From Laspinema palackyanum D2c (GTDB lineage: Bacteria; Cyanobacteriota; Cyanobacteriia; Cyanobacteriales; Laspinemataceae): 64,000 nt of DNA. The position numbers and the translations under genes are program-made. Where the stretch lies: contig NZ_JAMXFD010000019.1 in the NCBI RefSeq assembly GCF_025370875.1, forward strand, positions 1-64,000. Direction: 5' to 3'. Under the pieces are notes generated by a model. That model was given only the letters and a program-made list of their open reading frames with translations. It did no database searches and had not been told where the DNA came from. Shown here piece by piece: positions 1 through 64,000 of the stretch. Each line of letters begins with the position of its first letter. Position 1 is the stretch's first letter.

Positions 1-2
1 TT

Positions 3-1652
3 CCTGTCTTTTGTATCCAGGCAATACTTCTACAAGCCTTATCACATCAGCATTCCGCTTTTTTTCAGCAAGCCCTAGCTAGAGTTCAAACCCAACTGAA
101 TGTAAAAACGCTCCAACAGCAATTAAAACTTAAAAATGAAGAATTGCAGGGAACGATAACTGGACTCAAAAAAGCTCAAGCGGATTTGGAAGCATCCCAA
201 AGCGAACTACTGGCCCTCATTAAAAGCATGAATGAATTAATTTATGTCTTAGATGCTCAGGGACGGTATCTAAAAATTGCAAACACCAATACTAAGCTCC
301 TTTCGGAACCGGCGGAAGATATCCTTGGTAAAACAATCTATGATGTATTTCCCGAAAAAACGGCTCAGTTATTATTAGTAGAAATTAGAGAATCGTTAGC
401 TCGCCAAGAGACCCGGGAAGTCGAATATAGTTTCCCCCTCGGCCTAACTAAAATAGAGGTATCAGCAAGCCTTTCTCCCATTTCCTTGAACTCCGTGCTC
501 TGTGTCGTCCGAGATATCAGCGATCGCAAGCGCCGAGAAGAAGCCCTCCGCCTCATGGTTGAAGGTACTGCCTCCAAAACTGGACAAGAATTTTTCCAGT
601 CTTGCGTTCAATATTTGGCGGAAATCCTGGGAATTCGCTATGCCTTTATTACCGAATGTGCAAACCCTCAAAAAACCCGAGTTCGGATGTTATCGTTTTG
701 GAAAGACCAAAACTTTTCGGAAAACTTAGAATATGATTTAGCCGGAACCCCCTGCGATGAAGTGATTACCAACGGACAATATTATTGCTATCCAGACAAC
801 ATTATTGCTCGGTTTCCCGATGATGCCGATTTAGTAGATTTAAAAGCGCGCAGCTATGCCGGAATCCCTTTAATTGGCACCACAGGGGATGTAATTGGTC
901 ATATTGCCGTGTTAGATACCCACCCCATGATTGATGACCAAACCCGCAAGCTCGTCTTGAAAATTTTTGCAGCGAGGGCCGGGGCTGAATTAGAGCGAAA
1001 AATCACCGATATTGCCTTGCAAAAAAGTCAAGAACAAACCGAAAACTTGTTATTAAATATATTACCCAACACCATTGCAGACCGCTTGAAAACCGACACA
1101 AGCGCCATTGCCGAACAATTTGAAGACGTCACCATTTTATTTTCCGATATTGTCGGATTCACCCCCCTTTCGGCCCAAATGCAACCCACGGAATTAGTAG
1201 ACTTACTCAATGAAATTTTCTCCACCTTTGATACCCTCAGCGACAAACTGGGGTTAGAGAAAATTAAAACCATAGGCGATGCCTATATGGTAGTCGGTGG
1301 ATTACCCGTTAAACACCCCAATTCTGCCGAGGCGATCGCTCAAATGGCCTTAGAAATGCAATCCAGCATCGCCCAATTTCAATCCCACTATAGCTCCACC
1401 CTTCAAATTAGAATTGGCATCAACACCGGACCCGTTGTCGCTGGGGTGATTGGCGTCAAAAAGTTCAGTTATGACTTATGGGGAGATGCCGTTAATGTCG
1501 CCTCGCCCATGGAATCATCCGGCCTCCCCGGCAAAATTCAAGTCACAGAAACTGTCTACGAACGCTTAAAACATCAGTTCCACTTTGAGCAACGGGGACT
1601 CGTTGAGGTCAAAGGAAGAGGAGAAATGATGACTTATTGGTTAGTGGGATGA
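3..1652 (+). CDS. Class III adenylyl cyclase with PAS and GAF domains (5' end outside window)
   Basis: Predicted to make cAMP from ATP. The reading frame is open from base 3, and no start is needed inside the window, so the gene is cut by the left edge. A TTG at 144 is only an internal candidate. Visible order: a Gln/Leu-rich coiled coil, a PAS domain (about bases 220-530), a GAF domain (about 550-1000), a signalling helix, and a cyclase catalytic domain (about 1110-1640). The catalytic domain has the metal-binding FSDIVGF and IGDAYM aspartates. The substrate-selecting Lys (KIKTIGD) and Asp (YDLWGD) are those of ATP-using rather than GTP-using enzymes. One oddity: the usual NVASR motif reads NVASP, so the transition-state Arg is replaced by Pro (codon CCC, 1506-1508). 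The gene converges on glsF. Confidence 0.9.
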   Translation, partial: PVFCIQAILLQALSHQHSAFFQQALARVQTQLNVKTLQQQLKLKNEELQGTITGLKKAQADLEASQSELLALIKSMNELIYVLDAQGRYLKIANTNTKLLSEPAEDILGKTIYDVFPEKTAQLLLVEIRESLARQETREVEYSFPLGLTKIEVSASLSPISLNSVLCVVRDISDRKRREEALRLMVEGTASKTGQEFFQSCVQYLAEILGIRYAFITECANPQKTRVRMLSFWKDQNFSENLEYDLAGTPCDEVITNGQYYCYPDNIIARFPDDADLVDLKARSYAGIPLIGTTGDVIGHIAVLDTHPMIDDQTRKLVLKIFAARAGAELERKITDIALQKSQEQTENLLLNILPNTIADRLKTDTSAIAEQFEDVTILFSDIVGFTPLSAQMQPTELVDLLNEIFSTFDTLSDKLGLEKIKTIGDAYMVVGGLPVKHPNSAEAIAQMALEMQSSIAQFQSHYSSTLQIRIGINTGPVVAGVIGVKKFSYDLWGDAVNVASPMESSGLPGKIQVTETVYERLKHQFHFEQRGLVEVKGRGEMMTYWLVG

Positions 1653-2022
1653 GTGAGGATGGGGTTCATGTTCGTAGTAACGACTTCAGTCGTTTCTTTC
1701 TGAGTTCGTAGTAACGACTTCAGTCGTTATCTTTCTGAGTTCGTAGTAACGACTTCAGTCGTTATCTTTCTGAGTTCGTAGTAACGACTTCAGTCGTTAT
1801 TCCCCTTTCATAAGTTCTTTTTTCAAGGTTCAAAAATGGGACCCCACCCTAACCCTCCCCTTGCCAAGGGGAGGGGACCGGAGGTGGTTTGGCTTCGTTG
1901 GGGTTGAATTAAAACCCAGCGTTGGAAATTGGGGAAGAAACGACTGAAGTCGTTACTACGAACTGGGGAAGAAACGACTGAAGTCGTTACTACGAACATT
2001 TCCGCATCTCCCCCATCTTCAC
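1653..2022. repeat. Intergenic array of hairpin repeats between convergent genes
   Basis: Four direct copies start at 1670, 1704, 1739 and 1774 (period 34-35). Each contains the palindrome AACGACTTCAGTCGTT preceded by GTTCGTAGT. Two inverted copies lie at 1938-1963 and 1972-1997. Between them (1853-1875) is another hairpin, CCCTCCCCTT-GCC-AAGGGGAGGG, inside a C-rich dispersed-type repeat. No gene is seen. The hairpins could end transcription from both convergent genes, but no long T-run follows them. Related copies occur at 37.86-38.10 kb. Confidence 0.9.
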
Positions 2023-5000
2023 TTAGGCCTTTACGGGAACCTTCTCAACGGTCGATTCAGCCGATGCCTCGGGACTGTCCGCTTCCGAAGGCGGGACCAC
2101 TTGCCAGAACTTCGGTAAATACTCGGTCCAGTTCTCCAGAATCCGAGATGCCTTGTCGCTACCTGTCTGTTCTTGGTGCATCTGAATCATCTCCTTGAGT
2201 TGCGCCTCCCCGGCAGGGGTGGTCACCCGTTGGACATGGACAATCTCATGATTCACCAACTCATCAAAATTGCCTTCCTCATCTAGGAAATAGGCCAATC
2301 CGCCAGTCATCCCGGCCCCTACATTGCGGCCCGTTTTACCCAAAACGACAATCACGCCGCCGGTCATATATTCACAGGCATGGTCCCCGGCCCCTTCAAT
2401 CACGGCTTTACCCAGGGAGTTGCGGACGGCAAAGCGTTGTCCGGCTTGACCCCGGGCAAATAGGTATCCTCCGGTAGACCCGTAGAGGCAGGTGTTGCCT
2501 ACGATCGCATTTTCTGCCGGATCATAAGTGGCTCCCACTGGTGGCACCACCACCAAGGTTCCGCCAGTCATCCCTTTACCCACATAATCATTGGCCTCTC
2601 CTTCTAAGCGCAGGGTCACTCCGGAAACATTGAACGCCCCAAAACTCTGTCCGGCTGCCCCTTGGAAGGTCAAGTTAATCTGACCGCCAAAGCCATTATT
2701 GCCATAGCGAGAGGCAATTTCTCCCGCCAGACGCGCCCCAACGGAACGGTCGGTATTGACAATTGGGAGGGTTTTGGAGACTTGGGATTGAGAGGCGATC
2801 GCCCCGGTAATCTCCGCATCTGCCAGCAAATCATCCTCCAACACCGGCCCATTGCTATGCACCGGACCATGATTTAACCAACTGCGATCGCCTCGGGTAT
2901 CGGGCAACATCTTGGTAATCACATCCAAACTCAGTCCCTGAGTCTTGGTCAACTGCACGGACTCCCGCAGGGTCAGCAAATCTCCGCGTCCAATCACTTC
3001 TTGCAAAGAGCGATATCCCAACATCGCCAACAACTGCCGCACTTCTTCCCCAATGAAATAGAAGAAGTTGACCACGTGCTCGGGGACCCCGGTAAACCGC
3101 GCCCGGAGTTTCTCCTGCTGGGTGGCAACTCCCACGGGACAATTGTTGGTATGACAAATCCGGGCCATGATGCAACCTTCAGCAATCATGGCGATACTGC
3201 CAAAGCCAAACTCTTCCGCCCCCATTAAGGCGGCAATCAGGACATCCCAGCCACTTTTCAATCCGCCATCGGTACGGAGGACGACGCGATCGCGCAGTCC
3301 ATTGCCCATCAACACCCGCTGCACTTCGGCTAAACCCAACTCCCAGGGACTTCCGGCGTGTTTAATCGAACTCAAGGGGGAAGCGCCGGTCCCGCCATCA
3401 TGTCCGGAAATCTGGATAATATCGGCATTCGCCTTGGCAACCCCAGCGGCGATCGTGCCAATGCCAATTTCTGAGACCAATTTCACCGAAACCCCCGCCT
3501 TGGGATTAATTTGGTGCAGGTCAAAAATTAACTGGGCCAAATCCTCAATACTATAGATATCGTGGTGCGGTGGGGGCGAAATCAGAGGAACTCCCGCCTT
3601 AGATTTCCGCAACATGGCGATATAGGGACTGACCTTTTTCCCGGGGAGTTGTCCGCCTTCACCGGGTTTGGCCCCTTGCGCCATTTTAATTTCGATTTGC
3701 TTGGCATTCATTAGGTACTCGGGAGTCACCCCAAAGCGACCGGAAGCCACCTGTTTGATGGCGGAGGAAGCGGTATCGCCATTTTTTAAGCCATTCAGAT
3801 GGGGTAAAGAGGGCGACTTACCTTGGTCATCCACATTATCCAAAACGCCAAACCGCACCGGGTCTTCGCCACCTTCTCCGGAGTTGGATTTACCGCCAAT
3901 CCGGTTCATGGCGACTGCGAGCACTTCATGGGCCTCCCGAGAGAGCGCCCCCAGGGACATCCCCCCAGTGCAGAACCGTTTGAGAATTTCTGCCACGGGT
4001 TCGACTTCATCAATGGAAATCGAAGGGCGATCGCTCTTGAAATCCAATAAATCCCGCAATGCCGTGGGCGGACGTTCGGCTAAATACTGTTTATAGAGTT
4101 GATAATGCTCATACCCTTCTCCAGAACCCTTCATATCCCCAACCGCCTTATGCAGCGCTTTGGACATTTCCGGGGAATTCATGTGATATTCACCGCCAGG
4201 GCGATACTGCACAAACCCTTCATTCTGCAATTTCTTACCCGCCGGTTGGGGGAATGCCTTCTCATGGAACGCCTGCAATTCTGAACCCAACTCGGCCACA
4301 CTCAAGCCGCCAATTTGAGAAGCAGTGCCCACAAAGGCCAAATCCAGCAACTCCCGACCAATCCCGACTGCCTCAAAAATTTGAGCGCCGTGATAACTCG
4401 ACAGCAGGGAAATCCCCATTTTGGAGAGAATTTTCAACAGTCCCGCCTCGATCGCATGACGGTAATTTTCCTGGGACTCCTCTAGGGTGACTTGGGGCAG
4501 TTTCCCCCGTTCCATCAATTTCTGCGTTTTGCCATCTTCATGCCAATGACGCACAGATTCTAAAGCCAAATAGGGACAAACTGCTGAAGCGCCATAGCCA
4601 ATCAAACAAGCAAAATGATGGGTACTCCAACATTGGGCCGTATTGACAATCAAAGAGGCATGAGAGCGCAATCCCGCCCGAATCAAGGCATGATGAACCG
4701 CCCCAACTGCCACGAGGGGGGGAATATAGGTGGTTTCAGCATTCGGTCCCGGTGCATCACTCAGAATCAGCAGGGTTGCGCCATTTCGCACAGCTGACTC
4801 GGCTTGATTGCAGAGGTTTTGCACCGAGTCGGCCAATTCTGAGGGGTTATCAGTCAGGGGAAATAGGGTAGACAGAGATACCACATCAGACCGAGATTCA
4901 ATCTGGCGTAAATCCGCTTCATTGAGAACGGGAGAGTCAATTTCTAACTGTGCCGCTAATTGGGGTTTGATTTCTAGGAGATTGCCTCGGACTCCCAAAT

Positions 5001-6681
5001 GCATCCGCAGGGACATCACTAGGCTTTCCCGCAGGGGATCAATGGGGGGATTGGTGACTTGAGCAAACCGTTGTTTGAAATAGTCGTACAGCAGACGGGG
5101 TTTTTGAGACAGAACCGCCAAGGGGATATCATCGCCCATGCAGAAAGTGGGTTCTTTACCCATTGCTGCCATTTCTTCGACAATCATTTCCACATCTTCG
5201 CTGGTATAGCCGAAGGCGGTTTGGGCGGACAGCAGTTGTTCTGGCGTCAGTTGATTGGCCGTTAGGGGAGTTTGGCGCTGGAGATGTTGACGATGTTGGG
5301 CCAACCATTCACCGTAGGGATGCGCTTGAGCAATCCGTTCTTTGACTTCCCAGTTTTTGAGGACTTCGTGGGTGGTGAGGTCTACAACGAGGGTTTGACC
5401 GGGACCGAGACGACCTTTTTCGATGATGTCGGCTTCGGGAATATTGACGACACCGGCTTCCGAGGCGACCATGACTAAACCGTTACGGGCGATCGCATAC
5501 CGGGCGGGGCGCAGTCCGTTGCGATCGAGGGTGGCCCCGACTTGTTGTCCATCGCTATAAGCAATCAGGGCCGGACCATCCCAAGGTTCTTGGATGCCGC
5601 TGTAGTATTCATAGAAATCGACAATAGACTGCCGATTTTTGAGGGCGGGCTGGTTTTGATAGGCTTCCGGGACCATAATCATCAAGGCTTCACTGGCACG
5701 AGAACCCGATCGCACCAGCAGTTCCATGACGTTATCCAGGTTGGCGGAGTCGCTATTTTTGGGATTGACGAGGGGTTTGAGTTGTTCGATGCGATCGCCC
5801 CACAGCGGCGACTGTAAATCCACCTGCCGCGCCATCATCCAATTGATATTGCCCAACAGGGTATTAATTTCCCCATTGTGTCCCAACAACCGCATCGGTT
5901 GAGCCAAGGGCCAACGGGGAAGGGTATTAGTGCTAAACCGGCGATGATAAACGGCGAAAGCACTGGTATAGGACTCATCCAGCAAGTCCAGGTAAAAGTC
6001 AGATAGCACCGCTGAACGAACCATGCCTTTATAGACAATGGTCCGATTCGAGAAGGAACAAATATAGAAATCTTCTCCCCAAATAATCGGGGATTGGTCG
6101 TTTGGACCTGCTGCATCCACTTTCAAGGCGGAACCGATGGCACGGCGGGTCAGATACAGATGGCGTTCTAACTCATCCCCAGTCTTATCCGGCGAATGGA
6201 CAAACATTTGCTCAATATGAGGCTGATTTTCCCGCGCTTGCACCCCCAGCACTTCCGGACGCACGGGGACTTTGCGCCATCCTAATAGTTCCAAATCATG
6301 GGTTTTGAGCGTTTCCTCGACAATAGAACGCGCCGCCTGTTGCAACACCGGATCTAGGGAGAAAAAGACCATCCCGACCCCAATAGATTCGAGGGGATAG
6401 GAGTTCGGGTTATGCTCTTGTAACCAAGGCTGGAAGAGTTGCCAAGGAATAGCCGTCATCACTCCGGCCCCATCTCCCGAATCCCGGTCTGCCGAACAAC
6501 CGCCGCGATGTTCAAGACAGGTTAAGGCATTGAGCGCCATTGAGACAATTTCCCGACTGGGAACGTTTTGGGGATTGGCGATATAACCGACTCCACAGGC
6601 GTCTCGTTCTTCAACTAACCAGGGTTGACCGAGGAAACCGAACTCATGGATGGAATTGGATTGAGTATTTGGGTTGGGCAT
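2023..6681 (-). CDS. glsF: Ferredoxin-dependent glutamate synthase (Fd-GOGAT)
   Basis: Converts glutamine and 2-oxoglutarate to two glutamates with reduced ferredoxin, the main ammonium assimilation route with glutamine synthetase. The protein has 1552 residues, normal for the family. Cys29 in ERDACGVG is the expected N-terminal nucleophile after removal of a 28-residue propeptide, starting the glutaminase domain. The FMN/synthase domain carries a 3Fe-4S cysteine set, C1170-x5-C1176-x4-C1181. The C-terminal GXGXG beta-helix domain is present. The N-terminal sequence ([21 protein letters not shown]) matches plant and cyanobacterial Fd-GOGAT better than the NADPH-type alpha subunit, and no gltD lies nearby. 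The ferredoxin assignment is therefore likely but rests on resemblance. The ATG at 6681 fits the propeptide length. Confidence 0.92.
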
Positions 6682-7224
6682 TGCTTTTCGGGTAGATGAT
6701 GGATGGGGAATTGTAGATTTTAGAGTTTAGGTTTTAGATTTTTTTCGGGTTAAATCTACTAGATTTTAATCATCGATTTCTCTATAAATCAGGGGTTGAC
6801 ATATTTGAGGATGGAAACGATCCGCAGAAGGGGTAGGCGCGATCGCCCCCGTTGCTTTCCCGAATGACAATCAAGGGTTTGGCTGCATCTTGCGATCGCC
6901 TATCCGTTTTTACCCGAATGCAAGGCCCGAACGGAAATAGCCAATCCCTAGATGGGGCAACTATACAAATTAACCTTCTGTCTAATTAATTTTAGAAGGT
7001 TTTCAGGCCATTGTTAATTTCCGTCTGACTTGAGCGGTTTTCTTGAGGATGGCCCTAAATCTGTTTAGAACCCGGGGAGTTTCTCGGTTCCCTCTGATTT
7101 AGCGCTCCTTCCCTTCGGTCTTGAGATGCTGAGGGCGTCCCTGTTGAACAGCGATGGACCAGAGGATTCCATATCCATATTAGATCCCAGGAAGTTAGGG
7201 GTAAGCCAAAGTTATAGGCCCGGA
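6682..7224. other. Gene-free spacer upstream of glsF
   Basis: No coding sequence is supported. The first 120 bases beyond the glsF start are AT-rich and should hold its promoter, but I cannot pick a convincing -10/-35 pair or an NtcA site. An 8-bp hairpin, AACCTTCT/AGAAGGTT, lies at 6972-7001 with an AT-rich loop. The remainder shows no recognisable element up to the transposon end near 7225. Confidence 0.6.
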
Positions 7225-7340
7225 GTGAACTACCGAACGGTGAATCAAAGATTACACCGTCGGCTTCCTACCCAACAGACTGCGAGACAGTAGATTTCTT
7301 GCGTCCTCTACTGTCTCGACTTACACCTGGGCGATAGGCG
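7225..7340 (-). ncRNA. Predicted omega (reRNA) 3' end overlapping tnpB
   Basis: In TnpB systems the guide RNA scaffold overlaps the 3' end of tnpB and runs to the transposon right end. Here the tnpB tail and the hairpin at 7233-7263 occupy that place. If the end is at 7225, the guide would be read from the flank as TCCGGGCCTATAACTTTG (minus strand, 7224-7207). The RNA itself and its 5' end are inference. Confidence 0.4.
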
Positions 7341-8440
7341 ATCTCCCCGGTCCCCGAGGATAAAATCCGCAGTCCTTCATCTCTGATGTTCTTAGCCGCG
7401 TTGATGTCTCTATCGTGATTCGTTTGACACTTTTCACACTGCCAAGTCCTGACATCAAGGGTCAGGCTTCTTACTTGATTGAGGCAAACATTACAAGTTT
7501 TGGAGCTAGGAAAGAATCGGTCTACTTCCAGGTAGATTTTCCCTTCTTGCTCTGCTTTGTATTTCAACATCGTACAGAACTGGCCCCATCCCACTTGACT
7601 AATTGCTTTAGCGAGACAGTGATTTTTGACCATGTTTTTCACAGCTAAATTTTCCACCACTATGACTTGGTTTTCGTCTACCATCCTGCGCGATAGTTTG
7701 TGGTGGAAATCTGACCGGCATCGAGCTATTTTGTTATGTACCCCGGCTACCTGCTTACGGGTTTTGTTACGGTTGTTAGAGCCTTGGGGTCTTCTGGATA
7801 AACGCTTTTGTTTTGCTCTTAGATTTTTATCGTGTTTAGCTAACCAACGGGGGTTGTCAAATTTAGACCCATCCGAGGTGATAGCAAAATGAGTCAAGCC
7901 TAAATCAATACCTACTGCTTTACCTTCAGCAGTTTTTTTGGGGATATCTTTCCCATCATCGACTAGAACAGAGGCAAAGTATTGACCATTAGCATTCATC
8001 GAGACTGTGACTGTTCTGATTGCCCCCTGAATAGGTCTGTGTAGTCTGGCATGAACAATCCCCATCTTGGGAAATTTGATGCCATCTTCTACGATAGAGA
8101 CATTCTGAGGATAACTAATGGATTGGTTACGGTGCTTTGACTTGAATTGAGGTAGAGCCGCCCTCCCTTCAAAAAAGTTGATAAAAGCCCTGGACAAATT
8201 TAGGGCCACAACCTGTAAGCACTGGGAATAGGGTTCTCTCATCCATTCATATTCTTTCTTGAGATTAGTTATCTCTTTCTGAATGGCAAAGCGACCCAGG
8301 CCCTTCCCCGTAGCTTTGTAGGTTTCGTTGGTCAGATTGAGAGCGTAGTTCCATGCAAATCTACAGCAACCAAAACTCTGAGCAAGGTGTTGCCTTTGCT
8401 CGGTGGTTGGATAAATTCTGTACTTGGTCGCTCTGAGCAT
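7268..8440 (-). CDS. tnpB: TnpB RNA-guided endonuclease (IS605 OrfB family)
   Basis: Transposon-encoded RuvC-type nuclease, the ancestor family of Cas12, which cuts DNA matching a guide in the omega RNA made from the transposon right end. The start was set at ATG 8440, giving 390 residues (MLRATKYRIYP), the usual length and N-terminus. A longer in-frame extension up to 8611 runs into the left-end palindrome and is not family-like. The RuvC residues look intact: Asp179 (GIDLG), Glu263 (VVENL) and Asp345 (DRDINAA). A zinc finger is formed by C316/C319 and C335/C338. The N-terminal helix-turn-helix-like region and the OrfB core are complete and the frame is unbroken, so the protein may be active. 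Confidence 0.9.
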   Translation of the reverse strand: MLRATKYRIYPTTEQRQHLAQSFGCCRFAWNYALNLTNETYKATGKGLGRFAIQKEITNLKKEYEWMREPYSQCLQVVALNLSRAFINFFEGRAALPQFKSKHRNQSISYPQNVSIVEDGIKFPKMGIVHARLHRPIQGAIRTVTVSMNANGQYFASVLVDDGKDIPKKTAEGKAVGIDLGLTHFAITSDGSKFDNPRWLAKHDKNLRAKQKRLSRRPQGSNNRNKTRKQVAGVHNKIARCRSDFHHKLSRRMVDENQVIVVENLAVKNMVKNHCLAKAISQVGWGQFCTMLKYKAEQEGKIYLEVDRFFPSSKTCNVCLNQVRSLTLDVRTWQCEKCQTNHDRDINAAKNIRDEGLRILSSGTGEIAYRPGVSRDSRGRKKSTVSQSVG

Positions 8441-8679
8441 TACCGTAAAAACAATTTGGGATAATATAATAACACGACAATCGCACTGATTGTCAATTTT
8501 CAGGGCATCGTAGCTTGCTTGGGGCTTAGCAGTACCCTTCAACTGACTTGAGGGGTCCATGTATCCCGACGCTGACCGTTCCGGTACATCGCGGGACTTA
8601 GCGCCCCTCAAACTCCCCAGTAGTTAAAAATCATATAGAAATAACTTTCATCTGACAATCCCTGGTCTGAAGATGCTCA

Positions 8680-8738
8680 AGACTTACGCATTACCGCTAT
8701 AAAGGTTGGGGCATCCAACGGAGTCGCCCCCACCTTTA
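8680..8738. repeat. Left half of a related palindromic element
   Basis: A third copy of the terminal sequence (GACTTACGCA, 8681-8690) is followed by a hairpin with 13-bp arms and one mismatch (8700-8712 against 8726-8738). It abuts the element at 8747-8842 in the same orientation, suggesting a nested insertion or a decayed neighbour. Confidence 0.5.
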
Positions 8739-8746
8739 GGGTTGCT

Positions 8747-8842
8747 GGACTTACGCATTGGGGGACAACAGACGCTAAATGTAGAGGCGATTCGCGAATC
8801 GCCTCTACATTTAGCGTCTAGTGTTAAAAATTGCGTAAGTCC
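8747..8842. mobile_element. MITE-like element with 11-bp terminal inverted repeats
   Basis: Ends are GGACTTACGCA (8747-8757) and TGCGTAAGTCC (8832-8842). The interior is a perfect 50-base palindrome, 8770-8819, centred on TTCGCGAA and containing the core AAATGTAGAGGCGA. It encodes nothing. A second element with the same ends and core lies at 9707-9811. Confidence 0.75.
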
Positions 8843-9225
8843 TGGGTTGGACGGGCGCGATCGCCGGTATCGATTAAGCGTTAAGTCTCGGGGTGAAAAT
8901 TAAAGCCAGGATAAAGTCCCGAGGGTTAGACATAAAGATTTGATATAGATTGCCCCAATCTATCTCCAGGACGACTGACAAGGCGTTTTTAGCTTGTTAT
9001 GGTGGGGTAAACAGGGTTCGGGAAGGCCCTGGGTTCTGTAACAAGATTTAATGCTTTATTTTAATTTTGCGCTTTCTGGGAAATATATCTTTAAGAAGCA
9101 GATCCGAGCTACTCCTTAGCTCAACTCAGGTCAGAAAAGGTCTGATCGTGCCGACTCCCCCAAACTCACCGTCAGGGCGATCGTCTAGATGGACTGGATC
9201 GCTTCCCTACTCTCAATCAACGATT

Positions 9226-9651
9226 ATGGAGACTCGAACAATGGCTAACGCTCAAGAAATGCTTTTTCCTCCGGCAACTGCTGCCTCTTCATCCTCGGCG
9301 ATGGTGGCCGCAACGGAACTCCGCCCTTGGGGCTCGTTCACGGTTTTAGAAGATGCCAAGGGATATAAAATCAAGCGGATTGAAGTGAAACCGGGTCACC
9401 GCCTCAGCTTGCAAATGCACCACCATCGCAGCGAACATTGGATCGTGGTTTGCGGAACAGCCCGGGTGGTTTGCGGTGACCAAGAACTGATGCTCACCAG
9501 CAACCAGTCTACTTATGTGCCGCAATGCACGAATCATCGTCTGGAAAATCCTGGGGTGATTCCTTTGGTTTTGATTGAGGTTCAAAATGGGGAATATTTG
9601 GGTGAAGATGATATCGTGCGCTTCCAAGATGACTACGCCCGGGCTAAATAA
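9226..9651 (+). CDS. Cupin, mannose-6-phosphate isomerase type II C-terminal-like
   Basis: A single-domain cupin of 141 residues from ATG 9226 (or 136 from ATG 9241) resembling the phosphomannose isomerase half of bifunctional ManC enzymes: RPWGSFTVLED, then YKIKRIEVKPG, then the metal-site stretch LQMHHHRSEHW. In the family this domain interconverts fructose-6-phosphate and mannose-6-phosphate on the way to GDP-mannose for polysaccharides. No guanylyltransferase domain is attached or adjacent. The frame is open back to 9067, but the extra residues are Ser/Arg-rich and not family-like, so the shorter start is preferred. A 22-bp tandem duplication (9658-9701) and a MITE follow the stop. Confidence 0.82.
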   Translation: METRTMANAQEMLFPPATAASSSSAMVAATELRPWGSFTVLEDAKGYKIKRIEVKPGHRLSLQMHHHRSEHWIVVCGTARVVCGDQELMLTSNQSTYVPQCTNHRLENPGVIPLVLIEVQNGEYLGEDDIVRFQDDYARAK

Positions 9652-9986
9652 TCCTGACTAGGATGGTTAGCGATTCCTTCTAGGATGGTTAGCGATTCCT
9701 TTCTGTCAGGACTTACGCAATTTTTAAAACCTAAAAATAAATGTAGAGGCGAGCAAGGGAATCGCCTCTACATTTATTTAGGGCGGATTTTCAACATTTG
9801 CGTAAGTCCTGTTGCTGTGATGGGGCGGGAATGGGGTTAGAATCGGTTATGTACAAGATGCGATCGCCCTTTAACCAGATAAACCGAGATTTTTCGGGGA
9901 AATTCCCGGGCCATCTCCGTAGCATTTGAGTCGCGATCGCGGTAAAATTGCGATCGCCGATCACGACAGCCAATGTCCACCCATTC
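9652..9986. other. Gene-free spacer with tandem duplication and MITE
   Basis: A 22-base unit is repeated exactly twice at 9658-9679 and 9680-9701, starting at the bases just past the cupin stop. It is followed by the MITE-like element at 9707-9811. The remaining stretch up to the IscA gene contains several GCGATCGC sites and no clear promoter. Confidence 0.6.
9707..9811. mobile_element. MITE-like element with perfect 14-bp terminal inverted repeats
   Basis: Ends are CAGGACTTACGCAA (9707-9720) and TTGCGTAAGTCCTG (9798-9811). The interior pairs AAATAAATGTAGAGGCGA with its complement, leaving a short loop. It shares ends and core with the element at 8747-8842, so both belong to one family and could be moved in trans by a transposase not in this window. 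A clear target duplication is not visible. Confidence 0.8.
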
Positions 9987-10328
9987 ATGATTCAGCTGAG
10001 TAAAGCAGCCGTCACCGAAATTAAACGCATCCAGTCCAAACAGTCCAACCCAAATGTCTGGTTTCGTCTCGGGGTGGAAACGGGGGGTTGTGCTGGGTGG
10101 TACTATACGATGGCGTTTGACGAACAGTGCAACCCCGATGATCTCATCTGTGAGTGCGATGGCGTTCAAGTGACGGTCGATAGCCGCTTCCTCGACTATC
10201 TCAACGGCCTGACTGTAGATTACTCGCAGGATTTGATGGGAGGGGGGTTCCGCTTCCATAACCCCAAGGCTGCCAAGACTTGTGGCTGTGGTAACTCCTT
10301 CTCGATTGTTGAGTCCTCCACCCCCTAG
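9987..10328 (+). CDS. IscA/SufA/HesB-family iron-sulfur assembly protein
   Basis: A-type Fe-S carrier that helps load clusters onto apo-proteins. The start was set at ATG 9987 (113 residues, MIQLSKAAVTEI), the family's usual beginning. An in-frame extension to 9948 runs through HIP1-containing leader sequence. The three conserved cysteines are visible: ETGGCAGW near residue 34 and CGCG near residue 98. The gene stands alone just upstream of the str operon. It is not next to suf or nif genes, so a specific target cannot be named. Confidence 0.88.
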   Translation: MIQLSKAAVTEIKRIQSKQSNPNVWFRLGVETGGCAGWYYTMAFDEQCNPDDLICECDGVQVTVDSRFLDYLNGLTVDYSQDLMGGGFRFHNPKAAKTCGCGNSFSIVESSTP

Positions 10329-10417
10329 GGACCCGCTTAGGTCAGCCCTTCAATCTTTAATCTGGCCCCCGGGATTTTTATCCCCTGCCATTTTGGATTG
10401 TTTTTCTGCCCTAAAAT

Positions 10418-10447
10418 TTGACACGGGACGCTAGGTTAAGATATAAT
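10418..10447 (+). promoter_or_regulatory. Predicted promoter of the str operon (rpsL)
   Basis: TTGACA at 10418-10423 and TATAAT at 10442-10447 are exact sigma-70 consensus hexamers separated by 18 bases. Transcription would begin near 10454, leaving about 45 bases of leader before rpsL. Confidence 0.8.
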
Positions 10448-10497
10448 TGTAGATTGTTGTCAACTTGATCCTTGAAAACCTGAATACCCCATAACTC

Positions 10498-10872
10498 ATG
10501 CCCACAATACAACAACTTATTCGTACCGAACGGCAGAAGATCGAAAAGAAAACCAAATCGCCTGCACTCAAGAGTTGTCCGCAGCGTCGGGGCGTTTGTA
10601 CGAGAGTTTACACCACCACACCGAAAAAACCGAACTCAGCCCTTAGAAAAGTAGCACGGGTTCGCCTGACCTCTGGATTTGAAGTCACCGCCTACATTCC
10701 AGGCATTGGTCATAACCTGCAAGAACACTCCGTCGTGATGATCCGAGGCGGCAGGGTCAAGGATTTACCCGGAGTTCGTTACCACATCATCCGTGGGACC
10801 TTAGATACTGCGGGAGTCAAAGACCGTCGTCAAGGGCGTTCTAAATATGGGGCCAAGCGTCCTAAGGCCTAA
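10498..10872 (+). CDS. rpsL: 30S ribosomal protein S12
   Basis: Decoding-centre protein of the small subunit, 124 residues, full length ([24 protein letters not shown]). The streptomycin-relevant [13 protein letters not shown] loop carries the sensitive-type lysine. The [11 protein letters not shown] loop with the Asp that is methylthiolated in many bacteria is present. It is first in the str operon, behind a consensus promoter. It is separated from rpsG by an unusually long 543-bp spacer. Confidence 0.98.
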
Positions 10873-11415
10873 CCTAGATATTAAAAGAGGCGCGAAGCCT
10901 CAATCGGAAGATTCAAGGGTTTCCTGGAAAGTTGAAGGGCGATCGCTCAGATGGGGTATCTAAGGTATTCAACCGAAGGATTAACAAGCTTACCCCGGGA
11001 TTGAGAGAGTCCGCACCTGAAGCAGATCGACAAAAAAGATGTACAATCTGATGGCGCTCATCTGGCCAACCGATGGCCGGAAAACCCCCATCCATTCAAT
11101 CGATTGTGTCAGGATGAGCGATCCCGGTCAAGATTCAGGCAGTTCTCATCGGACTCGGTAGGAAAACTTGATGGAGCAGTGGCCTTGGACGGCTACAAGA
11201 TGCGATCGCCTGACCTATGAAGCATCGGCTGTGAAAACCCATCAAGCCTGTCAAACCCATCGCGGACCTTCACTTCACAGGGAGTAAGCGGACCTCCGAA
11301 CACTCCAAAGAAAGAAAACCGCCTTCCTTCCCACAACAGTGGGAAGATTCAAGCTGAATCGCCTCAGCCATGAATCACAGTTAGTTAAAGTTGTTAGTTT
11401 GGGTGAAAAGTTAGT
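10873..11415 (+). other. Long rpsL-rpsG spacer
   Basis: No gene is supported. Short minus-strand frames here have no family features. A perfect 8-bp tetraloop hairpin, CTTCCCAC-AACA-GTGGGAAG, sits at 11327-11346, about 70 bases before rpsG. A weaker stem with a GCGAA loop lies at 10887-10901. These could be processing or feedback sites, or the spacer may contain a second promoter. Neither is proven. Confidence 0.5.
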
Positions 11416-11886
11416 ATGTCTCGTCGCACTGGTAGTCAAAAACGTTCTGTTACTCCCGATCCAGTTTATAACAGCCGCTTGGTTGGTATGATGGTGCGGC
11501 GTGTAATGAAGAGTGGCAAAAAGTCAGTCGCCTTCAACATTGTTTACAACGCCATGAAAACCATCGAAGAAAGAACCGGCGCAGATGCCCTGGAAGTCTT
11601 TGAAAAAGCGGTTAAAAATGTGACTCCCCTAGTGGAAGTCAAAGGCCGTCGGGTTGGCGGGGCCACCTATCAAGTCCCGATGGAAGTTCGGTCCGATCGC
11701 GGTACAGCTTTAGCGTTGCGCTGGATCATTCACTTTTCCAGAACCCGCGCGGGTCGCACGATGGCTATGAAATTAGCGAACGAATTAATGGATGCCGCCA
11801 ACGAAACCGGCAATGCAATCCGCAAACGGGAAGAAACCCATCGGATGGCAGAAGCCAATAAAGCGTTCGCCCACTATCGTTACTAA
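11416..11886 (+). CDS. rpsG: 30S ribosomal protein S7
   Basis: Primary 16S rRNA-binding protein of the small-subunit head, 156 residues and full length ([20 protein letters not shown] to AHYRY). Family features include [17 protein letters not shown] and the basic beta-ribbon. In E. coli S7 is the translational repressor of the str operon. Whether that holds here is unknown. The gene is separated from fusA by a 550-bp spacer. Confidence 0.98.
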
Positions 11887-12436
11887 AATCGGAATCAGAC
11901 CCATTGCGGAAAAAAAAGGTGTTCTATGTAAACAAATTTTGCAAAAAATATTAAAATGTAACAGGACCGGGGAAAATCCACAGGAGTATGGCTCATTCGG
12001 GTTGACTTCAAAGACCGTGGATTCCTTCTGTCATGTAGAATTGACCCCTTTGCTAGAGTTCTAGGAAAAGTGGCAAAAAGCAGAAGTCAAACTCCTTAAA
12101 AAAATAACAGCGAGTGACTTCGCAACCCGAGGAGAATTTTTAGGTGTTGTCTTCTCGGGAAGGTAAATCGGTTTAAGGACGTGAGCCCGTTTAAGCAAAC
12201 GGCGGGTCAAAAAACCCCATTCAACCCTAGACTGACTTAAATTGGATCGCGACATTCCAAGCGCGATCGGCAAGGGTCTAGGAAATAGAATTGCCAAGCG
12301 TCTAAAGAGGAAAACCGCCGAGCGTCTCCGAAGTAAAATCGAGGATTGTGCCGGAGGCTTGGAAAAGCACCAACACCAAAGTGCGTTTAACGCATCATTC
12401 AAAGATAATTGCGGCAACACAAACAAGGAGGTAGCT
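11887..12436 (+). other. Long rpsG-fusA spacer
   Basis: Contains no gene with family support. The fusA frame is open back to 12242, but those 65 residues are not part of EF-G. The spacer carries AT-rich stretches near 11930-11960 and several short inverted repeats. A promoter for the fusA-tufA part of the operon is possible, but I cannot fix it. Confidence 0.5.
12425..12431 (+). promoter_or_regulatory. Shine-Dalgarno site fixing the fusA start
   Basis: AAGGAGG lies five bases before the GTG at 12437. This strong site decides for the GTG over any upstream in-frame codon. Confidence 0.85.
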
Positions 12437-14512
12437 GTGGCACGTACTGTCCCGCTTGAGAAAGTGCGAAACATAGGAATCGCCGCCCACATCGATGCGG
12501 GCAAGACCACAACGACGGAGCGGATTCTGTTTTATTCCGGTGTGGTTCACAAAATCGGTGAGGTGCATGATGGCAACACCGTGACAGACTGGATGGAGCA
12601 AGAGCGAGAGCGGGGCATTACCATCACGGCTGCTGCCATCACCACCAGTTGGAAAGACAACCAGATCAACATTATTGACACCCCCGGTCACGTTGACTTC
12701 ACCATTGAAGTGGAGCGCTCCATGCGTGTACTCGACGGCGTGATTGCCGTCTTCTGTTCCGTGGGTGGTGTTCAACCGCAATCCGAAACCGTGTGGCGTC
12801 AAGCCGATCGCTATAAAGTGCCGCGCATCGCGTTTATCAACAAGATGGACCGCACTGGGGCGAACTTCTATAAGGTCTATGATCAGATTTGCGATCGGAT
12901 GCGGACTAACGCCGTGGCGATCCAACTCCCGATCGGCAGCGAAGACCAATTCTCTGGCATCATCGACTTGGTAGGGATGAAGGCTCGGATCTACACCAAT
13001 GATACGGGTACCGATATCCAAGAGACCGATATTCCCGATGACATGATGGAACTGGCTCAAAAATATCGCACCAAGCTCGTTGAAGCCGTGGCAGATATGA
13101 GTGATGTTTTGACCGAAAAATACCTCGAAGGTGAAGAATTCACCCAGGAAGAAATTGTCAAAGCATTACGCCAAGGAACCATTAGCGGTAAGATCGTCCC
13201 CACCATGTGCGGTTCGGCCTTTAAGAACAAAGGGGTACAGCTCTTATTGGATGCCGTGGTAGATTATCTACCCGCTCCCATTGACGTGCCTCCGATTCAG
13301 GGAACCTTGCCCAATGGGGAAGAAATCACTCGCAGTGCCGATGACAAGGCTCCCCTCTCGGCATTAGCCTTCAAAATCATGGCCGATCCTTATGGACGTC
13401 TGACCTTTATTCGGGTCTATTCCGGCGTTCTGGAAAAAGGCAGTTACGTTCTCAACTCCACCAAGGATAAGAAAGAACGGATTTCCCGCTTGATTGTCAT
13501 GAAAGCCGACGAGCGGATTGAAGTCGATGAACTGCGAGCTGGGGACCTAGGTGCCGCTGTCGGTTTGAAAGATACCTTCACCGGCGATACCATCTGTACC
13601 CCGGATAGTCCGGTGATTCTGGAATCCCTGTTCATTCCTGAACCCGTGATCTCCGTGGCGGTGGAACCCAAGACCAAGCAAGACATGGAGAAGCTGTCGA
13701 AAGCACTGCAATCCTTGTCCCAAGAAGACCCCACATTCCGGGTGAGCATCGATTCCGAAACCAATCAAACCGTGATTGCCGGGATGGGTGAACTTCACCT
13801 CGAAATTCTGGTGGATCGGATGTTGCGTGAGTTTAAGGTAGAAGCGAACGTGGGTGCACCCCAAGTGGCCTACCGAGAAACGATTCGGAAAGCCGTCAAA
13901 GCTGAAGGCAAATTTATTCGCCAAAGCGGTGGTAAAGGTCAGTACGGTCACGTCGTCATCCAAATCGAACCGGGTGATCCAGGTACGGGATTTGAGTTTG
14001 TCTCGAAAATTGTGGGCGGAACCGTACCGAAAGAGTACATTTCCCCCGCAGAACAAGGGATGAAAGAAGCCTGCGAATCTGGGATTTTAGCGGGCTACCC
14101 CATGATTGACATCAAGGCCACGTTGGTAGATGGTTCCTACCACGATGTTGACTCCTCGGAAATGGCCTTTAAAATTGCTGGCTCTATGGCAATTAAAGAA
14201 GGGGTGATGAAAGCGTCACCCGTTCTGTTAGAGCCTATGATGAAGGTTGAGGTAGAAGTTCCCGAGAACTATCTCGGGGACGTCATGGGCGACCTCAATT
14301 CCCGCCGGGGCCAAATCGAAGGAATGGGCTCCGAGCAAGGAATTGCCAAGGTGACTGCTAAAGTTCCATTAGCAGAAATGTTTGGCTATGCCACGGATAT
14401 CCGGTCTAAAACCCAAGGCCGAGGTATCTTTACGATGGAGTTTAGCCGCTATGAAGAGGTGCCTCGCAACGTGGCTGAACCCATCATCGCCAAGAGTAAA
14501 GGGAACGCATAA
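12437..14512 (+). CDS. fusA: Translation elongation factor G
   Basis: GTPase that drives translocation of tRNA and mRNA through the ribosome. With GTG 12437 as start the protein has 691 residues, the usual cyanobacterial length ([26 protein letters not shown]). The G1 motif AHIDAGKT, G2 GITI, G3 DTPGHVDF and G4 NKMD are intact, and domains II-V follow, with the C-terminal RGIFTMEF segment. An AAGGAGG site supports the GTG. The open frame upstream to 12242 is not translated in this reading. It precedes tufA by 104 bases holding a heptamer repeat hairpin. Confidence 0.98.
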
Positions 14513-14532
14513 TAGTAGTTCATTTGTTCACG

Positions 14533-14591
14533 GTTCATTGTTCATTGCTTTTTCCCAATGAACAATGAACAATGAACAATGAACAATGAAC
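14533..14591. repeat. Heptamer tract (AATGAAC)x5 with inverted partner
   Basis: Five exact AATGAAC units at 14557-14591 face an inverted pair, GTTCATTGTTCATTG, at 14533-14547. This makes a hairpin in the fusA-tufA spacer. It resembles the short tandemly repeated heptanucleotides known from filamentous cyanobacteria. Confidence 0.85.
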
Positions 14592-14616
14592 GATTGAGAA
14601 AGGAATTAGAGAAGAC

Positions 14617-15867
14617 ATGGCACGCGCAAAGTTTGAACGGAATAAACCCCACGTTAACATCGGTACGATCGGTCACGTTGACCACGGTAAAACGACCCTG
14701 ACCGCAGCAATCACTCTGACTCTTGCTGCTCTGGGTCAAGCCAAAGCGAGAAAGTACGATGAAATCGATGCTGCTCCCGAAGAAAAACAACGGGGGATCA
14801 CGATTAACACCGCTCACGTGGAATACGAAACCACTGATCGTCACTATGCCCACGTTGACTGCCCGGGTCACGCTGACTATGTGAAAAACATGATCACCGG
14901 AGCTGCCCAGATGGATGGCGCTATCCTGGTGGTGTCCGCTGCTGATGGCCCTATGCCTCAGACCCGGGAACACATTCTGTTGGCAAAACAGGTGGGGGTT
15001 CCGAATATCGTCGTCTTCTTGAACAAACAAGACCAAGTTGATGATGAAGAACTCCTCGAACTCGTGGAATTAGAAGTTCGCGAACTCCTGAGTTCCTACG
15101 ATTTCCCCGGTGATGATATTCCGATTGTCTCGGGTTCCGGTCTGTTGGCGCTCGAAGCCTTGACCAAAACCCCCGGTATCAAGAAAGGGGACAATGAGTG
15201 GGTTGATAAAATCTACGCCTTAATGGACGAAGTGGATGCTTACATTCCGACTCCGGAACGGGCGATCGATAAGCCCTTCTTGATGGCTGTAGAAGACGTC
15301 TTCTCGATTACGGGTCGGGGAACTGTTGCCACGGGTCGGATCGAACGGGGCAAGGTCAAAGTCGGCGAAACCGTGGAATTGGTTGGAATCAAAAACACTC
15401 GCAGCACCACGGTGACTGGGGTGGAAATGTTCCAAAAAATCCTCGAAGAAGGTCTGGCTGGAGATAACGTCGGGGTGCTGCTCCGGGGTATCCAAAAGGC
15501 AGATATCGAGCGTGGGATGGTGATTGCTAAACCCGGTTCGATTACTCCTCACACTCAGTTTGAATCTGAAGTGTATATTCTCAAGAAGGAAGAAGGGGGC
15601 CGTCATACGCCGTTCTTCTCCGGCTATCGTCCTCAGTTCTATGTTCGGACGACCGACGTTACCGGAACCATTAAAGCGTTCACCTCCGATGAAGGGGATG
15701 AAGTGGAAATGGTGATGCCTGGAGACCGGATCAAGATGACGGTTGAGTTGATTAACCCGATCGCCATTGAACAAGGGATGCGCTTCGCCATCCGTGAAGG
15801 CGGACGGACCGTCGGCGCGGGTGTGGTCTCTAAAATCCTCGACCAACCAGCAGCAGCCAAGAAGTAA
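14617..15867 (+). CDS. tufA: Translation elongation factor Tu
   Basis: GTPase delivering aminoacyl-tRNA to the ribosomal A site. The 416-residue protein begins [28 protein letters not shown]-motifs: [17 protein letters not shown] and NKQD (x is Gln here, as in cyanobacteria). Domains 2 and 3 are complete, ending in [10 protein letters not shown]. It has a good purine-rich leader (GAGAAAGGAATTAGAGAAG) and is part of the str operon before rpsJ. A stem-loop follows the stop. Confidence 0.98.
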
Positions 15868-15920
15868 ACCGGCTGAGGACGCTCCGACCTTTTAAGGCAG
15901 AAGCGTGCTGATTGACGGTA

Positions 15921-15960
15921 GAGCAGAAAAGCTATCCCAACTTGAGGAGCTTTTCTGCTC
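15921..15960 (+). terminator. Stem-loop downstream of tufA
   Basis: A perfect 13-bp stem, GAGCAGAAAAGCT (15921-15933) with AGCTTTTCTGCTC (15948-15960), has a 14-base loop. No T-run follows, so it is more likely a partial terminator, RNA-stabilising or processing structure between tufA and rpsJ than a full stop. Confidence 0.6.
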
Positions 15961-15987
15961 TGCTTGTGTCTGTCACTTATCATCGGT

Positions 15988-16045
15988 CATTGGTCCTTAG
16001 TCATTGGTCAAACAACAAACGACAAATGACAAATGACCAATAACC
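15988..16045. repeat. Degenerate heptamer tract before rpsJ
   Basis: GGTCATT-type units are followed by inverted ACAAATG/ACCAATA-type units, in the same style as the tract between fusA and tufA. They can fold back on each other in the tufA-rpsJ spacer. Confidence 0.6.
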
Positions 16046-16079
16046 CATTTATTAACCGAACCTAGACAACTAAAAATCA

Positions 16080-16397
16080 ATGGCTACCTTACAACAGCAA
16101 AAAATTCGGATTCGTCTAAAAGCTTTCGATCGCAGATTGCTCGATACTTCCTGCGAAAAAATCGTAGATACAGCGAATCGGACCAACGCCACAGCCGTCG
16201 GCCCCATTCCTTTACCGACGAACCGACGTATTTACTGTTTACTGCGTTCTCCCCACGTGGATAAAGATTCTCGGGAGCATTTTGAAACCCGTACCCACCG
16301 CCGGATTATCGATATCTATCAACCATCTTCTAAAACGATTGATGCGCTGATGAAACTCGATTTGCCTGCCGGTGTGGATATTGAAGTCAAACTCTAA
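16080..16397 (+). CDS. rpsJ: 30S ribosomal protein S10
   Basis: Small-subunit head protein that also acts as the NusE factor in antitermination. The 105-residue protein is full length ([22 protein letters not shown] to VDIEVKL) with the [25 protein letters not shown] core. It is the last gene of the str operon in cyanobacteria, where it follows tufA. A strong intrinsic terminator lies about 80 bases beyond its stop. Confidence 0.98.
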
Positions 16398-16479
16398 AGG
16401 TCTTCCTCAGCCGATCGCTCCGTCTGCATAAATCCAGCGCCTCGCTTCTGGCAATGCAACGGATTGTTTTATTTATCCT

Positions 16480-16514
16480 TTAAAAAAGGAGAACTCAGAA
16501 TTCTCCTTTTTTAA
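16480..16514 (+). terminator. Rho-independent terminator of the str operon
   Basis: A 14-bp perfect stem (TTAAAAAAGGAGAA with TTCTCCTTTTTTAA) with a CTCAGAA loop ends in a T6 run that is part of the stem. It follows rpsJ by 83 bases. Confidence 0.85.
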
Positions 16515-16769
16515 AAATTCAACCGGAGACTGAACCTAAAAGCGATCGCCCCTCAATTCATTAAAAACTATAATTCCCCTTAAAAAAAACCTTAAATTTT
16601 CACATCCTATAACATAGTTTATAAAAAAAGTCAACCTTTTAAATCCAAAAATTATCAAAAAATCCTCACTCATCCGTCAGCCAGGACAGCTGCGCTCCTG
16701 GTGGCGTAATCTTCACTTCAAACCTATCAGTTAAGATAAAAGCGAAGTTACTTTTGAGACTGAGGCATA
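16515..16769. other. AT-rich spacer before the Lon-domain gene
   Basis: Together with the terminator this gives a 372-base gap after rpsJ. The AT-rich part (16555-16670) probably holds the promoter of the next gene, but no hexamer pair is convincing. Confidence 0.45.
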
Positions 16770-17414
16770 ATGCAATCCTCCTCCTCGATCGCCGTTCGAG
16801 AACTCCCCCTGTTTCCCTTACCCGAAGTCGTGCTCTTTCCAGGCAGACCCCTACCCCTGCATATTTTCGAGTTTCGCTACCGAATTATGATGAACACAAT
16901 TCTGGAGAGCGATCGCAGATTTGGGGTACTCATGTGGGATCCCGTCAAAGGTCAACCCAGCTCCATCGGTTGCTGTGCGGAAATTCTGCAATATGTCCGG
17001 CTCCCCGATGACCGGATGAAAATGCTCACCCTCGGCCAGCAGAGATTTCGAGTCCTAGAATATGTCCGAGAAAAACCCTATCTCGTCGGTTTAGTCGAAT
17101 GGCTCGAAGATCAACCCCCCGAGGAAGACCTCCGACCCCTCGCCAGTGAAGTCGATCGCCTCTTACGAGATGTCGTCCGTCTTTCCGGCAAACTCATGGA
17201 TCAAACCATCGAACTCCCCGACGACATCCCCGAGCTCCCGGTAGAACTCTCCTATTGGGTCGCCAGTAACCTCTATGGCGTCGCTGCCGAACAGCAATCC
17301 CTTCTCGAAATGTTAGATACCCGAGCCCGACTGGAAAGAGAATCGGAAATTCTCACCTCCACCCGATCTCATCTCGCTGCACGCACCGTCCTCAAAGACA
17401 CCCTGAATGAGTGA
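16770..17414 (+). CDS. Lon N-terminal (substrate-binding) domain protein
   Basis: A 214-residue stand-alone version of the PUA-like N-terminal domain of Lon protease. It begins with the characteristic RELPLFPLPEVVLFPGRPLPLHIFEFRYR and ends in a helical part. There is no AAA+ or protease domain, so it cannot degrade proteins by itself. A role in substrate recognition or as an adaptor is inferred. Such genes commonly follow rpsJ in cyanobacteria. The Met at 16770 leads into the family's first strand. It converges on the membrane-protein gene at 17496, 81 bases away. Confidence 0.85.
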   Translation: MQSSSSIAVRELPLFPLPEVVLFPGRPLPLHIFEFRYRIMMNTILESDRRFGVLMWDPVKGQPSSIGCCAEILQYVRLPDDRMKMLTLGQQRFRVLEYVREKPYLVGLVEWLEDQPPEEDLRPLASEVDRLLRDVVRLSGKLMDQTIELPDDIPELPVELSYWVASNLYGVAAEQQSLLEMLDTRARLERESEILTSTRSHLAARTVLKDTLNE

Positions 17415-17495
17415 ACCGCGCCTTTGGATATTGGATTTTAGATCAGCGATCGCCTCTAAAATCCAACATCTCCCTATTTCTAAGTTTCTAAGTTC

Positions 17496-18920
17496 CTAAA
17501 ATCTCAACCGTCCCACTCCTCCATACCAATGGCGAAGGGCCAGCCACACCACGGACAGCAATCCAGCAACACTCAAAGTTAAACCCGTATAACTGCCAAT
17601 TAATCCCCAGATTGGCAGAACCGCACCGGCGATCGTACAAATCAATGCCGCTAACGAAGCCCGCTTCTGATTTCCCAAGCCCCATACCAACACCAACAGG
17701 ATGGGAGAAAGCAACAGCCAAGCGAGAGTCACATCCATCACCCGACTAAAATAAGTCAAACTCAACAGTCCGGCAAAAAATAAACCCCCAGCCAGACAGA
17801 CATCAATCAGACGCATCGGGACAGATAAATACAGCAGGACAATCCACCACAAAAATACCCCCGGTGCCAACAACAGCAACCGAGGTAGCACCCCCGTCTT
17901 GCGGACCGTCTCCGTTGCCGTAAATACCCCAAAAGGATTGCGAACCGAAACATTATCTTCAAACACCCAAGTAAAGCGGGTCCCCGAACGTTCCTGATTC
18001 CGTGCCGTGGGGATAATCCCACTGGCAAAATCCGCCTTGGGAAAATTTGCCAATGCCGTTAGACGAAAATTAGAGAGAGATTCGCCTTGAGAATTGTAAA
18101 CCCAGCGCGGTCCTCCTTGAGCCTTGTAAGTCACCCGAAAGCGAGTTTCTTCCCCGGGTTGTAACGCAAACGGAAAGCCATAATCTCCCGGATTAATCTG
18201 GAGCATTCGCTCCCCATCCCGCTCCACTTTAAAGTTTTGGAGCAAGGAATAACCAGAAGGGGGAGGAATTTCAAAGAAAAAAGTCCGAGGTTCTCTCAAG
18301 GAGTTAATCACTTCGTATTCCCCTTCAAACTCAGCCAGATAAATGGCTTTGTTATTGCTAACATCCGTCGATTGGTTAAGGGTGACAGCAATTTCTGAAC
18401 CGGAGAGGGCGAGGAAACGGTTAACTTCTCGGGTATCCTCAATTTCAACTAACTGCCCATTAATCCAATTGCTGTATTTATAGGGTTCTTCAATCACATA
18501 GCGAATCCGAGGAGAAGGTTGTTCCAGTAGTTCCCCCGAAACGCTCGTGGCTATATCTTGAACTCGGGATTGTTCCCAGTGATGGTAGCGATTGGCTAAG
18601 GTTGAAGATAAAAAGAATCCCCCGATTAAAAAGGCCAGAATTAAGATAAAATGGGGTAACTTTTGGAGCAAGACCAAATAACTGCCCACCCAATCTTCTA
18701 GGAGAGGGAAGGGGGGTTCTGGTTGTCGGTAAGTCCATTTGATGGCGGCGATCGCCAATCCGAAAACCACTAAAAAAATTCCTAAACCCAGGGAGAGACT
18801 CAGAATGCGATCGCCAAACTGTATCAATTCATCAGGATGAGTTAGATCCGGTAATGCGGGAATGCCTTGAGACGTTGGATACATAAATTCAGGTAAAGCT
18901 GAAATCCCCCAGCTTCTCAA
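17496..18920 (-). CDS. Multi-pass membrane protein with large extracytoplasmic domain (unknown function)
   Basis: A 474-residue protein I do not recognise by function. Two hydrophobic segments near residues 38-63 and 84-108 flank a short loop. A long soluble beta-rich region (about 110-345) is likely periplasmic and contains an FFFEIPPPSGY motif. Five or six membrane helices (about 346-462) close the protein. This topology recalls the CreD-like inner-membrane proteins, but no diagnostic motif confirms it. A downstream in-frame Met at residue 13 (MYPTSQG) is an alternative start. The neighbours (Lon-domain gene, convergent; pheA, separate) give no functional hint. Confidence 0.75.
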   Translation of the reverse strand: MRSWGISALPEFMYPTSQGIPALPDLTHPDELIQFGDRILSLSLGLGIFLVVFGLAIAAIKWTYRQPEPPFPLLEDWVGSYLVLLQKLPHFILILAFLIGGFFLSSTLANRYHHWEQSRVQDIATSVSGELLEQPSPRIRYVIEEPYKYSNWINGQLVEIEDTREVNRFLALSGSEIAVTLNQSTDVSNNKAIYLAEFEGEYEVINSLREPRTFFFEIPPPSGYSLLQNFKVERDGERMLQINPGDYGFPFALQPGEETRFRVTYKAQGGPRWVYNSQGESLSNFRLTALANFPKADFASGIIPTARNQERSGTRFTWVFEDNVSVRNPFGVFTATETVRKTGVLPRLLLLAPGVFLWWIVLLYLSVPMRLIDVCLAGGLFFAGLLSLTYFSRVMDVTLAWLLLSPILLVLVWGLGNQKRASLAALICTIAGAVLPIWGLIGSYTGLTLSVAGLLSVVWLALRHWYGGVGRLRF

Positions 18921-19123
18921 AGGGGTAAAGTAAGGTAGAATAAATTCATCAAATTATCCCCATCGCTACATTTGGGGGTCGGACCCTGAACTGGATGGGT
19001 TGCACCGATAGACAGCAGCAGAAGGGTTACATCCCCAATGGCGATCGCTTCTGAATCAAATGACATAACTTCGTCATGCGATCGCCATCAAACTGTCACA
19101 TCCGCTGACTACTATTTTTATAG

Positions 19124-19196
19124 AGAACAATTACGTTCACTTCTCACACCACCCACAAACCTCGCTCAAATGCTCCGAGCGGGGTCTTTTTTTTTT
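19124..19196 (+). ncRNA. Yfr1-like small RNA candidate
   Basis: The layout matches cyanobacterial Yfr1: a small 5' hairpin (GAAC-AATTAC-GTTC), then an unpaired CACTTCTCACACC (19138-19150), then a GC-rich terminator hairpin and a T-run. The known conserved core of Yfr1 is ACTCCTCACAC, and this copy has one change (C to T). The length is about 73 nt, near the family's 54-70 nt. In studied cyanobacteria Yfr1 regulates outer-membrane protein mRNAs. Assignment is a hypothesis from motif and layout only. Confidence 0.45.
19160..19196 (+). terminator. Rho-independent terminator of the sRNA candidate
   Basis: CCTCGCTC (19160-19167) pairs with GAGCGGGG (19177-19184), with one T-G wobble, and is followed by TC and ten T residues. 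No protein gene precedes it on this strand, which implies a short independent transcript. Confidence 0.75.
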
Positions 19197-19420
19197 GACC
19201 CCATCGGGGTTTGTAATTGTGGTGAACTGCCTTCAGGGAACTTCAAAAAATAAAAACCGCAAAAAGTTCAACGTCCCCCCTTGACGGGGTTTCTTTAAAG
19301 ATGACTCCATCAAGGAGTCACTACGAACGTTTATATGATTTATTTGTTGGAAATCCCTCAGTTTGGCATTTGAGATAGATGCTTCATATCCTAACCTCAC
19401 CAACCGCAATCCAGCATCCC

Positions 19421-20269
19421 CTAATCCGACTTAATTGCGACAAAATCGTAACTGCCGAAAATTTTCAGAGTCTCCGTGTGGGAACGTAATTCCTGGAACG
19501 CTGATTCCACCGAGGCTTTTCGAGAATCGCATTCTAAATCCAGAAAAAACAAATATTCCCCAAGCGATCGCTTAGTGGGGCGAGATTCAATTCGACTTAA
19601 ATTAATCCCCCGACTGGCAAAGACTTGGAGAGGTTGAGACAGTGCACCGGGAAGATTCGCCGGGACGCTAAAGCCCAAAGAGGTATAAGCCCCCCCGGGA
19701 GAGGGTTGTAAACTCACCACCCAAAACCGAGTGCAGTTATCCGGGCGATCGTTAATCGGAAAAGCGATGATGGGGAGATCGTAAAGTTCAGCAGCGCGTT
19801 GAGAAGAAATCGCCGCAGCGAAGCGATCGCCCTCTAACTGTTGCACCGCCTCCGTGGTAGAATTCGTCGGAATTAACTGCACTGTAGGGAGAAACTGTTC
19901 CAACCATCCTTGACATTGAGCTAACGCTTGGGGATGAGAATACACTGTTTTAATCGCTGACAACTCTTGGACGGGGGAAATCAGCGCATGGGAGATTGGC
20001 AACACCAGGGCCCGCTGAATTTGCAGACTATCTAACTGCCAGATGGCATCTAGGGTCATCGGCACACTGCCTTCCAGGGAATTTTCCACGGGTACCACTG
20101 CCCGTTGAGCCTGCGATCGGGCAACAGCGCGTAACGTTTGGGAGATACTGGGATAGGGACACAACAGACATTCCTCCCCCGTATCTTGCTGCAACTGGTC
20201 CACATAAGCGATCGCTGCCGCTTCGGAATAGGTGCCTGGAGGCCCTAAATAGGCAATGGATACAGTCAT
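19421..20269 (-). CDS. pheA: Prephenate dehydratase
   Basis: Converts prephenate to phenylpyruvate in phenylalanine synthesis. The 282-residue monofunctional form (no chorismate mutase domain) begins MTVSIAYLGPPGTYSEAAA. The catalytic-site NCTRFWV motif lies near residue 185. The C-terminal ACT domain, with GALSQPLQVFASRGINLSRIESRP, is the part that binds Phe for feedback inhibition. It stands alone on the minus strand, 338 bases from the divergent DUF1997 pair. No trp/phe leader peptide or attenuator was seen upstream. Confidence 0.95.
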   Translation of the reverse strand: MTVSIAYLGPPGTYSEAAAIAYVDQLQQDTGEECLLCPYPSISQTLRAVARSQAQRAVVPVENSLEGSVPMTLDAIWQLDSLQIQRALVLPISHALISPVQELSAIKTVYSHPQALAQCQGWLEQFLPTVQLIPTNSTTEAVQQLEGDRFAAAISSQRAAELYDLPIIAFPINDRPDNCTRFWVVSLQPSPGGAYTSLGFSVPANLPGALSQPLQVFASRGINLSRIESRPTKRSLGEYLFFLDLECDSRKASVESAFQELRSHTETLKIFGSYDFVAIKSD

Positions 20270-20607
20270 CGCAGATTTCCTCAGTTAACTCGGTTCTTTT
20301 TGAAACATAGCAAAAGGGCGAACACCAGAAAACTCCAAACAGTTGGGTTGATTGATGTGGGTGCGCCGGTCAAACTTTCAGCGGTGAGATTATCCCAATC
20401 GGTTAAGTTTTTTACGGATTTTCTCAGAAATAAAGTAAGATTAACGGCAAGTTAAAGCGGTTATTCTACTAGCGCCTTGGTCATTTCCCGTATTTAATCA
20501 CCAAATGGCCCAGAATAAAGCCTGATCTGCCAAAGTTTACAGATTGTTAAAAAATATAAATTTTGATAGCGTAGTGATTAATAAACCTCACCCTGAGTTT
20601 AACCCCC
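20270..20607. other. Divergent promoter region pheA / DUF1997
   Basis: No gene is seen. An AT-rich block at 20535-20590 just before the first DUF1997 gene is the likely promoter area. Hexamers are not clear enough to call. Confidence 0.45.
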
Positions 20608-21198
20608 ATGCATAATATCCGGTTTGTCGCATCTCAGTCGGTGTCCATACCTGTTCCCATCCAACCTGTTCCGATTCAACATTACCTGCGCCAACCGCAA
20701 CGGTTGATTCGGGCGCTTGTGGATCCGACTCGCACCGAACAAATCGGGAAAGAGCGGTTTAGATTAAAAATGCGTCCCTTAGAGTTTCTGATGCTGCGGA
20801 TTCAACCGACGGTGGATCTGAGAGTCTGGGCAAAACCGGATGGGACTGTTCATTTGGTTTCCGTGGGGAGTGAAATCCGAGGGATTGAATATATTGATCG
20901 CCGCTTTTGCCTGGATCTGGTTGGGAAACTCTCCCCAGTGGAAGAAGGGGGGGTGACTTATTTGAAGGGAAAAGCAGATTTAGTGGTAGAGGTAGATTTG
21001 CCACCGCCGTTGTGGATGGCCCCAAAATCTTTATTGGAAACTACGGGGAATGGATTGCTTAAGAGTGTCTTGTTAACGATTAAGCAACGGTTGATGCACC
21101 AGTTGTTGCTGGATTATCGTCATTGGGCATCGGATGCCACCGAGTCGGAGTTGGCAGTGGGGAGTCAGGTGCTCTCGCCGAATACACCCCCGGCATAA
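20608..21198 (+). CDS. DUF1997 family protein, copy 1
   Basis: A 196-residue soluble protein of the DUF1997 family, found in cyanobacteria and plastids, function unknown. The conserved pattern FRLKMRPLEFLMLRIQPTVDLRVWA, then GIEYIDRRFCLDLVG, then VDLPPPLWMAPKSLLETTGNGLL is visible. The carrier-like helix-grip look is an impression only. A paralogue follows 103 bases downstream in the same direction, so the pair is probably co-transcribed. The tail after residue 178 (ATESELAVGS) is poorly conserved. Confidence 0.85.
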   Translation: MHNIRFVASQSVSIPVPIQPVPIQHYLRQPQRLIRALVDPTRTEQIGKERFRLKMRPLEFLMLRIQPTVDLRVWAKPDGTVHLVSVGSEIRGIEYIDRRFCLDLVGKLSPVEEGGVTYLKGKADLVVEVDLPPPLWMAPKSLLETTGNGLLKSVLLTIKQRLMHQLLLDYRHWASDATESELAVGSQVLSPNTPPA

Positions 21199-21301
21199 GG
21201 GCAGGTTCCGTCCTAGGGTACAAAGAAAATATTGCCAATAAGTTTAAACTAATGTAAGGTTTATGAAACCCGCTTAACAAATATTAATAGAGTCTCCTCC
21301 C

Positions 21302-21856
21302 ATGTACTATCAGTTTGTTGCCACACAATCGGTTGATCTGGCTGTTCCACAGCAACCTGTAGAGATTGAGAGGTATTTGCAGTCCCCTGAACGGATTGTT
21401 AGGGCGATCGCAGATCCAAGCTGCATCGAACAGTTAAGTAGCAATTGCTACCGGCTGACAATGCGCCCCTTAAACTTCTTTACTTTAAAAATTGAACCCA
21501 CCGTAGACCTCAAGGTTTGGGCGGATGGGGAAGGCACGATTTGTTTAGAATCCGTAGGCTGTAATTTGCGGGGGATTGAAACCATTAACGAACACTTCCA
21601 ATTAGAACTGAGTGGGACAATGGAAGCCTATCGCCATCAAGGGAAGACTTATTTAGGAGGGGATGCAGAGTTAGGATTAACCATTTACCTACCCCCACCG
21701 TTTTCGATGATGCCGAAATCCATGATTCAAAGTACGGGGAATAATTTACTCGGAAATGTCCTGCTGAAAATGAAGCAAGGATTAATGCAGCAGTTATTAT
21801 TAGATTACAAAACTTGGGCAACCGCCGAGCAAGGTCAAGAACTGGTGGCAGCATAG
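21302..21856 (+). CDS. DUF1997 family protein, copy 2
   Basis: A 184-residue paralogue of the preceding gene, with the same order of motifs: YRLTMRPLNFFTLKIEPTVDLKVWA, GIETINEHFQLELSG, IYLPPPFSMMPKSMIQSTGNNLL. The two have clearly diverged (roughly half of positions alike by eye), so the tandem duplication is old and both are probably functional. Function is unknown. The start ATG 21302 aligns with that of copy 1 (MYYQFVATQSV against MHNIRFVASQSV). Confidence 0.85.
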   Translation: MYYQFVATQSVDLAVPQQPVEIERYLQSPERIVRAIADPSCIEQLSSNCYRLTMRPLNFFTLKIEPTVDLKVWADGEGTICLESVGCNLRGIETINEHFQLELSGTMEAYRHQGKTYLGGDAELGLTIYLPPPFSMMPKSMIQSTGNNLLGNVLLKMKQGLMQQLLLDYKTWATAEQGQELVAA

Positions 21857-22563
21857 ATCAGGACCCAGGAGGTTGGGACAGGAGTTGAGAGTTGGGACCA
21901 GAAACCAAGTTTCCCGGACAGAAGGGGTTGCTTTATGGTCAGATTCCTGTCCCCACGCTTCAGGCAGAAGAGAAAGTCTGTAGGGGCAATTCCGGCGGGA
22001 TTGTCCCTACTAGGTCCTCAATGAGCCAGAGGATGGGCTAGTGCTACAAATTTAATCATTTTTTAAGAGATAAAATCCAGAAAGAGGTTAATCTGGTTGC
22101 AGGGTTGGCGATCGCACCGCGCACAGAAGACTCACCGGATCAAGCCTAGTTTAACGGGCAGAACCTCACCTGCGTTACCCCAGGTGGGGGGAAACTTCTA
22201 TGAGAACAAGCTAAATAGCCAGACCCGGGTAATGCGATTGTGGCGACAGATTGCCATTGACTCATCGGGCTGTCGAGAATAAGATATGGGTAGCATTTGA
22301 TTTTAATCCAAAAATGGGCTCAGGAAAAGATACCTGGGTCCCTACCCCTTCGTGATCGACCCGTGTCTGACCCATTGAGTAGAGAGTACCCTAGGTCAAC
22401 CGGATGGGGAATTAACCCGAACCCGATGCGTCATGAACGATTCAAGGCGATCGCAACCGCGAGGATGCCGGAGACTGTTTTTACAGCAGTGAGGGCGAGT
22501 TCCTGGTTTGTGTTAATCCCGCCAAAATTAAGCTGGAGTTATTTTAATTAGAGCGATTGTAAA
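21857..22563. other. Gene-free region with small palindrome
   Basis: No supported gene. An imperfect inverted repeat, GTAGGGGCAAT (21980-21990) with ATTGTCCCTAC (22000-22010), is of a type common in these genomes. Short plus-strand frames at 22097 and 22297 have no family features. The final 60 bases before 22564 probably belong to the left side of the broken IS630 element. Confidence 0.5.
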
Positions 22564-23058
22564 ATGGCGAACACTCTCAAGTTAGATATCAAAGAACCAG
22601 CGGATGAACTCAAAACTCGGTTCAAAAAAGAGGCGAACGCTCAAAAAAAAGAAAGACTACACGCTTTGTACTTGCTAAAATCCGGTAAAGTCACCACCTT
22701 AGAATCCCTTTCAAGACTGCTATCGAGAGATACCTCAACCCTCTATCGCTGGTTTCAGAAGTACAAACAGGAAGGGTTAGACGGATTACTCAAAGTTTAT
22801 AAACCCGCTGGGAGACCGATTACCATTCCCCCAGAGGCCCTAGAAAAACTGCAATTAAGAATTCAAAGCGAAGAAGGGTTTAAAAGCTATGGAGAAATTC
22901 AATCTTGGTTGAAAGAAGCCTGTGGAGTCGATGTAGATTATCATGTAGTTTATCGAGCCGTTCGCTATAAATTCAAAGGAAAATTTAAGTTGAACAGGCG
23001 GTCCAGGTCGAGAAGACCTTCGCGGGTTTCAGCGTTGCAACTTAGCTCATCGACTTGA
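22564..23058 (+). pseudogene. Truncated IS630-family transposase (N-terminal part only)
   Basis: About 145 residues match the start of IS630-type transposases: a Lys/Glu-rich beginning, a helix-turn-helix (LESLSRLLSRDTSTLYRWFQKYKQEGLDGL), a Gly-Arg-Pro linker and a second winged-helix part (GFKSYGEIQSWLKEACGVDVDYHVVYRAVRYKFKGKFKL). After base 23000 the family sequence stops and an unrelated Arg/Ser-rich tail ends the frame at 23058. The DDE catalytic domain (another 180-200 residues) is absent from all frames that follow, so it cannot transpose. Confidence 0.8.
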
Positions 23059-23088
23059 ATTGAATGAAATCAGCCGATAAATCGACTA

Positions 23089-23136
23089 GCGAGTTATTTC
23101 GTGTTTTTCACTCAAAGAAATCACGAAATAGCTCGC
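23089..23136. repeat. 15-bp inverted repeat beside the broken transposase
   Basis: GCGAGTTATTTCGTG (23089-23103) pairs with CACGAAATAGCTCGC (23122-23136) with one mismatch. No T-run follows. It lies between the IS630 remnant and the end of the chemotaxis operon and could be a leftover element end or a weak bidirectional terminator. Confidence 0.5.
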
Positions 23137-23303
23137 TTAGTTTATTCCAAACTATTCTAGTTAACTATTCTAGTTATTTAGGGGAAGTTTTTCAGTCGAA
23201 TCAAACCAATGACACCGAGATAAAGTCGCCATTTAATGCGTTATTTCTTTACCTGATTCTGACCTATAAAAACTACAAACAAGGGATAGGGGTTGCCTGC
23301 ACA

Positions 23304-23933
23304 TTAAGAACAAGGAACCGCTATAGAAGCCCAAGTTTCAATGGCCTTAATTAAGCAAGAAATAGAGACAACCCCGGACACAAATACCAGATGAGTGGGT
23401 ACAGATTTATCATGAAATTGTAATAAAATATCAACCACGAGAGCGTAACGAAACTCATTCTTGCTGAGGGTGAGAGATTCCGTCAGGGAAAGGAGGTGTT
23501 CAATATCGAAGGACGGAATAGAAAACGAAAGTTGTCGTTGAAGCATTTTGCTTAACATCCCTAAATAGGCATTTAAAACAACATTTCCGATTTCAGTGAG
23601 AATCTCACAATCTGACGCATCAAGGCGATGAGGGAGTATTTCCAAATTTTTTCTGAATAGATTAGACAACATCAAAGCATAGTAATAATCCACCAATAAC
23701 AGAGCATCACCGGTGATAGAACCCGTAAATAACTGATGAATTGTTGCAACTTGGTTCGGTAAAATTTCCGAAAATTCAGGACCTAATCCACTGAGTGTAT
23801 GAAGGGAAACATTAGAGACATGGACCACGACCGGGAAACCAATGAGTTCCGAAAGAGAGGCAGCTGTCCGTCGGGCTAAGGCCATTTGGGTAAATTCGGT
23901 TAATCCATTTTTTTGTGTTTCAGTCAGTAGCAT
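23304..23933 (-). CDS. cheC: CheC-like phosphatase of the chemotaxis operon
   Basis: CheC/CheX/FliY proteins dephosphorylate CheY-P. This 209-residue protein has one recognisable active-site set, ExxN followed by 22 residues and Pro (ILTEIGN...SIP, about residues 113-140). A second set, present in classical CheC, is not seen, so it is closer to single-site forms. It is the last gene of the minus-strand cheY-cheA-cheW-mcp-PAS/HEAT-cheR-cheB-cheC series, 300 bases after cheB, and could have its own promoter. The N-terminus (MLLTETQKNGLTEFTQMALARRTAASLSELIG) is typical of the family. Confidence 0.85.
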   Translation of the reverse strand: MLLTETQKNGLTEFTQMALARRTAASLSELIGFPVVVHVSNVSLHTLSGLGPEFSEILPNQVATIHQLFTGSITGDALLLVDYYYALMLSNLFRKNLEILPHRLDASDCEILTEIGNVVLNAYLGMLSKMLQRQLSFSIPSFDIEHLLSLTESLTLSKNEFRYALVVDILLQFHDKSVPTHLVFVSGVVSISCLIKAIETWASIAVPCS

Positions 23934-24233
23934 TGTTCACCTCTATGTTGCTAATTAAATTGAATCAGGCTAGTATCCAAAACAGTTAAGGGGAATCTTC
24001 CCTGGAAAACTGCGGGGGTATTACTGCCCTAAACCCAAAATTCTCAACCCTGAAATGAGCGGCCCTAAACGGAGCAATTGAAACTTCCTAGCCACCGATC
24101 GCGAAGAAAGACGCCAAGAAAGAAATTTGAGAGAAACCAGAGTAAACTGTTTTTCTCTTAAACCCGAAACCTAACCATAGCCAACCCATCTGGGGCGTTT
24201 CCTTGCCCTCACAAGAAACAACCCCGGTGGGGA

Positions 24234-25292
24234 TTACAGCCGGTCAAGAATCGCCTGTGCCATGCAATCTAAGGTTAAAGAGCGGTCACTTAAGCCCGCT
24301 TCGACGACCGATCGCGGCATTCCGTAGACGATACAGCTTTCCTCCGCTTCGGTAAAAATGGATCCACCGCGAGATTTAATCCAAGCCGCACCCTGAGTGC
24401 CATCGGAACCCATCCCCGTCATCACCACCCCCAAAACGCGATCGCCAAACACCTCTGCGGCGGATTGAAACATCACATCCACCGACGGACGATGGAGGGT
24501 ATCGAAGGGGCGAGCATCCAGGTGCGTCCTCACTGTGCCATCACTGTGGCGAACAAACGTTAAATGCCGTCCGGCAGCGGCGATGAACACAACCCCGGGT
24601 TCGAGCAATGCCCCTTCCGAGGCTTCTACAACCTTCATCAACGACATCTCATTCAGTCGTTTTGCATACATGGAGGTATAACCCACAGGCATATGTAACA
24701 CGATCGCCACAGGCACTGGTAAATCCGCCGGTAACTGACCGACTAAAAAAGCCAGGGCCTGGGGTCCCCCGGTAGAAATCCCGATCGCCACGAGGTCCAC
24801 CACCCCAGATGAAGGGGAGGAAGGCATCACCTTACTCAATTGAATCGGACGTTCCGAGATCACCGGCAGACGATTCAAGGGAACATTGGCAGCCGCTTTC
24901 ACCTTTTCAATCAACTCATTGCTGATCTCAAAAATCTTTTCATTCGCCAACGCCGTCGGCTTTTGCAAAAAGTCAACAGCCCCAGCATCCAGTGCCGCGA
25001 GTACCTGTTCACCCCCTTCACTGGCAATACTAATAATCACCACGGGAAGCGGACGACGAGCCATTTGTTTTTGCAAAAATTCTACCCCGTCCATTTCGGG
25101 CATGATCAAGTCTAAAGTAACCACATCCGGGTTCAAAGTTTCGATCGCCTCCAATGCTTCCACTCCGTCTCGGGCCGTTCCCACCACTTCAAGAAATGGA
25201 GAACGGGATAACATTTGCTTGACCACCTTGCGGACATAAGCTGAATCATCCACTACCAACACTCGTACAACTTTCTTCATATCGCTCCCCAT
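24234..25292 (-). CDS. cheB: CheB chemoreceptor glutamate methylesterase
   Basis: Removes methyl groups from receptor glutamates and so provides adaptation together with CheR. The receiver domain carries phospho-acceptor Asp61 (TLDLIMPEMDG) and the Lys of FLQKP. A linker follows, then the esterase domain with the catalytic triad Ser173 (GISTGG), His200 (LHMP) and Asp297 (MTGMGSDG). The length of 352 residues is normal. An in-frame Met at residue 5 is an equally good start. It lies 128 bases after cheR. Presence of a full CheB indicates that the soluble receptor in this operon is meant to be reversibly methylated. Confidence 0.95.
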   Translation of the reverse strand: MGSDMKKVVRVLVVDDSAYVRKVVKQMLSRSPFLEVVGTARDGVEALEAIETLNPDVVTLDLIMPEMDGVEFLQKQMARRPLPVVIISIASEGGEQVLAALDAGAVDFLQKPTALANEKIFEISNELIEKVKAAANVPLNRLPVISERPIQLSKVMPSSPSSGVVDLVAIGISTGGPQALAFLVGQLPADLPVPVAIVLHMPVGYTSMYAKRLNEMSLMKVVEASEGALLEPGVVFIAAAGRHLTFVRHSDGTVRTHLDARPFDTLHRPSVDVMFQSAAEVFGDRVLGVVMTGMGSDGTQGAAWIKSRGGSIFTEAEESCIVYGMPRSVVEAGLSDRSLTLDCMAQAILDRL

Positions 25293-25420
25293 TGATTAAA
25301 CTCTTGACGTTAATGAATTGGACTTGATTTCATCCTTTTTTATCTTAAAAATAGAAATTATCCAATTTACTTCTTTTTAATTTAAAGGATAGTTAACAAA
25401 ATATCGAGCCGGTCCAGACC

Positions 25421-26311
25421 CTAACCTTTACTCGCTTTCTCCTTTACATAAACAAAAGCACCGCCAATTTCTCGCAAATCGAAATCGCTATTCAGTTTCA
25501 GCAGGGATTCAGAAGCCCCTAAAAATAAATAAGCGCGATTGGGCATCCTCTGGTAAAAATAATCAACAGTTTTCCGAATAGAATCCGGAGAAAAGTAAAT
25601 AAATACATTCCGGCAAAAAATGATATCCGCTTGACTGAACCGTTCAATTTCTGACTGATTCATTAAATTGGCAACATTCCATTGAATGCGTTTGTGCACA
25701 GACGAACAGACTTGCCAACCGAATTCTGATTTGGTAAAGTATTTCTCTTGGAGGGACTCCGGGAAGTTGCGAAAAGACCGCTCTCGATAAACCCCCGTTC
25801 GAGCTTTAGCGATCGCCCCATTAGCAGCATCCGATGCATACAATTCAATCGGTAAGCGTTCAAACCATCCCCCTTGCTCCAATGCCATCACAATCGAGAG
25901 AGGTTCTTCTCCCGTCGCACAAGCAGCACTCCAAATCCGCAGGGGTTTGGAAGAAAACGAGTAGGACCCCCCCGGGGTAAAAGTCCCTCGACGCTCCGCC
26001 AAATATTGGGGTAACAACACCTCAACGAGAGCCGTTAATGCATCGCTTTCTCTCCAAAAAAAAGTTTCCTGTACTGAAAGAACATCAATAACAGCCTTCC
26101 ACTCAGCCGTGGCGCTCGCATCGTATTTTAGCAGATAGTAATAATCTAAAAATGAATTCAACCCGCAATCAATCACGCGAGGCGTCAGCTTGTCTGCTAA
26201 AATTTCTCGCTTGTCATTTTCATAGAATAAACCCGCCCGTTCATGAATTAAATCTCGCAGAATAGTAAAAACACTATCCGTCAACTGTAAAGGCTGTGGA
26301 AAAAATCTCAT
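25421..26311 (-). CDS. cheR: CheR chemoreceptor methyltransferase
   Basis: SAM-dependent methylation of receptor glutamates. The family region begins at the Met at 26311 (MRFFPQPLQLTDSVFTILRDLIHERAGL, 296 residues). The frame is open to an earlier Met at 26368. The N-terminal helical domain is followed by the SAM-binding motif RIWSAACATGEEPLSI (around residue 125), then DIIFCRNVFIYF and LFLGASESL. No TPR extension is present, unlike the second CheR at 58.3 kb. It precedes cheB. Between it and the upstream PAS-HEAT gene is a 500-base spacer with heptamer repeats. Confidence 0.95.
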   Translation of the reverse strand: MRFFPQPLQLTDSVFTILRDLIHERAGLFYENDKREILADKLTPRVIDCGLNSFLDYYYLLKYDASATAEWKAVIDVLSVQETFFWRESDALTALVEVLLPQYLAERRGTFTPGGSYSFSSKPLRIWSAACATGEEPLSIVMALEQGGWFERLPIELYASDAANGAIAKARTGVYRERSFRNFPESLQEKYFTKSEFGWQVCSSVHKRIQWNVANLMNQSEIERFSQADIIFCRNVFIYFSPDSIRKTVDYFYQRMPNRAYLFLGASESLLKLNSDFDLREIGGAFVYVKEKASKG

Positions 26312-26811
26312 GGCTAGAATATAAAAATAGACAAATCTTTCATGAGACGCAACATCCCGGACTTTCATTAATTGCTGTATATCGAAAACGATCGAAAGCT
26401 TTCAGGGGGGAATGAGATCAAACAGAGCAGAAACCCCGAATAGGCCCAAACACTTCGGACTCATACCAAATCCGGTTGTCTCAAGTCGGTTTTCGTATAA
26501 GAACCCAGCGTAGGCCGGCTAATTTCACAAACCCCTGAGCTTTTCTATAACGAAACTGCACTTTAGAGTGCGGGTTTTTACAGACCTATCAGTACCGAAT
26601 TTAGGATCAGGAGTAGCTCTTTTGTCAAGACACCCGATGGTTTTCCCTGCAAGAACCTACCCCCGGCTAAGCCGAAAATTGCCCCGAGATTGGAAAAACC
26701 AATGGCCAATGACGGTTCTTTGTTATTTGTTATTTGTCCTTTGTTATTTGTTCTTAATCCAGGAACCAATGACCAGTGACCAACGACCAGTGACCAATGA
26801 CCAGTGACCCA
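26312..26811. repeat. PAS-HEAT / cheR spacer with heptamer arrays
   Basis: Two heptamer tracts lie head to head: five TTTGTTA-type units at 26719-26753 and six AATGACC/AGTGACC-type units at 26768-26809. The second ends two bases before the stop codon of the PAS-HEAT gene. The rest (26312-26700) has no recognisable gene and could hold an internal promoter for cheR. Confidence 0.75.
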
Positions 26812-29800
26812 TCAGCTTTGCAGAACCTTACGGGCAGCGCGACGAACCGTAGTATCCGAATCAGTCCGGGCCAAAATCACTAACTTATCCTCACAGGCAT
26901 GGTTGCCGAGATGCCCCAGGGCGGTAACTGCGGCAAGGCGGACATGAGGATCACTATCATCCAGAGCCAAAATCAACAATTCAGATGCCTCTGGATGCTT
27001 CAAGCGGGTGAGAATTTCCACTACGGCGGTGCGGACAGCAGGATGGACATGGCGTAGACCCCGACCGATCGCCTCAATATAAGCCTCAATGGAAACAATC
27101 CCGGAATGCTCTCGGGAATGCTTGAGGCGGTTGCTCTGATGGGTCCCGCCACGGGTGGCTAAGGTTTGAATGCAGGTATCCCGGCAGGTCGGGTCCACGG
27201 TCAAATCCAGCAGTGAGGCCACAGCGGAGGGTGTCCCCATGCGCGCGAGGGAGTCGATCGCCGCTGTGACCACCCGGGTCTCTGGGTCGGCGGCCCCCAA
27301 CCATTGCAGTGCAACTCCGGCTTCTGTGCCACCGCGCTCTTTAAAAGCTTGCAAGGCATCCAGACGCCGTTCTGCCTGGGGCGAATTCAAGGCATTTAAG
27401 AGGGGCGCGAGGGCGCTGGGATGCTCAATCCGCCCCAAGGCGCGTAAGGCGGCCCGGACCAAATCCTCATCCTGCCCGTCTTCTTCGGCGATCGCAGCTA
27501 AAATCGGCACGGCTTTGTCTGAACCCCAATAACCCAAAGCCTCGGTGGCTGAAGCCCGCACGGGAAAAGCCGGGTCGTGCAAGGCTAAATTTTGGAGAAT
27601 CTCAAACAAATCAGGGGTCTGACTGATGGCCGATCGCCGGGATTCTTCCCCCTCTCTCTGGGTATGGGTGAGCTTAGAGGTGGCGGATACGGCATAGTAT
27701 CGAACCCAAGAATCTTCGTCGGCGAGTGCTTCCAACAAATATTCATAAGCGGCGAGATGTTCAATTTCCCCGCAAGCCCGAGCTGCGGCAGCCCGGACTG
27801 TGGGGGTGTCTTGACGGAGGGCTTGTTGGAGCACTCCCAAGGCCCGTTCTTCTTGCTCTAAATAAGGCAGATGCTCGATGGCCGCGCGCCGCACTCGTTC
27901 TTCTGGGTCCTGGCAGAGTTGAAATAAGAGGTCGATGCAGTTGGGATAGGCAAAATATCCGGCTATTTTAATGGCGGATTCTCGGACATAAGGATTCTCG
28001 TCTTTAATCAGGGTCAAGACTCGTTCCGGCATGGCGGGATGGCCGAGGGAGTTGAGGGCGGCGATGGCCCCGAGGCGAACGGAAACTTCGTGATGACCCA
28101 ATAACCCAATCAGGGCTTCATAGGAGGAGCGATCGCCGATTTGCGCTAGGGCATTGGTGGTAATCATCACCAATTCGGATTCGGTATGGAGCAACTGAGC
28201 CATTAATGCCGGAACCGCTTTCTGGCTGCCAATTCTGCCGAGGGCGACGATGGCGCAGGAGCGAGTGTCCAAATCCTCGGCATCCAGTTGGGCAATCAGC
28301 AGTTCGGCGGCTGAAGGACCGTGGCGGACTAATGCTTCTAGGACTATCTCCCGCACGGACGGTTCAGACAGCAGTTCGGCCAGGGTTTCGGCAATGGCGG
28401 GACCTTCTAACCAACCCAAAATCTGGGCTAGGGCGGATAGTTCTGGGGGGTTGGCCCCTTTTAAGGCGAGGATGAGATGATTTTGGCCCTGGGGGGAGAT
28501 GTGGGCGCGGGTGAGGTCGGCGACGTGAATGCCTTCCCCAAAGAGGGTTTGATAGCGGTGGTAAATGGCGTTGATGGCTACGGCAATTTCTTTGATGGGC
28601 TGGTGGGGTTGGTTTAATAAGAGAGCTAGGGGCTTAACGACATCGGCATCCCCCAGTTGACCGAGGGCATCGGCGACTTGGGGGCCGAGGAGTTCGTTAT
28701 GCTCCAAGAGCAGGGCGAGTCTGGGGGCAATGGTGCGATCGCCGATGCGAGTCAGGGCATCGATGGCGGGAAAGGCGAGGAAGAAATCATAAGATTCCGC
28801 GAGGGCCAATAAGGGTTCGACGGCATCTACGGCGCGCAACCGCCCCAGGGCTTCGATGGCGTGATAAATGACGTTGGTATCTGGGTCGTTGAGGACTTCG
28901 ATGAGGGCGGGAATGGCCCGGGCATCGTGACGTTCTCCTAGGGCGAGGGCGGTATAAATTCGCAGGTCTGGGTCTTCATCTTTGAGGCATTCCACGAGGG
29001 AGGGAATGGGGTCTACATCGCTGAGGACGAGGATTTGGAGAACGCTGTTGAGGACGTTGGGGTTGCGGTGTTGTTCGCGCAACATTCGCAGGAGTTCGAT
29101 GGCGATCGCTGGGTCATTTTGTTGGGCCAAGTTATCCACGGCTTCACGACGGACCCGCCAACTCAGGGTATTTTTGAGCAGGGGGAGCAGACGGGGGGCG
29201 ATGGCGGTGTCGCAAATCCGCATCAGGGCATCCAGGGCCGGGAAGGCGAGGAAGAAATCATTGGATTCAGCGATCGCCACGAGGGGTTCCACGGCTTCTT
29301 GGGAGCGTAACTGACCCAAGGCATCAATGGCGTGATAACGGACATTGGCATTGATATCCCCTAAGGCTGCAATTAGAGGGAGAACGGCTCTAGGGTCCGC
29401 CCGTTCTCCCAGGGCGAGGGCGGCATAAATGCGTAAGTCCGGGTCTTCATCTTTGAGACATTCCACTAAGGCCGGGATCATATCCACATCCGAGGCGGCT
29501 AAGACCTGAAGGACGCCATTGAGGACCCCGGGATTGCGATGTTCGTTTCGCAGGAGTTGTAATAGTTCCGAAGTGAGGTTGGGGTCGCTATCGATGGAGA
29601 GGCGATCGACTGCTTCCCGTCGCACTTGCCAATTTTTATCCTGTAAGGCTTGCAAGATGGGATGTAGAGGTCCCGAGTAAGTGCCGTCATCCGATCGCCA
29701 GTCTGGGGATTCTTCCGACGGTGAGGCTTCTGGGGGGGAATCTCTTAGGGCCGAAGGTCGCGTGAGTCTTCTTTCTTGTTCTCGTTCCTGCTCTAGGCGA

Positions 29801-30144
29801 GGGGTGACATCTTCAATGGTGACGATGGTCCCGACCACGCGCTCTTTGTCCCGCAGGGGACCAATGGTCACCCGCTGCTGCATATACTCGAAATATTTGG
29901 AGGGGACTAAGGGAGGACAGGGGATGAGGTAGTGGTGTAATGCCGGGGCCAGGGTTTCCACGACTCCTTCACTGAGCACCCGCTCAAACCGAGTGGCAAA
30001 TCCCCGGGATAAGAAGTCGGGAGCCAAGGTGGTTAAATGGAGTCCGACGGCGGTTTCTCCACTGAGTCCCGTCATCTGCGCTAGACGGGGGTCCCAGGTC
30101 CGCACAATCAGATTGGTGTCCGTTGTAAAAATGCTAATGGTCAT
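26812..30144 (-). CDS. PAS domain plus HEAT-repeat protein in the chemotaxis operon
   Basis: The start was set at ATG 30144 (1110 residues), because the frame further up to 30282 translates heptamer DNA. A PAS domain occupies about residues 5-115 (ISIFTTDTNLIVRTWDPRLAQMTG to GTIVTIEDVT). A charged linker follows, then roughly 25 HEAT/PBS-lyase-type repeats (DEDPDLRIYAALALGER...) to the C-terminus. Within these, two ungapped 157-residue units lie in tandem at 29631-29161 and 29160-28690. No catalytic domain or membrane segment is present, so a scaffold that reads a ligand or redox state through PAS is inferred. It sits between the receptor and cheR genes, all on the minus strand, which ties it to this pathway. 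Confidence 0.85.
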   Translation of the reverse strand: MTISIFTTDTNLIVRTWDPRLAQMTGLSGETAVGLHLTTLAPDFLSRGFATRFERVLSEGVVETLAPALHHYLIPCPPLVPSKYFEYMQQRVTIGPLRDKERVVGTIVTIEDVTPRLEQEREQERRLTRPSALRDSPPEASPSEESPDWRSDDGTYSGPLHPILQALQDKNWQVRREAVDRLSIDSDPNLTSELLQLLRNEHRNPGVLNGVLQVLAASDVDMIPALVECLKDEDPDLRIYAALALGERADPRAVLPLIAALGDINANVRYHAIDALGQLRSQEAVEPLVAIAESNDFFLAFPALDALMRICDTAIAPRLLPLLKNTLSWRVRREAVDNLAQQNDPAIAIELLRMLREQHRNPNVLNSVLQILVLSDVDPIPSLVECLKDEDPDLRIYTALALGERHDARAIPALIEVLNDPDTNVIYHAIEALGRLRAVDAVEPLLALAESYDFFLAFPAIDALTRIGDRTIAPRLALLLEHNELLGPQVADALGQLGDADVVKPLALLLNQPHQPIKEIAVAINAIYHRYQTLFGEGIHVADLTRAHISPQGQNHLILALKGANPPELSALAQILGWLEGPAIAETLAELLSEPSVREIVLEALVRHGPSAAELLIAQLDAEDLDTRSCAIVALGRIGSQKAVPALMAQLLHTESELVMITTNALAQIGDRSSYEALIGLLGHHEVSVRLGAIAALNSLGHPAMPERVLTLIKDENPYVRESAIKIAGYFAYPNCIDLLFQLCQDPEERVRRAAIEHLPYLEQEERALGVLQQALRQDTPTVRAAAARACGEIEHLAAYEYLLEALADEDSWVRYYAVSATSKLTHTQREGEESRRSAISQTPDLFEILQNLALHDPAFPVRASATEALGYWGSDKAVPILAAIAEEDGQDEDLVRAALRALGRIEHPSALAPLLNALNSPQAERRLDALQAFKERGGTEAGVALQWLGAADPETRVVTAAIDSLARMGTPSAVASLLDLTVDPTCRDTCIQTLATRGGTHQSNRLKHSREHSGIVSIEAYIEAIGRGLRHVHPAVRTAVVEILTRLKHPEASELLILALDDSDPHVRLAAVTALGHLGNHACEDKLVILARTDSDTTVRRAARKVLQS

Positions 30145-30380
30145 GGGTCTTATGTCCTTGGTTGTTGGTCCTTGGTTGTTGGTCGGGGGTCTGATGGGGT
30201 GGGTCGTTGGTTTTTGGGGGTTGGTCTGATGTTTTATGTTGGGGGTTCTTTGATTGATAAAAAAGGACAAAAGGACGGTCACGGGTCACGGGTTGTGGGT
30301 CACGGGTTGTTGGTTCTTTGATTAAGAACATAAGACATCAGACCAACGACATCAAACATCAGACCCTCCGCCGATGTTCT
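30145..30380. repeat. Heptamer-rich spacer between receptor and PAS-HEAT genes
   Basis: TTGGTTG/TTGGTCC units at about 30160-30190 and GGGTCAC/GGGTTGT units at about 30280-30320 fill most of this spacer. The mirror types (GACCAAC, GACATCA) appear near 30335-30360. The tract begins directly at the PAS-HEAT start codon. Confidence 0.7.
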
Positions 30381-32477
30381 TCATCTTGCGGTTCCGTTGA
30401 TGGAATCGGCGATCGCGCTTAAATTAATGGCTCGTTCTACTAAGGAGGATGTGGCCCGTTGGGTTTCTTTGACCCCGCGAGCGTTCCATTCGGCAATTTC
30501 CCGCAGTTGTTGGAATGCCCTCAGAAGGGTTTCCGAGACTGAGGAATGCTCTTGATTAGCATGAACCATAGATTCAATCTGGGAAGAGATGGTCTTTAAG
30601 GTCTGAGTCATTTCTCGGATAGCGCGGGATTGTTCAGTCATGGCGCGGGCGACTTGCTCGGATTGCTGTTGCAGATTTTGGACTGCGGTGGCAATGAAAT
30701 CGCTGGCACTGCCTTGTTCCACCATTCCTCGGGAAATATTAGAAATCAAGCGGGCCAGACGGGCGGATTCTTGAGAGACTTGTTCTCCGGCGGTGGACTG
30801 TTGGGCCAGGGCGCGAGAGGTGCTGGTAGCGGCACGGCGCATGGCTTCGACGGCTTGGACGATTTGATTGGCTCCTTTGGCTTGTTCGGCGGTGGCTTTG
30901 CGAATTTGGCTGGTGAGTAGGGAGGTATTTTGGGCGGCTTTCATGACATCTCGGGCACCCCGGGCTTGTTCGCTCATGGCTTTGGTGACTTCCATGGCGA
31001 TTTTCCGCATTTGTCCGGCGGCGGTGACGATGTTTTGAGCGGTTTCGGATTGTTCGGCGGTGGCGAAGGCGACTTGTTTGGCTTGACTGGCGGTGGTATC
31101 GATGGCGGTGACGACGGCAAGTCCGGCCCCGAGTTGTTCTTCCGAGGCGCGGGTAATTTGGGCGACGAGTTGGGCGGTTTCTTCAATGCCGCTGAGGATT
31201 TGTTTGAGGGCATTGACGCCATCTTCGGCGAGACGTCCGCTATCATCGGCGACTTTTAAGCCTTCGTTGGAGGTGTTGACGGCTTCACCGACGACGGTTT
31301 GGAGGCTTTTGATGATGGTGCCGATTTCGGAGGTGGCGGTGGCGGCGCGATCGGCCAGGGCGCGAATTTCTTCAGCAACGACGGCGAATCCCCGTCCGGC
31401 TTCTCCGGCTCTAGCGGCTTCGATGGAGGCATTGAGGGAGAGGAGGTTGGTGCGTTCGGCGATGAGGTTGATGGTATCAACGATGGTGCTGATTTCGTCG
31501 GTGCGTTTGCCGGTTTCGCGGATGGCGGAGGCGGATTTGACCATTGAGGCGCGCACCAGGTTGAGTCCGGCGATGGTTTTTTGGACGGTGGCCCCGCCGA
31601 CGGTGGCATCAGCGGCGACTTTGCGGGTGATTTGGTTGGTTTGTTGGGTGAGAGAGGAGACGTTGCGGATGGAGCGATCGAGCTGTTCGGCGCTGGTGGC
31701 GGCACTGGTGGCGGCGTCGGTGATTTCTTTGCTGTTGAGGGCGACTCCTTGGACGGAGCGGGCCATTTCTTCTATGGAGACGGAGACTTGCTCGACCATT
31801 GCGGCGAGGTTTTCTGAGGTGGCGGAGACTTGTTCAATGGAGGCGGCCATTTCATCCATTGCGGAGGTGGTTTGGGAGGCGGCGGTATTGAGGTCGTCGG
31901 CATTCAGGGCGACGCCGGAGATGGAACTGGTGATTTGTTCAATGGAGGCGGCGGTTTGATTGATGGCGGAGGCGAGCTCATCGGTATCGCGACTGACGCT
32001 TTTGATGGAGGCGGCCATTTCTCCCATTGAACTGGTGAGTTGGGTGCTGGAGGTGGCCATTTCTTCGGTGGTGGCGCTGACACTTTTGATGGAACTGGCG
32101 GTTTCCTGGATATTGGTGGAGATTTCGGAGATTTCCGTGGCAAGACTGACGGTGCTGGCGGTGACTTGCTCGATGGAGGCGGCCATTTCGTTGACAAAGG
32201 AGACGAGTTCTTCGCTATTGGTGGCCACGGTACTGGCGAGGGTGGCGGTTTGTTGCAAAGAGGTGACCATTTGGTTGAGGGCAACGGTGCTTTCATCCAG
32301 GGAGCGAATTTGTTTGATGGCTCCGGTGGAGACATCCTCGGCAATCCGCGAAATTTCATGGGCGGATTCGGTCATCTGTACGGAGGATGACTGAATTTTG
32401 CTCAGGTCCGATTTATGGAAGATTTTGCTGGGTTTAGTTTTGGTTTTGGGGTTAATTTTAGGGTCTTTTTTAGCCAT
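30381..32477 (-). CDS. Soluble, sensor-less methyl-accepting protein with expanded 28-residue repeats
   Basis: A 698-residue receptor made almost wholly of signalling coiled coil. No membrane segment, HAMP, PAS or GAF domain is seen. Residues 1-30 are a Lys/Pro-rich basic tail. The kinase-control hairpin ([37 protein letters not shown], about 342-378) is canonical. Eight 28-residue units run from 68 to 291 (consensus [17 protein letters not shown]...), and seven from 446 to 641 (each starting near A/S/T-E-Q). Both sets end about 285 residues from the tip, so the two arms stay matched. Membrane-free receptors usually sit in cytoplasmic arrays. It lies between cheW and the PAS-HEAT gene, suggesting that PAS-HEAT or another partner provides the sensing part. 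Confidence 0.92.
31605..32276 (-). repeat. Eight 84-bp coding repeats of the receptor N-terminal arm
   Basis: The DNA repeats with an 84-base period, seen as recurring GGAGGCGGCCATTTC-like segments on the plus strand. It encodes the eight 28-residue (four-heptad) units. The units have diverged but show no gaps. Confidence 0.85.
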
Positions 32478-32577
32478 GATTTTTTAGGGGATGGGTTGAG
32501 GATCAATTGTCTGAGTCCCTCAGAAGAGGGGGTTTACGGTGGATGAACGGTCAGGGGGATTAACAAAAAGGAGGGGG

Positions 32578-33051
32578 TTAGATGGGGTGGGGGGTTAAGG
32601 GTTCGATTGATGGTGAGTGGTTTAAGAGTTGGTCAATGTTGAGCAGGAGAATTACGCGGTCTTTTAGGGTGGCAATTCCTGAGAGGTAACGGCTGGTCCA
32701 CCCCGGCATTTCTTCTGGGGGGGGTTGGATGGACTCCGGGGGTACGCAGACGAATTCCCGGGCGGTATCGACGATTAAACCAATGGTGCGCTGATTGATG
32801 TGAATGACTATTAAGCGGGTGCTGCAGTTATAGGGAATTTTTTCGAGTCCAAATTTGACCCGCAAGTTGACCACGGGAATGACTTGTCCGCGCGAAAAGA
32901 CGACGCCTTCAACGAAAGGCTGGGTTTTGGGCACTGGGGTAATGTGGTCAATCATTTCCATTTGCTGGACGATGGGGGAGGGGATGGCGTAGGTGGTGTG
33001 GGCTAGTTCAAAGAAGATAAAGGTGGAGTTGGGGTTGGGTGGGTTGGTCAT
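32578..33051 (-). CDS. cheW: CheW adaptor protein
   Basis: Couples receptor and CheA kinase in the signalling array. The protein is a single CheW domain of 157 residues: FIFFELAHTTYAIPSPIVQQMEMIDHITPVP, then GVVFSRGQVIPVVNLRVKFG, then TIGLIVDTAREFVCVPPESIQPPP and an ILLLNIDQLL end. It lies 23 bases beyond cheA and 100 bases before the receptor gene, consistent with one transcript. The N-terminal Asn/Pro stretch and C-terminal Pro-rich tail lie outside the domain. Confidence 0.93.
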   Translation of the reverse strand: MTNPPNPNSTFIFFELAHTTYAIPSPIVQQMEMIDHITPVPKTQPFVEGVVFSRGQVIPVVNLRVKFGLEKIPYNCSTRLIVIHINQRTIGLIVDTAREFVCVPPESIQPPPEEMPGWTSRYLSGIATLKDRVILLLNIDQLLNHSPSIEPLTPHPI

Positions 33052-33074
33052 GGCTTTGATGGGGGGGGTAGAGG

Positions 33075-35309
33075 TTAGGAGGTGCGGTGGGGTTGGGGAT
33101 GATGGGCTCTCATAAGGGCGGGGGCATCGAGAATGAGGATGACTCGACCATCGCCGATTTCGGTGGCTCCAGAAATGCCGAGGACTTGAACGAGGGGGTC
33201 ATTGAGGGGGCGCACGACGATTTCCCGTTGTCCGATGATGCGATCGACGGCTATGCCGACGGTATTGGGTCCGCTACTGACGATGACGACTCGCCAGTTC
33301 GAGGCGATCGCCCGAGTGTAAGAAGGGGCGTGTTGCTGGGGTATTCCGGTGAACAGGGCCGAGTGGGGTGAGGATGGGGTGGGGGCAGAGGCAGTGGAGT
33401 CCGGCGGCACAGGGGGCTCGCCGGGGGTGGATTCTGTGGGGATTAAGTTAAAGAGGGATTCTAGGCGCAGCAGGGGAATGATTTTCCCTCGGTAGGGAAT
33501 CATCAGGGTTTGTTCAAAGACGGTGATGGCCTCCGCTGGCAGGGCGATCGCCTCGCGCACAGAGCTGGCACTGATGGCGTAGGTTTCTGGGCCCAGGGAG
33601 AGCAGCAGGACATCGGCGATCGCCAAGGTGAGGGGGAGTTCAATGATAAATTTGGTTCCTTGCCCGGTGTGGGTTTCCAGGGTCAGGGTGCCCCCTAGTT
33701 CCTGGAGGGTATTTTTAACGATCGCCATCCCCACTCCCCGACCACTGGCTAAATCGGCGACTTCTCGGGTGGAAAAGCCAGGGGTGCACAGAATTTCGAG
33801 CAGGGTGGTGGGGTCCTCTGGTTGAGGGTTCAGATGGGGATGGGGACGCTGGGGTAAGAGGTTCTGGGATGAGGCTTTTTGGAGGATTTGGGGCGAATGA
33901 ATGCCTCGGCCATCATCTTCAACTTCGATGATCACCATTTCTCCACAGGTTTTGGCGCGCAGGGCGATTTTTCCGGTGGTGGGTTTGCCCGCTTGAAGTC
34001 GCTCTTCGATGGTTTCTAAGCCATGACTGACAGCATTTCGGACCAGGTGCAACAGGGGGTCCATCATCCGCTCGACGACAAATTTATCGATTTCCGTTTC
34101 TTGGCCGCTGAGTTCAACTTGGACCTGTTTGGGGGTTTCCCGCACCAGGTCGCGCACCACAAATTGCATCCGGGCAAAGATTTCCCCGATGGGGACTAAG
34201 CGAACTCGCATCACCCCTTCTCGGAGGTCCCGGAGTTGGCGTTCTAGGATTTGGTTGATTTCGACCAGGGGGCGCAGGTGATTGACCGGGAGTTGTTCTT
34301 GGAGGTGGGTGAGCTGATTGGACAGTCGCGATCGGGTGATGACTAAATCGCCCATGATTCGCATCAGTTCATCGAGTTTGGGGAGGTCTACTCGCACCAC
34401 GTTGGAGCTTTGGGAAATTAATGGGGCGGCGATGGGAGGAGAAATCGGGGTGGGTTGCCCGGGCCCAGGGGAAACCGGATCAGGCTCATTGAGAGGAGCG
34501 GTTTCTGGGGACTGGGGTATCGTGGGGTTGGGGGATTCTGCCTCAGGGTGAGGGTTTTTTTCCGAGGCGAGATAGGGAGCCCAGGTGAGTCCGTCATTTT
34601 CCCAGCCGATAAAGGTGTTGGGGTTCAGAGCATTGACCAGGAGAAAGTCAAAGGCGATTTTTCCCTCTGGGGTCATCCGAGGTGCGGCATAAATTAATTC
34701 GCCCAGACTTTGGAGGCGATCGCGGATTTTGTTGACGTTGATGCCATTAGTGGAGAGTTGCTGCGTGGGGGTAAAAATAAAGTGCCAAGCTTGAACCCCG
34801 GGGGTCTCTGTGGCCCGCTGCAAACGGGTGATGTCTTCGGCTTTGAGTTGCAGGGCGGCTACGGGGGCGGATTGTTCCACTGCACCGGCTTTTTCCGTTT
34901 GGGGAGTGACAGCCTTTAAGGCGGCCACGATCTGGCTAATATCCGGAGAGGGCTTTTCATGGCGATGGGCGGCGATGGTTTGCTCTAGCCCTTTGGTCCC
35001 TCCCAACAAGGCATCAAATCCTTCAGGACTCAGGATAACTTCCTGGTCTCGCAGCACCCGCAAGTAGCTCTCCATCTCATGGGCAAGTTCCTCGGCTTCT
35101 TTGACTCCCACCATGCCGGATAATCCTTTGAGGGAATGAAAGCTCCGAAACAGTTCGTTCAAAACACTCCGCTCAATTCCAGCTTTCCCCACAAACGGCT
35201 CGATCTCCAATAACTCTCGCCGCACTACGGTTAAGTGGTCTTCGCATTCAGCAAAGTAGTCTTCTAAGAAATCTTTAAAAAAATTTTTAGGGTCTGGGTG
35301 GGTGGACAC
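33075..35309 (-). CDS. cheA: CheA histidine kinase
   Basis: Central kinase of the pathway; passes phosphate to CheY and CheB. Order: P1 (Hpt) with His58 (FRSFHSLKG), a P2-like region (about 150-245), a Pro/Ser-rich linker (about 250-305), the P3 dimer helices (VVRVDLPKLDELMRIMGDL), P4 ATPase (N-box NAVSHGLE, DDGRGI, GRGVGMAIVKNTLQELGG) and the P5 CheW-like domain. No C-terminal receiver is attached, unlike the hybrid CheA proteins common in cyanobacteria. The 744-residue frame has no gaps. It follows cheY by 105 bases and precedes cheW by 23. The conserved Asp in GMD(V/I)VK is Ala here (GMAIVK), a minor variation. Confidence 0.95.
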   Translation of the reverse strand: MSTHPDPKNFFKDFLEDYFAECEDHLTVVRRELLEIEPFVGKAGIERSVLNELFRSFHSLKGLSGMVGVKEAEELAHEMESYLRVLRDQEVILSPEGFDALLGGTKGLEQTIAAHRHEKPSPDISQIVAALKAVTPQTEKAGAVEQSAPVAALQLKAEDITRLQRATETPGVQAWHFIFTPTQQLSTNGINVNKIRDRLQSLGELIYAAPRMTPEGKIAFDFLLVNALNPNTFIGWENDGLTWAPYLASEKNPHPEAESPNPTIPQSPETAPLNEPDPVSPGPGQPTPISPPIAAPLISQSSNVVRVDLPKLDELMRIMGDLVITRSRLSNQLTHLQEQLPVNHLRPLVEINQILERQLRDLREGVMRVRLVPIGEIFARMQFVVRDLVRETPKQVQVELSGQETEIDKFVVERMMDPLLHLVRNAVSHGLETIEERLQAGKPTTGKIALRAKTCGEMVIIEVEDDGRGIHSPQILQKASSQNLLPQRPHPHLNPQPEDPTTLLEILCTPGFSTREVADLASGRGVGMAIVKNTLQELGGTLTLETHTGQGTKFIIELPLTLAIADVLLLSLGPETYAISASSVREAIALPAEAITVFEQTLMIPYRGKIIPLLRLESLFNLIPTESTPGEPPVPPDSTASAPTPSSPHSALFTGIPQQHAPSYTRAIASNWRVVIVSSGPNTVGIAVDRIIGQREIVVRPLNDPLVQVLGISGATEIGDGRVILILDAPALMRAHHPQPHRTS

Positions 35310-35414
35310 GAGGGTTTTTCTCTCTTTTATATCTTTGTACTCAAGTGGTTAATTACATTTTAGATGGGAACCCGCCATCAAGATGGGGGAGAGGGGAGCG
35401 ATGGGAGAGATGAT

Positions 35415-35783
35415 TTAATGAGTTAGCAAATCATGAACTTGACTTGAAAGGGAGCGAGGTTCAAAGGGTTTGGTTAAATAACAGGCTGCTCCCGCTTGGA
35501 TGGCTTCACTCCGACTGCCTTCATCCCCTTTAGTGGTTAAAATTACAATGGGTGTTGCATTATAGCTGGGATGCCCCAGGACGAATCTCAGCACTTCCAA
35601 CCCATGCATATCCGGCATATTCAAATCTAAAATCATTAAATCGAAGGGAGCAACCGCTAGTTGTTCGATCGCTTCTAGTCCATTCCCTGCTTCTTGAAAG
35701 GTCACGTTGGTTAAATCTCGCAGGGATGCGATTACCATTTTTCTCATCGTAGCGGAATCATCCACAACTAAAATCCGTTTCAT
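35415..35783 (-). CDS. cheY: CheY response regulator
   Basis: A stand-alone receiver of 122 residues, first gene of the chemotaxis operon. Acidic pocket DD (residues 8-9), phospho-acceptor Asp53 (MILDLNMPDMHG), switch Thr (ILTTKGD, about 83-84) and Lys105 (LTKPF) are all present. No DNA-binding domain, so output is by protein contact, for example with the pilus or secretion motor in a gliding filament (inference). A strong ribosome site, AAGGAGGA, lies seven bases upstream. It is dephosphorylated in principle by the CheC-like protein at the end of the operon. Confidence 0.95.
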   Translation of the reverse strand: MKRILVVDDSATMRKMVIASLRDLTNVTFQEAGNGLEAIEQLAVAPFDLMILDLNMPDMHGLEVLRFVLGHPSYNATPIVILTTKGDEGSRSEAIQAGAACYLTKPFEPRSLSSQVHDLLTH

Positions 35784-36926
35784 CGTTTCTTCCTCCTTAA
35801 ATGGATGCTGTTGTCAAACCTAAAAAGGGTGATTCTTATCCCTTATTATAAAATGAAAATGGTGAGCAGTTCCGCTTGATAATTCGAGACTTCATTGTCC
35901 CGCTCGGGAATGCCTAAGCCTTCTTTCTTGAGGATTTATTTGAAACTTATAGCCAAATAGCACTCCTAGAAATTTATAAAATTTGTAGAATATTCCGGCA
36001 GCAACCCATGAGACTCTAGCCAATGACCGCGCCCAATTGACCTTGGGCCAACCCTTTAACTATTTTCTCATGTTCTTTTCCAAATGGGGGGATTTCTTCA
36101 AAAAATGCAACAATATTCCAGAGCTTTCTAAAATTGCCAATTTCTTCAATCCATATCCCCGGCCCTGCTGAGAGAGTCCGCCATGATGAAGTAGAGTCGG
36201 CCTGAAATCCGCTCGGGCATTCGTCGGGTCCTGTCTCTCCCCTGAAATCCCCCAGGGAGGGGGGGGTTTTTGCCTGTGATTGTTTCTTGGTTTGAGTCGG
36301 GTTTATGCCGGTTTTAAGACTTGAGTAGTCCTTTAATTCTCATTTTAACCCATGCTGTCAACCCTTCCTCTCTTTGTTTTATTGAGAAAAATTTCGGCAA
36401 TTTTCCGGATTGCAGATTAATATAAAATATTTTGCTCAACTATAATAATTTGATTTTATCAGCAATTGATCAAGGGGTTTATGAAATTAATAAAAATTTA
36501 ATTATCTAGAAAACGCTCCAAGTTGGACAACATTTTGGTTGGGAAACAGGAGGACTGGATTTTGCCGATCGCAAGGCGGGTGCAAGGGAGGGTTTCCTCT
36601 TTCTATAACCTCGGGAAATCACCCCAGCAATTGGGGGGCAGGGGGGGTGATTCAGGGCTTTATTCGGAAAAACCCCTAACTCTCTCCCCGAGGCGATCGC
36701 CCGGTACTCGTTCCAGAGTACAGGATGGGAACGCCAAACCGGGTTCCTGGAGACAATCTGTAGTCATTAACACCTCATCTGAGCCAAAAACCCTATTTCT
36801 TGTGCCTTGTCTCCCATGCTGTACCGATGCTCAAGGGGCGAAAAATTACCCTTGCGATCGGGGGGTGACTGCTTCCATACTCAGAGAATAGGTCAATCCG
36901 TAACACTCAAGGGACCCTTCTTCGCT
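35784..36926. other. Long gene-free region between cheY and the HAD gene
   Basis: More than 1.1 kb without a supported gene. A C5/G-rich inverted pair followed by TTTTTG at about 36249-36271 looks terminator-like on the plus strand, but no gene precedes it. AT-rich stretches lie at 36370-36510. Weak frames at 36523-36891 lack family features. No tRNA or repeat family was recognised. Confidence 0.5.
35791..35850 (-). promoter_or_regulatory. Likely promoter and ribosome site of the chemotaxis operon
   Basis: On the minus strand a TATAAT at 35850-35845 would place the transcript start near 35838, about 55 bases before cheY. No good -35 hexamer is seen. The Shine-Dalgarno AAGGAGGA (35798-35791) is unusually strong. 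Confidence 0.45.
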
Positions 36927-37799
36927 ATGCCAACTCCCGTAACCAACCCGTACAAATTGGGTGAACCGGCGATCGCCAATGCTGATATCCAATTACTGGT
37001 CCTCGATATTGATGGCACCATTGCCGGAGTCTCCAATCAAATCACCCAATCGGTGAAAGACGCGATAACTACCGTGCACCGAAAAGGCATCCCGGTGGCG
37101 ATCGCCACGGGACGGATGTATCGATCCGCCCTCCGGTTCCACCAGGAAATTCTCTCCCCCTTACCCTTAATCGCCTACCAAGGGGCATTAATCAAAGACC
37201 CCGCCACTGAACTCCTTCATTACCACACCCCAGTTGCATCGGAAATCGCCCTGGAATTATTAGACTACTTTGATGACTCCACTGTGCGATCGCAGCTTTC
37301 AGTTCACTGCTATATCGACGATTGTCTCTACGTTCGCGAACTTACCGCAGACAGCCAAGCTTACGGCGATCGCACCGGAGTAACACCCATTCCTTATGGC
37401 GACTTGCGACCCCTCATCGCCGCATCTGCCCCTACAAAACTCCTCGCCCTCAGCCAAAACACGGCGTTAATCGACGAGTTGCTGCAAGCCTTTAGCTTGC
37501 GCTATACCCCGACAGAACTTTACCTCACCAAATCTCATACCACCTTCCTAGAAGCGGGAAATCCATCGGTGAATAAAGGCGCTGCCGTCCGTTATCTAGC
37601 CGAAGATCTCCTCGGACTCTCCCCTGGGAACGTCATGTGTATTGGGGATAATTTTAATGATGTGGAAATGCTGGAGTATGCCGGTATCGGTGTGGCGATG
37701 GGTAATGCCCCCGAGGGCGTCAAAGCGGTTGCTAATTGGGTGAGTCCCTCCGTAGAAGAAGAAGGAGTTGCCCGGGCGATCGAGCGTTTTTTGCTCTAA
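36927..37799 (+). CDS. HAD-superfamily phosphatase, Cof type
   Basis: Predicted phosphatase for small phosphorylated metabolites. The start was set at ATG 36927 (290 residues). The frame is open to 36807, but the extra part is Cys-rich and not family-like. All four HAD motifs are visible: I LVLDIDGTI (nucleophile Asp), II IATGR, III the Lys in NKGAAV, and IV IGDNFNDVEML. The large cap between motifs II and III is of the C2B/Cof kind. Substrate cannot be told from sequence. A hairpin-repeat block follows. Confidence 0.88.
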   Translation: MPTPVTNPYKLGEPAIANADIQLLVLDIDGTIAGVSNQITQSVKDAITTVHRKGIPVAIATGRMYRSALRFHQEILSPLPLIAYQGALIKDPATELLHYHTPVASEIALELLDYFDDSTVRSQLSVHCYIDDCLYVRELTADSQAYGDRTGVTPIPYGDLRPLIAASAPTKLLALSQNTALIDELLQAFSLRYTPTELYLTKSHTTFLEAGNPSVNKGAAVRYLAEDLLGLSPGNVMCIGDNFNDVEMLEYAGIGVAMGNAPEGVKAVANWVSPSVEEEGVARAIERFLL

Positions 37800-38152
37800 C
37801 TCAGATAGGGGAGATGGGGAAGATATTCGGTGTCACGATTGAAGTGGTTTCTTCTTGTTTGTAGTAACGACTTGCTGTCGTTGCTCTCGTGTTATGGCTT
37901 ACGCCATAACACGAGCAATCCGAGGATCTACCGCCTGCTGCGCTGGGGACTGGAGGCAGGGCGTGACAAGGGCATTACTTGGCTTCAGCCAAGTAATGCG
38001 GAAACGACTGAAGTCGTTACTACAAGCTGGGGATGATAACGACTGAAGTCGTTACTACGAACTATTGAAGATAACGACTGAAGTCGTTACTACAAACGGC
38101 CCCATTTTTCCTCTAAACCTGTGGGTTTTTGTCGAGTTTTAAAAATTTGCAG
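37800..38152. repeat. Mosaic of three hairpin repeat types
   Basis: The region combines one forward copy of the AACGAC repeat (37857-37882, loop changed but stem kept) and a 13-bp perfect hairpin, CTCGTGTTATGGC-TTAC (37886-37915). A 12-bp perfect hairpin, GCATTACTTGGC-TTCA (37972-37999), and three inverted copies of AACGACTGAAGTCGTT between 38003 and 38097 follow. No gene is seen. Confidence 0.85.
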
Positions 38153-38295
38153 CAGAAAGGGCACCGACGACTGGCCGTGTTTCGTCTCGGTGCCCTTATC
38201 TGGTTCGCTCCTCACACACCTGTTAATATATCGAACCCAAGCGGATTTGTCACCCCCCTCAACAAACTTTCTTGAGAATTTTGTGACATTTTTTT
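38153..38295 (+). ncRNA. Possible structured small RNA with CTCCTCACAC motif
   Basis: A strong hairpin (38153-38202, core GGGCACCGA/TCGGTGCCC) is followed by an unpaired CTCCTCACAC (38208-38217). Then comes a double-stem hairpin (TGTCAC/GTGACA with CTCAA/TTGAG, 38248-38288) and seven T residues. The order hairpin, motif, terminator recalls Yfr1, but the spacing is much longer. It may equally be the terminator region of the HAD gene. Low certainty. Confidence 0.3.
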
Positions 38296-38326
38296 GAGTT
38301 CAGTTTCTCAGACGGAGGGCTATGGG

Positions 38327-39271
38327 CTAAAGTTCCCAAGGGGCCCAACTGCTTAAGTCTTTTTCTAGCAAGCGTTTCAGTAATTTTTGGGTGATGAAAA
38401 TCAACCCCAATCTGCCTTGGGCTAAATCAGGGTCCTGGGATTGTACAGAGCCCAAAATTTGACATTGAGCGTAAAAAGTCAGGAAATCCTGACTTAAGAG
38501 GGTGGCAACAGAAAATCGGCTAGTCATTTGGGTGGGAGAAAGGGGAAAACTGAGGGCGTCTACGGTGGCGATCGCCCGGGAAATTAAGGCGCGTTCGGCA
38601 GGATGATGGGGCTTGAGGTGGGTTGGGGACTCCAACCAGGGGAGCGGGTCTGGTGCAGTCACCGAACCCATACCCGGATGGGCGGGGGTTTTTAGGGTAA
38701 TCAGGCCCTCTCGGTGGGCCAACTGTAACAGGGCGCAACACCGGGCATGGGCATACTGAATCGGAAATAAATCCGCGGACCCCGAGGGGGGCAAGGGTCC
38801 CGGGTCCGGAGTGGGGTCCGGTTGGAAGTCCCAAAGGAGGGCCTGTTGTAACCAAATCGCAATCCCAGGGTCGGTGAGTTCTAGGTACAGTTTGCCCGGA
38901 GGAACCACGCTCAGGATCCAGTGGTTGGCCCTAATGGGAAATGCTAGGTTTAAGGGCCTGGAGTCGGAGAAACCCTGGGCGATCGCCTGGGTAATTTCCA
39001 TCAGGGGCATAGACCCCTGTTTCGCCAGTTGTAGGGCGACTGGGGAAATATAAAGGATCCGTTGGGAATCTTTGGCGCGATAGAGGGGGATAGACTGGGG
39101 CCTAGTCAAAGGTGAGGGGATGGCTTGTTGGAGTCGGGCTAAAAGTTGCGGGGCGATCGCCAAGGGTTCAACCATGATCCAGTCAGGGGGTGAGAGCGTC
39201 AGTTCATCGGGTCCAGTGGGGTCCCCAGACTCATTCGATCGCCGAAAGCTCGCCCATCCATCACCGGACAA
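38327..39271 (-). CDS. DALR anticodon-binding domain protein
   Basis: A 314-residue protein whose C-terminal third looks like the DALR domain of arginyl-tRNA synthetase: YAHARCCALLQLAHREG, PAERALISRAIATVDAL, LSQDFLTFYAQCQILG, GRLGLIFITQKLLKRLL. The catalytic HIGH/KMSKS synthetase core is absent, so it cannot charge tRNA. Residues 33-150 form a cyanobacteria-specific N-terminal part that I do not recognise. Such stand-alone DALR proteins occur widely in cyanobacteria with unknown role; tRNA binding is inferred. A Met at residue 33 (MVEPLAIAP) is a plausible alternative start. Confidence 0.75.
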   Translation of the reverse strand: MSGDGWASFRRSNESGDPTGPDELTLSPPDWIMVEPLAIAPQLLARLQQAIPSPLTRPQSIPLYRAKDSQRILYISPVALQLAKQGSMPLMEITQAIAQGFSDSRPLNLAFPIRANHWILSVVPPGKLYLELTDPGIAIWLQQALLWDFQPDPTPDPGPLPPSGSADLFPIQYAHARCCALLQLAHREGLITLKTPAHPGMGSVTAPDPLPWLESPTHLKPHHPAERALISRAIATVDALSFPLSPTQMTSRFSVATLLSQDFLTFYAQCQILGSVQSQDPDLAQGRLGLIFITQKLLKRLLEKDLSSWAPWEL

Positions 39272-39650
39272 AACTGGGCAAAAAGTAACCGGACAAGTCT
39301 GAGGGGGGTAAGTAATATGGGCTACCGTAATTCTTGGATCCCAGCTTATTTTATATGAACCGAGAACTCTTCAAGGGCGATCGCTCCAAACCGATAACAG
39401 ATTATTCTGAACTCTGTGCTCTCTTACCTCCCTTCACCCTGTTTCAGGGGCGAGTCGGTTTAGCATCTGGGAATCGAGAAGGCTACGGGTGGGGCAAAAA
39501 CCGCCTATTTTTATGCGGTTGACCCCGACTCATTGTCAACGTTATCAACGATTTTTAACAGTTTATGACGTTTGAGAAAAGGGAGTATTTGCATCGCCAC
39601 CGCATCATCTGCTTTGGTGCGTCGAGCCAAACCCTGCCAAAATTTTAGGT
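39272..39650. other. Spacer upstream of the Crp-family gene
   Basis: No supported gene. A small plus-strand frame (39334-39522) has no family match. A hairpin, AACCGC-CTATTTTTAT-GCGGTT (39499-39520), with flanking GGGG/CCCC pairing, could be a regulatory or termination structure. The last 100 bases should contain the promoter of the next gene. Confidence 0.45.
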
Positions 39651-40490
39651 ATGTATTCATCTGAACCGGACCAACCCTCTCGGCCTTTTTTAACTCACCA
39701 ACCGATTTTGGAGTGGGCTGAACAACATTATCGATGTCGAACCTTTCGGAAAGAAGAACGAATTCCCACCCGTCCTGGATTAGTATATTTAGTGATATCC
39801 GGTTCCGTCCGGTTGGTGGGAGTTACCAAAGATAGCTCCAATTCCCTCCGGGTTTCATCCCGGAACAGGACCGGGGATAATTTTTCTGACACCGACTTAC
39901 CCCCAGTGGCAGTTGGCACCCCTTCGCGATCGCCTAAGCTCTCCCCGACCCCTGGGGAATTTCCGGCTCAAGGCTTGAAACTCAATACCCTCCCCGTCCT
40001 AGGGGAAGACAAAGGGGAAAACGCCGAAACTTTTTTAGGGTTTGTGAGCCAGGGGCAACCCTTTGAAGTAGTCAGCGAGACGTTTTTTACCTTTGAAGCC
40101 TACGCTCACATTGATCAAACCGCTGTGATGTGGATGTACTGGCCGGATTTAGATCAGTGGCCGTTATTTCGACAACAGGTCCTGGATGCGTTTCGGTATC
40201 AACACCAGCGCAAGCTGCTGTGGCTGGGAATTTTGGGGCAGCGACGGACGATCGCCAGACTGTTGGGATTTTTGACGTTACTGATTGAAGAACATGGTCA
40301 AGGGATTGGGGATGATCCACAAGGAGAGGGGGTGAGTGGGTATTACCTGCCTTGGAATTTAACTCACGCTCAGATTGGCAGCGCGATCGGTTCAACTCGG
40401 GTAACCGTGACGCGATTAATGGGCAAATTACGGGCGGAAGGGTTGATTCGAGTCGGGGAAAGTCACTTAATTGGGTTACCGCCCCGATAA
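39651..40490 (+). CDS. Crp/Fnr-family transcription regulator with a low-complexity insertion
   Basis: A DNA-binding regulator of 279 residues. The N-terminal cyclic-nucleotide-like beta barrel starts around residue 24 (YRCRTFRKEERIPTRPGLVYLVISGSVRLVG). It is interrupted at about residues 62-125 by a Ser/Pro-rich low-complexity stretch, then resumes (ETFLGFVSQGQPFEVVSE). The dimer helix and C-terminal winged helix (LTHAQIGSAIGSTRVTVTRLMGKLRAEGLI, about 236-265) are intact. Residues for cAMP phosphate binding (RxS) are not seen, so another ligand or none is likely. It converges on the histidine kinase, separated by a large inverted repeat. Confidence 0.85.
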   Translation: MYSSEPDQPSRPFLTHQPILEWAEQHYRCRTFRKEERIPTRPGLVYLVISGSVRLVGVTKDSSNSLRVSSRNRTGDNFSDTDLPPVAVGTPSRSPKLSPTPGEFPAQGLKLNTLPVLGEDKGENAETFLGFVSQGQPFEVVSETFFTFEAYAHIDQTAVMWMYWPDLDQWPLFRQQVLDAFRYQHQRKLLWLGILGQRRTIARLLGFLTLLIEEHGQGIGDDPQGEGVSGYYLPWNLTHAQIGSAIGSTRVTVTRLMGKLRAEGLIRVGESHLIGLPPR

Positions 40491-40491
40491 C

Positions 40492-40568
40492 GGGTTCTTG
40501 CCAGTTTAAACCCACACCGGGGGTAGCATTCCATTGGGAAAGGGTGTGGGTTCTGACAACAAGAACCC
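40492..40568. terminator. Bidirectional cruciform between convergent genes
   Basis: Nested perfect stems GGGTTCTTG/CAAGAACCC (40492-40500, 40560-40568) and AACCCACACC/GGTGTGGGTT (40509-40518, 40543-40552) occupy the whole 87-base gap between two stop codons. It may end transcription both ways. No T-run is present. Confidence 0.55.
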
Positions 40569-40577
40569 AGTTCCGGA

Positions 40578-43500
40578 TTAGACGGTTCCATTTTTGAGGG
40601 CATCGAGGAGAATTTCGGTGGCGGATTCGTATAACGGCAAGGTGATGCTAAAGGTCGAGCCTTGATTGGGGTGAGAGCTAACCGAAATCCATCCTCCGTG
40701 GAGTTCGACTAATTTTCGGGTAATGGCTAACCCCAAACCACTGCCTTGATATTTGCGAGTGAGAGAGGAATCAATTTGGGAGAAGGGAGAAAATAACCTC
40801 GGACGATCGCGCTCGTCAATGCCAATCCCCGTATCCCAGACCACAAAGTGAATCCAATCATGAGGACGAGTGAGGGTATGACGCGCTGGCTTCAAGGTCG
40901 CCTTGTCTCCACTGTTTGACTCCCCATCCCACCCGTCGGATGTTTCGGGGTCACGAGACCGATAAATTTTCAACCCAACCTCACCTTCTGGGGTGAATTT
41001 AATCGCATTCGTGAGAAGATTAAGGAGCATTTGTTTGATCCGGCGCGGGTCAACCACCATACATTCAAGGGAGGGGTCTACTTCCATCTGAAACTGCAAG
41101 CCGTGATTGGCAACTCGCTCTTGAATCAAGCTGACGAGACCCTGACAAATATCGCAAATATAAACAAGTTGGGGTTCGAGTTCCAGGCGATCGGCTTCAA
41201 TTCGGGAGAGGTCAAGGATATCATTAATCAGGGATAACAAATGTTGTCCGCTGGTATGAATCCGGTCTAGGTAAATTTTTTGTTTACCGTTTAATGAACC
41301 GAAGGATTCCTCTAGCAGGACGCTGGAGAAGCCGAGAATGGCGGTTAAGGGGGTGCGGAGTTCGTGAGAGGTGGTGGCAATGAACTCTTCTTTGAGACGG
41401 TTGATGGCGGCTAGTTCTTGATTTTGCTCTTGCAGGCGCTGCCATTGGTGACGAAATTCGCTCACATCTCGGGCGATCGCAATAATCCGATGGATGGCTC
41501 CGGTTTCGTCGGAGATGGGAGAATACACGGTTTCTACGGTTTTGTTGCCAATGGGGAAATTAATCTCGTGACTGACTAAAACGCGATCGCCGGTTTCATA
41601 GACATGACACAACAGGGGTTCGATCGCCTCAGCAGCGTTAGCGCTCAGTTCTTGATTGGTTTTTCCGATAATCTGTTCGCGAGTGAGACCGAAGAAGGCG
41701 GCACCTGCGGCGTTAATCGATAGATAACGCAGTTGGGTGTCATATTCAACAAAGATATCACTGGATTGACGCAGAAAAGACCGAAAGTAGTCCGCACTCA
41801 GCCGGGAGGACTGTTCTTTTCTGAGCAGGCGGGCTTGGCGAATGGCGATCGCACAAACTTTGGCGACTTGCTTCACCAGTTCGATCTCGTCGCTATCCAA
41901 GTCTTTGTGTTGGGGCTGAATGATGCCTAACGCGCCGATGGAACCGCTATCATCCGCGATCGGGACTAGAGTTTGTTGGAAAAATCGGTTTGGGGTGGAC
42001 TCGTGGAAATTTTCATCCCCAGGTAGGAGGCGATCGCCAATTTCCTCACAATTCACCGCATCTAAAACACAAGGTTCCCCCTGTAAAAGGACAGTACGAC
42101 AGTCCGAGGAGAGCTGATTAAAGTCCAAGCGAGTGGCAACGGGCAACGCTTTTTCTGAAAGGGGGTTGAGAAACGATGCCTGGGCCTGATATACCTCTTG
42201 TTCCTCATCCCATAATAGGGCATGACAGCTATCCACGCCGAGGGTTTCCACGATCCCTTGTACAGCGGCACTGATTACACTGTTTTCATCGGTGGCACTG
42301 CTGAGGGTTTCGGTTAAATGGCGAATCAGTTGCTCGAATTGGAGCGATCGCGCTAGGGTAGTAGTTCTCTGCTGTACCCGATCTTCCAGTTCCCGAGCGT
42401 AGGTGCGTAATTGTTGGACAAGATTGGCTTGTTCGATGGCGATCGCCATCTGAGTGGCGACTGCTTGCACCAGTTGCTTTTCGTCCGTCGTCCATTGTCG
42501 GGGACCATGACAGTGATGGACCACCAGCAATCCCCACAGGCTAGAAACACTCGTTGTTTTGAAAACATTGGCGTCAATCTCTGAGATTTCCGCAGTCGAG
42601 TTCTGTAGTTCTCTCATACCCAGATTATCGGGTATAATAGAATCTTCCTTATGCCGCCCAATGGCGACTCCCATAAAACTGCGGACTTGAAATTGGTTGA
42701 GCATTTCTCGATAGCAATCGCTCAGGGCGGCACTCTGAATATCGGGAACTGACCCAAGATGTCCATTGCGATAGGCATCGCGATGGGCAAGGGGCATACA
42801 GTCCGCAGGAAGCCATTGCCCCTGGATGGATGGATAAGGCGCTTGTACATCTTCAGCGATACAAACGCCACTGCCATCGGCTAAAAACTGAAAGGCAAGG
42901 GCGCGATCGGTGTCTAGGGCCTGTCGGAGACCCTGGACCCCGAGTTTTAAAATGGTGGGCAGATCGAAAGTGGAGCGGATTTTAGCAGAAATTCGACTCA
43001 GGAGCATTTCCCGCGATCGCCGCTGTTGGATTTCCTGTTCGGCGCGGGCGCGATCGCTCAAATCCGTGACAAAGGTCATAAAATAGCTCTCGTCCTCTTC
43101 TTCCCCCACCAGGCAGAGGGTTACCTCTGCCGCCAACAAGGAACCATTGGCGCAGATGTAACGCTGGCGTAGGGTTTGCCGTTTGACTCCCTCTCGCACC
43201 ATTTGTTGAATCAGTCGCAACAGTGCCGCGAAATCTTCGGGATAGGAAATCGCCCGGGAATCTAAATAGCGCAGTTGACTGGGACTATACCCCGTCATTT
43301 GACAAAAGGCTGGATTGGCTTTGACGATCCCGCCATCAATGCTGTGATAAACAATTCCCGTGGGACAGTCCCAAAACATCTCATCAAAGCCGGGATTGGG
43401 AAATGAGATCCAGGATGACGGTTGAGCGATGCAGTCTTGAGTTTGCTGAGGGGTTACAGGCGATCGCAAAGCCTCTCTCCCCCGGGAAAATCGCAGGTTT

Positions 43501-44252
43501 TGAGCCGTCCTCTCCCCTAACGGGTTAGACTCGACCAAGTTAGCACTCTCTTGGGCATCGGCGATGGACGAGTCTTGGGAAGAAATTAAATGGAGCGTAT
43601 GTAACCAAAACCGCCGCAATACCCGCTCATCATTTTCTAGATCCACCGCTTCCAAACCGGAACAGTGAGGGACTGCTGTCGCCAGGGTTGAGCTTCGCAG
43701 CAACTGAACGATCGCCTCTGGATCGAACACGACTGAGACTCTACTACGCGGCTCATTCCCTTCTTCAACGGCTGCAAATTCTTTCTCTGGGTGAGCTTGC
43801 TCCAGTTCCACTTGAATCCAGACGTTCAGATGGGAACTCAGGGCCAGGATGCTCGTTTCCACTCCCCCCAGGGCAATCACCGGAACCGGCGCAAATCGTT
43901 GGGGCTTGCCCAGGGGATAGTTCGGCTGACTGGAAGCATTCGGCATGGATTGCACCTCCACTTCAGCTAGGGAGAATCGGTTTGGCGTCTTTGCCGTTTT
44001 TACCGGATATGTCCCGACTCCCGATTCGACCTTTTCTGGAATCCTCTGCCCAGTTTTATACCAAATTTCTTGTAGTGTTTGACACCGTTCTAAATTGTCT
44101 CCCACCACTAATAAAGCCCGTAACCACCCGCTGCTTTCTAGGGCATGGCGCAGCAGTTGAAATAAAGACAACAAATGTTCCCGGTCCAAATATAGGATGA
44201 TTTGGCTGGGTAAACGATGATTCATATTTATTTTAGAATTTGGAGTTTTCAT
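40578..44252 (-). CDS. Multi-domain PAS/GAF sensor histidine kinase
   Basis: A 1224-residue kinase without membrane helices. Order: an N-terminal region of about 270 residues of unknown type; PAS-1 (about 285-410); GAF-1 (about 430-630), which resembles phytochrome/cyanobacteriochrome GAF domains (LSDCYREMLNQFQVRS and LWGLLVVHHCHGPRQW), with Cys513 in the usual bilin-attachment place; GAF-2 (about 650-830); PAS-2 (about 845-965); HisKA with His963 (TTSHELRTPL); and HATPase_c (NLLTNAIKFTPEG, DTGIGI, GSGLGLAI). No receiver is attached and no response regulator is adjacent. The expected CH dipeptide in GAF-1 is CY. Light sensing is therefore possible but unproven. Confidence 0.92.
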   Translation of the reverse strand: MKTPNSKINMNHRLPSQIILYLDREHLLSLFQLLRHALESSGWLRALLVVGDNLERCQTLQEIWYKTGQRIPEKVESGVGTYPVKTAKTPNRFSLAEVEVQSMPNASSQPNYPLGKPQRFAPVPVIALGGVETSILALSSHLNVWIQVELEQAHPEKEFAAVEEGNEPRSRVSVVFDPEAIVQLLRSSTLATAVPHCSGLEAVDLENDERVLRRFWLHTLHLISSQDSSIADAQESANLVESNPLGERTAQNLRFSRGREALRSPVTPQQTQDCIAQPSSWISFPNPGFDEMFWDCPTGIVYHSIDGGIVKANPAFCQMTGYSPSQLRYLDSRAISYPEDFAALLRLIQQMVREGVKRQTLRQRYICANGSLLAAEVTLCLVGEEEDESYFMTFVTDLSDRARAEQEIQQRRSREMLLSRISAKIRSTFDLPTILKLGVQGLRQALDTDRALAFQFLADGSGVCIAEDVQAPYPSIQGQWLPADCMPLAHRDAYRNGHLGSVPDIQSAALSDCYREMLNQFQVRSFMGVAIGRHKEDSIIPDNLGMRELQNSTAEISEIDANVFKTTSVSSLWGLLVVHHCHGPRQWTTDEKQLVQAVATQMAIAIEQANLVQQLRTYARELEDRVQQRTTTLARSLQFEQLIRHLTETLSSATDENSVISAAVQGIVETLGVDSCHALLWDEEQEVYQAQASFLNPLSEKALPVATRLDFNQLSSDCRTVLLQGEPCVLDAVNCEEIGDRLLPGDENFHESTPNRFFQQTLVPIADDSGSIGALGIIQPQHKDLDSDEIELVKQVAKVCAIAIRQARLLRKEQSSRLSADYFRSFLRQSSDIFVEYDTQLRYLSINAAGAAFFGLTREQIIGKTNQELSANAAEAIEPLLCHVYETGDRVLVSHEINFPIGNKTVETVYSPISDETGAIHRIIAIARDVSEFRHQWQRLQEQNQELAAINRLKEEFIATTSHELRTPLTAILGFSSVLLEESFGSLNGKQKIYLDRIHTSGQHLLSLINDILDLSRIEADRLELEPQLVYICDICQGLVSLIQERVANHGLQFQMEVDPSLECMVVDPRRIKQMLLNLLTNAIKFTPEGEVGLKIYRSRDPETSDGWDGESNSGDKATLKPARHTLTRPHDWIHFVVWDTGIGIDERDRPRLFSPFSQIDSSLTRKYQGSGLGLAITRKLVELHGGWISVSSHPNQGSTFSITLPLYESATEILLDALKNGTV

Positions 44253-45825
44253 AGGTTTAGAGAGAATTGGGCCGATTTGTTCAATTTGGGGTTTGACTAA
44301 GTTAATGATTCCCTAACTGATCCGCAGTATTTAAAGGATTGCCCTAAGAACTTTAAATGTAATGTTTCTTTACAAAAAAAAGTAAAATTTTACCCTAGAC
44401 AGTAAGCATAAAAGCTGGGGTAATTCGTCAACCGATTGTCAAAATAAGTTAACAAATTGTACCCACAACACCCACCCTTTTTACCCTTGCCCATCGCCTC
44501 GACGCTGGTCTACATGACCTAGGGACTAGGAAAAATGTTCAGGTTTGAGGCGATCGCCTCCGACACCATAATGCGAACCCACCTGAACTTTCCGACCCCT
44601 ACCATCTCCTCAATCTTTACTGTACTCCATTTAGCCCCGACTTAGAAGAAGGGGCTTTAAACCGGAGGGGATTTCTTCTAATCTAGTGCAGGTCCAGGTT
44701 TCGGCGGTAGCAATTTCCTCAATTCATTGCACCGCAGTTCACGGGGACGAGTCGCCCTTTGGCAGATGAGTTGTTTTCCCCACCCTTTCGGGACTTTCCC
44801 CTTCTTGAAAGAGGCGATCGGATTGCCATCACCTCCTCCGCAACCTATCTCAGTTTAGCAACCCGGATCTGTCACCTTGGATCAAATTGACTTCAAAAGG
44901 GGCAAGGAGTGGGCCAAGTTACCCCCCGATAGAGTCAAGGAAATTCTCCTGTTGCTTGACGAGCATCTTCGACTGGAATGATTCGGGGTTCTCATTGTAC
45001 TAGCAACTTCCCGGATTGTAAAATTCTGCTCAATGCTTCCCATCCAACTGTTCGCAATAAACTGTTGCTGAAGCGAGGAGCATACAAATTCACGACAACC
45101 TTCAGTGTTTAAATGAAGTTTTTTCTCCCCGGATTCTATCTTATAAACCCCTCCTCTGAAACCATCTACAGCAGCCCTATATCATACTAAATCGGGCGCT
45201 TTTAAGCCAAAGATCCAGCCTTCAAGATAGGGCTTTGGCGTTCAAAGCCTGTCTAATCTTGGCTTAAGAAAAAAAACCGAATTTCCCCCAAAAATGGTGT
45301 AAACCCACCTGTACTGGTGGCTAGGGGGTAAGTACCGGACAAGTTAGACAACCTGAGAGGCACAAAATATAAGTGTTGCCGGATCAAGAAGCTCAGCAAC
45401 AACCCCCACCCAGACAGGGTAAGGCTATCCGAACGGAGCCTCTCCTGCGGGGGCTAAAGAGTAAATAGAGCTTGGACCACCGGATTTGCTAGAAGTTTTG
45501 GGTAGAAAGCCATTGTAAGAAAGGGTGAAACTTTTGTATCTCACGCTTGAGTAAAATTTGTAGACTTACGAGACCCAAATTGGGTATTAGACGGCTTGCA
45601 AAACAATTTTATGCTACCCTAGAAGACTTGATCCATTCTCTAGGGAGGGGTGCAATCCTAGCGAAATGCACTGCTCATTAGCTGATTCATTCCACCTGTC
45701 ACCTAAACTGGAATAGACTTTTAAGCATAACCCCTATTTTTTGGCAAGAGGTGTAATGCTATTAAAATCAATTTATCAATCATTTGGCCTAAGCTCCTGG
45801 GTAGAGTTCGCCAGAGAATCAAAAG
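44253..45825. other. Long gene-free region
   Basis: About 1.6 kb without any credible protein frame on either strand. The first 150 bases beyond the kinase start are AT-rich and probably include its promoter. The section 45320-45520 holds an RNA-like multi-hairpin segment described separately. The remainder shows no recognised repeat, tRNA or transposon remnant. Confidence 0.55.
45310..45515 (+). ncRNA. Candidate structured RNA (multi-stem, HEARO/omega-like hypothesis)
   Basis: Visible pairings: AAGCTC (45389-45394) with GAGCTT (45468-45473) closes a domain. It contains AGC/CCCC with GGGGGCT (45449-45455), ACCC/GGGT (45408-45420) and AGGCT/AGCCT (45422-45441). A 5' hairpin, GGCAC/GTGTTGCC, lies at 45359-45380. 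The 3' flank, GGGTAGAAAGCC, resembles the end of transposon-encoded guide RNAs. The ORF-less setting and compact fold suggest a HEARO/IscB or tnpB omega RNA relic. The family name is a guess. Confidence 0.35.
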
Positions 45826-46254
45826 CTATAATTGTTCTTTAAAAAAACCCGGTTGTTCATCGGGTTTTTGAGTGTACCACCAAGCCCAAGCAATTAGCAC
45901 AGCCTGAAAAGGCAGTCTAACCCAGTAAAGCCAAGGATGATGAGGAATACCTTCAATGGGAATACTATTAAGCGCCTGATTGATATTAGCGGGAAAAACC
46001 GCGACAAACAGAGCAATCAGTCCCCAGGCAGCCGCAACGCTGACAAACGGAATGAGTAAGCCAATTCCTCCTAAAATCTCGAAAAATCCACTAATGTAGA
46101 CCAACTCAGTCGGGTAAGGTAATTGAGGCGGCACAATTCTGACATATTGATCGGGGTGAGTAAAGTGTGTAATGCCTACTCCGATAATAGCTACCGATAA
46201 GACAACCCGGAGAATTTCTTTAAGCCGATTGGGCGTGGTGTTGTTTGAAGTCAT
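45826..46254 (-). CDS. DoxX-like membrane protein
   Basis: A small inner-membrane protein of 142 residues with four predicted helices (about 17-33, 49-68, 70-90, 112-128). The DoxX-type motif THFTHPDQYVRIVPP after the first helix and YISGFFEILGGIGLL in the second place it in the DoxX/DoxD group. Members are linked to redox or stress, but no reaction can be assigned here. It is divergent from the DUF72 gene over 143 bases, so the two may share a control region. Confidence 0.82.
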   Translation of the reverse strand: MTSNNTTPNRLKEILRVVLSVAIIGVGITHFTHPDQYVRIVPPQLPYPTELVYISGFFEILGGIGLLIPFVSVAAAWGLIALFVAVFPANINQALNSIPIEGIPHHPWLYWVRLPFQAVLIAWAWWYTQKPDEQPGFFKEQL

Positions 46255-46397
46255 AGCGTCAGAGAGAGAACTTAAGCCAACCGTAGCAATCTTTGTTGAT
46301 CGTTACCTCTACCTTGAGTATTATTACAAAGGCGCTTCCCAAAAAAGTAAAAGTTTAAAATTCACACCTAAACACAATTTACGTTGGAGTAAAGGCA

Positions 46398-47135
46398 ATG
46401 ACGATTTGCATCGGCACTTCAGGTTGGAGTTATCAACATTGGGAAGGTGTGCTTTATCCCTACCAGTTAGCGCCGCGTTCCCGGCTGGATTACTATATCC
46501 AGCAGTATCAAACCGTCGAAGTTAACAGCACTTACTATCGATGGCCCCAAGATGAGACCTTTACTAACTGGCAGCACCGCCTCCTTGAAGGATTTCTGAT
46601 GACTGTAAAAGCGCCCCGTGGGTTAACACATTCCCAGCGTCTTTACTCGCCAGAAAACTGGTTGGCACGGATAGGCAGGGGACTCGAATGCCTGGGCGAT
46701 CGCCTAGGTATTCTGCTTGTCCAGCTTCCTCCCCAATTCGGCTACGACTTTGCCCGCCTAGCCTACTTTTTAGAACAAATACCCCCCTGGATCAGAGTGG
46801 CGATCGAATTCCGACACCCAAGCTGGCACATAGAAGAGGTATTTTCCCTCCTGGAACGCTTTGGAGTAGCTTACTGTGTAATGAGCGGGGCGCACCTGCC
46901 TTGCATCCTTCGCGCCACCGCACCTTTCGTCTATGTAAGGCTTCACGGTCCCGATCCCCATTCCCTCTACGGAGGCTCCTACTCGGATGAGGATTTGTCC
47001 TGGTGGGCTTCCCGTCTTTGGGAGTGGGAAACTCAGGGGCACAGCGCCTTTGTCTATTTCAACAATGACGGTGGCGGAAATGCAGTGAGGAATGCTTCTA
47101 AGTTAAAAACTTTTGTGGAGAATGGGACTTTTTAA
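46398..47135 (+). CDS. DUF72 family protein (YecE-like)
   Basis: A 245-residue TIM-barrel protein of the DUF72 family, starting MTICIGTSGWSYQHWEGVLYP. Family landmarks are YYIQQYQTVEVNSTYYRWP, FLMTVKAPRGLTHSQRL, GILLVQLPPQF, VAIEFRHPSWH, YVRLHGP and FVYFNNDGGGNAVRNA. The function is not established for the family. No partner gene is near except the divergent DoxX gene. The length is normal and no frame break is seen. Confidence 0.9.
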   Translation: MTICIGTSGWSYQHWEGVLYPYQLAPRSRLDYYIQQYQTVEVNSTYYRWPQDETFTNWQHRLLEGFLMTVKAPRGLTHSQRLYSPENWLARIGRGLECLGDRLGILLVQLPPQFGYDFARLAYFLEQIPPWIRVAIEFRHPSWHIEEVFSLLERFGVAYCVMSGAHLPCILRATAPFVYVRLHGPDPHSLYGGSYSDEDLSWWASRLWEWETQGHSAFVYFNNDGGGNAVRNASKLKTFVENGTF

Positions 47136-47597
47136 CAAGTTTATCCGCGACTTGCAGGCTAATGTGATAGCAGGCTTTCAGGCTTTGGGGCAGGCAGTCC
47201 CTCCCCATCGATGTTAGGAAATTGGTATTTTCGGCAACAACCGACCTGTGGTAGAAAAGGATATAATCACTTGACACAACGCCCGTGGTGTCTAAAAGCA
47301 GGATTAACCAAAGAAGTCTGGTTTGAAGCGGCTTACTTCTACCTGTCCCTTGACCCCCAGACATGATAAGCTGGTTAACCCCATTGCTATCCCTAAAGAA
47401 CGATGGGAACGTTGTAAACGAGCAGCGGACTTGCGAAAACTGCGAACCATGCAGAAGCGGTTGTCTGCTCTTGGCTCTTGAGAGCAGGTTAAAAGCATCC
47501 ATCTATCGAAGAATGAGGGGAACCGAGGTTAAATTTGTATTTTATTGGAAAATCATTTCAAACCCGACGATATCCGTGAGTTACTCAAGTTTTAAAT
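47136..47597. other. Spacer with two overlapping short frames
   Basis: Apart from the short frames at 47211-47481 no feature is seen. The stretch from 47482 to 47597 is AT-rich and should hold the promoter and ribosome site of the next gene. Confidence 0.45.
47211..47481 (+). pseudogene. Two overlapping short frames, possibly one frame-shifted small gene
   Basis: A 51-residue frame from ATG 47211 to TGA 47366 (MLGNWYFRQQPTCGRKG...) overlaps by 17 bases a 43-residue frame ending at 47481 (...NPIAIPKERWERCKRAADLRK). Composition is protein-like in both, and the second is a charged helix with IPKERW. They could be one gene broken by a frameshift, or two tiny overlapping genes. I recognise neither. 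Confidence 0.3.
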
Positions 47598-48164
47598 ATG
47601 AAAATAAAACGCACAATTTACTGGGAAAATCTAGCCGAGATTGAAGAATTACAAGAGTTTATTCAAAAAGATTTTCCCTTTTTTAAGCAGCTCATCGAAG
47701 AGCATATTGAAGAGGTGGAAAAGTTTCCTGATAAAACCCTAGATAAATTTAGCAAAATACGGGCATTAGAAGTGGTCAATGGTTGCACTCAATGGGCGTT
47801 CCGTCGCGGAGATAAAGAATGCTTGTCTATGGAGCAGACCCATGAATGCATGAATCTAGTTATAGGTTTTATGAAACGCACAGAATTCTTTTTCCCCAGT
47901 GAAGGTCAAATTGAATTTGATGAGGAAGAAAAAGCCTTTCTTCGAGCCGCTCGATTGCTTTACCAAAATGCGTTTAAAAATAACGTAAAAGACTCAAAGC
48001 GTGAATATTATGCAGCATCAACAGCCCAGTTTATTGTTTTTGGCCATGAACGGATGCAGCGAGCTATGGCATTAGTCAAGCAAGATTATGAAGCTCTTTT
48101 TTCACCTTATTATATTGAACGGGCACAAAAATATATTGCGCGCTACCTAAGAGGGTTTAAATAG
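47598..48164 (+). CDS. Unknown cytoplasmic protein
   Basis: A 188-residue protein I do not recognise. It is Glu/Lys/Phe-rich and mostly helical, with no signal peptide or membrane segment. It begins MKIKRTIYWENLAEIEELQEFIQKDF and contains a Cys/His-bearing middle (NGCTQWAFRRGDKECLSMEQTHECMN, about 62-87). Aromatic helices follow (REYYAASTAQFIVFGHERMQRAM). AT content is higher than in the neighbouring genes (many AAA/GAA codons), so horizontal transfer is possible. The tight codon bias and a clean 566-base frame support a real gene. Confidence 0.65.
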   Translation: MKIKRTIYWENLAEIEELQEFIQKDFPFFKQLIEEHIEEVEKFPDKTLDKFSKIRALEVVNGCTQWAFRRGDKECLSMEQTHECMNLVIGFMKRTEFFFPSEGQIEFDEEEKAFLRAARLLYQNAFKNNVKDSKREYYAASTAQFIVFGHERMQRAMALVKQDYEALFSPYYIERAQKYIARYLRGFK

Positions 48165-48393
48165 GCATCCCCGCCATTTCAAACTTTAAGAGTTTTAATC
48201 ATGAATAAATAAACAATAGACCTCTGACAAAATAGTTTTATGCTGTAGTAAAAAGGTTTACTTACTTCGAGTAAATGGGCAGCTATAGCGGATTTTAAAG
48301 ACCTTTGTCTAAAAACTGCATAAAATTATCAAAAGGTATTTTGCAGTTCCACAATTGTCATGAATTCCTAATCGACAGTGATGGAAGGGTTGA

Positions 48394-49458
48394 TTAACGA
48401 ATCCTCACAAAACCCGCTTGTTCGATTAAAGCTTGTCCCTGTTCCGTGAGGAGGAGTGCAGCATAGGCTTCAGCGAGTTGTTGATCAATTTGACCGTTTT
48501 CTTTGATGATGACAAATAAGCGGCGAGTGAGGGGATATTCCCCACTTTGAAAGGCTGCGGCATTGAGTTGATTTCGCCTGGTTGGACAATCTTCGGCGGG
48601 GACGAAGGGTTCTCGATAGGGGGGAATCAGGCGATTAGTTTTTCCGGCGATCGCAATGGGAGTCACGCTACATTGTCCGACAATCTCCGGGGCTGAAGCG
48701 TAGTAGATGCCCCCCAGGCTATTGCCGACTTCTCGTAATGCTAGGGTTGTGGTAGGCATAAACTGCACATTGCTCCCAAATGCCTCCCCACCCATCACAT
48801 TCTCCCGGAAAAATTCAATGGTGCCACTGTTTTCCGGACGCCGAGAATAGGGGACAATCTCCACATCTGGTCCTCCTAATTGACTCCAATTCCAGATATC
48901 CCCTGTATAAATTTGTTGAAGTTGAGTTAAGGTTAATCCCGGAATATTTAAGTCGGGATTGACTGCTACTGCAATTCCATCTAGGGCAACTGGAATCGCT
49001 TTTAGAGTAAATCCTAATTGTTTAGCTTTCTGCTGTTCTTCTTCTCGAATTGAGCGCGAGGATTGAGCAAAAACTAGCTGATTATCTAACATCATCTCAA
49101 TTCCCGTTCCAGAACCGGAGGGTCTCGTCGGATGTTGGGTATAGCGCAATTTAAACTGGGGCAGAACCATTTGAATCACCGGATCCACGGTTCCCCGAAT
49201 CGGTGCCCAAGTGGTGCTACCGCCATAAGTTGCTAGTCCCGAGGGCAGGTTAGGAACCTCAGCAAAACTGCCAATTCTAGCATCAGGATCGAATCGATAG
49301 GGGGTCTGAGATGGAGAGGAAATGCCTTCCGAGGCTAAATTATCGGGTTCAAAGGGTGTGCCGAATCCTCGGATTAACCCCCAGATAATTCCCCCAGCTA
49401 AACTGACGGTAACTAGCAGGGTTAGGACCAAAATTGTTGTTTCGTTTTTCAGGGACAT
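48394..49458 (-). CDS. PstS-like phosphate-type substrate-binding protein
   Basis: A periplasmic-binding-protein-like protein of 354 residues. A single N-terminal hydrophobic segment (about 8-30) acts as signal or anchor; no lipobox Cys is seen. The mature part has the PstS-type phosphate loop TYGGSTTWAPIR near residue 78, SGSGTGIEMML and the YTGDIWNW and EFFREN landmarks. Permease and ATPase genes are absent. It follows a Ser/Thr kinase gene by 239 bases on the same strand, so it may serve as a sensor input rather than a transporter part (inference). Confidence 0.85.
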   Translation of the reverse strand: MSLKNETTILVLTLLVTVSLAGGIIWGLIRGFGTPFEPDNLASEGISSPSQTPYRFDPDARIGSFAEVPNLPSGLATYGGSTTWAPIRGTVDPVIQMVLPQFKLRYTQHPTRPSGSGTGIEMMLDNQLVFAQSSRSIREEEQQKAKQLGFTLKAIPVALDGIAVAVNPDLNIPGLTLTQLQQIYTGDIWNWSQLGGPDVEIVPYSRRPENSGTIEFFRENVMGGEAFGSNVQFMPTTTLALREVGNSLGGIYYASAPEIVGQCSVTPIAIAGKTNRLIPPYREPFVPAEDCPTRRNQLNAAAFQSGEYPLTRRLFVIIKENGQIDQQLAEAYAALLLTEQGQALIEQAGFVRIR

Positions 49459-49697
49459 TACTGATAATTAAACGGGGTTAGGGTGGAGAGATGGAGTCAG
49501 ATAAAGTGGGAATGGTTTCGGGGAATGAGGGTTAAGTTTAAAACTATATTTGAGGTTATGCTCACTTGGCTAATTAAAGGAAAAAATCTAGGGTTTGAGA
49601 TTTTGAAGATGTTTGTAGAAGTTTTCTCACATTTTATTGAGTAATATTAAATAGGCTTTACTTTGGATAACATGATACCTAATTCTAATAAAAATGG

Positions 49698-51095
49698 CTA
49701 TAAAAACTGGCTAAGAAGTTTAGAAATTAGACGAAATAGTGCGGTAAATGCGACGGCACAACAACTGGCAAAAATTGGGATAAATATGAGAGCTTCCCAG
49801 AAAAATGCCTGATTAAAAGGCGGAATGAAGAAGATAATCCCAAAGGTGACAACCGCGAGGATGAGTAAATCATACTTTTCAATAAACCGACGAGATTGAA
49901 CGAAAATCAGGGCAGTTAATATCACTAACCAGGCGATCGTGCCGATCGCTGGTGCTAATCCTAAGCTTTGTAACATGATTAACAGTAGGCCCCCTTCAAA
50001 TCCGGTAAAGGCTGCTCCTCGTAAGACTTCTAGGGTGGAGAAGTGGGGGGATGGGGGAGATGGGGAAGATGGGGGGGAAATGGGGGATGGGGGGGATTGG
50101 GGGGATGGGGGGGATTGGGGGGAAATGAGGGATGGGGAGGTAGAATTGAGGGCGGTTAGGACTTCTGGGGCTCCTTGGAAGCGCTGACTGGGGGTAGAGA
50201 GGAGGAGGCGGTCCAAAATATCGGCGAAGCGATCGCTGAGGGTCGCTTGACTTCGCCAATTCCATTCATTGCTGTAGGCATCGAATAACTCTTGGGGTTC
50301 TTTTCCCGTGAGTAACATGATGCAAGTCACCGCTAGAGCATATAAATCCGTCGAGGGAAATACGGTGCGCCCTGCCATTTGTTCGGGCGGAGCAAACCCC
50401 ATTGAATAAATGCCGGTGGAGCGTCCACTGCTCGTTATGCTGGGGGATTGGGTGACTTGTTTGACTGCCCCAAAATCTAATAAATAGAGGCGACCATTGG
50501 TTCGGGACCTCATGATATTCGAGGGCTTAATATCCCGATGAATGGTATTATTTTCATGAACAAAAGAGAGAATTTTCAGGATTTCGACAAATACCTCCCG
50601 CACTTGTTCCTCGGAAAATTTTCCTTGCGATTTTAATTCTTCTTCGAGATTTTGACCCTCAATAAACTCTTGAACTAAATAAAAAAATTGGTCTTTTTGG
50701 CCGGGAATTTGACTAGCAATGTCTAAGGGAAAAAACGCCATTAAGTCCGGGATTTGGGGGTGTTTGTTGCCGAGGCGATCGAGGACTTCGGCCTCCCGTT
50801 CAAAGAGGGTATGGGCGATCGCCAACTGTTGGGGACCGAGATCTCCGGCCGGTTGAAATTGTTTGACTACACAGGTTCGCATTGCTGGAGTGCGGCGATC
50901 GCGAGCCAGAAAAGCCGCCCCAAAGCCCCCTTGACCCAGTAAACGCACCGGGAGATACCGACCATCTAAAATCAACGGCATCCCACAAGTGATACAAAAT
51001 TTTTGCTGGATTGTTTTGAGGGTCGTCATATCATCGAGATCTGCAAAACTATTTTGAGGACGCAAGCAGCCCGGACGAGTGCAGTAAATTTCCAT
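49698..51095 (-). CDS. Membrane-anchored Ser/Thr protein kinase with N-terminal zinc ribbon
   Basis: A Hanks-type kinase of 465 residues. Residues 5-40 form a likely zinc site (C-x4-C ... C-x2-C). The kinase domain (about 47-310) has the glycine loop LGQGGFGAAF, Lys in CVVKQF, the catalytic loop HRDIKPSN and DFGAVK, with APPEQM in the activation segment. A Ser/Pro-rich linker (about 316-350, encoded by a G/T-rich repetitive tract at 50040-50140) leads to four membrane helices. The C-terminus therefore anchors the kinase. It is co-directional with the downstream PstS-like gene. Confidence 0.92.
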   Translation of the reverse strand: MEIYCTRPGCLRPQNSFADLDDMTTLKTIQQKFCITCGMPLILDGRYLPVRLLGQGGFGAAFLARDRRTPAMRTCVVKQFQPAGDLGPQQLAIAHTLFEREAEVLDRLGNKHPQIPDLMAFFPLDIASQIPGQKDQFFYLVQEFIEGQNLEEELKSQGKFSEEQVREVFVEILKILSFVHENNTIHRDIKPSNIMRSRTNGRLYLLDFGAVKQVTQSPSITSSGRSTGIYSMGFAPPEQMAGRTVFPSTDLYALAVTCIMLLTGKEPQELFDAYSNEWNWRSQATLSDRFADILDRLLLSTPSQRFQGAPEVLTALNSTSPSLISPQSPPSPQSPPSPISPPSSPSPPSPHFSTLEVLRGAAFTGFEGGLLLIMLQSLGLAPAIGTIAWLVILTALIFVQSRRFIEKYDLLILAVVTFGIIFFIPPFNQAFFWEALIFIPIFASCCAVAFTALFRLISKLLSQFL

Positions 51096-51195
51096 ATCAA
51101 ATGCCGTAATTTTTCTGAACAGGTTTTAGATTTCAGATGAATCAAGTTGATTGAGCAGCCTTCTCCAATCGGGTCATCTAAAATCTAAAACTTGT

Positions 51196-52206
51196 TTAGC
51201 TAATCGTTGAATTGGTGGAAACGGGTTTAAGGGGTTCTACCTCCATAAATTCTAAGGGTTTTTCTATTGAGCTATCTACCCAAGGTTGAGTTGAAAACTG
51301 GGGTAAAATTTCTTGACTAAACGCCTCGGCAGCTTTAGAGCGATACCGATTGGGATTGTAAATCACCGAAAGCATTCGCTTCACCACAACCCCCTCAATG
51401 GTGGCGCGGTGGAGAATGCCCATTTGTAACTCTTTTTCGATGGCAGAAATCGAAACAAAAGCCGCGCCTAAACCAGACTGAACCGCATTTTTAATCGCCT
51501 CAATCGAATTGAGTTCCATCTCTAATTTGAGACGGCGGGTATCAATATCACAACGACTGAGCACTTGATCAATGACTTTGCGGATAGTCGATTGGGAGTC
51601 CAGCGCGATGAACTGTAGCTTATAAAGGTCTTCTTTTTGAATTTTTTCGAGTTTGGCAAAGGGATGAAATACCGGCAGAATCAAAGCCAGTTCATCTTCA
51701 GCATAAGGCTGGATTTCTAGGGACTCTTGGAGTTCCGGGGGGACTTCACCGCCAACGATCGCCAGGTCAATTTGGCCATTCGCGACACTCCAAGCAGTCC
51801 GCCTGGTGGAATGAACGTGCAATTGCACCGCGACATCCTGGTACTTCTGCCGAAACATCCCAATCATCCGAGGCAGGAGATAGGTCCCGGTGGTTTGGGA
51901 AGCCCCGACAATCAAGGTGCCTCCTTGAAGATTTTGTAAATCCTCGATGGCGCGACAGGTTTCCTGACAGAGGGTCAGAATTTTTTCGCCATAACTGAGC
52001 AAGAGGTGTCCAGCTTCCGTTAGTTGGGCGCGACGCCCCCCACGATCGAATAGTGGGACATCTAACTGCCGCTCTAGGTTTTGCACCTGTAGGCTGACAG
52101 CGGGCTGAGAAACGTATAAACTATCTGCCGCACGTTTAAAGCTGCCCTCAGCGGCGATCGCTTTGAGAATGCGTAACTGATCTAAAGTGAAAGGTAGATC
52201 GGACAT
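51196..52206 (-). CDS. rbcR: LysR-type regulator, RbcR group
   Basis: A 336-residue LysR transcription factor. The winged helix ([40 protein letters not shown], residues 6-45) is followed by an effector domain with [29 protein letters not shown]. This matches the RbcR/CmpR/NdhR cluster, which controls carbon-fixation genes. Assignment to RbcR rests on resemblance and on the divergent Z-ISO/NnrU neighbour, an arrangement commonly seen with rbcR. It is divergent from that gene over 561 bases. The Met at 52206 directly precedes the helix-turn-helix. Confidence 0.85.
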
Positions 52207-52767
52207 ACTGCTAAACCTGAAAGGGGCAAAGGGTCTGATGGCAACCGACGGATTAACATCAATGGACAGGGAATGGGCAGGTCCAATATTGCTATGGGAT
52301 GAATCAATCTCGGCGGGCGAGGGAAAATAGCATAACTTGCCATTCTAGTCCTGGATAATCAGTCGTCAGGTTGTAGTGGAGTTTACCAAATCGCCGGAGA
52401 TAGCCTTATCTAAGATAAAAGCAAAACTAGATGGCGATCGGCGATCCCGTCAAAGCAGAGAGTGCGATCCCCTCTGTCAAAAATTATGATCCCCTGCTAA
52501 TGGAGATCGGATAACTGACTCAGTTTATCTTATAGTTGAACTGACGAACCCACCCATAACGGGATGATTCATCGGTCAGTTGGATATAGAATCCACCCCC
52601 AGAGGATAAAACCCCCATCGCTTTTTGTTAGGGGATGCCTTAAAATGTTTTTCACCTCTGACGAGCCTAAGCACTCGTTCCGGCATCTGTGGCAATCTGA
52701 ACCAGCCGGGTCAGGGATCGCAAAGGGTCCGTTGGAGTTGGATATTTGCAGTGGGAAAAAGCTTGGG
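52207..52767. other. Divergent control region rbcR / Z-ISO
   Basis: No gene is supported. The in-frame extension of the next gene to 52564 is not family-like. Two TTATCT/AGATAA-like segments near 52415 and 52525, and several T-N11-A candidates typical for LysR regulators, occur. None is diagnostic. Confidence 0.45.
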
Positions 52768-53481
52768 ATGTTCTCAGACTGGTTGACTTCTAGCCATTTT
52801 ATAATGATCGGGTTGTTGTTTGGGTTCGCGATCGCCCATAGTGGATTAGCCGCCCTGCGCCCTCGGGGGGAACAACTCATCGGCCCCCGATTGTACCGAG
52901 TTTTATTCGCTCTGGTGAGTCTCCCCTTTGCCGTGGTGCTGATTATTTATTTCTTTAACCACCGCTACGATGGCCTACAACTGTGGCAAGTTCAGGGCGT
53001 GCCTGGGGTGATGCCGTTGGTCTGGACCCTCTCGGGGATTTCGTTTCTGTTTCTCTACCCGGCGACGTTTAATTTGTTAGAAGTGGCGGCGATCGCCAAG
53101 CCTCAAGTCCACTTATTTGAAACCGGAATTATCAGAATTAGTCGCCATCCCCAAATGGTGGGTCAAGTGATTTGGTGCCTGGCCCATACTTTGTGGATTG
53201 GGACTTCCTTTACCTTGGTGACCTCCATTGGCTTGGTGTTGCACCATTTATTTGCGGTTTGGCATGGCGATCGGCGCATGAAAGCCCGATATGGAGAAGC
53301 CTTTGATGCCGTCAAAGCTCGGACTTCAGTGATTCCCTTTCTGGCGATCGCCCAGGGTCGCCAAACCCTCAAATGGGATGAATTTCTACGTCCCGCATAT
53401 CTCGGTGTCACCCTGTTTACCCTCGGTTTCTGGTGGGCGCACCCCTTCTTAATGAGGGCCACGAGTAATGTTCCTTGGTAA
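52768..53481 (+). CDS. NnrU-family membrane protein, likely 15-cis-zeta-carotene isomerase
   Basis: An integral membrane protein of 237 residues from ATG 52768 (MFSDWLTSSHFIMIGLLFGFAIAHSGLAALRP). About six membrane helices are visible, with the motif ETGIIRISRHPQMVGQVIWCLAHTLWIGTS, shared by NnrU and plant/cyanobacterial Z-ISO. In Z-ISO the conserved His residues bind haem, and the enzyme isomerises 9,15,9'-tri-cis-zeta-carotene in carotenoid synthesis. No other carotenoid genes are in the window. A clear terminator follows. NnrU-like function of another kind cannot be excluded. Confidence 0.82.
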   Translation: MFSDWLTSSHFIMIGLLFGFAIAHSGLAALRPRGEQLIGPRLYRVLFALVSLPFAVVLIIYFFNHRYDGLQLWQVQGVPGVMPLVWTLSGISFLFLYPATFNLLEVAAIAKPQVHLFETGIIRISRHPQMVGQVIWCLAHTLWIGTSFTLVTSIGLVLHHLFAVWHGDRRMKARYGEAFDAVKARTSVIPFLAIAQGRQTLKWDEFLRPAYLGVTLFTLGFWWAHPFLMRATSNVPW

Positions 53482-53648
53482 CAGGGAAATGGGGGAACCC
53501 AGAAACATCACAGAAGTGGGGTTTAAGGGTTAAATAATGGCCTTTAAATCCAGACTCGCGGCGTTGAGTTGTACCCCCATGACTTGCAGGAATATTCAAT
53601 GAATAAAGGGGATTACGGCACCAGCACCGGGAACTCTGAATTCATGAG

Positions 53649-53683
53649 AAAGACGCTCTGTTGAGAACTGGGAGCGTCTTTTT
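53649..53683 (+). terminator. Rho-independent terminator (shared by convergent genes)
   Basis: AAAGACGCTC (53649-53658) pairs perfectly with GAGCGTCTTT (53672-53681), followed by TT and then G. The A-rich left arm lets it function on the minus strand as well. Confidence 0.8.
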
Positions 53684-53708
53684 GTTCCTGGTTACAAGGA
53701 ATAAGTTA

Positions 53709-55157
53709 TTAAACCACGGACTTTAGATGCAAAGCGGCTTCTTTCAGTCGTTGGGTGCCAATTTTGACCTGAGTAATCCCCGTGGCACTTTGGGAAGCGC
53801 CTTGATTCAGGTCGTTCATCGCCGTGAGAACTTGCTGGATGGCAGTGGCTTGTTCTTTGCTATTGAGCGAGATTTGGGAGACATTAACGGCGACTTGATT
53901 AATGGCATTTCGCACCCCTTCAAAGGTGGCGGCAGTTTCCCCAACGATGCGGATACCTTCAGCGACGCTTTCGGAACTTTCGCCACTGGCGAGGACGGTG
54001 GATTTGAGGGCTTTTTCGATGTCGGTGACGAGGAGATTGATTTTTTCGGCAGATCGATGACTCTGATCGGCTAATTTGCGAATTTCCGTAGCAACGACCC
54101 CAAATCCTTTGCCTTGTTCTCCGGCGCGAGCTGCTTCTACGGCTGCATTGAGAGCGAGCACGCGGGTTTGACTAGCTAAATCACTAGCGAGTCCGGCGAT
54201 CGCACCAATTTGATTGGCTCGTTGGCTCAATTCATCCACCCGCGATCGCATCACCCCTACGGTGTGATTGAGTTTGGTCATTTCCTCCAGGGTGCGATCG
54301 ACCGCTTGAGTCCCGGATCCAGTCAGGGTGAGGGCTTGTTTGGCCCCAGTCGCCGAGGCGATCGCTTGATCAGCCGCTTGAGCAGCAGACCGATTTAATT
54401 GTTCCATTGCGATACTGGTTTGATGTACGGATCCTGCTTGCTGTTGGGCAATCTGTTCCTGTTCTGTGGTGGCGCTGGCAATTTGAGTGGAGGTGCTCGC
54501 CAGAGTATTGATGATATCGGTCAGGGTCGCGGCGATCGCCCCTCGGATAATCGCAAAACCCAGGGGTGAACCAATCAATAAAGCCAGGGACAACAAGGGA
54601 ATAAAAATAATTTGCGTGCGTTGGTACACCTCGGCTGCTTTTTCCCGTTCTTGTTGGGCAATTTCCAACTGTAAATTAATTAACTCACTGATTTTCTCCG
54701 TGAGCGGGTCAATCACGTTATAGAGATAGCCATTAAATTCGCTGACACTCGCCCGGTCTCCAGTCTGCAAAGCCAGTTGGAGACGTTCAATATCGCGATC
54801 GGCACGAATGAACAATTGCTCCACTTCCCGAATCAGTCTGACCTCCTCGGGAGTGAGTTGAGTCCCTTGATAAGCCTGCCAGTTGTCTTCTATGCGATCG
54901 CGAGCAGTTCTCACCGATTGGAACGCCTGTTCCATTGTCCACAAGCCCTGATCCGCCTTATTCACCGCATCAATCACCGAGATTCCGTAATCATCAGAAA
55001 TTACCTTTAACTGCTGTAACGGCACGACGCGATCATCATAAATCGTTTCGACTTGTCGGTCGATATTGGCAAAAGAAATTAGGGAATAAATCCCTAACCC
55101 GGCCAAACACAGGGTAGGAATCGCGAATCCTATATAAAGCTTTCGCCCTAACCTCAT
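53709..55157 (-). CDS. Methyl-accepting chemotaxis protein with extracytoplasmic four-helix sensor
   Basis: A transmembrane chemoreceptor. The start was set at Met 55157 ([26 protein letters not shown], 482 residues); an earlier in-frame Met at 55214 adds a polar stretch. TM1 is at about residues 7-27, the helical sensor at about 30-180, and TM2 at about 189-210. A distinct HAMP is not seen. The signalling hairpin is canonical ([36 protein letters not shown]). The last gene of the minus-strand cluster, it follows a receptor with a degenerate tip. No CheA is in this cluster, so it must use one encoded elsewhere. Confidence 0.92.
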
Positions 55158-55214
55158 ATTTTTAGTCCTCAAATTGGGGATGCACTGAGACTCTGTTAAA
55201 TCGGCACTCAGCAA

Positions 55215-55623
55215 CGGTTCACCTGATAATTCTGGTTTTACCTTAGCCTCAACTTGCTTGTTTTGCCTTGGTCCAGAGTATCTAGTGATACCTAAAGTCT
55301 AATCTTTCCCGTTTCGATGCGGGATCGGTTTAAAGGTTCCTGGGAGGGTTCGCTCCTTGAAGGAGGCGCTCATTCCCGGTGGAAACGCGCTGTATCGTGC
55401 AGGGGTCCAAATCAGCAACGGACAAGGGCTTGAGGTCCAGGGACCGGGATACAGTTCTGTGCTGGGAAAAGAGAGAAAACCGAGTTATCAAAAAGGCGAT
55501 CGCTACCCAATCCCGGAAGAAAAAGATGCACCCTGCTTTGGGGCTAAAAATTAGGAATAACGGCTGAAGTTGAAGAGTTAAACGGGACCAAATGAGTTGA
55601 AATGCTCCCAACCAAGAATCGGG
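55215..55623. other. Gap between the two receptor genes
   Basis: No supported gene. Short opposing frames at 55330-55611 and 55357-55567 lack features. A promoter for the downstream receptor gene probably lies near 55215-55300, but is not resolved. Confidence 0.4.
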
Positions 55624-56949
55624 TTATAAAAGGTCAAACAACTGATGAGCGTCACGGTTGAGTTTTTGAAGGCGGATTTTAGTTTCGCTTAAAGTCTGAG
55701 TCGTTTCCCGAGCGCTTTGAGCGGGAGATTCCAGGGCATCAAACACCTGTTGAATCGCCGTAGCTTGCTGCTGACTTGCCTTGGAAATAGCCCGAGTCTG
55801 GATTGCCAGGTCAGCGATCGCACTCCAAATCGGTTCCACATTGGGCTCGGATTCTTCCAGTTCAATCGCCACAGCATGGGGTTCAATTTTGAGTTGAGTG
55901 ACTAGGGTATTGACTTGCTTGGCGGATTTTTTGGTTTCGTTAGCTAAGGTTCGCATTTTTGTCGCCACGGCCTCCAGACAGTGACATTCCAATCCCGGTC
56001 GTTGGGACTCAACCCCGGCATGAAGTGCTAACAGATTGGTTTGAGAGGCTAAATCCGTCACCCGATGGGTGAGTCCATAGATTTTGCCCAAATGACCTCT
56101 GAAAGAGAGCATTTTATCTTCTATTTGGGCGACTTGAACCTGGGTGGATTCGAGCTCTTGAGCATGGAGACTAGCGGATTGGGTTAAGCTTTCCAGGACG
56201 GTGTTGATTTGACTCAAGTCAGCAGATTGATGAGTCGAGAGGCTTTCACTGACTAAGATGTTATGGGTGATTTCCTTAGCGGTAGATTGGAGGGACAGCA
56301 GGGGATGGGCGATCGCCTCGACAATTCGATAAGTCCAGGCTGTAGAAATAGCCAGGGTGAACAAAACTAAAACCACACTCCCCACCCACACCCACTCATT
56401 TAATGCCATGAGCGCAAGATGAGTGCCATCGGCCTTAGACCCTTGAATCTGGTTCTGAACCGCCAGAAAATCCTCCAGCGCTTGGGTGATTTCTAGGGAA
56501 AGATTATGACTTTCCGCCGCTGCAAACGCCCTCATGGCTTGGTCTCTTTTTTGAGTTTGGGTTAAAGTCATCAAATATCGATTCAAACTATCGATTTGAT
56601 TTCCTAACTCTTTGATTTTATCTAAGCGAATTTGCAAATCTGGATTTTCAATCTGGCCATTCAGGGACTCAATGGCCTCTTCAAATAATTGAGATTTTTT
56701 TTCGTATTCAACTAAAAAATCACCTTCGGGATTGACTAAAAAGCTGGCACTATAACGCTGCATCTGGGAAAGGCCAGAAACCATACGTTCCGAGTTGTCC
56801 AGGATTTGTTGTCCTGCTGCATCGGTATCCAGTATTTGTTGGAGGGTCTGGGTCTGGCAGGAAATCCCGGCGGCAAAGCCAAGGGACAGCAATAACGGCA
56901 CTGAATATCCCAGTAAAATACGGGTTTTTAGTTTTAACGGGTTGAACAT
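55624..56949 (-). CDS. MCP-like receptor with degenerate kinase-control tip
   Basis: A receptor-like protein of 441 residues. TM1 lies at about 10-30, a helical sensor with four-helix look at about 35-175, and TM2 (EWVWVGSVVLVLFTLAISTAW) at about 185-205. The coiled-coil domain follows. Its tip reads NLLALHAGVESQRPGLECHCLEAVATKMRTLANET instead of the near-invariant [16 protein letters not shown] pattern. Asn is His, the AARAGE is SQRPGL, and the GRGF is gone. The protein may not control CheA and could act as a decoy, heteromer partner or separate sensor. It lies between the double-CheW and the normal receptor gene. Confidence 0.85.
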   Translation of the reverse strand: MFNPLKLKTRILLGYSVPLLLSLGFAAGISCQTQTLQQILDTDAAGQQILDNSERMVSGLSQMQRYSASFLVNPEGDFLVEYEKKSQLFEEAIESLNGQIENPDLQIRLDKIKELGNQIDSLNRYLMTLTQTQKRDQAMRAFAAAESHNLSLEITQALEDFLAVQNQIQGSKADGTHLALMALNEWVWVGSVVLVLFTLAISTAWTYRIVEAIAHPLLSLQSTAKEITHNILVSESLSTHQSADLSQINTVLESLTQSASLHAQELESTQVQVAQIEDKMLSFRGHLGKIYGLTHRVTDLASQTNLLALHAGVESQRPGLECHCLEAVATKMRTLANETKKSAKQVNTLVTQLKIEPHAVAIELEESEPNVEPIWSAIADLAIQTRAISKASQQQATAIQQVFDALESPAQSARETTQTLSETKIRLQKLNRDAHQLFDLL

Positions 56950-57206
56950 AGGTCCGTCGGTGCAACCAACAAAACATCTTGTGATTATTCATTCATTAAA
57001 CCCGTGAATCCAGAATTCAGAAGAAAGAATATGCGATTAAAACTCACACCAGAGGGGGATTTGCCGGACACTCATTGGGGGGAATTGGGGGACAAGAGGC
57101 CCCTGATGGGTGGGACACCCAGGCAGGGTGCTCGGGTCGAGTCTCCCCCAAGACGGTTCTGTTCGGACAAGAGTTAGGAAATCATCGAGTCCGACTTCAG
57201 AACCGA

Positions 57207-58265
57207 TTAGGGTTCTTCATTGACTTCTAATTCTCCTTGGGTGAGAATTTTAGGCAGATCGAGCAAGCTCATCATTTTCTCGCGATAGGGTGCTGTACCC
57301 CGGAGGTATTCATCATTGGCAGAGTGAATGGCGGCAGGTACGGGAGCAATTTTGGACGGATGTAGATACATGACGTCACAGACTTCCTGGATGGCAATCC
57401 CCGCAACGAGTTCATCGATATGAACGACCATCACCTTACTGCCATCAATGGCACGGATCATGGGGAGGTTTAAGGTTTCGCGAATATCGATTAAGGTGAC
57501 AATTTCACCTCGGAGATTCATGTTGCCGATGATCCGGCTGGGACAGCAGGGAATCGGGGTGATTTCTCGAATGTCGGTAAATTCCCGCACCACGTTCAGA
57601 TCCAGACCGAAGTATTCATCGTTTAGTCCAATCACGGCGATCGGCATCAATCCGGTAAAGTCTTCGCCTTCGCTGAGTTTCATTAAATTGTCGGCCCGCT
57701 CTTGAAAGATGGCCATTTCGGACGGGGTGGCATGGGGGCAGAATCGCCGGTCTTTCTGAACCGGGGTCTCCGTGGCGGGTATCCCTGAACCGTTGAGTGC
57801 AGTGGGGAGGTTTTCAGCGGAATCGGTGTATGCAATTAATTGTTCGGGATCGAGCAGCATCACCAATTCGGAAAGGTTCTTGGCAACCCCGGTGATGTAA
57901 TGGTGGTAGGGGGTGTCGTTTTGTCGTCCATAGGCAATTTGGGGGGCGATCGCCTCCAAGGGGATCTCTTGCACTTCATGAACTTGGTTGACAATCAGCC
58001 CGACTTTGACGGTTTGCCACTCGATGACGATGATGCTATCCGTAATCTGGTAATCTTGCGATCGCTGAAAGAAACGTAAGTTTAAATCCATGACGGGTAA
58101 AATTTCTCCCCGCAGATTCAACAGTCCCACAATGTCCCGAGGGGCTTCATCAATGGGAGTTAATGTCGGTAAGAAAAATATTTCTTGCACCGCATTGGTT
58201 GTCACCCCATACCGTGACCCATTTAAGCTAAATGTTAAATAAGAGTGATGGTCGCTCACGTTCAT
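57207..58265 (-). CDS. Tandem double CheW protein
   Basis: Two CheW domains in one 352-residue chain. The first (about 8-145) contains VQEIFFLPTLTPIDEAPRDIVGLLNLRGEILPVMDL. The second (about 205-340) contains VREFTDIREITPIPCCPSRIIGNMNLRGEIVTLIDI. A polar linker with RFCPHATPSEMAIFQERADNLMKL separates them. Double-CheW proteins can bridge two receptors or kinase units. It is 11 bases downstream of cheR-TPR, implying co-translation. Confidence 0.9.
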   Translation of the reverse strand: MNVSDHHSYLTFSLNGSRYGVTTNAVQEIFFLPTLTPIDEAPRDIVGLLNLRGEILPVMDLNLRFFQRSQDYQITDSIIVIEWQTVKVGLIVNQVHEVQEIPLEAIAPQIAYGRQNDTPYHHYITGVAKNLSELVMLLDPEQLIAYTDSAENLPTALNGSGIPATETPVQKDRRFCPHATPSEMAIFQERADNLMKLSEGEDFTGLMPIAVIGLNDEYFGLDLNVVREFTDIREITPIPCCPSRIIGNMNLRGEIVTLIDIRETLNLPMIRAIDGSKVMVVHIDELVAGIAIQEVCDVMYLHPSKIAPVPAAIHSANDEYLRGTAPYREKMMSLLDLPKILTQGELEVNEEP

Positions 58266-58276
58266 GTTCTCCCGCT

Positions 58277-59848
58277 TTAGTCCTGAGTTTGAATCGCCTT
58301 AATCAGATAATCTTTTAATTCGCTTAAATTCATTTTATCTAAATGTTCCAACGAGTAATCTGTCGGTAAATTTCCTAAAATATCTAAGGCTGTTCTCCGC
58401 ATTTTATTGGCTCTTTTCAAGTCCGATTCTCGTTCATAAATGGCCGCCAATTCCAAGTAAGCGCCTATAGAAAGGGGCACCAGATACAGAATCCGCTTTA
58501 ACCAATATTTGGCCCGGTCCAGGTCGCCTTTTTCTTCAGCAATATGAGCCATGATATAATAAGGCTCGACCGCCAGACCATCAATGGAGATAGCTTGTTG
58601 ACAATACCGTTCGGCTTGGTGATAGTTTCCTAAGTTGGCATAAATTTTAGCAATCAGATAATAGGCTTGAAAATGTCGAGGCTGCAATCTAACAATATGC
58701 TGCGAAGTCAGGAGTGATTCGTCTAAGCGGTCTGCTTTAAAAAGCGTTTCAGCCTTCTGCAACAGCAGAGTGACGTCAGAGTTTTTAAAAGTCAGGTCTG
58801 AGGAAGAGGTGCTGGAAGGATAAAGCGGCGATTGATTTTTATGTCGGTTGACTTTGTTGTTGAGGGTCTCTAATTTCACCGAGGTGGAGATTAAGGAGGG
58901 GGAGGGTCTGGAGGACGGGAGGTTATACCCTTGAGAGGAGTGAGAAACAGGGATTTTAACGGAAGAGTGATCTCGACGCTGATATACCACGGACTGGGAA
59001 AACACTTTCGGGTTAAGCTGGTCCAAGTTCTGCCCGTGCAGTTCCGCATGAGCCGTAATCAAGTATCCGCCCGATCGCAGAGTGTTGGCAAATTTTTCGA
59101 CTATTTCACCAATCACTGGGAAGTCAAAATAGACAAAGACATTGCGACAGATAATTAAATCGAAATTAGCCAGGTCACTGGTAGAGTCTGGAAAGCGATC
59201 GCGGGCTAAATTACCCACCCGAAAGGTGACTAACTTGCGATATTTTTCTTCTAATTTCCACTGGTTCTTGCGTTGTTGGAAATATTGGGGCAGGCGCGTG
59301 GGTTCTACCATGCGAAATGACCAAGGGCTATATAGTCCTTGTTTGGCTTGCTCAATAGACTCGTGATTAATATCCGTTCCTAAGATAAAAAGATTCCAAT
59401 TTTCCCAGTCGGGAATCAGTTGGGTCAGCAGAATTGCCAGAGAGTAGGGTTCTTCACCAGTGGAACATCCCGCACTCCAAATCCGCAGGGAGGGTTTGGA
59501 GTTTGAATCTGAACTCCTAACTTGGCGTTGATAAGCAATCACTTCCGGTAGCAGGACATTTTCTAGAAGCCAAAATTGACCGCTATCTCGAAAAAAATAA
59601 CTTTCACCTGTGGTTAAAAGGGTGATCAAGGTTCTCCATTCTCCTTGAGCAGCGATTGCTGAAAAGGAATTATTGGAGTTGATCCCTTCCTGGAGTAATT
59701 TATAATAATCCTCGGGGGAGGATAATTTAAGCGCACGGATCCGAGAACCCAGTTTACGACATAAAGCCTCTCGGTCTTGAGTCCTGATTCGCAAACCCGT
59801 ATAGTTAGAAATTAGTTGGACAAAAAGTTGTATTAAAGCTTCACTCAT
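58277..59848 (-). CDS. cheR2: CheR methyltransferase with C-terminal TPR domain
   Basis: A second receptor methyltransferase, 523 residues. The CheR domain is at about 1-270 with RIWSAGCSTGEEPYSLAILL and DLIICRNVFVYFD. A Ser-rich linker (about 290-345) is followed by four or more TPR units (about 350-480: ADRLDESLLTSQHIVRLQPRHFQAYYLIAKIYANLGNYHQAERYCQQAISID). TPRs should bind a partner such as the PATAN protein or a receptor. It heads the CheW and receptor genes, and the 11-base gap to the double-CheW gene argues for an operon. Confidence 0.92.
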   Translation of the reverse strand: MSEALIQLFVQLISNYTGLRIRTQDREALCRKLGSRIRALKLSSPEDYYKLLQEGINSNNSFSAIAAQGEWRTLITLLTTGESYFFRDSGQFWLLENVLLPEVIAYQRQVRSSDSNSKPSLRIWSAGCSTGEEPYSLAILLTQLIPDWENWNLFILGTDINHESIEQAKQGLYSPWSFRMVEPTRLPQYFQQRKNQWKLEEKYRKLVTFRVGNLARDRFPDSTSDLANFDLIICRNVFVYFDFPVIGEIVEKFANTLRSGGYLITAHAELHGQNLDQLNPKVFSQSVVYQRRDHSSVKIPVSHSSQGYNLPSSRPSPSLISTSVKLETLNNKVNRHKNQSPLYPSSTSSSDLTFKNSDVTLLLQKAETLFKADRLDESLLTSQHIVRLQPRHFQAYYLIAKIYANLGNYHQAERYCQQAISIDGLAVEPYYIMAHIAEEKGDLDRAKYWLKRILYLVPLSIGAYLELAAIYERESDLKRANKMRRTALDILGNLPTDYSLEHLDKMNLSELKDYLIKAIQTQD

Positions 59849-60396
59849 TTATTTATATAAACCTTGAGACGCAAGCTATGGGTGTAGAACGCTGTCTGAA
59901 GAAAGGCGAATCCCAGGAATGGGAGGAACCCTGGCCGTTTAGGGGGTAGCATTCCTCCAAACTGGTTCAGGGGGGAGGGGTGCGATCGCAATGGAATGCC
60001 GGGGTGGGTTGGGCTTGGGTTCGGTTCAAATGAACCCATTCTTATTTTGCCCTGAATCGGGTTAGATGAGCAGAGAGAAGGAAGGTATCCACTGAGCAGG
60101 TATCGGGTTAGAGCAGTCCTAAATCAGTTGGGTCATGGATCTAGGACCCGAAAACCTTGGAGTGCGAGCCTCCAAGAACAGCTCCTTGGGTTACAAATTA
60201 TTTAGGATTGCTAGAGTAAGCAGCTTATTCCATTGTTATAACCGTTTTCTGGGGATTCGTGCCAATCGGAAATGAAGCCAGGAAGCGATCGCCCGTGCAG
60301 ATGCTGGAGTCTGGGTGCGGTGAGCACCCTTGTCGATCCGCAACAACCCTGAAGGGGAGAGCGAGTTCACAAAGGAGCGATCGCCCGGGGAGTCCC
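59849..60396. other. Gene-free spacer upstream of cheR2
   Basis: No gene is supported. A 7-bp perfect hairpin, TGGGTTC/GAACCCA, lies at 60016-60038, overlapping the inner palindrome GGTTCAAATGAACC. Further short stems (CTTGGAG/CTCCAAG near 60160) occur. The PATAN-REC gene ends at 60397, so the promoter of cheR2 may lie here. Confidence 0.45.
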
Positions 60397-61752
60397 TCAT
60401 GCCAGCGCCGGAAAACCCATGTCAGAGAGGGGGTTGGGGCGATCGGAGCATTTCAGGTATTTTTCAACCATTTGCAGCACCTTTTCCGCCTCGGGGGGCT
60501 TACTGAGAAAATCGGAAGCCCCATTTAATTTAGCCCGGGTGCGGTCAATAATGCCATCCTGACTGGTGAGGATGACAATCGGAGTCTCGCGAAAGAGGTG
60601 GCTTTGCCGTAAAAAATTGCAAAGATTATAGCCATTCGTCTGGGGCATCACCAGATCTAAAAAGATAAAATCCGGCTTTTTCTCCGAGAGGATGGCCACC
60701 CCTTGCATGGGGTCCTGAATGGCGATCGTCTCGTAACCGGCAGGTTGGAGGATACGCGCGAGGACCTCTGAAACCAGGGGACTATCATCAATGCAAGCAA
60801 TCAAGGGTTTTTTGGGGGCTACTGCCGCCCGAACAATGCGCCACTGTTCCAGAGGTGAAGGCCAATCTGACACGGCTTGGAGAGAGATTTTACCCTGTTC
60901 CACGAAATGATGTAAAGTTCGGGTCACGCCCACGATGGATTGTTTGCGCTCGATCGCCAGATCCCAAATCGTATTTTCCCCGTTGAAGAGAGTGTTGAGG
61001 GTCAAAAATGACTGGGAACTGACTTGTTGTTTGAGCTGGGTGGGATGACTTAAGACCGGGGACAAGTCTGGGCTGATGTAGTGTAACCCTAGTTGTTCCC
61101 ACTGTTCCCAGAGCTGTTCGGCCTTCTGAAACACTTGGGCCACATCCAACGCGGATAGGGCGATGTTGCCGGGGATCTGGAAAGACTCCAGGGCCTGGGG
61201 ATGCCAATGGGTGCTAATTTTGGCATAGCTGGCCAGGTTGAATAAGGCTTCTAAACTACTCGTGCGAATCAGCGCTTTGGCATGAGTGGGACTGAGCAGA
61301 TGTTGGTCCATTCCCGGTTTCAGAAGTTGAAATTCCCAGGGTTCTCCCTGGGCGACATCTTTGGGATCGACCACGAACTTGGGGCAGTGTTGTCGCAAGG
61401 CCCTGGACCACCGCCGGACCCGGTGAACACTTTCAGTAATGTAGAGTAACCGGCCCATGACGAGGTAAAATCGCCACTGGCGTTCCCCGGCGCACCGAGG
61501 GGATAGTGGAGCCTTACCTTGAGGAACGGTGGGCAAAGCCGTCTCACTCATCCGGGTCAAGGGGTCTTTCCCTGAACACTGATGCGGTTTCCCTGGGGGG
61601 CGATCGCCAAGGGGCTTAGCCCCTGGATCAGGGGGTTGATAAGATCCAGTGCATTCTTGAGCGACAACGAGCCATGTCCCGGTCACTTTTTGCTGCATTA
61701 GCGCGGCTAACTCCCCAGCAATTTTTGCACAGCCTAAAGACTCCAATATCAT
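60397..61752 (-). CDS. PATAN (DUF4388)-receiver protein, PatA/PixG/PilG type
   Basis: A response regulator of 451 residues with an N-terminal PATAN domain and a C-terminal receiver (about 318-435). The phospho-acceptor Asp is in FIFLDLVMPQTNGY, with Lys in LSKPPE. PatA-type proteins in cyanobacteria (PixG, PilG, PatA) act at the start of chemosensory clusters for pilus-based movement or pattern control. A Pro/Gly-rich low-complexity piece interrupts the domain at about residues 35-90. Its place next to cheR2, double-CheW and two receptors fits a Pix/Pil-like system, although the CheY and CheA partners are absent here. Confidence 0.88.
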   Translation of the reverse strand: MILESLGCAKIAGELAALMQQKVTGTWLVVAQECTGSYQPPDPGAKPLGDRPPGKPHQCSGKDPLTRMSETALPTVPQGKAPLSPRCAGERQWRFYLVMGRLLYITESVHRVRRWSRALRQHCPKFVVDPKDVAQGEPWEFQLLKPGMDQHLLSPTHAKALIRTSSLEALFNLASYAKISTHWHPQALESFQIPGNIALSALDVAQVFQKAEQLWEQWEQLGLHYISPDLSPVLSHPTQLKQQVSSQSFLTLNTLFNGENTIWDLAIERKQSIVGVTRTLHHFVEQGKISLQAVSDWPSPLEQWRIVRAAVAPKKPLIACIDDSPLVSEVLARILQPAGYETIAIQDPMQGVAILSEKKPDFIFLDLVMPQTNGYNLCNFLRQSHLFRETPIVILTSQDGIIDRTRAKLNGASDFLSKPPEAEKVLQMVEKYLKCSDRPNPLSDMGFPALA

Positions 61753-61940
61753 AAGTAGCCGCTCTTGAGTCGATTTTCCATCACTAAGTTAGCCCGTTTT
61801 GAACCGTTTGGACATCCGTATATTTCCCGATCCCCTCCCTCTGAAGACAGGGCGCTGCCCCCAAATTGTCCCCGGTGATTGTCCGCCGGATAATGGCTAG
61901 GGGGTTTCGGGGGAGGTCACCTCACGAACTGGGGGGGAAT

Positions 61941-64000
61941 TTATTGTCCGAGTTTCTTGGCAATTTCGGGGCTGTATAGCCGCAAATAATTCCAGTAGTT
62001 CTCAAAAACGTGCTTGACGTAACCGTTTGTTTCGGGGAAAGGAATCTTGTCGGCGAACTCATCCGGATCGTCGAATCCAAATTGCTCGATCCAGGAAGCT
62101 ACATTACTGGGTCCAGCATTGTAACTCGCCACGGCTAACATCGAGTTATCTTTATACTGACCATGAGTAAAATCTAGATACCAAGTCCCAATTTTAATAT
62201 TATCTTCGGGATCTTCTAGGTTGAAATTTTTGATACCCATACTTTGGGCCGCCCAGGACCCGGTTTCTGGCATGACCTGCATCAACCCAACGGCACCCAC
62301 GGAAGACCGAATTTTTGGCATAAATCGGGACTCTTGGCGCATTAAGGCCGTCACCAATAAGGGATTCATTTGTTGTTCTTGAGAAGCCTTTTGGATCAGG
62401 TCAACATAAGGGAAGGGATAAAGTGCTTCCCAATAATGAGGTTGTACCTTGATTTGTTTGTATTGCTCTTGGTCTTCAGGTTTGTCTCGCCAGCGCAGAC
62501 TGGACAACATAAAAATGCCATCGAGGTTATCTCCAACCCCAAGGCGAATCAATCCATCAGTAAACTGCTCAGGGACTGAGGGTTCCCGGCGATTGGTAAA
62601 TTCGACCTGCCAGAGGGTCCAGGCATCTTGATCTTGGCCGAGGAGGTACAGTTCTTTGAGGACATCAGAGCCGACTGGGATCTCGATGCGTTCGGTTTGA
62701 CCGATGATCGCCGGCGTCAGAGCACGGACATTCGTAAAGTCACCCACATCCCATCCTAACAACACGGCAGATCGCCACGCATAGTAGGATTCGGTATAGT
62801 TAAACAAAATGTCTTCGTAGGTTTGGCGAGCTTCCTTGCTCAACCCCAGGCGCTGCGCCCACTTTCCAGCCCAGAAACCGGCTTCTGGAGCCAGTTCGCT
62901 ATCAGGGTTTTCCTGACGCAGTTCCAAAGCCCACTTGCGCGCTTCATCAAAATTGTTAATGGCCACACTTTGTTGGGCCAAACTCCATCGCAGTTCAGCG
63001 GCTCCTTCGGAATTGCTATACTCACTCAGAACCTTGTCCCGGGCTTCTTTAGCTGCACTGCGGCTGCCCAACTCATCCAGGATTTTTGATCGGGCGAACA
63101 AGGCTTCTCCGGCTTTGTTGGGGAAGCGGTTAATCAATTCGTCGATATAAGTCAGGGCTTCTTTGGGTTCGACTAGGGTAATCAGTTGCTCTAACCCCAT
63201 GCTGGCTTCTTCGCTGTCGGGAAAGTCTACGAAGAGTCGTTTGTAGGCTAAGATAGCCCCGCTGTTATCTCCGGAGAGCTGACGTCCTCTGCCGAGACGA
63301 TAGGCGCTCTGGGGGTTCCATGTGGCGGAAGCGTAGGCTTCCCCGCCTTTGCCATAGTCTTGTTTTTCCCAATAGCCGAAGGCGATGGCTTCCCAATTTT
63401 CTGGGGTGAGGCGATCGCGATGTTGATTGGTCAGTTTTTGCAGATGGGATTTGTAATTGTCCAGGTAAAAGCCATGGCTGGCGATCGGCAATAATAAATC
63501 CAGACGATTGGGATTTTCTTTTAAGCGGGTTTGAGCAATTTCCATACTCTTGGGGTGAGCCGGGAATTTCTCCAGGGCCTGGTCCCAATATTGGGGGTTG
63601 CTTTTTCCTAGTGCATAGAGTGCTTCAACCACCACCGGAGACTCGGGATGATTTTCGAGCAATTCTGTCCAAGTTTCCCGCGCTTGGGCAGAATTATTGC
63701 TCAGTTCATAAGCCTGAGCGCGTTTAAACAAAATGTAGGGGGCGAGCAGTCCATAGTCCTTTTCTAAGTCTTGGAGCGATTCCAGGGCCTGTGTTGCCTG
63801 CCCTTGTTCGAGTAAATCGTTGGCTAACATATAACGAGCTTGGGAGCGATCGAGACCTTCCCCATTGAGGGCCAACTGTTCTAACTGACTAGCTCGTTGC
63901 TCATAAGACATCATCGCTAAAGGTTTGACCGCCGACTGGCGACTGCTGCTTCCCCCGAGGGTCAGAATTTTGGGAGTTTTCTGACTCCATTCGATCCATT
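61941..64000 (-). CDS. slt: Soluble lytic murein transglycosylase (5' end outside window)
   Basis: Cleaves peptidoglycan glycan strands with formation of 1,6-anhydro ends. The frame is open to base 64000 with no stop upstream of the Met at 63914 (residues WSQKTPKILTLGG...), so the N-terminus is cut by the window. A long superhelical TPR-like part (YMLANDLLEQGQATQALESLQ repeats) is followed by the catalytic domain: LVTALMRQESRFMPKIRSSVGAVGLMQVMPETG with the catalytic Glu in RQESRF, then the YLDFTHGQYKDNSMLAVASYNAGPSNV motif. A signal peptide should lie beyond the edge. The neighbouring cluster is not functionally linked. Confidence 0.92.
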   Translation of the reverse strand, partial: WIEWSQKTPKILTLGGSSSRQSAVKPLAMMSYEQRASQLEQLALNGEGLDRSQARYMLANDLLEQGQATQALESLQDLEKDYGLLAPYILFKRAQAYELSNNSAQARETWTELLENHPESPVVVEALYALGKSNPQYWDQALEKFPAHPKSMEIAQTRLKENPNRLDLLLPIASHGFYLDNYKSHLQKLTNQHRDRLTPENWEAIAFGYWEKQDYGKGGEAYASATWNPQSAYRLGRGRQLSGDNSGAILAYKRLFVDFPDSEEASMGLEQLITLVEPKEALTYIDELINRFPNKAGEALFARSKILDELGSRSAAKEARDKVLSEYSNSEGAAELRWSLAQQSVAINNFDEARKWALELRQENPDSELAPEAGFWAGKWAQRLGLSKEARQTYEDILFNYTESYYAWRSAVLLGWDVGDFTNVRALTPAIIGQTERIEIPVGSDVLKELYLLGQDQDAWTLWQVEFTNRREPSVPEQFTDGLIRLGVGDNLDGIFMLSSLRWRDKPEDQEQYKQIKVQPHYWEALYPFPYVDLIQKASQEQQMNPLLVTALMRQESRFMPKIRSSVGAVGLMQVMPETGSWAAQSMGIKNFNLEDPEDNIKIGTWYLDFTHGQYKDNSMLAVASYNAGPSNVASWIEQFGFDDPDEFADKIPFPETNGYVKHVFENYWNYLRLYSPEIAKKLGQ

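What the first reader, a model, noticed from the sequence alone, without database searches (positions are those of the whole stretch)
30381..32477. Soluble chemoreceptor built of matched 28-residue repeats in both coiled-coil arms
The protein has no sensor or membrane part. By direct alignment, residues 68-291 hold eight ungapped 28-residue units and residues 446-641 hold seven. Each unit equals four heptads, and both sets end 285-288 residues from the hairpin tip. The two arms together would hold about 90 heptads, far above the 24H-64H classes usually described. A matched expansion implies selection for a much longer signalling rod, and a way to add units in both arms while keeping register. 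The unit consensus differs between the arms ([10 protein letters not shown] against A/S/T-EQ-x-x-GA).
Basis: partly seen in the sequence, partly recalled or inferred. Interest (0 to 1): 0.78.

Follow-up and report, generated by a model that had tools for sequence, protein, structure and literature searches.

The report
Extra-long chemoreceptor of paired repeat modules
A bacterial chemoreceptor is built about one and a half times longer than the longest standard class by repeating a 28-residue module in matching positions on both arms of its hairpin, and the same receptor, with a conserved rod of fixed length, sits in a private signalling gene set shared by distantly related bacteria.

Summary
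Window 30381-32477(-) is a 698-aa soluble MCP with 28- and, more strongly, 56-residue periodicity in both arms, beyond what heptad composition gives. Heptad phase runs unbroken to both ends and AF2 is helical from 19 to 696: about 96 heptads, against 64H as the largest named class.
The unit is not private to this protein. Counted from the tip, an N-arm motif and a C-arm EQ motif face each other at 88+28k residues: seven levels in this family (27-41 of 41 sequences each), up to four in ~64H-type receptors, at most one in ordinary ones; a single pair fell at any other heptad phase. So rods may grow by a paired module; this is the longest iteration seen here.
Homologues do not gain or lose units: 41 distinct sequences from four phyla have no gap between residues 59 and 659 (one is cut by a contig end).
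The cassette RR-CheA-CheW-MCP-PAS/HEAT-CheR-CheB is whole in 26 of 36 loci. PAS-HEAT is the likely sensor (inferred). Seven of 41 homologues have a transmembrane helix; 29 of the other 34 have a basic tail, as in DNA-binding FrzCD.
New variant of a known kind.

The parts
30381..32477 (-). soluble MCP, 698 aa, about 96 heptads (48 per arm)
32376..32477 (-). basic N-terminal tail, residues 1-34, net charge +7
31605..32276 (-). N-arm 28-residue units, residues 68-291 (8 units; the strict pairing motif is met by 7 levels)
31401..31403 (-). hairpin tip glutamate E359 (AGE-AGR)
30555..31142 (-). C-arm 28-residue units, residues 446-641 (7 units; a degenerate eighth may follow to residue 669)
26812..30282 (-). 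PAS + HEAT-repeat protein, proposed sensor/adaptor (start by homology near 30144)
32578..33051 (-). CheW
33075..35309 (-). CheA (Hpt, dimerisation, ATPase, CheW domains)
35415..35783 (-). single-domain response regulator (CheY-like)
25421..26368 (-). CheR methyltransferase
24234..25292 (-). CheB methylesterase with receiver domain
23304..23933 (-). CheC/CheX-like phosphatase: no Pfam match itself, but homologous to cassette proteins that reach the CheC or CheX cut-off

Best explanation
This is a methyl-accepting chemoreceptor of about 96 heptads, 48 per arm, whose four-helix rod is lengthened by iterating a 28-residue module (four heptads per arm, eight per hairpin) that occurs as a facing pair in the two arms. 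Shown by sequence: the periodicity, the facing positions, the unbroken heptad register, the fixed length of the conserved rod across four phyla, and the conserved cassette. Inferred: that the rod (about 50 nm at 1.05 nm per heptad pair) forms a normal dimer and trimer of dimers that drives its own CheA/CheW baseplate at the tip; that the PAS-HEAT protein brings the signal to the far, open end of the rod, since the receptor has no sensor; that CheR/CheB and the CheC-like protein reset it; and that the array is held by the membrane in the transmembrane members and by the basic tail, on acidic lipid or on DNA as in FrzCD, in the soluble ones. Output through the CheY-like regulator would be to surface motility, as most named hosts are gliding filaments (recalled knowledge).
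For: Periodicity against a register-keeping null, lags 28 and 56 in both arms. Hydrophobicity averaged over 41 sequences keeps one 3.5-residue phase, between -7 and -42 degrees in windows off the tip, from residue 15 to 686; the two most hydrophobic register positions are 0 and 4 modulo 7 in both arms, which fits a/d layers paired about 359. AF2 gives helix 19-696, with gaps at 188-193, 357 and 520-522. Facing motif pairs at 88+28k: 38, 40, 39, 41, 33, 27, 37 of 41 at k = 0-6, none at the other three heptad phases. In 11 other long receptors: 7, 9, 10, 5 of 11 at k = 0-3, none at other phases. In 27 further measured receptors (two of them already among the 11) pairs again fall only at this phase. 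No gap between 59 and 659 in 41 sequences, L073 cut at 623. The 18 members put into a tip tree form one clade, 100/99. Seven genes in the same order and strand in 26 of 36 loci; HEAT protein in 33 of 36. Basic tail in 29 of 34 soluble members.
Against: The AF2 model is weak (mean pLDDT 72, pTM 0.29) and breaks both arms at matching places, 188-193 and 520-522, so a single straight rod is not shown by it. The ends are poorly conserved (mean identity 0.28 at 40-67, 0.29 at 656-683, 0.19-0.26 beyond), so 96H may overcount. By the strict motif there are seven levels, not eight (0 of 40 at k = 7). The pairing motif was read off this protein before it was scored, and its N-arm half is less specific than the C-arm half (24 of 41 also at distance 207, 20 of 41 at 130). 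Among six ~64H-length receptors new, three have four strict pairs but the other three have 0, 1 and 1, though their C-arm motif is in phase at two or three levels. A mirror test of hydrophobicity peaked at a sum of 697 (r 0.56), not at the tip-centred 718 (0.44), though both have the same heptad phase; one on conservation put the tip-centred offset first but weakly (r 0.14 and 0.18). Lengths of the two arms over members correlate only 0.38. Three of 24 ordinary receptors also exceed z = 2.5 at lag 28 in the N window. No binding evidence links PAS-HEAT to the receptor, and two loci (L059, L121) have the receptor without it. No dimer was modelled.
Confidence: 0.65

Rival explanations
1. It is an ordinary 64H-type signalling hairpin with extra coiled-coil stretches at both ends that do not form part of the hairpin.
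For: Conservation falls toward the outer ends; AF2 breaks both arms at about 161-171 residues from the tip; four ~64H-type receptors (L127, L128, L130, L131) align in one ungapped piece to the inner 417-438 residues only.
Against: Heptad phase shows no slip out to residues 15 and 686. Motif pairs beyond the 64H limit (k = 4-6) are in phase in 33, 27 and 37 of 41. Outer blocks 68-151 keep 0.49-0.54 mean identity. The two sides of the tip are near equal in length (358 and 340 residues).
Confidence: 0.17
2. The repeats are only the low-complexity habit of coiled coils and mean no module.
For: Many multiples of seven score well in plain self-comparison.
Against: Shuffles that keep the heptad register give z of 4.0-5.5 at lags 28 and 56 but not at 14, 35 or 42, in 39 members alike; the C-arm motif sits at one of four heptad phases only in this family.
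Confidence: 0.03
3. [quoted passage not shown]
For: Cytoplasmic receptors, and even cytoplasmic fragments of membrane receptors, form such sandwiches with plates about 30-35 nm apart (PMC3964821, abstract and passages). No membrane part in 34 of 41.
Against: Homologues with the same rod are membrane-anchored (7 of 41), and most soluble ones carry a basic tail at the end that would face the sandwich centre, where like charges would repel (inference).
Confidence: 0.25
4. The rod itself senses a cytoplasmic state (ions, redox, crowding, DNA) and the PAS-HEAT protein is a side regulator, for example of CheR/CheB.
For: The HEAT gene lies between MCP and cheR; two loci have the receptor without it, and L114 has a HEAT protein in which no PAS part aligned.
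Against: A HEAT protein is in 33 of 36 loci across four phyla; PAS is a common sensor fold (recalled).
Confidence: 0.25

Closest known systems
64H class of MCP signalling domains
   Same: 28-residue periodicity in 11 of 11 long Acidobacteriota receptors and facing motif pairs at 88+28k from the tip. Four of the 11 align in one ungapped piece over the inner 417-438 residues; others align in shifted pieces. My 64H assignment rests on length: L131 has 225 residues from HAMP end to tip and 226 from tip to end.
   Different: Up to four paired modules instead of seven. Of four scanned, two have HAMP, one a fused solute-binding domain, one only the MCP domain; none of those fetched is in this cassette.
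FrzCD of Myxococcus xanthus
   Same: Cytoplasmic, no obvious sensing domain, positively charged N-terminal 30 residues (PMC12077210, abstract and passages).
   Different: FrzCD has two HAMP domains and ends its signalling domain at residue 417; M. xanthus MCPs are 40H or 44H (PMC3945109, passage). DNA binding of the present tail is untested.
Cytoplasmic arrays of Rhodobacter sphaeroides and Vibrio cholerae
   Same: Soluble receptors with CheA/CheW (PMC3964821, passages).
   Different: Plates about 30-35 nm apart, so far shorter receptors.
Solved MCP signalling domain 2ch7 (Thermotoga maritima, class 44H, both recalled for this entry)
   Same: Best sequence match among solved structures, over residues 217-491.
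   Different: Does not cover the outer arms, where the one listed best stretch (89-247) is to a designed coiled coil, 8qae.

Membership tests
Methyl-accepting chemotaxis protein (PF00015) | MCP signalling domain above the curated cut-off, with conserved tip | tested here: met
   130.1 bits against 34.6; tip region nearly invariant in the alignments
64H heptad class | 32 heptads per arm | tested here: not met
   About 48 per arm by phase and helix length, about 42 by the conserved ungapped rod alone
64H heptad class | match to the MiST 64H profile HMM | not testable with these tools
   Profiles are named in PMC6943060 (passages) but not held
Cytoplasmic (soluble) chemoreceptors | no transmembrane segment | tested here: met
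   This protein and 33 other members; 7 of 41 fail it, so it does not define the family
FrzCD type | basic N-terminal DNA-binding stretch | tested here: inconclusive
   Basic tail present (+7; 29 of 34 soluble members positive); DNA binding not testable
FrzCD type | two HAMP domains between tail and signalling domain | tested here: not met
   No HAMP match, unbroken heptad phase there
Adaptation-competent chemosensory system | CheR and CheB in the cassette and methylation-type sites in the rod | tested here: inconclusive
   CheR and CheB present. Five consensus sites (consensus recalled) in the N arm, but a register-keeping null reaches five in 59 of 1000 shuffles; pooled over 41 related sequences 192 against 74.7 expected

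The most novel reading that the evidence does not exclude
Chemoreceptor rods grow by copying one paired 28-residue bundle module in both arms at once, and the counts seen, about one, up to four, and seven, are stages of that process. The longest stage defines a new ~96H class with its own cross-phylum system, in which a PAS-HEAT protein replaces the built-in sensor and the rod is anchored either by a membrane helix or by a basic tail, perhaps on the nucleoid.
Probability: 0.35. Interest if true: 0.7.

Novelty: new variant of a known kind. Interest (0 to 1): 0.56.

Why it matters
Receptors of different heptad length tend to sort into separate arrays (passages in PMC3945109, PMC2577667 and PMC6628036). 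How one length class turns into another while two arms stay in register is, to my knowledge, not settled. A facing module with fixed phase gives a concrete unit for that change and a simple test by deletion. A conserved rod of one length over four phyla, beside a HEAT partner whose length varies, suggests that rod length itself is under selection. Receptor, partner and adaptation genes stay together, so a whole sensing system without a built-in sensor can be studied as one piece.

Tried and rejected
Methylation ladder: the five consensus sites looked strong against a plain shuffle (mean 0.54) but not against a register-keeping one (59 of 1000 reach it), so I do not claim it.

Ongoing gain or loss of units inside the rod: not seen in 41 sequences.

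An N-terminal sensor in L115 (871-codon open frame): rejected by eye, the stretch lies before the likely start and looks like a GC-rich frame outside the gene.

Placing the family inside the 64H-type receptors by a tip tree: unresolved, long branches (18 of 41 members used).

Arm pairing by mirrored hydrophobicity or conservation profiles: the first did not peak at the tip-centred sum, the second did but weakly.

Fold search of the AF2 model was not run because the model is weak (pTM 0.29). The second structure job was not used.

Rows dropped before counts: L073 (cut by contig end) and L114 (short ends); identical sequences (45 to 32) and the second MCPs of L056 and L057 and L082-L084; L074 and L075 gave no frame; L019 left out of alignments A1, A3 and A4; L073 out of A5; L162 and L166 had no usable frame and L167 was a duplicate, where only the 30 loci returned of the matches listed were measured.

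Full report
What was checked. The ORF at 30381-32477 on the minus strand encodes 698 residues. Pfam finds only the MCP signalling domain above its cut-off, at residues 291-453. To ask whether this is more than the habit of coiled coils, I shuffled residues only among positions of the same heptad register. Lag 28 then has z of 4.0 and 4.3 and lag 56 z of 5.3 and 5.5 in the N and C arms, while 14, 35 and 42 do not stand out. In 39 members of the family, this one included, lags 28 and 56 exceed z = 2 in 97% to 100%.

How long the rod is. Averaged over 41 sequences, hydrophobicity keeps one heptad phase from residue 15 to 686, weaker only around the tip. AlphaFold2 on 26 sequences gives helix from 19 to 696, with gaps at 188-193, 357 and 520-522; the model is weak, pLDDT 72 and pTM 0.29. 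From tip E359 that is about 48 heptads per arm, or 96H. The well-conserved rod, 68 to 655, is 84 heptads; 40-67 and 656-683 keep only 0.28 and 0.29 mean identity, and the stretches beyond less. MiST 3.0 names classes from 24H to 64H (PMC6943060, passages). A geometric study notes that a few rare receptors appear longer than 32 paired heptads and sets them aside (PMC6628036, passages), so longer receptors as such are known.

What the unit is. Measured from the tip, each C-arm EQ motif lies opposite an N-arm [AS]-[ILVM] motif. At distances 88+28k both are present in 38, 40, 39, 41, 33, 27 and 37 of 41 members for k = 0 to 6 and in 0 of 40 for k = 7; at the other three heptad-locked phases no pair was seen, though the N-arm half alone occurs off phase, at most in 24 of 41. 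Eleven long Acidobacteriota receptors, not used to find the motif, show pairs in 7, 9, 10 and 5 of 11 at k = 0 to 3 and none at other phases; 24 ordinary receptors, of this genome and its relatives, show it in 11 at k = 0 and none further out, with one stray pair at another phase. A plain PF00015 search of eight genomes gave 30 loci, of which 27 were measured; two of these (L149, L152) are the same genes as L131 and L123 among the eleven. Of the six new ones with 224-227 residues after the tip, three have four strict pairs and three have 0, 1 and 1, while their C-arm motif is in phase at two or three levels; the twelve with 141-179 residues after the tip have at most one pair; no pair falls at another phase. 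The eleven long receptors also show the 28-residue lag in both arms (N z 2.2-4.1, C z 2.5-5.5), as do, in the N window only, three of 24 ordinary ones above z 2.5. L131 has HAMP to residue 357 and its tip at 582, so about 32 heptads per arm, which is why I call these 64H-type.

Homologues. Seventeen of 59 genomes, its own included, hold it; a pattern-led scan of one genome per species (84,980) returned 28 loci, one of them (L075) a weak match of another kind. By record titles they are Cyanobacteria, Chloroflexota, Acidobacteriota and the gammaproteobacterium Thioploca; many are MAGs. Strong hits, the centre genome included each time, were 6 of 386 genomes in the own phylum, 3 of 400 in Chloroflexota, 4 of 396 in Acidobacteriota and 5 of 42 in the order of Thioploca; at most seven candidates per genome were scored, so these are lower bounds. 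Forty-one distinct sequences, 41 to 98% identical to this one over the rod, have no insertion and no gap between residues 59 and 659, except L073, cut by its contig end. L114 is the shortest, 309 residues before and 318 after the tip against medians of 359.5 and 337, and sister to the other 17 members in a tip tree. Over members the two side lengths correlate only 0.38; most of that variation is in tails. The closest named genome, Laspinema palackyanum D2a, is 98% identical over the C arm.

Surroundings. The order RR, CheA, CheW, MCP, PAS-HEAT, CheR, CheB on one strand is complete in 26 of 36 loci. Of the ten others, six (L053, L061, L065, L072, L073, L074) are cut by contig ends; L059, L060, L120 and L121 lack a part in the stretch fetched. 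A HEAT protein is present in 33 of 36; L073 ends before it, and L059 and L121 have other genes there. By eye, 31 of those 33 keep the PAS part. Its open frame ranges from about 600 to 1150 residues, in contrast to the fixed rod. A CheC/CheX-like protein follows CheB in the window, with homologues in 21 of the 36 loci; the window copy has no Pfam match, but three homologues scanned reach the CheC or CheX cut-off. The genome holds 17 MCP domain matches and five CheA dimerisation domains.

Mechanism. Seven of 41 members have an N-terminal transmembrane helix by hydrophobicity; of the 34 others 29 have a net positive tail (start codons of some rows were chosen by eye). In FrzCD a positively charged N-terminal stretch binds DNA, the nucleoid serves as array scaffold, and no sensing domain is obvious (PMC12077210, abstract and passages). 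I propose, as inference, that the open end of the rod is anchored by helix or tail, that PAS-HEAT delivers the signal there, and that the tip drives its own CheA. A cytoplasmic double-plate array is the main rival (PMC3964821, abstract and passages). Of 21 cyanobacterial loci, 18 bear names of filamentous non-heterocystous groups; that these and Thioploca glide is recalled knowledge, and two MAGs carry names of unicellular genera.

Literature limits. Searches (listings) showed no title or abstract describing this receptor, cassette or paired module in the open library; passages only of the papers cited were read. Subscription papers, including the original heptad-class paper, were not seen.

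Noticed in passing
L127:5280-8363: A 64H-type MCP fused at its C end to a family 5 solute-binding protein (SBP_bac_5, 280 bits). L128 and L130 are of like length, and five more receptors run at least 605 residues past the tip, where the fetched stretch ends; none of these others was scanned.
   Followed up: no
26812-30282 and its homologues: The PAS part has a near-invariant cysteine in a YLIPCPP-like motif, in 32 of 34 rows by eye; in the two exceptions (L114, L117) no PAS part aligned.
   Followed up: no
residue 625 of the MCP family alignment: Six of the seven transmembrane members, and no other of the 41, have a proline in the outer C arm at residue 625.
   Followed up: partly
L059:10781-14092: In place of PAS-HEAT this locus has, on the opposite strand, what look like a PAS-type histidine kinase and a KaiC-family ATPase (the names are recalled, no family search).
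   Followed up: no
L119:7071-7988: A PD-(D/E)XK-family transposase gene sits between the receptor and PAS-HEAT genes.
   Followed up: no
53709-56949: Two more MCP genes in the window, with a four-helix-bundle sensor and a CHASE3 domain.
   Followed up: no
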